Assembly (NCBI GenBank): GCA_016209865.1
Contig: JACQVL010000027.1
Coordinates: forward strand, 1-14,441
From: Candidatus Latescibacterota bacterium
GTDB taxonomy: Bacteria > JAAXHH01 > JACQVL01
DNA: 14,441 nt
Direction: 5' to 3'
In this document: one piece after another, positions 1 to 14,441 of the stretch
How positions within the stretch are numbered: the stretch's first letter is position 1
Layout: each line of letters begins with the position of its first letter
Made by a program: the position numbers and the translations under genes
The notes under the pieces: model-generated
The model's input: the letters and a program-made list of their open reading frames with translations, nothing else
Databases searched by the model: none
What the model was told of the DNA's origin: nothing

Positions 1-32
1 GCGATGAGCAGACTCCAACGGGAAGTGGGCAT
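1..32 (-). CDS. Possible N-terminal start of a further gene downstream of the thioredoxin gene (partial, runs off left edge)
   Basis: On the minus strand an ATG at 32-30 opens a frame that stays open to the window edge and reads MPTSRWSLLI, a short polar start followed by hydrophobic residues, as expected for a signal peptide or membrane anchor. A GAGGT Shine-Dalgarno-like stretch lies four bases upstream. It would be the third gene of the minus-strand redox operon, separated from the thioredoxin gene by the repeat element at 55-193. Only about ten residues are visible, so no product can be named, and the call rests on the start context alone. Confidence 0.3.
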   Translation of the reverse strand, partial: MPTSRWSLLI

Positions 33-54
33 CGGGACCTCAGAAGGAAAGAGA

Positions 55-193
55 GGGGTCAGGGGTCGGGGGTCAGGGGTCAGGAAAGGAATGGGTTACA
101 GGGCGCAGGTCGCAGGTCACAGGGCAGATTTAAGACCTTCGACGTTCGACCTTGTCTTTTGTTCTTTCTGGTTTTCCTGACCCCTGACCCCCG
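55..193. repeat. Inverted heptamer-repeat element A with nested heptamer families
   Basis: Four tandem 7-mers of the ggggtca type occupy 55-82 (the second is a one-base variant). The inverse form tgacccc is repeated twice at 178-191. Positions 67-87 and 173-193 are a perfect 21-bp inverted repeat. Inside lie two further 7-bp-periodic blocks of different sequence: 98-125 (acagggc, gcaggtc, gcaggtc, acagggc) and 135-155 (accttcg, acgttcg, accttgt). The element has no coding potential of its own and begins four bases after the thioredoxin stop codon on the transcribed minus strand. It could fold into a long hairpin in RNA. It resembles in style the heptanucleotide STRR repeats known from filamentous cyanobacteria, without implying relatedness. 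Confidence 0.85.
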
Positions 194-197
194 CTCT

Positions 198-719
198 TTA
201 CTGTCGCTTCACGAACTGCTCAAATTTCATCCGTTTGTACCAGCCGTCCCCCACGTAGGTGAGGATCGGGCTGAACTCGTCAGGGGGCACATACCCGGAC
301 ACCGGCGAGACCGCCTTGCCGTCCGGGTCGAGGAACCAGGTCATCGGGTACCCGTTGACGCGGTACATCGCGGCGACCTGTGCCTCGGTCACTGTCTTCC
401 CATTCACCTGCACCGTCTGCTTCGACTCGGCGTTGACTTTGACGAGGACGAACTTGCTCGTCAGGATGGCCTGGATCGACTTGTCCCCGTACGTTTTCTC
501 ATCCATCGTCTTGCACCAGCCGCACCAGTCGGTGTAGAAATCGATCAGGACGTGCTTGTTCTGTTGTTTCGCCAGCACCAGCCCACGATCATACCGGTTC
601 CACGTCAGTCCCGTGTTCTCCGTCTTCCGGGCATGGCTCGACTCGACGTTCACGAGCACGCTTCGTCCGATCACGACCAGCAGGACGACTGCACACCCGA
701 CTGTCAACCATCGTGTCAT
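198..719 (-). CDS. Membrane-anchored thioredoxin-like protein
   Basis: A 173-residue protein with one hydrophobic N-terminal segment (about residues 5-23), a signal peptide or anchor, followed by a thioredoxin fold. The redox motif WCGWCK is at residues 65-70, with cysteines 66 and 69, preceded by the usual VLIDFYTDW strand. The cis-proline is in GYPMTWFLD (P125). It probably works outside the cytoplasmic membrane in disulfide reduction or isomerisation; the substrate is not visible. The start at 719 is chosen over the upstream ATG at 776 because GGAGG lies seven bases before it and the longer form would run into the preceding gene. It follows the glutaredoxin-like gene by 22 bp, so the two form an operon. 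Element A begins four bases past its stop. Confidence 0.88.
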   Translation of the reverse strand: MTRWLTVGCAVVLLVVIGRSVLVNVESSHARKTENTGLTWNRYDRGLVLAKQQNKHVLIDFYTDWCGWCKTMDEKTYGDKSIQAILTSKFVLVKVNAESKQTVQVNGKTVTEAQVAAMYRVNGYPMTWFLDPDGKAVSPVSGYVPPDEFSPILTYVGDGWYKRMKFEQFVKRQ

Positions 720-741
720 CGTTCGACCTCCATGGGAATCG

Positions 742-1044
742 TTATGCGGTAAGTTCTCGAATGAATCGCCGTTCATTCACCCGGTACCAGAACCGTTCGA
801 CGCCGTCGATCAGCACGACGGGAATCTTGACCTGGTATCGCGCGAAGAGCTGATCATCCGAGGTAATCTCGCATTCTTCGTACTCGAAGGGAATCCGGGC
901 ACGTACCCGCAGGAGCGTGTCCCGGGCATCCTCGCACAGGTGGCATCCTGCTTTCGTGTACAGCGTCACCCGATGACGGACAGGCGACGAACGCCGCCCG
1001 GTCACACCCCCGGAAAGACGCTGCCTGATGCCGATCAGAGACAT
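742..1044 (-). CDS. Glutaredoxin-like protein (DUF836/glutaredoxin 2-like family)
   Basis: A 100-residue protein. After a basic N-terminal extension of about 24 residues comes a compact glutaredoxin fold: strand VTLYTKAGCHLC with the CxxC at residues 34-37, helix, strand EYEECEI, and the cis-proline segment YQVKIPVVLIDG (P75). This is the layout of small glutaredoxin-like disulfide oxidoreductases of the DUF836 type. It likely passes electrons in the cytoplasm; its partner is unknown, but the exported thioredoxin-like gene follows in the same transcript. The start has AGGGAGG seven bases upstream and lies about 25 bases after a strong promoter at 1070-1098. A specific physiological role is not shown by the sequence. 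Confidence 0.82.
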   Translation of the reverse strand: MSLIGIRQRLSGGVTGRRSSPVRHRVTLYTKAGCHLCEDARDTLLRVRARIPFEYEECEITSDDQLFARYQVKIPVVLIDGVERFWYRVNERRFIRELTA

Positions 1045-1069
1045 GGTCGAGCCTCCCTACACTCCGTTG

Positions 1070-1098
1070 TATATATACGCATTTCGCCTCCCTGTCAA
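1070..1098 (-). promoter_or_regulatory. Sigma-70-type promoter for the glutaredoxin/thioredoxin operon
   Basis: On the minus strand TTGACA (1098-1093) is followed by exactly 17 bases and TATATA (1075-1070). The likely transcript start is near 1063, giving a leader of about 20 nt that holds the ribosome-binding site. The -35 box is consensus and the -10 box matches at five of six positions. Confidence 0.75.
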
Positions 1099-1117
1099 GT
1101 AGGGCCTGAGAAAATTC

Positions 1118-1146
1118 TTGCCTGAGCTGAGGGATTCTGGTATTAT
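1118..1146 (+). promoter_or_regulatory. Sigma-70-type promoter for the aminotransferase/fabH genes
   Basis: TTGCCT at 1118-1123, a 17-base spacer and TATTAT at 1141-1146, about 45 bases before the aminotransferase ATG. It is back to back with the minus-strand promoter; the two -35 boxes are only 19 bases apart, so a regulator bound between them could affect both operons. No clear operator palindrome was seen. Confidence 0.6.
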
Positions 1147-1191
1147 ACTTACGGCCTTTGGATCATGTCTTGAACCGCACCGGAGTCTCTC

Positions 1192-2538
1192 ATGGCTGAT
1201 CTCACTGTCGCACCCCCGGCTCCCAGTCTGCTGGAGGCCTATCAGGCGGTGTTCCCGACCTCTCGTGCCCTGTACGAACGGGCGTTGGCGCTGTTCCCGA
1301 ACGGGGTGACGCACGACGGCCGGTTCTTGCGTCCGTTCCCGATCTACGTCGACCGGGCGTCCGGCTCGCGGAAGTGGGACGTCGACGGGCACCCCCTGAT
1401 CGACTACTGGATGGGCCATGGGGCGCTCTTGCTCGGCCACAGCCGGACGGAGGTCGTCCAGGCGGTCGCGTCGCAGGCGGCGCGCGGCACCCACTACGGC
1501 GCGTGCCATGAACTCGAAATCGAGTGGGCGGAATGGGTGACCCGGCTCGTCCCCTGCGCGGAGCGGGTGCGGTTCGTCAGCTCCGGGACGGAGGCGACGC
1601 TGATGGCGCTCCGCTTAGCGCGGACGTTCACCGGCAAGCAGAAGGTGATCAAGTTCCGGGGACATTACCACGGCTGGCACGACAACCTGATGGACGGGAC
1701 CGGCCCGGCGAAAGACCGTCCCCTGCCCGGGGTGCTCCGGGAGGTGTTCGACACCCTCATCAGCCTGCCGCCGGGCGACGCAAACCTCGTCGAGGACCGG
1801 CTGAAGCGGGATGAGGAGATCGCCTGCCTGATCGTCGAGCCGACGGGCGAACTGTTCGGCGGCACGCCGCTCGGCGGAGAATTCCTGACCGCGCTCCGCT
1901 GGTTGACGGAACGGCACGGGGTGGTGTTCATCATGGATGAGGTCGTGACCGGGTTCCGGTGCGCGCCGGGCGGGGCGCAAGCACATTACGGGATCAAGCC
2001 CGACCTATGCACCCTGGCCAAGATCCTGGCGGGTGGCCTGCCCGGCGGGGCGGTCGCCGGACGGAAAGATATCCTCGACCTGCTGGAAATCCGACCGGAT
2101 GCTGCCTGGCAGACGACGAAGAAAATGCCGCATTACGGGACGTTCAACGCCAGCCCGCTCTCCGCCGCCGCCGGGGTCGCCGCGCTGAAGGTCGTCGCGG
2201 CCGGCCAGGACATCGCACGGGCGAACGAGATGGCGGCCCTTCTGCGCGACCGTCTGGCGCGCGTGCTGGACGCACACGGCCTGCACACCTGGCGGGTGTT
2301 CGGCCAGTTCTCCGGGGTCAAGTTGAGTTCTTCGCAGAACCCCGCCCAGTCGCGGCGCGGCGACCTCGACCTGATCTATGCCCTCCGTGGCGGGATGCTC
2401 CTCAACGGGGTCGACCTGCCGGGCGTGGACGGTCTGACGTCCTCCGCTCATACCGCCGACGATGTCGAACAGACCGCCGCCGCGTTCGATGCGACTCTGA
2501 CGATGCTCATGCATGAGGGCATTCTGGCGCGTACGTAA
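1192..2538 (+). CDS. Class III PLP-dependent aminotransferase, HemL-like
   Basis: A 448-residue protein of the class III aminotransferase/glutamate-1-semialdehyde aminomutase superfamily. Visible hallmarks in order: WDVDGHPLIDYWMGHGALLLGH (61-83, substrate and cofactor pocket), phosphate-binding SSGTEA (130-135), GHYHGWH (157-163, ring stacking), DEVVTGFR (249-256, Asp to the pyridine nitrogen), and the Schiff-base lysine K277 in LAKILAGGLPGG. GTFNASPL (317-323) closes the second subunit's phosphate site. It moves an amino group, or shifts it within a molecule; the substrate cannot be read from sequence. Position beside a fabH homologue rather than other haem genes argues against it being the housekeeping hemL. 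Start ATG has CGGAG six bases upstream. FabH starts 16 bases after its stop, so they are co-transcribed. Confidence 0.9.
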   Translation: MADLTVAPPAPSLLEAYQAVFPTSRALYERALALFPNGVTHDGRFLRPFPIYVDRASGSRKWDVDGHPLIDYWMGHGALLLGHSRTEVVQAVASQAARGTHYGACHELEIEWAEWVTRLVPCAERVRFVSSGTEATLMALRLARTFTGKQKVIKFRGHYHGWHDNLMDGTGPAKDRPLPGVLREVFDTLISLPPGDANLVEDRLKRDEEIACLIVEPTGELFGGTPLGGEFLTALRWLTERHGVVFIMDEVVTGFRCAPGGAQAHYGIKPDLCTLAKILAGGLPGGAVAGRKDILDLLEIRPDAAWQTTKKMPHYGTFNASPLSAAAGVAALKVVAAGQDIARANEMAALLRDRLARVLDAHGLHTWRVFGQFSGVKLSSSQNPAQSRRGDLDLIYALRGGMLLNGVDLPGVDGLTSSAHTADDVEQTAAAFDATLTMLMHEGILART

Positions 2539-2554
2539 GGAGACACCTGCTCAG

Positions 2555-3562
2555 ATGATCCGACGTGGCACCCCGTTTAACGCGATGATCACGGGCATCG
2601 CGCACTACCTGCCGGAACGGCGCCTGACGAACGCCGACCTGGAACAGATGGTCGAGACGACAGACGAATGGATCAGGACCCGGACCGGCATCTCCGAGCG
2701 GCGCATCCTGGAGAAGGGTAAGGGCACGTCGGTGATGGCCATCGAAGCGGCCAAACGCTTGATGGAGCAGACCGGCCTGACGGCTGAAGAGATCGACCTG
2801 ATCATCGTCGGCACGGTCACGCCGGACATGTACTTCCCGTCCACCGCCTGTCTCGTCCAGGACGCAATCGGGGCGAAGAACGCGTGGGGGTTCGATGTCC
2901 TGGGGGCGTGCTGCGGGTTCATCTACACCCTGACGGTCGGGGCGCAGTTCATCGAGACAGGGGCCCACAAAAAAGTGGTGGTCATCGGGGCGGACAAGAT
3001 GAGTTCCATCATGGACTACACCGACCGCCAGACGTGCGTCCTGTTTGGGGATGCGGCCGGGGCGGTCCTCCTTGAGCCGACGACCGACCCGGAGATGGGC
3101 ATCCTCGATTTCATCCATCATATCGACGGGTCGGGAGGGCAGTACCTGTACATGCCCGGCGGGGGCAGCCTCCACCCGCCCACGCACGAGACGGTGGAGA
3201 AGAAGATGCACTACGTCCACCAGGACGGACAGGCGGTGTTCAAGTTCGCCGTGGTCGGGATGGCGGAAGTGTCCGAGGATCTTCTCAAGCAGAACGGATT
3301 GACCGGGTCGGACATCGCTCTGTTCGTCCCCCATCAGGCGAACCTGCGGATCATCGAGAGCAGCGCGAAGCGGATGAAGCTTGACCCGTCCAAAGTCGCC
3401 ATCACGATCGATAAGTATGGAAACACGACGTCGGGTACGATCCCGGTGTCGTTGTCAGAAGCGGTAGACGAGGGACTGGTGAAGAAAGGGGACCTCATCG
3501 TGATGTCCAGCTTTGGCGCCGGATTCACCTGGGGGAGCGTGCTCACACGGTGGGGGTATTAG
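2555..3562 (+). CDS. fabH: Beta-ketoacyl-ACP synthase III (KAS III, FabH family)
   Basis: A 335-residue condensing enzyme of the thiolase fold, which normally joins an acyl-CoA starter to malonyl-ACP to begin a fatty acid or similar chain. The catalytic triad is complete: Cys119 in GACCGF, His260 in VPHQANLRI, and Asn290 in KYGNTTSGTIP. Early motifs TDEWIRTRTGISERRI and the C-terminal FGAGFTWGS are family typical, and length is normal. Start at 2555 is preferred because AAGGAGA lies 12 bases upstream, just after the aminotransferase stop; an internal ATG at 2585 lacks a ribosome site and 2513 overlaps the neighbour. No acp, fabD or other fab gene is in view, so it could serve housekeeping lipid synthesis or a special pathway with the aminotransferase. 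Symbol is by family. Confidence 0.9.
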   Translation: MIRRGTPFNAMITGIAHYLPERRLTNADLEQMVETTDEWIRTRTGISERRILEKGKGTSVMAIEAAKRLMEQTGLTAEEIDLIIVGTVTPDMYFPSTACLVQDAIGAKNAWGFDVLGACCGFIYTLTVGAQFIETGAHKKVVVIGADKMSSIMDYTDRQTCVLFGDAAGAVLLEPTTDPEMGILDFIHHIDGSGGQYLYMPGGGSLHPPTHETVEKKMHYVHQDGQAVFKFAVVGMAEVSEDLLKQNGLTGSDIALFVPHQANLRIIESSAKRMKLDPSKVAITIDKYGNTTSGTIPVSLSEAVDEGLVKKGDLIVMSSFGAGFTWGSVLTRWGY

Positions 3563-3568
3563 AATTCA

Positions 3569-3684
3569 ATTTTGGATTTTCGATTTTGGATTGGGAACGT
3601 ATGTGACGGAGAGCTTCGATGCTGTCATTTCCGCGTAAGCGGGAATCCATTTTTTAACCGACTACCGACCACTGACTACCGATT
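3569..3684. repeat. Heptamer-repeat region B between fabH and tpx
   Basis: Seven bases after the fabH stop begins a 7-bp-periodic block at 3569-3596 (attttgg, attttcg, attttgg, then a degraded unit). A second, unrelated block at 3657-3684 has four units of accgact type. Between them sits hairpin repeat copy 1 (3623-3652). The two blocks are not inverse copies of each other, so unlike elements A, C and D this one is not a matched pair; it may be a composite or a decayed element. No gene is present in 3563-3806. Confidence 0.75.
3623..3652 (+). repeat. GNAA-loop hairpin repeat, copy 1 (terminator-like)
   Basis: A 30-nt unit with stem ATTTCCGC / GCGGGAAT and loop GTAA. One pair is T opposite G, a G-U wobble in RNA. 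It is followed by CC and a run with six T residues, so in the fabH transcript it looks like an intrinsic terminator. The same unit recurs at 5048-5077 and, on the minus strand, at 13134-13162, with flanking TGTC and CCATT shared by all three. Confidence 0.8.
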
Positions 3685-3699
3685 CGCTGCCCTTTTCCC

Positions 3700-3728
3700 T
3701 TGACAGTCAACCATACGGCGATTAGTTT
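3700..3728 (+). promoter_or_regulatory. Putative tpx promoter
   Basis: A consensus TTGACA box at 3700-3705 is followed after 17 bases by TAGTTT (3723-3728), a weak -10 box. It lies about 80 bases before the tpx start and just downstream of the repeats and terminator-like hairpin, so tpx is probably transcribed on its own. Confidence 0.4.
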
Positions 3729-3806
3729 AACAGCACGTTTCAGGCACATTTTCAATACGAAGTGAGAGTGCAATCCATCAAGAGACTTCTCAAAGGAGGC
3801 AGTTGC

Positions 3807-4325
3807 ATGGCCATAGAACGACCCGCAGCGGTCACGCTCCGAGGGAATCCGTTCACCCTGGTCGGCCCGGAGATCAAGGTCGGAGATAAAGCCCCCGCCT
3901 TCCAGGTGCTCGGCGGCGACCTCTCGTCCGTCACGCTGGACACGTATAAAGGCAAGGTGAAGGTCATCTGCGCGGTCCCATCCCTGGACACGCCAGTCTG
4001 TGACACAGAGACCCGGCGGTTCAACGCAGAGGCGGCGAACTTGAGCGATCACATCGCCATCCTGACGGTCAGCGTCGATTTGCCGTTCGCGCAGAAGCGC
4101 TGGTGCGGGGCGAACGGCGTGGACAAGGTGACGGCGTTGTCCGATCATCGGGAGACCGCGTTCGGCCAGGCGTACGGGACGCTCATCAAAGAACTGCGCC
4201 TCCTCAGCCGGGCGGTGTTCGTCGTCGACGCGAGCGACACGGTACGGTACGTCGAGTACGTGCCCGAAGTCGCCAGTGAGCCGAACTACGGGGCAGCCCT
4301 GGCGGCGGCGAAAGCAGCCGTGTAG
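3807..4325 (+). CDS. tpx: Thiol peroxidase (atypical 2-Cys peroxiredoxin)
   Basis: A 172-residue peroxiredoxin of the Tpx group, which reduces hydrogen peroxide and organic hydroperoxides and is recharged by thioredoxin. The N-terminal LRGNPFTLVG and VGDKAPAF are typical. The peroxidatic cysteine is C65 in PSLDTPVCDTETRRFN and the resolving cysteine is C100 in KRWCGANG, at the spacing seen in Tpx. The conserved arginine is in LLSRAVFVVD. Start at 3807 is set by a strong AAAGGAGG seven bases upstream; an earlier in-frame ATG at 3762 lacks one. A perfect hairpin follows the gene, so it looks monocistronic. The thioredoxin-like gene at 198-719 is predicted to be exported and is therefore unlikely to be its direct reductant. 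Confidence 0.95.
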   Translation: MAIERPAAVTLRGNPFTLVGPEIKVGDKAPAFQVLGGDLSSVTLDTYKGKVKVICAVPSLDTPVCDTETRRFNAEAANLSDHIAILTVSVDLPFAQKRWCGANGVDKVTALSDHRETAFGQAYGTLIKELRLLSRAVFVVDASDTVRYVEYVPEVASEPNYGAALAAAKAAV

Positions 4326-4352
4326 TCTCTCATCCTTCGAGTGACCTTCTCG

Positions 4353-4385
4353 AACGCCGTCCGGTTCTCATCACGGACGGCGTTT
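4353..4385 (+). terminator. Hairpin terminator after tpx
   Basis: A perfect 11-bp stem (AACGCCGTCCG at 4353-4363 with its complement at 4374-4384) around a 10-base loop, ending in TTT and then TGTGTT. The T tract is short, so termination may be partial. It ends only seven bases before the dcd ribosome-binding site, so some read-through into dcd is possible. Confidence 0.7.
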
Positions 4386-4391
4386 GTGTTC

Positions 4392-4397
4392 AAGGAG
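4392..4397 (+). promoter_or_regulatory. Ribosome-binding site that fixes the GTG start of dcd
   Basis: AAGGAG six bases before GTG 4404. It decides the start against the upstream ATG at 4341, which would place the terminator hairpin inside the coding region. Confidence 0.85.
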
Positions 4398-4403
4398 TCT
4401 CCC

Positions 4404-5030
4404 GTGATCCTGAGTGACCGGACGATCAGAGAAGAAATCGCCGCCGGTCGGCTGATCATCGACCCGTACGACCCGAAGCTCGTCCAGCCGGCCAGTCTCG
4501 ATCTGCGGCTCAGCCTGAAATTCCGGGTCTTCGCGGACGTGTCGATGTACGGACAGATGGGTAAAGCGTACATCGACACGAAAGAATCGGTCGCCGATAT
4601 CATGCGGCTGGTCGAGGTGAAAGACGGGGAGCCGTTCATGCTCCCGCCGCGCCAGTTCGTGCTCGGCAGCACGGTGGAGACGGTGACCCTCCCGGCCGAT
4701 CTGGTCGGCCGCCTGGAGGGACGGAGTTCGCTCGGCCGGATCGGCGTGGTCATCCACAGCACTGCCGGGTACATCGATTGCGGCTACTCCGGCCAGATCA
4801 CCCTCGAAATCTCCAACCTCAGTCCTCTGCCCATCGCCCTGTATCCGGGCATGAGGATCGCGCAAATCTCCTTCGCCCGGATGACTACGCCCGCGGAGCG
4901 TCCCTATGGCCATAAAGACCTGTCGAGCAAATACCAGGGCCAGCAGGACCCGACGCCGAGCAAACTGTTCATGGACTTCACGACAAGCAAGGACGAAGGA
5001 CGAAGGACGAAAGGGAAAAGAAGAGGTTAG
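4404..5030 (+). CDS. dcd: dCTP deaminase (possibly bifunctional dCTP deaminase/dUTPase)
   Basis: A 208-residue trimeric dUTPase-fold enzyme, deaminating dCTP to dUTP for thymidylate synthesis. The N-terminus MILSDRTIREEIAAG (GTG start) and QPASLDLRLS are classic Dcd. GRSSLGRIGV (106-115) and STAGYIDCGYSGQITLEI (119-136) hold the nucleotide site; E135 matches the general base. The RSSLGR...TAGYID pattern is closer to the bifunctional deaminase/dUTPases of Mycobacterium and Methanocaldococcus than to E. coli Dcd, so direct dCTP to dUMP conversion is possible. The usual proline of IDPG is replaced by cysteine (IDCG). The last 14 or so residues after LFMDFTT, with KDEGRRTKG, are encoded by the heptamer repeat of element C and are not part of the normal family fold. 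Confidence 0.92.
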   Translation: MILSDRTIREEIAAGRLIIDPYDPKLVQPASLDLRLSLKFRVFADVSMYGQMGKAYIDTKESVADIMRLVEVKDGEPFMLPPRQFVLGSTVETVTLPADLVGRLEGRSSLGRIGVVIHSTAGYIDCGYSGQITLEISNLSPLPIALYPGMRIAQISFARMTTPAERPYGHKDLSSKYQGQQDPTPSKLFMDFTTSKDEGRRTKGKRRG

Positions 5031-5106
5031 AGGCAACATTTCTGCTCTGTCATTCCCGCGCAAGCGGGAATCCATTTTCGTCCTTCGTCCTTATCACTTC
5101 GTCCTT
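4989..5106. repeat. Inverted heptamer-repeat element C with embedded hairpin
   Basis: Three tandem aaggacg units at 4989-5009 face four units of cgtcctt at 5079-5106 (the third is a variant, atcactt). Positions 4996-5012 and 5076-5092 are a perfect 17-bp inverted repeat. The centre holds hairpin repeat copy 2 immediately beside the right arm. The left arm is inside the dcd reading frame and supplies its C-terminal tail; the right arm ends a few bases before the ribosome-binding site of the UPF0173 gene. Confidence 0.85.
5048..5077 (+). repeat. GNAA-loop hairpin repeat, copy 2
   Basis: A perfect 8-bp stem ATTCCCGC / GCGGGAAT with loop GCAA, preceded by TGTC and followed by CCATTTT. Same unit as 3623-3652 and 13134-13162. 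It lies in the sense direction of dcd and the following hydrolase gene. Confidence 0.85.
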
Positions 5107-5122
5107 GATTGAGGAGGCGACC

Positions 5123-5806
5123 ATGCCAACCCTCACCTACCTCGGGCATGCCTGTTTGACCCTCGCAGACGGCTCGCATACCCTGCTCTTCGACCCGTTC
5201 CTGACCGGGAACCCGCAGGCCTCCATCCCGGCGAGCGACATCCACGCCGATTACATCCTGCTGACCCACGGCCACGCCGACCATCTCGGCGACGCGATCC
5301 CGATCGCCAGGCGGTGCAAAGCCACGATCATCACCACGTATGAGTTAGCCGCGTACTGTGAACGGCACGGCGCGACGGTGCACGGGATGGGGATCGGCGG
5401 GTCGTATGCGTTCCCGTTCGGCCGCGTCAAAGTGACGCAAGCCCTCCACGGGTCGGCCATCGTCGGCGACCGGGGGATCGAGTACACCGGAAACCCGTGC
5501 GGGTTCCTCGTCCACATCGGCGGGAAGACGATCTACAACGCGGGAGACACCGGACTGTTCGGGGACATGGCGCTCATCGGGCGGCTGTACAAGCCCTATG
5601 CCGCCATCCTGCCCATCGGGGATAATTACACGATGGGGATCGATGACGCGGTCGAAGCCGTCAAGATGCTCGCCCCGAAACTGGTCATCCCGATTCACTA
5701 CAACACGTTCCCCGTCATCATGCAGGACCCGTACGTGTTCGTCAAGAAGGTCGGCAAAACGCCCCGGTGCGTCGTGCTCAAGCCGGGCGAGGCGTTTACG
5801 ATATAG
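5123..5806 (+). CDS. UPF0173-family metal-dependent hydrolase (metallo-beta-lactamase fold)
   Basis: A 227-residue protein of the UPF0173 (YtkL-like) group of metallo-beta-lactamase-fold hydrolases; the natural substrate of the group is not settled. Metal ligands are visible: THGHADHLGD (H49, H51, D53, H54), H109 in QALHGSA, D142 in YNAGDTGLFGDM, and H192 in IPIHYNTFP. The block PIGDNYTMGIDDAVEAVKML is a family signature. Start at 5123 has GAGGAGG five bases upstream; the in-frame ATG at 5105 lies in the repeat. The stop codon TAG (5804-5806) shares two bases with the first heptamer of element D. A cytoplasmic location is likely since no signal peptide is seen. Confidence 0.92.
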   Translation: MPTLTYLGHACLTLADGSHTLLFDPFLTGNPQASIPASDIHADYILLTHGHADHLGDAIPIARRCKATIITTYELAAYCERHGATVHGMGIGGSYAFPFGRVKVTQALHGSAIVGDRGIEYTGNPCGFLVHIGGKTIYNAGDTGLFGDMALIGRLYKPYAAILPIGDNYTMGIDDAVEAVKMLAPKLVIPIHYNTFPVIMQDPYVFVKKVGKTPRCVVLKPGEAFTI

Positions 5807-5932
5807 TGACGAGTGGCGAGTGACAAGTGACGAGCAAAAGAAGGTTGAAGCTAAGGGAAGATTGAGGTTAAGGTTCCTCGATCGTTCTTCACGCTGAACC
5901 TGATCTTGACTCGTCACTTGTCACTCGTCACT
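5805..5932. repeat. Inverted heptamer-repeat element D
   Basis: Four tandem units of agtgacg type (5805-5832) face three units of cgtcact type (5912-5932). Positions 5812-5834 and 5910-5932 pair as inverted repeats at 22 of 23 positions, and the internal agtgaca variant is mirrored exactly by tgtcact on the other arm. The centre (about 75 bp) is purine-rich on the left and has no gene. The element starts inside the stop codon of the UPF0173 gene and ends about ten bases before the moaB ribosome site. Confidence 0.85.
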
Positions 5933-5952
5933 GCTGGACAACAGGAGCCACG

Positions 5953-6468
5953 ATGTTACAGACCGGCCCGCACGTTGACCATAAAAAACACGCCCCCCAG
6001 ACTGTCCGTTGTATGGTCGTCACGGTGAGCGACTCCCGGACGAAGGAGACGGACACGACCGGACAGTACCTCCTCGATGCGCTCACGCAGGCCGCCCATG
6101 AGGTCGTCCGGTATGAGATCGTCAAGGACGAGCCGGAGCAGATCCGGCGGGTCCTGCAAGAGGGATTGGCAGACGAGCGCGTCCAGGTGATCATCACGAA
6201 CGGCGGAACGGGGATTTCAAAGCGGGACGGGACGTACGAGGTGGTGGAGGGGTTGTTGGAGAAACGGCTCGACGGGTTCGGTGAGCTGTTCCGTGCCCTG
6301 AGCTACCAGGACATCGGCCCCGCCGCGATGCTCAGCCGGGCGACCGCCGGACTGGCGCAGGGGACGATCCTGATCGCCCTCCCGGGTTCGCCCAACGCCT
6401 CAAAACTGGCGATGCCGAAGCTGATCCTGCCCGAACTCGGCCATCTGGTGCGGGAGATCAACCGATAA
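5953..6468 (+). CDS. moaB: Molybdenum cofactor protein MoaB/MogA family
   Basis: A 171-residue MoCF-fold protein; the family adenylylates molybdopterin before molybdenum insertion. Visible motifs are VVTVSDSRTKETDTTG (22-37), the binding loop ITNGGTGISKRD (81-92, with the conserved Asp92), and ALPGSPNA (142-149). The sequence is closer to MoaB than to two-domain MoeA. Start has CAGGAG five bases upstream, directly after element D. Its TAA stop overlaps the ATG of the NHL gene by one base (TAATG), so the two are translationally coupled. No other molybdopterin gene and no molybdoenzyme is in the window. Confidence 0.92.
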   Translation: MLQTGPHVDHKKHAPQTVRCMVVTVSDSRTKETDTTGQYLLDALTQAAHEVVRYEIVKDEPEQIRRVLQEGLADERVQVIITNGGTGISKRDGTYEVVEGLLEKRLDGFGELFRALSYQDIGPAAMLSRATAGLAQGTILIALPGSPNASKLAMPKLILPELGHLVREINR

Positions 6469-7460
6469 TGCCCCCCTCTGGCCCTGGCTTCTCCTTCGTG
6501 TCCCTGATCGCTGTGGCGGCCGCGGTGATCGGCCTTCTGGGGGGAAGCCGTGACGGGTACGGACAGATGGTGCAGCTCACGTTCGCGGGCGTGATCGGCA
6601 GGGAAGGCACCGGGGCCGGCCAGTTGCTGGAGCCGGCGGGAATCGCCGTCGACCCGGCCGGGCACGTGTACGTCGCAGACACGGGGAATCATCGCGTCCT
6701 GCAGTTCGACGCGAACGGCCGGTATCTCAGCCATACCGGGGGGTTCGGGTTCAACGCTCAGCAATTCAACCAGCCGACCGACCTGGCCGCGACCGGACTG
6801 GACGTCTACGTGGCCGATGCGCAGAACCGGCGCGTCCAGCGGTTCGACCGCCATCTCAATTTTATCTCGACACTGGCGATCTCGACATTAGCTGCCGGCC
6901 TTGCGACCCCTGACCAGGCTGCCCAGCCGCTCGGTTTTCCCAGAGGAATTGCCGTGTCGCCTACCGGGGAGGTCTACATTACGGATGCAGAGAACGAAGA
7001 GGTGGTGAAGATGAGCACCGCGGGCCAGGCTGAGGTCCGATTCGGTGGGTTCAGTGATGGGCCCGGACGGCTGCGAAACCCGGCCGGGCTGGCGGTGAGC
7101 CGGTCGGGCGAGGTGTACGTGGCCGACATGGGGAATAACCGGATCGCGGTGTTCGACCGGTTTGGGGGCTTTCTACGGGAAATGGGCAATAAGAATCTTG
7201 CGGTTCCAGAAGGGGTCGATGTCGACGATCAAGGGCGCGTCTATATCGCAGACACCGGACATGATCGAGTGATCGTTTTCTCAGGACGCGGCGAACTCCT
7301 CCTGGCGTTCGGGGTCTGGGGGACCGGCCTGGGTTCGTTTCACGCGCCGCGCGACGTGGCCGTGGATCGCACCGGGATGTTGTACGTGGTCGATACCGGG
7401 AATCATCGGGTGCAGAAGTTTGCGGTGAGAGCGTCACAAGAAGCGAAACCCTCGAACTGA
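6468..7460 (+). CDS. Exported NHL-repeat beta-propeller protein
   Basis: A 330-residue protein with a hydrophobic N-terminal segment (about 10-25) that looks like a signal peptide or anchor without a lipobox cysteine. Six NHL repeats follow at about 54-81, 101-127, 157-184, 203-230, 246-272 and 292-318, each with the pattern P.GIAV...G.VYVADTGNHRV..F. This predicts one closed six-bladed propeller with no additional domain, used for ligand or protein binding or, in some relatives, as an enzyme. The third blade is the most divergent (ENEEVVKM in place of GNHRVQKF). It has no separate ribosome-binding site and relies on coupling to moaB. Its periplasmic or surface ligand is unknown. Confidence 0.88.
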   Translation: MPPSGPGFSFVSLIAVAAAVIGLLGGSRDGYGQMVQLTFAGVIGREGTGAGQLLEPAGIAVDPAGHVYVADTGNHRVLQFDANGRYLSHTGGFGFNAQQFNQPTDLAATGLDVYVADAQNRRVQRFDRHLNFISTLAISTLAAGLATPDQAAQPLGFPRGIAVSPTGEVYITDAENEEVVKMSTAGQAEVRFGGFSDGPGRLRNPAGLAVSRSGEVYVADMGNNRIAVFDRFGGFLREMGNKNLAVPEGVDVDDQGRVYIADTGHDRVIVFSGRGELLLAFGVWGTGLGSFHAPRDVAVDRTGMLYVVDTGNHRVQKFAVRASQEAKPSN

Positions 7461-7487
7461 TGCGTCACCAGAGAAAGGAGACATCAG

Positions 7488-7814
7488 ATGGCTTATTATC
7501 TGCTCCAGGTTACCTACACGCCCGAAGCGTGGACGGCGCTGATCAGAAGCCCACAAAACCGCGTTGAAGTCGTGCGCCCGGTCGCCGAACGACTGGGAGG
7601 CACCCTCGAAAACGCCTGGTTTTCACTCGGAGAGTATGACGTGGTCGCTCTCCTGAAGATGCCCGACAACGTGAACGCGGCGGCTTTTTCCATGGCGGCC
7701 TCGGCGAGCGGGGGGATGAAGGCGATCAAAACGACACCGCTCCTGACGATGGAGGAAGGGATGGAAGCGATGAAACTGGCCGGAGGGGCGGGATACCGTC
7801 CCCCGCTCGGCTAA
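7488..7814 (+). CDS. GYD-domain protein
   Basis: A 108-residue protein matching the GYD domain, a small ferredoxin-like fold of the dimeric alpha-beta barrel type. The naming motif appears as GEYD at 48-51, followed by VVALLKMPDNVNAAAFSMA and KTTPLLTMEEGMEAM. The family's biochemical role is not established. AAGGAG lies seven bases before the ATG. It starts 27 bases after the NHL gene and ends 19 bases before the next gene, so moaB, NHL, GYD and the following gene are probably one transcript. No signal peptide is present, so it should act in the cytoplasm. Confidence 0.85.
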   Translation: MAYYLLQVTYTPEAWTALIRSPQNRVEVVRPVAERLGGTLENAWFSLGEYDVVALLKMPDNVNAAAFSMAASASGGMKAIKTTPLLTMEEGMEAMKLAGGAGYRPPLG

Positions 7815-7833
7815 GAGATCGGAGGGCACACTT

Positions 7834-8919
7834 ATGGCCACTCCTGTTCGAGAACGGTTGACTGACGTGCTGGACGCCGCAGGCCATCCTCCCATCACGC
7901 TGCGTGCAGCAGGCGGCGGGTCCGCCCTGGTGCTCCCGTTTGGTGCGCGCGTCATCGGCCTGTTTCCCCAGGACGACGGAGAGAGCGTCTTCTGGGTCAA
8001 CCCGCGCCTCACCCGTGTGGAGACGGCGCGCGAACTGTTCCGGGCGAACGAATGGATCATCAAGGGCGGGGATCGCACCTGGGTGGGGCCGGAAGTGGAC
8101 ACGCACATCGGCGACCTCGCCGACCCGTGGGGGACCTACCGGGTGCCGTCGACGATCGACCCCGGCCGGTATACGGTCGAGCAGTCAGGGGATGGAGCGA
8201 CGCTGAGCGTACAGACCCAGGTGCCGATTCACCGGCGCAAGACCCACTGTGAGGTGAAGCTGAAGAAATCCGTCCGCATGATTCCCAGCCCGCTGCGGCG
8301 GGAGGTCACGATGAAAGGTTGGTTGGGAGAGGTGGCTTACGCGGGCTACGAACAGATCACCTCCCTCCGTCTCGTTGCAGCCCCCGACCCCTCGGTACAG
8401 GTGGGCATCTGGAACCTCATCATCCTGCCCGCCGGAGGCCAGATGGTCGTCCCCACGACCGGGCGAACGCAAGTGCGCGTCTACTTCGGCTCCCCCGGAT
8501 CGACGCGCCTGTCGGTGGACGAGCGGGTCGTCCATCTTCGGCTTGACGGCCACGAACAGCTCAAGATCGGCATCCGGGCCGCCGCGTTGATCGGACGGGC
8601 AGGCTATGTCCGGCCGTGTCAAGACGACACGTGGACGCTCGTCGTCCGCAATTTTCAGGTGAACCCCTCCGGCGAATACGTGGACGTGCCGTGGGAGGCG
8701 ACCGACGACCTGGGGTACGCGTTCCAGTCGTACAGCGATGACGGGAAGATGGGGGATTTCGGTGAGTTAGAATACCACGCCCCGGCGATCGGCGGGGAGA
8801 CCGGGCTGACCGCGTACGTCGACCGGAGCCAGGTGTGGGCCTTCCGCGGGGCAAGAACGCACATTCACACGATCGCCGAATGTCTCCTCGGCCAGGGGAC
8901 GCTGTCCGGCATCGTGTAG
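7834..8919 (+). CDS. Hypothetical protein resembling the DUF6786 (galactose-mutarotase-like) family
   Basis: A 361-residue protein with no signal peptide and few predicted helices; alternating hydrophobic strands suggest an all-beta sandwich. The opening ALVLPFGARVIGLFP and FWVNPRL followed by GGDRTWVGPEVD (78-89) and a mid-protein WNLIILPAGGQMVVPT recall the DUF6786 family, whose fold is like galactose mutarotase and related sugar-binding enzymes. That assignment is from memory of the motif order and is moderate. Arg81, Glu87, and histidines near the C-terminus (THIHTIAE) are candidates for a sugar site. CGGAGG lies eight bases upstream of the ATG. It is the last gene of the plus-strand run, and converges with the ABC operon. 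It could be a carbohydrate-processing protein of unknown substrate. Confidence 0.6.
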   Translation: MATPVRERLTDVLDAAGHPPITLRAAGGGSALVLPFGARVIGLFPQDDGESVFWVNPRLTRVETARELFRANEWIIKGGDRTWVGPEVDTHIGDLADPWGTYRVPSTIDPGRYTVEQSGDGATLSVQTQVPIHRRKTHCEVKLKKSVRMIPSPLRREVTMKGWLGEVAYAGYEQITSLRLVAAPDPSVQVGIWNLIILPAGGQMVVPTTGRTQVRVYFGSPGSTRLSVDERVVHLRLDGHEQLKIGIRAAALIGRAGYVRPCQDDTWTLVVRNFQVNPSGEYVDVPWEATDDLGYAFQSYSDDGKMGDFGELEYHAPAIGGETGLTAYVDRSQVWAFRGARTHIHTIAECLLGQGTLSGIV

Positions 8920-8927
8920 CCCGGACA
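8903..8927. terminator. Weak hairpin at the convergent gene junction
   Basis: TGTCCGG (8903-8909) pairs with CCGGACA (8921-8927) around an 11-base loop that includes the stop codon of the plus-strand gene. There is no T tract on either side, so it may only slow polymerase or protect the 3' end. The remaining gap to the opposing gene (8928-8960) holds nothing recognisable. Confidence 0.3.
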
Positions 8928-8960
8928 GGCGCTGTATAACGACGTGTGGACGTACATCGC

Positions 8961-11075
8961 TCACGCCCGGAGGTCAGGGTAAGGGGTGCGGACCCGGTAG
9001 AGCAGATAGAAACTCAGCGCGAACGCGGCGGCGGTCGCAAGATACCACCACCAGTCGAGGGTGTGGAGTGACAACCCTTGCCGGGCGGCCCAAAAGCTCA
9101 GTGCATTACTGGCGGCGTGGGCGAACATGCTGGGGAAGATCGACCCGGTCAACAGAACGATGCCGGTGAGCGTCATCCCTAAGAATGCCGTCGGGATGAG
9201 CCGGAACAGAGCGATATGAAACAGCCCGAATATCGCCCCGATGACGAGAGCGAGTCTGACCGGGCGGAACTTCCGCCGCAGACCGTAGAGCAGCAGTCCC
9301 CGGAATCCGATCTCCTCGCAGATTCCCGGCAGGACGGCGAGCAACAGGAGAAGCTGCCAGAACGGAATGTCTGAGGGCATGAATTCCTGCCCGAACCGTT
9401 CCAGAAGACGCTCCGGCACGGGTAGGAACAGGTTGGCCAGACGGAACACTCCGAGGGCGGTCACCAGGCCGGACGGGATTGCGAGCAAGACGGCCAGCCA
9501 GGCCAGCGGCTTGACCGGTCGCAGCGCCAGCGCTTCACGGACGTTGAGCCGGTATTTCCAGATCATCAACGCCGGGCCGCCCAGAAAGATCACCACCTCA
9601 TTGAAGAAGAGTTGCCGCTTCAGCGTCGCCAACTCCGGGATGTTGGCCGCCACGGCGAAGATGACCGCCCACATCACCCCGTACCAGCGCAGGACGTGCT
9701 TCGGGAAGAGCGCCGGTCCTCCGGTCAGGTCGGCGACGTCAGCTTCGCTCGCCGTGATGAGCCGCTCCATCGAGAGCATCCGGGCCGAGACGCGCATCAT
9801 CCACCCCGCGGTCACGGCCATGACGAGCAACGTCACCCCGATCATCGGCCAGTCGTATTTGCCGACCATGACTTCGCGGACCGCGACGCTCACGTTGGCG
9901 ACCGGCACGACGGCGATCGCCGACCGCAGCGACACCCCTGGCAAGACCGCCGCTAACGCCGGGGCGAGACTCACCAGGTACACCGGAAAGAAATACATCT
10001 GAGCTTCTTTAAACGACTTCGCGTAGGCGGAGAGCATCAGCAAGGCCGAGGCGATCACGGCCGCCACCGGGATGAACAGCAACAACAGGGTGACGATCAG
10101 GACGGGCGGAGCCTCGATGATGAACGTCTTGGGAAGCTCGATCAGCCTGAGGTTCAGGTAGACCAGGATGTTCGTCACCTGAATGAGCGTAATCAACAGG
10201 GCGATGAACAGAATGGTTAACTGTTTCGCCGCCACGATCTCAGCCCGGCTGGCGGCGGTCGTCAGCAGGGTCTCTAAGGAGCCTCGCTCTTTCTCCCCCG
10301 CCACGCTGTCCATCGCCGCGATCGACCCGCCGCTGAGCATGAGCGTCAGCAGGAACACGGTGAGAAAGCGCCCGATCCACGAACCGGTCACCTGTCCTGC
10401 CGTGGCCACGCTGGAGGGTTCAACCGCTATCACCTGCTCCGGTTCGACGGGGAATCCGCGTTCCCGGAGGAGAGCATCCCGCTCAATCCCGCGGAGCAGG
10501 ACGAGGAGACGCTGCATCCGACGGAGTCCAGCCTGGGATGCATCACGATCCTCCTGAAAGTAGATCGTGACAACCGGCACACCGGGAAGCCGGACGGGTT
10601 CTGAGGCTGTCGAATCCGATGACTGTCCTCGTCTCCGTCGCGCTCGCTCCTTCTTCTCAGCGTCTGCCTTTCGTGCCCGTGCGTCCGCTTCTCTCCCGTT
10701 CACCGCTTCCAGGTAGAAGTGGATGTCCTTCGATTTCAGGCTGGAGTCGGGAGAGGCGACGCGGACTTCCTCGAACCTGAACCCGGCCAGACTCTCCTCG
10801 TCGTCCTGTTCTTTCAGTTCAGAGGAACGGAAAAGCCTCCCTCGTGCCTGTGCGAGGAGCGCGCGCACGGTGTCGGCTTCTGTCCCGGTGACCGCGTACC
10901 GATAGACCGTCTCGGCCAGCGTCTTCTCCCGGCGTTGTTCGACATACCGGGTGCCGAACAGCATCAGGGGCATCACCGCGATCGGGAGGACGATGGAGAG
11001 GATGACGGTGCGGCGGTCGCGCGCCAGCATCCGCAGTTCGTGGATGAGCAGGGTTCGAACGGTCGTCCAGTTCAT
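8961..11075 (-). CDS. ABC-2 (NatB-type) permease fused to a CPBP intramembrane protease
   Basis: A 704-residue two-part membrane protein. Residues 1-440 are an ABC-2 permease: TM helix at about 24-41, a soluble loop (45-235) with a charged segment at 127-160, the conserved AGEKERGSLETLLTTAASRAEIV (260-281), and five or so further helices. From about 460 comes a CPBP (CAAX protease/bacteriocin-processing) domain with all three motifs: EEIGFR (587-592), FGLFH (616-620) and HAASN (653-657), so it should be an active glutamic-type intramembrane protease. Such fusions are known in Planctomycetes and relatives. It likely pairs with the ATPase and permease encoded just upstream as an exporter that also cleaves a membrane substrate. 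The start has no clear Shine-Dalgarno; the bases before it belong to a heptamer array. Confidence 0.9.
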   Translation of the reverse strand: MNWTTVRTLLIHELRMLARDRRTVILSIVLPIAVMPLMLFGTRYVEQRREKTLAETVYRYAVTGTEADTVRALLAQARGRLFRSSELKEQDDEESLAGFRFEEVRVASPDSSLKSKDIHFYLEAVNGREADARARKADAEKKERARRRRGQSSDSTASEPVRLPGVPVVTIYFQEDRDASQAGLRRMQRLLVLLRGIERDALLRERGFPVEPEQVIAVEPSSVATAGQVTGSWIGRFLTVFLLTLMLSGGSIAAMDSVAGEKERGSLETLLTTAASRAEIVAAKQLTILFIALLITLIQVTNILVYLNLRLIELPKTFIIEAPPVLIVTLLLLFIPVAAVIASALLMLSAYAKSFKEAQMYFFPVYLVSLAPALAAVLPGVSLRSAIAVVPVANVSVAVREVMVGKYDWPMIGVTLLVMAVTAGWMMRVSARMLSMERLITASEADVADLTGGPALFPKHVLRWYGVMWAVIFAVAANIPELATLKRQLFFNEVVIFLGGPALMIWKYRLNVREALALRPVKPLAWLAVLLAIPSGLVTALGVFRLANLFLPVPERLLERFGQEFMPSDIPFWQLLLLLAVLPGICEEIGFRGLLLYGLRRKFRPVRLALVIGAIFGLFHIALFRLIPTAFLGMTLTGIVLLTGSIFPSMFAHAASNALSFWAARQGLSLHTLDWWWYLATAAAFALSFYLLYRVRTPYPDLRA

Positions 11076-11086
11076 AGACTTTTACT

Positions 11087-11114
11087 CGTCACTCGTCACT
11101 TGTCACTCGTCACT
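11087..11114. repeat. Heptamer-repeat block E between natA and the permease fusion
   Basis: Four tandem units of cgtcact (agtgacg on the sense minus strand), with one tgtcact variant, the same family as element D. No inverse arm is nearby; only one half is present. It fills almost the whole 27-bp space between two genes, supplies the end and stop codon of natA and occupies the ribosome-binding region of the next gene. Confidence 0.85.
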
Positions 11115-11852
11115 ACTTTTCACATAATGCACGAACACATCCTCAAGATAACGCTTCCCGGTCGCCTGGCGCAGGTTGTCCAACGTGTCGCACGCCAGGA
11201 TATGTCCGCCATGGATGATGGCGATGCGGTCGCAGAGCTTCTCCGCTTCACTCATGATGTGGGTCGAGAAGAGGACCGCCTTGCCTTGCGCGCGGAATTC
11301 TTTGATGATGTCCTGCATCTCCAAGGCGTTGAGCACGTCCAGGCCGACGGTCGGCTCGTCGAAGATCAGCAGGGGCGGGTCGTGCGCGACCGTCCGGGCG
11401 ATGGAGACTTTCTGCTTCATCCCGGTGGAGAGTTTATCCACGCGGGCGCGGGCGTAGCTGGCGATGCCGAAGCGGTCGATCAGGTAGTCCACCCGCCGGG
11501 CGACCTGATCGGACGGGTACTGGTTGATCCGCGCGAAGAATTCGATCGTCTCGCGCGCCGTCAGGCGCGGATAGAGGGCGGTGGACGCCGAGTAGAAGCC
11601 CAGGTTGCGCCGGACCGCCATCGGGTCGGTGGCGACGTCGTGTCCCATGATGGTCGCCGACCCGGCGGTGGGGACGAGGATAGTGGCGAGCATCCGCAGG
11701 GTGGTCGTCTTCCCCGCGCCGTTCGCGCCTAACAGACCGAAGATCTCCCCGACCCGGCACTCAAAATCGATCCCCTGCACCGCTCGGACTTCCCCCCTGG
11801 ACTCGTCATAGAACGTCTTCGTCAGACTGCGTACGACGACCGGCTCATCCAT
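11103..11852 (-). CDS. natA: ABC transporter ATP-binding protein, NatA type
   Basis: A 249-residue nucleotide-binding subunit. Walker A GANGAGKTT (42-50), signature LSTGMKQ (141-147), Walker B LLIFDEP (161-167), D-loop VGLD and switch histidine H198 are complete, so it should hydrolyse ATP. The segment where the Q-loop is expected reads GFYSASTALYPRLT without glutamine, as is common in the NatA branch. It overlaps the upstream permease gene by eight bases and has AGGAG six bases before its ATG. The final residues SSDE and the TGA stop are encoded by heptamer block E. NatA in Bacillus exports sodium; here the cargo is unknown and the symbol is by family. Confidence 0.93.
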   Translation of the reverse strand: MDEPVVVRSLTKTFYDESRGEVRAVQGIDFECRVGEIFGLLGANGAGKTTTLRMLATILVPTAGSATIMGHDVATDPMAVRRNLGFYSASTALYPRLTARETIEFFARINQYPSDQVARRVDYLIDRFGIASYARARVDKLSTGMKQKVSIARTVAHDPPLLIFDEPTVGLDVLNALEMQDIIKEFRAQGKAVLFSTHIMSEAEKLCDRIAIIHGGHILACDTLDNLRQATGKRYLEDVFVHYVKSSDE

Positions 11853-13122
11853 CGCTGTCTCCTGTCCGGCGCTTCGTGCCGATCAGCCGTTCCTTGACAA
11901 ACCTGCCGACATGACCTCCGTAGCTGCCGATCAACACATCTTCATACCGCAGGATGGCGGCGGCCAACCACATTGCCAGGACGATGCAAACGACCTCGAC
12001 CGCCATCGTCAGCCCGATCAACGGCCAATGATAGATTCCCGCGATGCTCTCCCGGAACACCAGGCACACGTTGACGATGGGAATGAGCGCCAGGCCGGGG
12101 GTGAGTTCGAGTCCGGGCATCTGGAGGAACATGACGGGGAGCAGGACGGCGAGGTAGAACGGACTCACCATCGACTGGCCTTCCTTGAACGTCCGGGCGA
12201 ACGAGGCCAGGATCATCATCCCGGCGGCGATGAACAGGGCGAGCAGGACGGTCACCACCGCGATCAACGGAAGCGAGAGCCAGGGAATCTGGAACGACAG
12301 GTCCTCGACGCGTCGGCCCAGGATGGGGCCCAGCATCGATTTTATGGAGAACGTCATGGCGATGAGGTTCAGGATTCCGGCGACACATCCCATCGTGGCC
12401 ACGTACAGGTACTTCGCCACGACCAGGTTGATCCGCGAGGAGGCGACCGTCATCAGGGTTTCCCAGGTGGATTTCTCCCGCTCCCCGGCGGTGCAGTCGA
12501 TGGCGGGGTACATACTGCCCACGGCGACCATGACGATGAGCATCATCGGGACCATCAGGCCTAAGAGAAACCGTCCCATCTGCTGGCCGGTGGCCACGTT
12601 GTGCGTCTCGACCCAGAACCGCTGGAGCTGGGCGGGCGTCAGCCCGAACTTCTGAGCTTCCTGCTCGAAGTACCCGTCTCGATAGCGTGACAGGTGGTCG
12701 GTGACCCGGTCCCGTGCGATCCGGCTGCGATCTTTGGAACGATCGTACGTCAGGCGGACGCGGAAGTTGCCCGTCAGGGACGCCGCGTCGAGTACCGGCG
12801 GGACTATGTCCACCAGCACGTCCAGGTTCCCGCTCCGGATGTCCGAATTCGGGTCGTCTGACTGTGTGAGTTCGACCTGTTTATCCTTCTTCAGATCATG
12901 CTGGAGCCGCTGGTGCTCCTTCGGAAGCCCCTTGAGCATCACGCGGGATGTGAAACCTTCCGTCTGGCCGACGACGAACGAAATGCCCGTGTACACCAGC
13001 CAGAGCAGCAACGGATACAAAAAGATGGGCAGGAGAATACTATTGACGACGATGTTCCGCTCACGCAGGGCGGACCGGAGTTCGTGCAGGTATAGGAGGC
13101 GAATGTCGGAGAGTTGGAGCAT
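11845..13122 (-). CDS. ABC-2 type permease, NatB-like
   Basis: A 425-residue membrane protein with a first helix at about 25-50, a soluble loop of about 135 residues, then five or more helices from about 185 to 392. The conserved segment AGEREKSTWETLMTVASSRINLVVAKYL after the second helix and FARTFKEGQSMVSPFYL are typical of NatB-like ABC-2 permeases. It is the unfused counterpart of the downstream permease-protease protein, so the complex is probably a heterodimer with two ATPase subunits. The first residues MLQLSDIRLLYLHELRSALRERN match the family start, yet no ribosome-binding site precedes the ATG; the hairpin repeat copy 3 ends 11 bases upstream. Confidence 0.88.
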   Translation of the reverse strand: MLQLSDIRLLYLHELRSALRERNIVVNSILLPIFLYPLLLWLVYTGISFVVGQTEGFTSRVMLKGLPKEHQRLQHDLKKDKQVELTQSDDPNSDIRSGNLDVLVDIVPPVLDAASLTGNFRVRLTYDRSKDRSRIARDRVTDHLSRYRDGYFEQEAQKFGLTPAQLQRFWVETHNVATGQQMGRFLLGLMVPMMLIVMVAVGSMYPAIDCTAGEREKSTWETLMTVASSRINLVVAKYLYVATMGCVAGILNLIAMTFSIKSMLGPILGRRVEDLSFQIPWLSLPLIAVVTVLLALFIAAGMMILASFARTFKEGQSMVSPFYLAVLLPVMFLQMPGLELTPGLALIPIVNVCLVFRESIAGIYHWPLIGLTMAVEVVCIVLAMWLAAAILRYEDVLIGSYGGHVGRFVKERLIGTKRRTGDSDG

Positions 13123-13133
13123 TGTCGTGAAGG

Positions 13134-13162
13134 AATGGATTCCCGCTTTCGCGGGAATGACA
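13134..13162 (-). repeat. GNAA-loop hairpin repeat, copy 3
   Basis: On the minus strand a perfect 8-bp stem ATTCCCGC / GCGGGAAT with loop GAAA, preceded by TGTC and followed by CCATT. It lies between the oxidoreductase stop and the permease start, in the direction of transcription, and could act on the mRNA at the permease start. Confidence 0.85.
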
Positions 13163-13188
13163 GGATGGAAAGGGGGCGGATCGGTTCT

Positions 13189-14229
13189 CTACATCCTGCG
13201 TCTCACAGGCTGGCGGGTGTCCCAGCGCGCCAGGAACTGCGCATGATCGACGATCTGGCCGGTCGTAAGAGACTCGAAGATGGCCTTTTCCACCTGGAGC
13301 ACGTGGCGGCCTTCTTCGACCGTCATCGGCGGGTCGGTATCCTGGCGGATGGCCTCGCAGAGGGCGACCAGTTCATCGTAGTGGCCCATGTAGCCGTGCG
13401 GGCCCCTGACGTCCTTGAAATGAGCCTCCGGGTTGACCGGGCTGAAGTTCGGGCCTGAAAAAATCGTGGAGAAATCCGGCGCGGTCAGGGAGGTGCTCAA
13501 GTGACAGTCTTTGAACCGCTGGGCAAGGAAGACACAGCGATCTTTCCCGAAGAGTTGAAACGAATATTTGCTCATGAGCGCGTTGTACGCCCGACCGTGC
13601 TGAATGTAGCACGCCTGCGAGCCGTCCGCGAAGCGCAGCGTGGCGATGAAGCTGTCGGCGGGCAGGTGGGCGTCCAGGCCGTAATAATGCCCGCCCGACG
13701 CGTAGACGCTGACGAGCGGCGCGTCGTGGAATTGATGGACGATGAGGTCGAGGTTGTGGCAGGCCTGACCGGAGACGGTATCCGTGCACTGTCCGAACGT
13801 GATCCACGGGTTGGGCAGCAACGCCTTCGCTCGTTTGACCGCCGGGGCAAGCCGGTTGCAGAGGCCGATGAGGTATTTCACCCCGGCCTGACGTACGGCC
13901 TTTTCCAATTCCAGCGCCTCTTCAACGGTCACCGCGATGGGTTTTTCCATGAAGATGTGCTTTCCTGCTTTGGCTGCCGCGATGCCCAGCGCCGGATGGT
14001 GTCGCTCGCCCGTCTGGATGAGGACGCCGTCGAGGCTCGCATCCGCAAACACTCGCGCCGGGTCGTCCGTCGCGTACTCGCCCCCGAACTCCTTCAAGAA
14101 TTTCTCCGCTTTCTCCTTCTGGACATCCGCGTAGGCGACCACATCCATGCCCGGAATATGCCGGGCGTTGAGCACGTGGAGGGTTCCCATCCCTCCACAA
14201 CCGATACAGCCGAATCGCAGCGTGTTCAA
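13189..14229 (-). CDS. Gfo/Idh/MocA family oxidoreductase
   Basis: A 346-residue NAD(P)-dependent dehydrogenase of the sugar/inositol type. The N-terminal Rossmann fold begins FGCIGCGGMGTLH (6-18, GxGxxG), with acidic D35 at the end of strand two, and the cofactor/catalytic motif EKPIAV (95-100, Lys96). The C-terminal alpha/beta domain holds NLDLIVHQFHDA (159-170) in the catalytic histidine position. Substrate cannot be inferred. The start is TTG at 14229, seven bases after AAGGAG; the longer ATG frame from 14370 would overlap most of the preceding gene. It follows the phytanoyl-CoA dioxygenase gene by 14 bp. The C-terminus is basic (TRQPVRRRM). Such pairs are frequent in Poribacteria and Planctomycetes. 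Confidence 0.92.
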   Translation of the reverse strand: MNTLRFGCIGCGGMGTLHVLNARHIPGMDVVAYADVQKEKAEKFLKEFGGEYATDDPARVFADASLDGVLIQTGERHHPALGIAAAKAGKHIFMEKPIAVTVEEALELEKAVRQAGVKYLIGLCNRLAPAVKRAKALLPNPWITFGQCTDTVSGQACHNLDLIVHQFHDAPLVSVYASGGHYYGLDAHLPADSFIATLRFADGSQACYIQHGRAYNALMSKYSFQLFGKDRCVFLAQRFKDCHLSTSLTAPDFSTIFSGPNFSPVNPEAHFKDVRGPHGYMGHYDELVALCEAIRQDTDPPMTVEEGRHVLQVEKAIFESLTTGQIVDHAQFLARWDTRQPVRRRM

Positions 14230-14236
14230 GAGTTTT

Positions 14237-14242
14237 CTCCTT
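14237..14242 (-). promoter_or_regulatory. Ribosome-binding site that fixes the TTG start of the oxidoreductase
   Basis: AAGGAG on the minus strand, seven bases before TTG 14229, in the 14-bp gap after the upstream stop codon. It makes TTG much more likely than any upstream ATG. Confidence 0.85.
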
Positions 14243-14243
14243 C

Positions 14244-14441
14244 TTATCCAAACGCCAGCCGCGCCCATTCGTCCGCGCTCTTCACCTCCTGCTCCGGACG
14301 CTGGCGGCTCCGCGCGAGATGGCCGTGTTCTTTCCGCAGCGTCGGCTGGGTCGCGTCCTGATACCGCCAATCCATGCTCCAGCGCACGGTCTTCGACCGG
14401 TTGGGCAGTCCCTGATGAAAGAGCATGTTGTGAAACAGCAC
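14244..14441 (-). CDS. Phytanoyl-CoA dioxygenase (PhyH) family protein, C-terminal part
   Basis: The last 65 residues or so of a protein that starts beyond the right edge. The segment LFHNMLFHQGLPNRSKTVRW followed by SMDWRYQD matches the C-terminal core of the PhyH family of Fe(II)/2-oxoglutarate oxygenases: the distal iron-ligand histidine (the one before QGLPN) and the arginine that binds 2-oxoglutarate (RWSMDWR). The tail after that is charged and variable. The family hydroxylates diverse small molecules, and the substrate is not evident. It is read first in the minus-strand operon with the oxidoreductase. The ATG codons visible inside are internal residues, not starts. Confidence 0.85.
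   Translation of the reverse strand: MLFHNMLFHQGLPNRSKTVRWSMDWRYQDATQPTLRKEHGHLARSRQRPEQEVKSADEWARLAFG

Follow-up and report, generated by a model that had tools for sequence, protein, structure and literature searches.

The analysed window, a 14,441-nucleotide stretch of contig JACQVL010000027.1 from a Candidatus Latescibacterota bacterium, carries arrays with a seven-base period at five places, associated with the genes for thioredoxin, fabH, dcd, UPF0173 and natA. All five had been noticed in a preliminary description made from the sequence, and each is confirmed here as a period-7 array with its own coordinates (Table 1). At four of the five the layout is two-armed, one array lying past a stop codon and another, inverted, ahead of the following gene.

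Table 1. Heptad arrays and palindromes of the window, with their positions relative to the neighbouring genes.
Feature	Positions	Strand	Context
G-rich arm, CAGGGGT family, 4.4 units	54-84	+	near the left end of the contig
Two weaker inner arrays, CAGGTCG and GACCTTC units (99-123, 134-153)	99-153	+	inside the CAGGGGT module
C-rich inverted arm of the CAGGGGT module	176-191	-	about 6 bases from the thioredoxin stop (198-200, gene on the - strand)
GGATTTT-family arm	3565-3592	+	directly past the fabH stop (3562)
REP-like palindrome ATTTCCGC-GTAA-GCGGGAAT	3627-3646		core of the fabH-gap module
ACCGACT-type arm, CGGTGGT/CGGTAGT family inverted	3657-3682	-	second arm of the fabH gap
AAGGACG arm	4989-5011	+	begins at the probable original end of dcd
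REP-like palindrome ATTCCCGCGCAAGCGGGAAT	5052-5071		core of the AAGGACG module
Inverted AAGGACG arm	5077-5106	-	just 5' of the UPF0173 start
GTGACGA arm	5805-5834	+	overlaps the UPF0173 stop (TAG at 5804-5806)
Inverted GTGACGA arm	5909-5932	-	20 bp ahead of a mogA-like gene
Solo 31-bp GTGACGA array	11084-11114	-	natA/natB junction; second TGA (11103-11105) is now the natA stop

The distances to stop codons are close to those first reported for fabH, dcd, UPF0173 and natA, the exception being the thioredoxin stop, which had been placed at four bases. The dcd frame runs into its array, and the AAGGACG arm lengthens the gene by about 14 codons; dcd of order relatives aligns only up to residue 192-193. 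The C-terminus of the UPF0173 protein is intact with respect to two relatives. Synteny around dcd and UPF0173 was not found in the sampled stretches of G060 and G059. In the fabH gap the second arm comes from a different family than the first. The core of the CAGGGGT module (54-191) is related to that of another module of the genome, at L145:8824 (85% over 52 nt), and an arrangement resembling its inner arrays is also found at L037:2697.

Period 7 yields 125 strong arrays (score of at least 14) in 773 kb of the genome, sampled in stretches and amounting to about 21% of it, whereas each of the other periods that are not multiples of seven, counted in the same 773 kb as a control, yields 0-8 arrays of that score; hence the window arrays are not chance products. 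Over the whole genome, GTGACGAGTGACGAG with at most one mismatch has 755 matches, whereas the reversed pattern has 4. In the genome about nine unit families occur side by side, most of them without G-quadruplex capacity. Several unit families thus share one architecture, as anticipated by the proposal that period and place are constant while the sequence varies.

Array lengths cluster at 24-25 and at 30-33 bp, the modes of 24 and 31 bp corresponding to three to four units plus a partial one; four units are most frequent in families D, F, T, R, A and O, three in P and M. The registers are fixed, the left partial unit being 0 in 73 of 77 D arrays and the right one 2-3 in 64 of 77. Variants fall at particular unit positions, the second unit being variant in 72% of D arrays against 15% for the first and fourth (0 of 2000 permutations as uneven), and substitutions in CGGGGTT number 0-1 of 101 in the GGG core against 32 at the next base. 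The standard size, the fixed ends and the limitation of variation to certain unit positions had been overlooked in the preliminary description. Arrays also stack as composites in this genome.

These regularities bear on replication slippage, in which a chance heptamer near a gene end would expand in situ, a length of 7 nt suiting the polymerase; this was proposed by Mrázek (cited in PMC4679880 and PMC4692102). The dominance of period 7 would fit slippage, and one arm has one unit more in one of the two related modules L045:185 and L045:1103 than in the other. However, a slippage microsatellite has a variable copy number and no fixed ends, whereas here ends and total length are fixed and variants keep to set positions; moreover, hundreds of unrelated sites carry the same unit families, polarity is strong, and an identical unit order occurs in cyanobacteria. 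Growth by slippage, one of the origins first suggested, is therefore disfavoured and in our judgement quite unlikely, while slippage may still adjust copy number.

The usual count of four has been explained by G-quadruplexes, four G-tracts making one quadruplex, as proposed for GGGAATC repeats, for which formation in vitro was demonstrated (PMC4692102). The commonest units here, AGTGACG and GATTTTG, as well as AAGGACG, hold no GGG tract and do not conform to the quadruplex-forming GGGANTN unit, yet they keep the same four units, polarity and place. As a general cause of the four-unit rule this explanation is refuted, and as an account of the arrays we give it almost no weight; it could still apply to the G-rich families. 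Binding sites for a protein, which would read an invariant core of 3-4 nt every 7 nt in DNA or RNA, would fit the invariant core, the variable neighbours in each unit and the usual four units, and an RNA-binding regulator was proposed by MacGregor for TAACTGA repeats (PMC4679880). About nine families of one architecture would however need as many readers, and the genes next to the window arrays have no function in common; we regard such sites as highly improbable.

Concerning placement, the array block lies at most 5 bp from the upstream stop in 72 of 107 same-strand gaps, where placement at random, the ribosome-binding site being kept free, would give 51±2.8. Since this null, with a ribosome-site margin of 15-20 bp, still falls short of the observed number, a pure artefact of short gaps is rejected. 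Where more than 60 bp are left over in the gap, weak arms and palindromes being also counted, 14 of 22 blocks lie at most 10 bp from the stop against 2.3 expected; since modern free space can be post-insertion sequence, targeting of the stop codon itself is not claimed. The suspected enrichment near stops is thus genome-wide, and the outcome named beforehand as a refutation, a lack of such enrichment, did not occur, but the picture of arrays at 3' gene ends is incomplete, as starts are also capped, in a strongly preferred orientation. Strand polarity is 142:25, with the G-rich strand directed away from the gene. Both orientations are present in 44 of 104 tandem gaps, as close inverted pairs, and the order is always G-rich then C-rich, with no tandem gap showing a C-rich arm ahead of a G-rich one. 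Where D-family arrays overlap a stop, they mostly do so at -5, -12 and -19, which are 7-spaced TGA positions. In pooled contigs of a virus collection the polarity holds for the two families searched (26:9) and is weak for other units (41:34), the latter perhaps as a result of poor gene calls on short contigs.

In 13 of 13 order-level relatives examined, natA and natB keep an ATGA stop/start overlap without insert, and here this overlap is interrupted by a 31-bp array with A-rich flanks, which on this comparison is a clear insertion. In three further orthologous pairs the relatives' gaps are shorter and array-free (153 bp here against 14 and 21; 54 against -8; 13 against -4), and the upstream C-termini at the compared gaps are conserved to within a few residues. 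The original idea of an element class that enters at gene ends proves correct, although the preliminary interpretation as a whole is supported only in part.

Three of the four two-armed modules of the window fold far better than shuffled sequences, namely CAGGGGT (54-191, -64.5 kcal/mol, z -7.7), AAGGACG (4989-5106, -61.9 kcal/mol, z -8.3) and GTGACGA (5805-5932, -71 kcal/mol, z -9.5). Together with the location directly past stops, and with the Xanthomonas transcripts of which some start or stop at such repeats (PMC4692102), this would suit a function at the RNA 3' end, an intercistronic hairpin, kept in place by selection, that would shield the upstream mRNA or terminate transcription. Against it, the mixed fabH module is no more stable than its shuffled versions (z -0.5), and no fold is obtained for the solo natA/natB array (z -1.2). 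Within a module, complementarity between the two arms does not exceed that between arms taken from different modules (permutation p 0.95, 0.64 and 0.11), and selected hairpin pairing is rejected for this lack of covariation. In addition, one array was inserted inside the natA/natB overlap, where 13 relatives have none, and the window gives no Rfam match. A general RNA 3'-end structure, the other possibility raised at the outset, is consequently unlikely.

The module cores do not define a single element either. REP-like palindromes occupy many of them, and a non-palindrome core is common to another gap in only 28 of 130 array gaps, the cores being mostly unrelated. The arms are inverted and a few cores are shared, but a uniform MITE with one core is disfavoured. 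REP/BIME palindromes, mobilised by RAYT transposases (PMC3733652), are likewise small palindromic intergenic elements, but the heptad arms do not belong to the REPs. Neither Y1_Tnp/RAYT (PF01797) nor an RVT_1 reverse transcriptase (PF00078) gave a match in the genome, which is 83% complete, and a mobilising enzyme of either kind encoded in it is rejected to that extent; a mobilising gene may be missing from short-read contigs, which break at repeats. Target-site duplication is not supported as a general feature, abutting flanking direct repeats of at least 4 bp showing no genome-wide excess (4 against 3.0 in shuffled pairs, p 0.37). The natA/natB flanks offer one good duplication-like case, an AAAAGT repeat; since abutting repeats are no commoner than in shuffled pairs, it may stem from the A-rich sequence that flanks most arrays.

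On balance, we lean towards tiny dispersed repeats that enter gene junctions as preformed units, selection having eliminated the other insertions. This is grounded in the defined ends, the standard size and the hundreds of dispersed copies in several families, in the empty natA/natB site and the array-free shorter gaps of three orthologous pairs, and in the strong polarity and stop-codon bias. The element would measure about 31 bp, four heptads and a partial one between definite outer and inner ends, and would enter gene-gene junctions singly or as two inverted copies flanking a core of about 20-130 bp, presumably moved or copied in trans by an enzyme. Survivorship would account for most of the bias in place: the stretch from the stop to the next ribosome-binding site would be the only harmless position, because the relatives' empty gaps measure -8 to 21 bp. 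As 7 is not a multiple of 3, the TGA within the unit (or a variant unit with TAG) would occur in every frame within three units, so that an insertion just ahead of the gene stop would still terminate the protein. Inverted arms would form strong hairpins in RNA or DNA, a pairing that does not look selected. Survivorship does not fully account for the stop preference still seen in roomy gaps, and the arrays have no evident benefit to the host. More doubtful is a sequence-independent machinery which, in many bacterial phyla, might build or copy 31-nt four-heptad caps at gene boundaries with a set strand polarity. If it existed, it would give units of unrelated sequence a common length, direction and place, and the caps would constitute a class of mobile or templated DNA addition without a known enzyme.

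The analogy with cyanobacterial STRRs drawn in the preliminary description is right. These heptanucleotide repeats of heterocystous cyanobacteria, reportedly described by Mazel et al. in 1990 and Elhai et al. in 2008, are intergenic heptamers with small palindromes nested inside the arrays; the arrays studied here resemble them in both respects, and differ by the host lineage and by several further families. The architecture of four-unit heptamer repeats is already known from GGGAATC and GGGGA(C/T)T heptamers in Xanthomonas and Nostoc (Rehm et al. 2015, PMC4692102), which share with the present arrays the period of 7, mostly four units, conserved and variable unit positions, an intergenic location, the coding strand just past or overlapping stops and the non-coding strand just ahead of starts, rarity in divergent gaps and frequent inverted pairs. 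Unlike these, about nine families coexist here, most without G-tracts, together with composites and one site empty in relatives; and whereas 83% of the repeats are common to two Xanthomonas species (PMC4692102), the two commonest families are absent from most order relatives here.

Heptamer repeats of cyanobacteria and Xanthomonas have been on record for a long time, and there is no consensus on how they arose. About nine families, a shared length and polarity in non-quadruplex units and a site empty in relatives make the question of origin testable. The rule concerns length, direction and place and not one sequence, which weakens the published quadruplex explanation, and the evidence argues against slippage and G-quadruplexes as a general cause and points to whole-unit insertion by a putative enzyme. 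What is new is the number of families in one genome, most of them quadruplex-incapable, the empty-site evidence and a unit "dialect" shared across phyla. The TAACTGA repeats of Beggiatoaceae (MacGregor 2015, PMC4679880) are also intergenic heptamer direct repeats in small sets, whose stop codons in all frames were noted as limiting gene overlap; they differ in having a single unit, mostly just upstream of starts and in one orientation, with 1 of 170 inverted. The GGATTTT dialect, for its part, is present in cyanobacterial plasmids, with 34/34 nt identical in one from Dolichospermum, as well as in other lineages.

Period-7 arrays had been described at five places in the window, and Tandem Repeats Finder confirmed all five; at four of them a second, inverted array lies ahead of the next gene. 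The source genome is a 3.75 Mb draft in 356 contigs, 83% complete, from which 772,835 bp (88% coding) were sampled. Genes were called with a simple codon-usage caller, which recovered most window genes and missed the glutaredoxin-like frame; it is crude, with stops surer than starts. In this sample period 7 yields 125 arrays with a score of at least 14, against 0-8 for periods not divisible by 7; 98 of the 125 are mainly intergenic.

The arrays share one architecture, with fixed ends and length modes of 24 and 31 bp. Besides the six families of the table there are the less common GGCAGTG, GATTGCG and GATGAAT, and every unit has a few positions that tolerate substitution besides an invariant core. 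Of 101 units in family R, for example, 0-1 are altered in the GGG core and 32 at the following base. Variants also depend on the place within the array: in family D the second unit is variant in 72% of arrays versus 15% for the first and fourth, an unevenness matched by 0 of 2000 permutations. A-rich flanks lie on either side of the arrays, many modules (one or two arrays, or arms, and the core between them) enclose a REP-like (small palindromic repeat) sequence ATTCCCGC-nnnn-GCGGGAAT, and in some modules two families (T followed by D) are stacked via AAAATC-like linkers.

Array families and coordinates of repeat features
Feature	Coordinates	Sequence
Family D consensus		AGTGACG AGTGACn AGTGACG AGTGACG AG(T)
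Family F consensus		GATTTTG GATTTTA GATTTTG GATTTTG GATTG
Family R consensus		CGGGGTT x4 + CGGG
Family T consensus		CGGTGGT x4 + CGGT
Family A consensus		AAGGACG x4 + AA
Family O consensus		CAGGGGT x4 + CAGG
Solitary REP-like palindrome between natC and next gene	window 13139-13158	ATTCCCGCTTTCGCGGGAAT
Ordinary-looking terminator hairpin, tpx-dcd gap; heptads absent	window 4340-4390	GAACGCCGTCCGG...CGGACGGCGTTTGTGTT
Dispersed palindromic repeat, ~120 bp	L138:1-158, L132:7659-8054, L047:12587-12717, L167:1-269	GTAGGGGCGATCCTTGTGATCGCCC...GGGGCGAATACAAGATTCGCCCCTAC
Second dispersed repeat	L046:9165-9421, L187:1987-2223, L156:3473-3583	rich in CCCCTCTCCC...GGGAGAGGGG
GGCAGTG-heptad element, 10 gaps including	L042:17752, L133:2056, L175:346, L153:1294	common core CCACTGCCTACTGCCCGGTGGGGCC...
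Back-to-back array pairs, different families, within long open frames	L041:16726-16792, L170:2126-2193	

The enrichment at stop codons, on which the preliminary description had staked its reading, was borne out: in 72 of 107 array-bearing same-strand gaps the block (the arrays of one gap) starts no more than 5 bp past the upstream stop or overlaps it, versus 51±2.8 and 57±2.4 expected from random placement with ribosome-site margins of 15 and 20 bp, respectively. With blocks enlarged by weak arms and REP-like palindromes, 22 gaps retain more than 60 bp of spare room, and the block lies within 10 bp of the stop in 14 of these (2.3 expected), a preference for which sequence added after insertion may partly account. 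Blocks per kb increase from divergent (0.77) through tandem (2.35) to convergent gaps (3.69). Within tandem gaps the C-rich orientation always follows the G-rich one; with arrays near starts included, the G-rich strand is directed away from the gene in 142 cases, with 25 against. The two array pairs inside open frames are either the result of mis-called starts or genuine in-gene insertions.

Comparison with 15 genomes, related at order level only, points to how this placement arises. (G011 and G060 were counted as one genome, given identical match coordinates; L052, recorded as Candidatus Zixiibacteriota bacterium K_Offshore_80m, belongs to G060.) In 13 of 13 order relatives for which the end of natA and the start of natB were readable, these genes overlap as ATGA. 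The window has GTG AAA AGT at this junction, followed by AGTGACGAGTGACAAGTGACGAGTGACGAGT and then by AAAAGTCT ATG, and subtracting the array and one AAAAGT leaves an ATGA overlap resembling that in the relatives; the natA stop is now the second TGA of the array. The gap after the sixth gene of contig stretch L137 spans 153 bp; its counterparts in two relatives span 14 and 21 bp. Another two orthologous gaps measure 54 versus -8 and 13 versus -4 bp, and the ends of the upstream proteins differ by a few residues at most. The dcd homologues of the order align only up to residue 192-193, where the window array starts. From these short gaps, kept ends and the dcd limit, arrays appear to go in very near the original stop, before or after it. 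An array landing just before the stop would provide a replacement through its own TGA in any frame, which would explain why the main positions of D-family stop overlaps are -5, -12 and -19. The AAAAGT repeat resembles a target duplication; we do not claim one, because abutting direct repeats flanking arrays show no genome-wide excess over shuffled pairs.

Slippage alone does not account for the arrays, given their set ends, length, variant order and polarity and the presence of the same dialect elsewhere: the F array finds perfect matches in a Dolichospermum plasmid (34/34 nt) and in Sphaerospermopsis (33/33), and F-type arrays occur in G060, G059 and G062 and in 11 virus-collection stretches. 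RNA selected for pairing was also rejected: strong folding is seen in three of the four two-armed modules of the window, but arms within a module matched no better than arms from different modules. The four-unit rule cannot be put down to quadruplexes, since G-tracts are absent from the commonest families.

Heptamers of the sequences GGGAATC and GGGGA(C/T)T are on record from a pair of Xanthomonas genomes and from Anabaena/Nostoc (Rehm et al. 2015, PMC4692102); they likewise show a four-unit preference, the identical strand rule at stops and starts, stop-codon overlap, inverted pairs and rarity between divergent genes. MacGregor 2015 (PMC4679880) remarked on stop codons in all frames in the TAACTGA repeats of Beggiatoaceae, and the period-7 excess among long repeats is traced there to Mrázek et al. 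2007. The window arrays are therefore members of a class already described but without explanation, to which we add about nine families coexisting under one architecture, position-specific variants, no covariation of arms, rejection of quadruplexes as general cause, empty-site evidence and a dialect common to different phyla.

REP-like palindromes account for 771 of the 1012 pairwise gap-gap matches, yet no RAYT (REP transposase) gene was found in the 83%-complete draft, nor any reverse transcriptase; the missing sequence may hide either. Copies of the ~120-bp repeat often lie at contig ends, most with >90% identity to each other, and the GGCAGTG element is the best candidate for a uniform element bearing heptads. 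Period-8 arrays are also frequent in the G059 sample (L215-L234), at 4.2 per 100 kb versus 6.1 for period 7. Contigs L255-L272 and L292-L308, filed as viral, may be bacterial; they carry dozens of heptad families, with 65 units among 170 arrays in 317 kb, most arrays being 3-4 units long.
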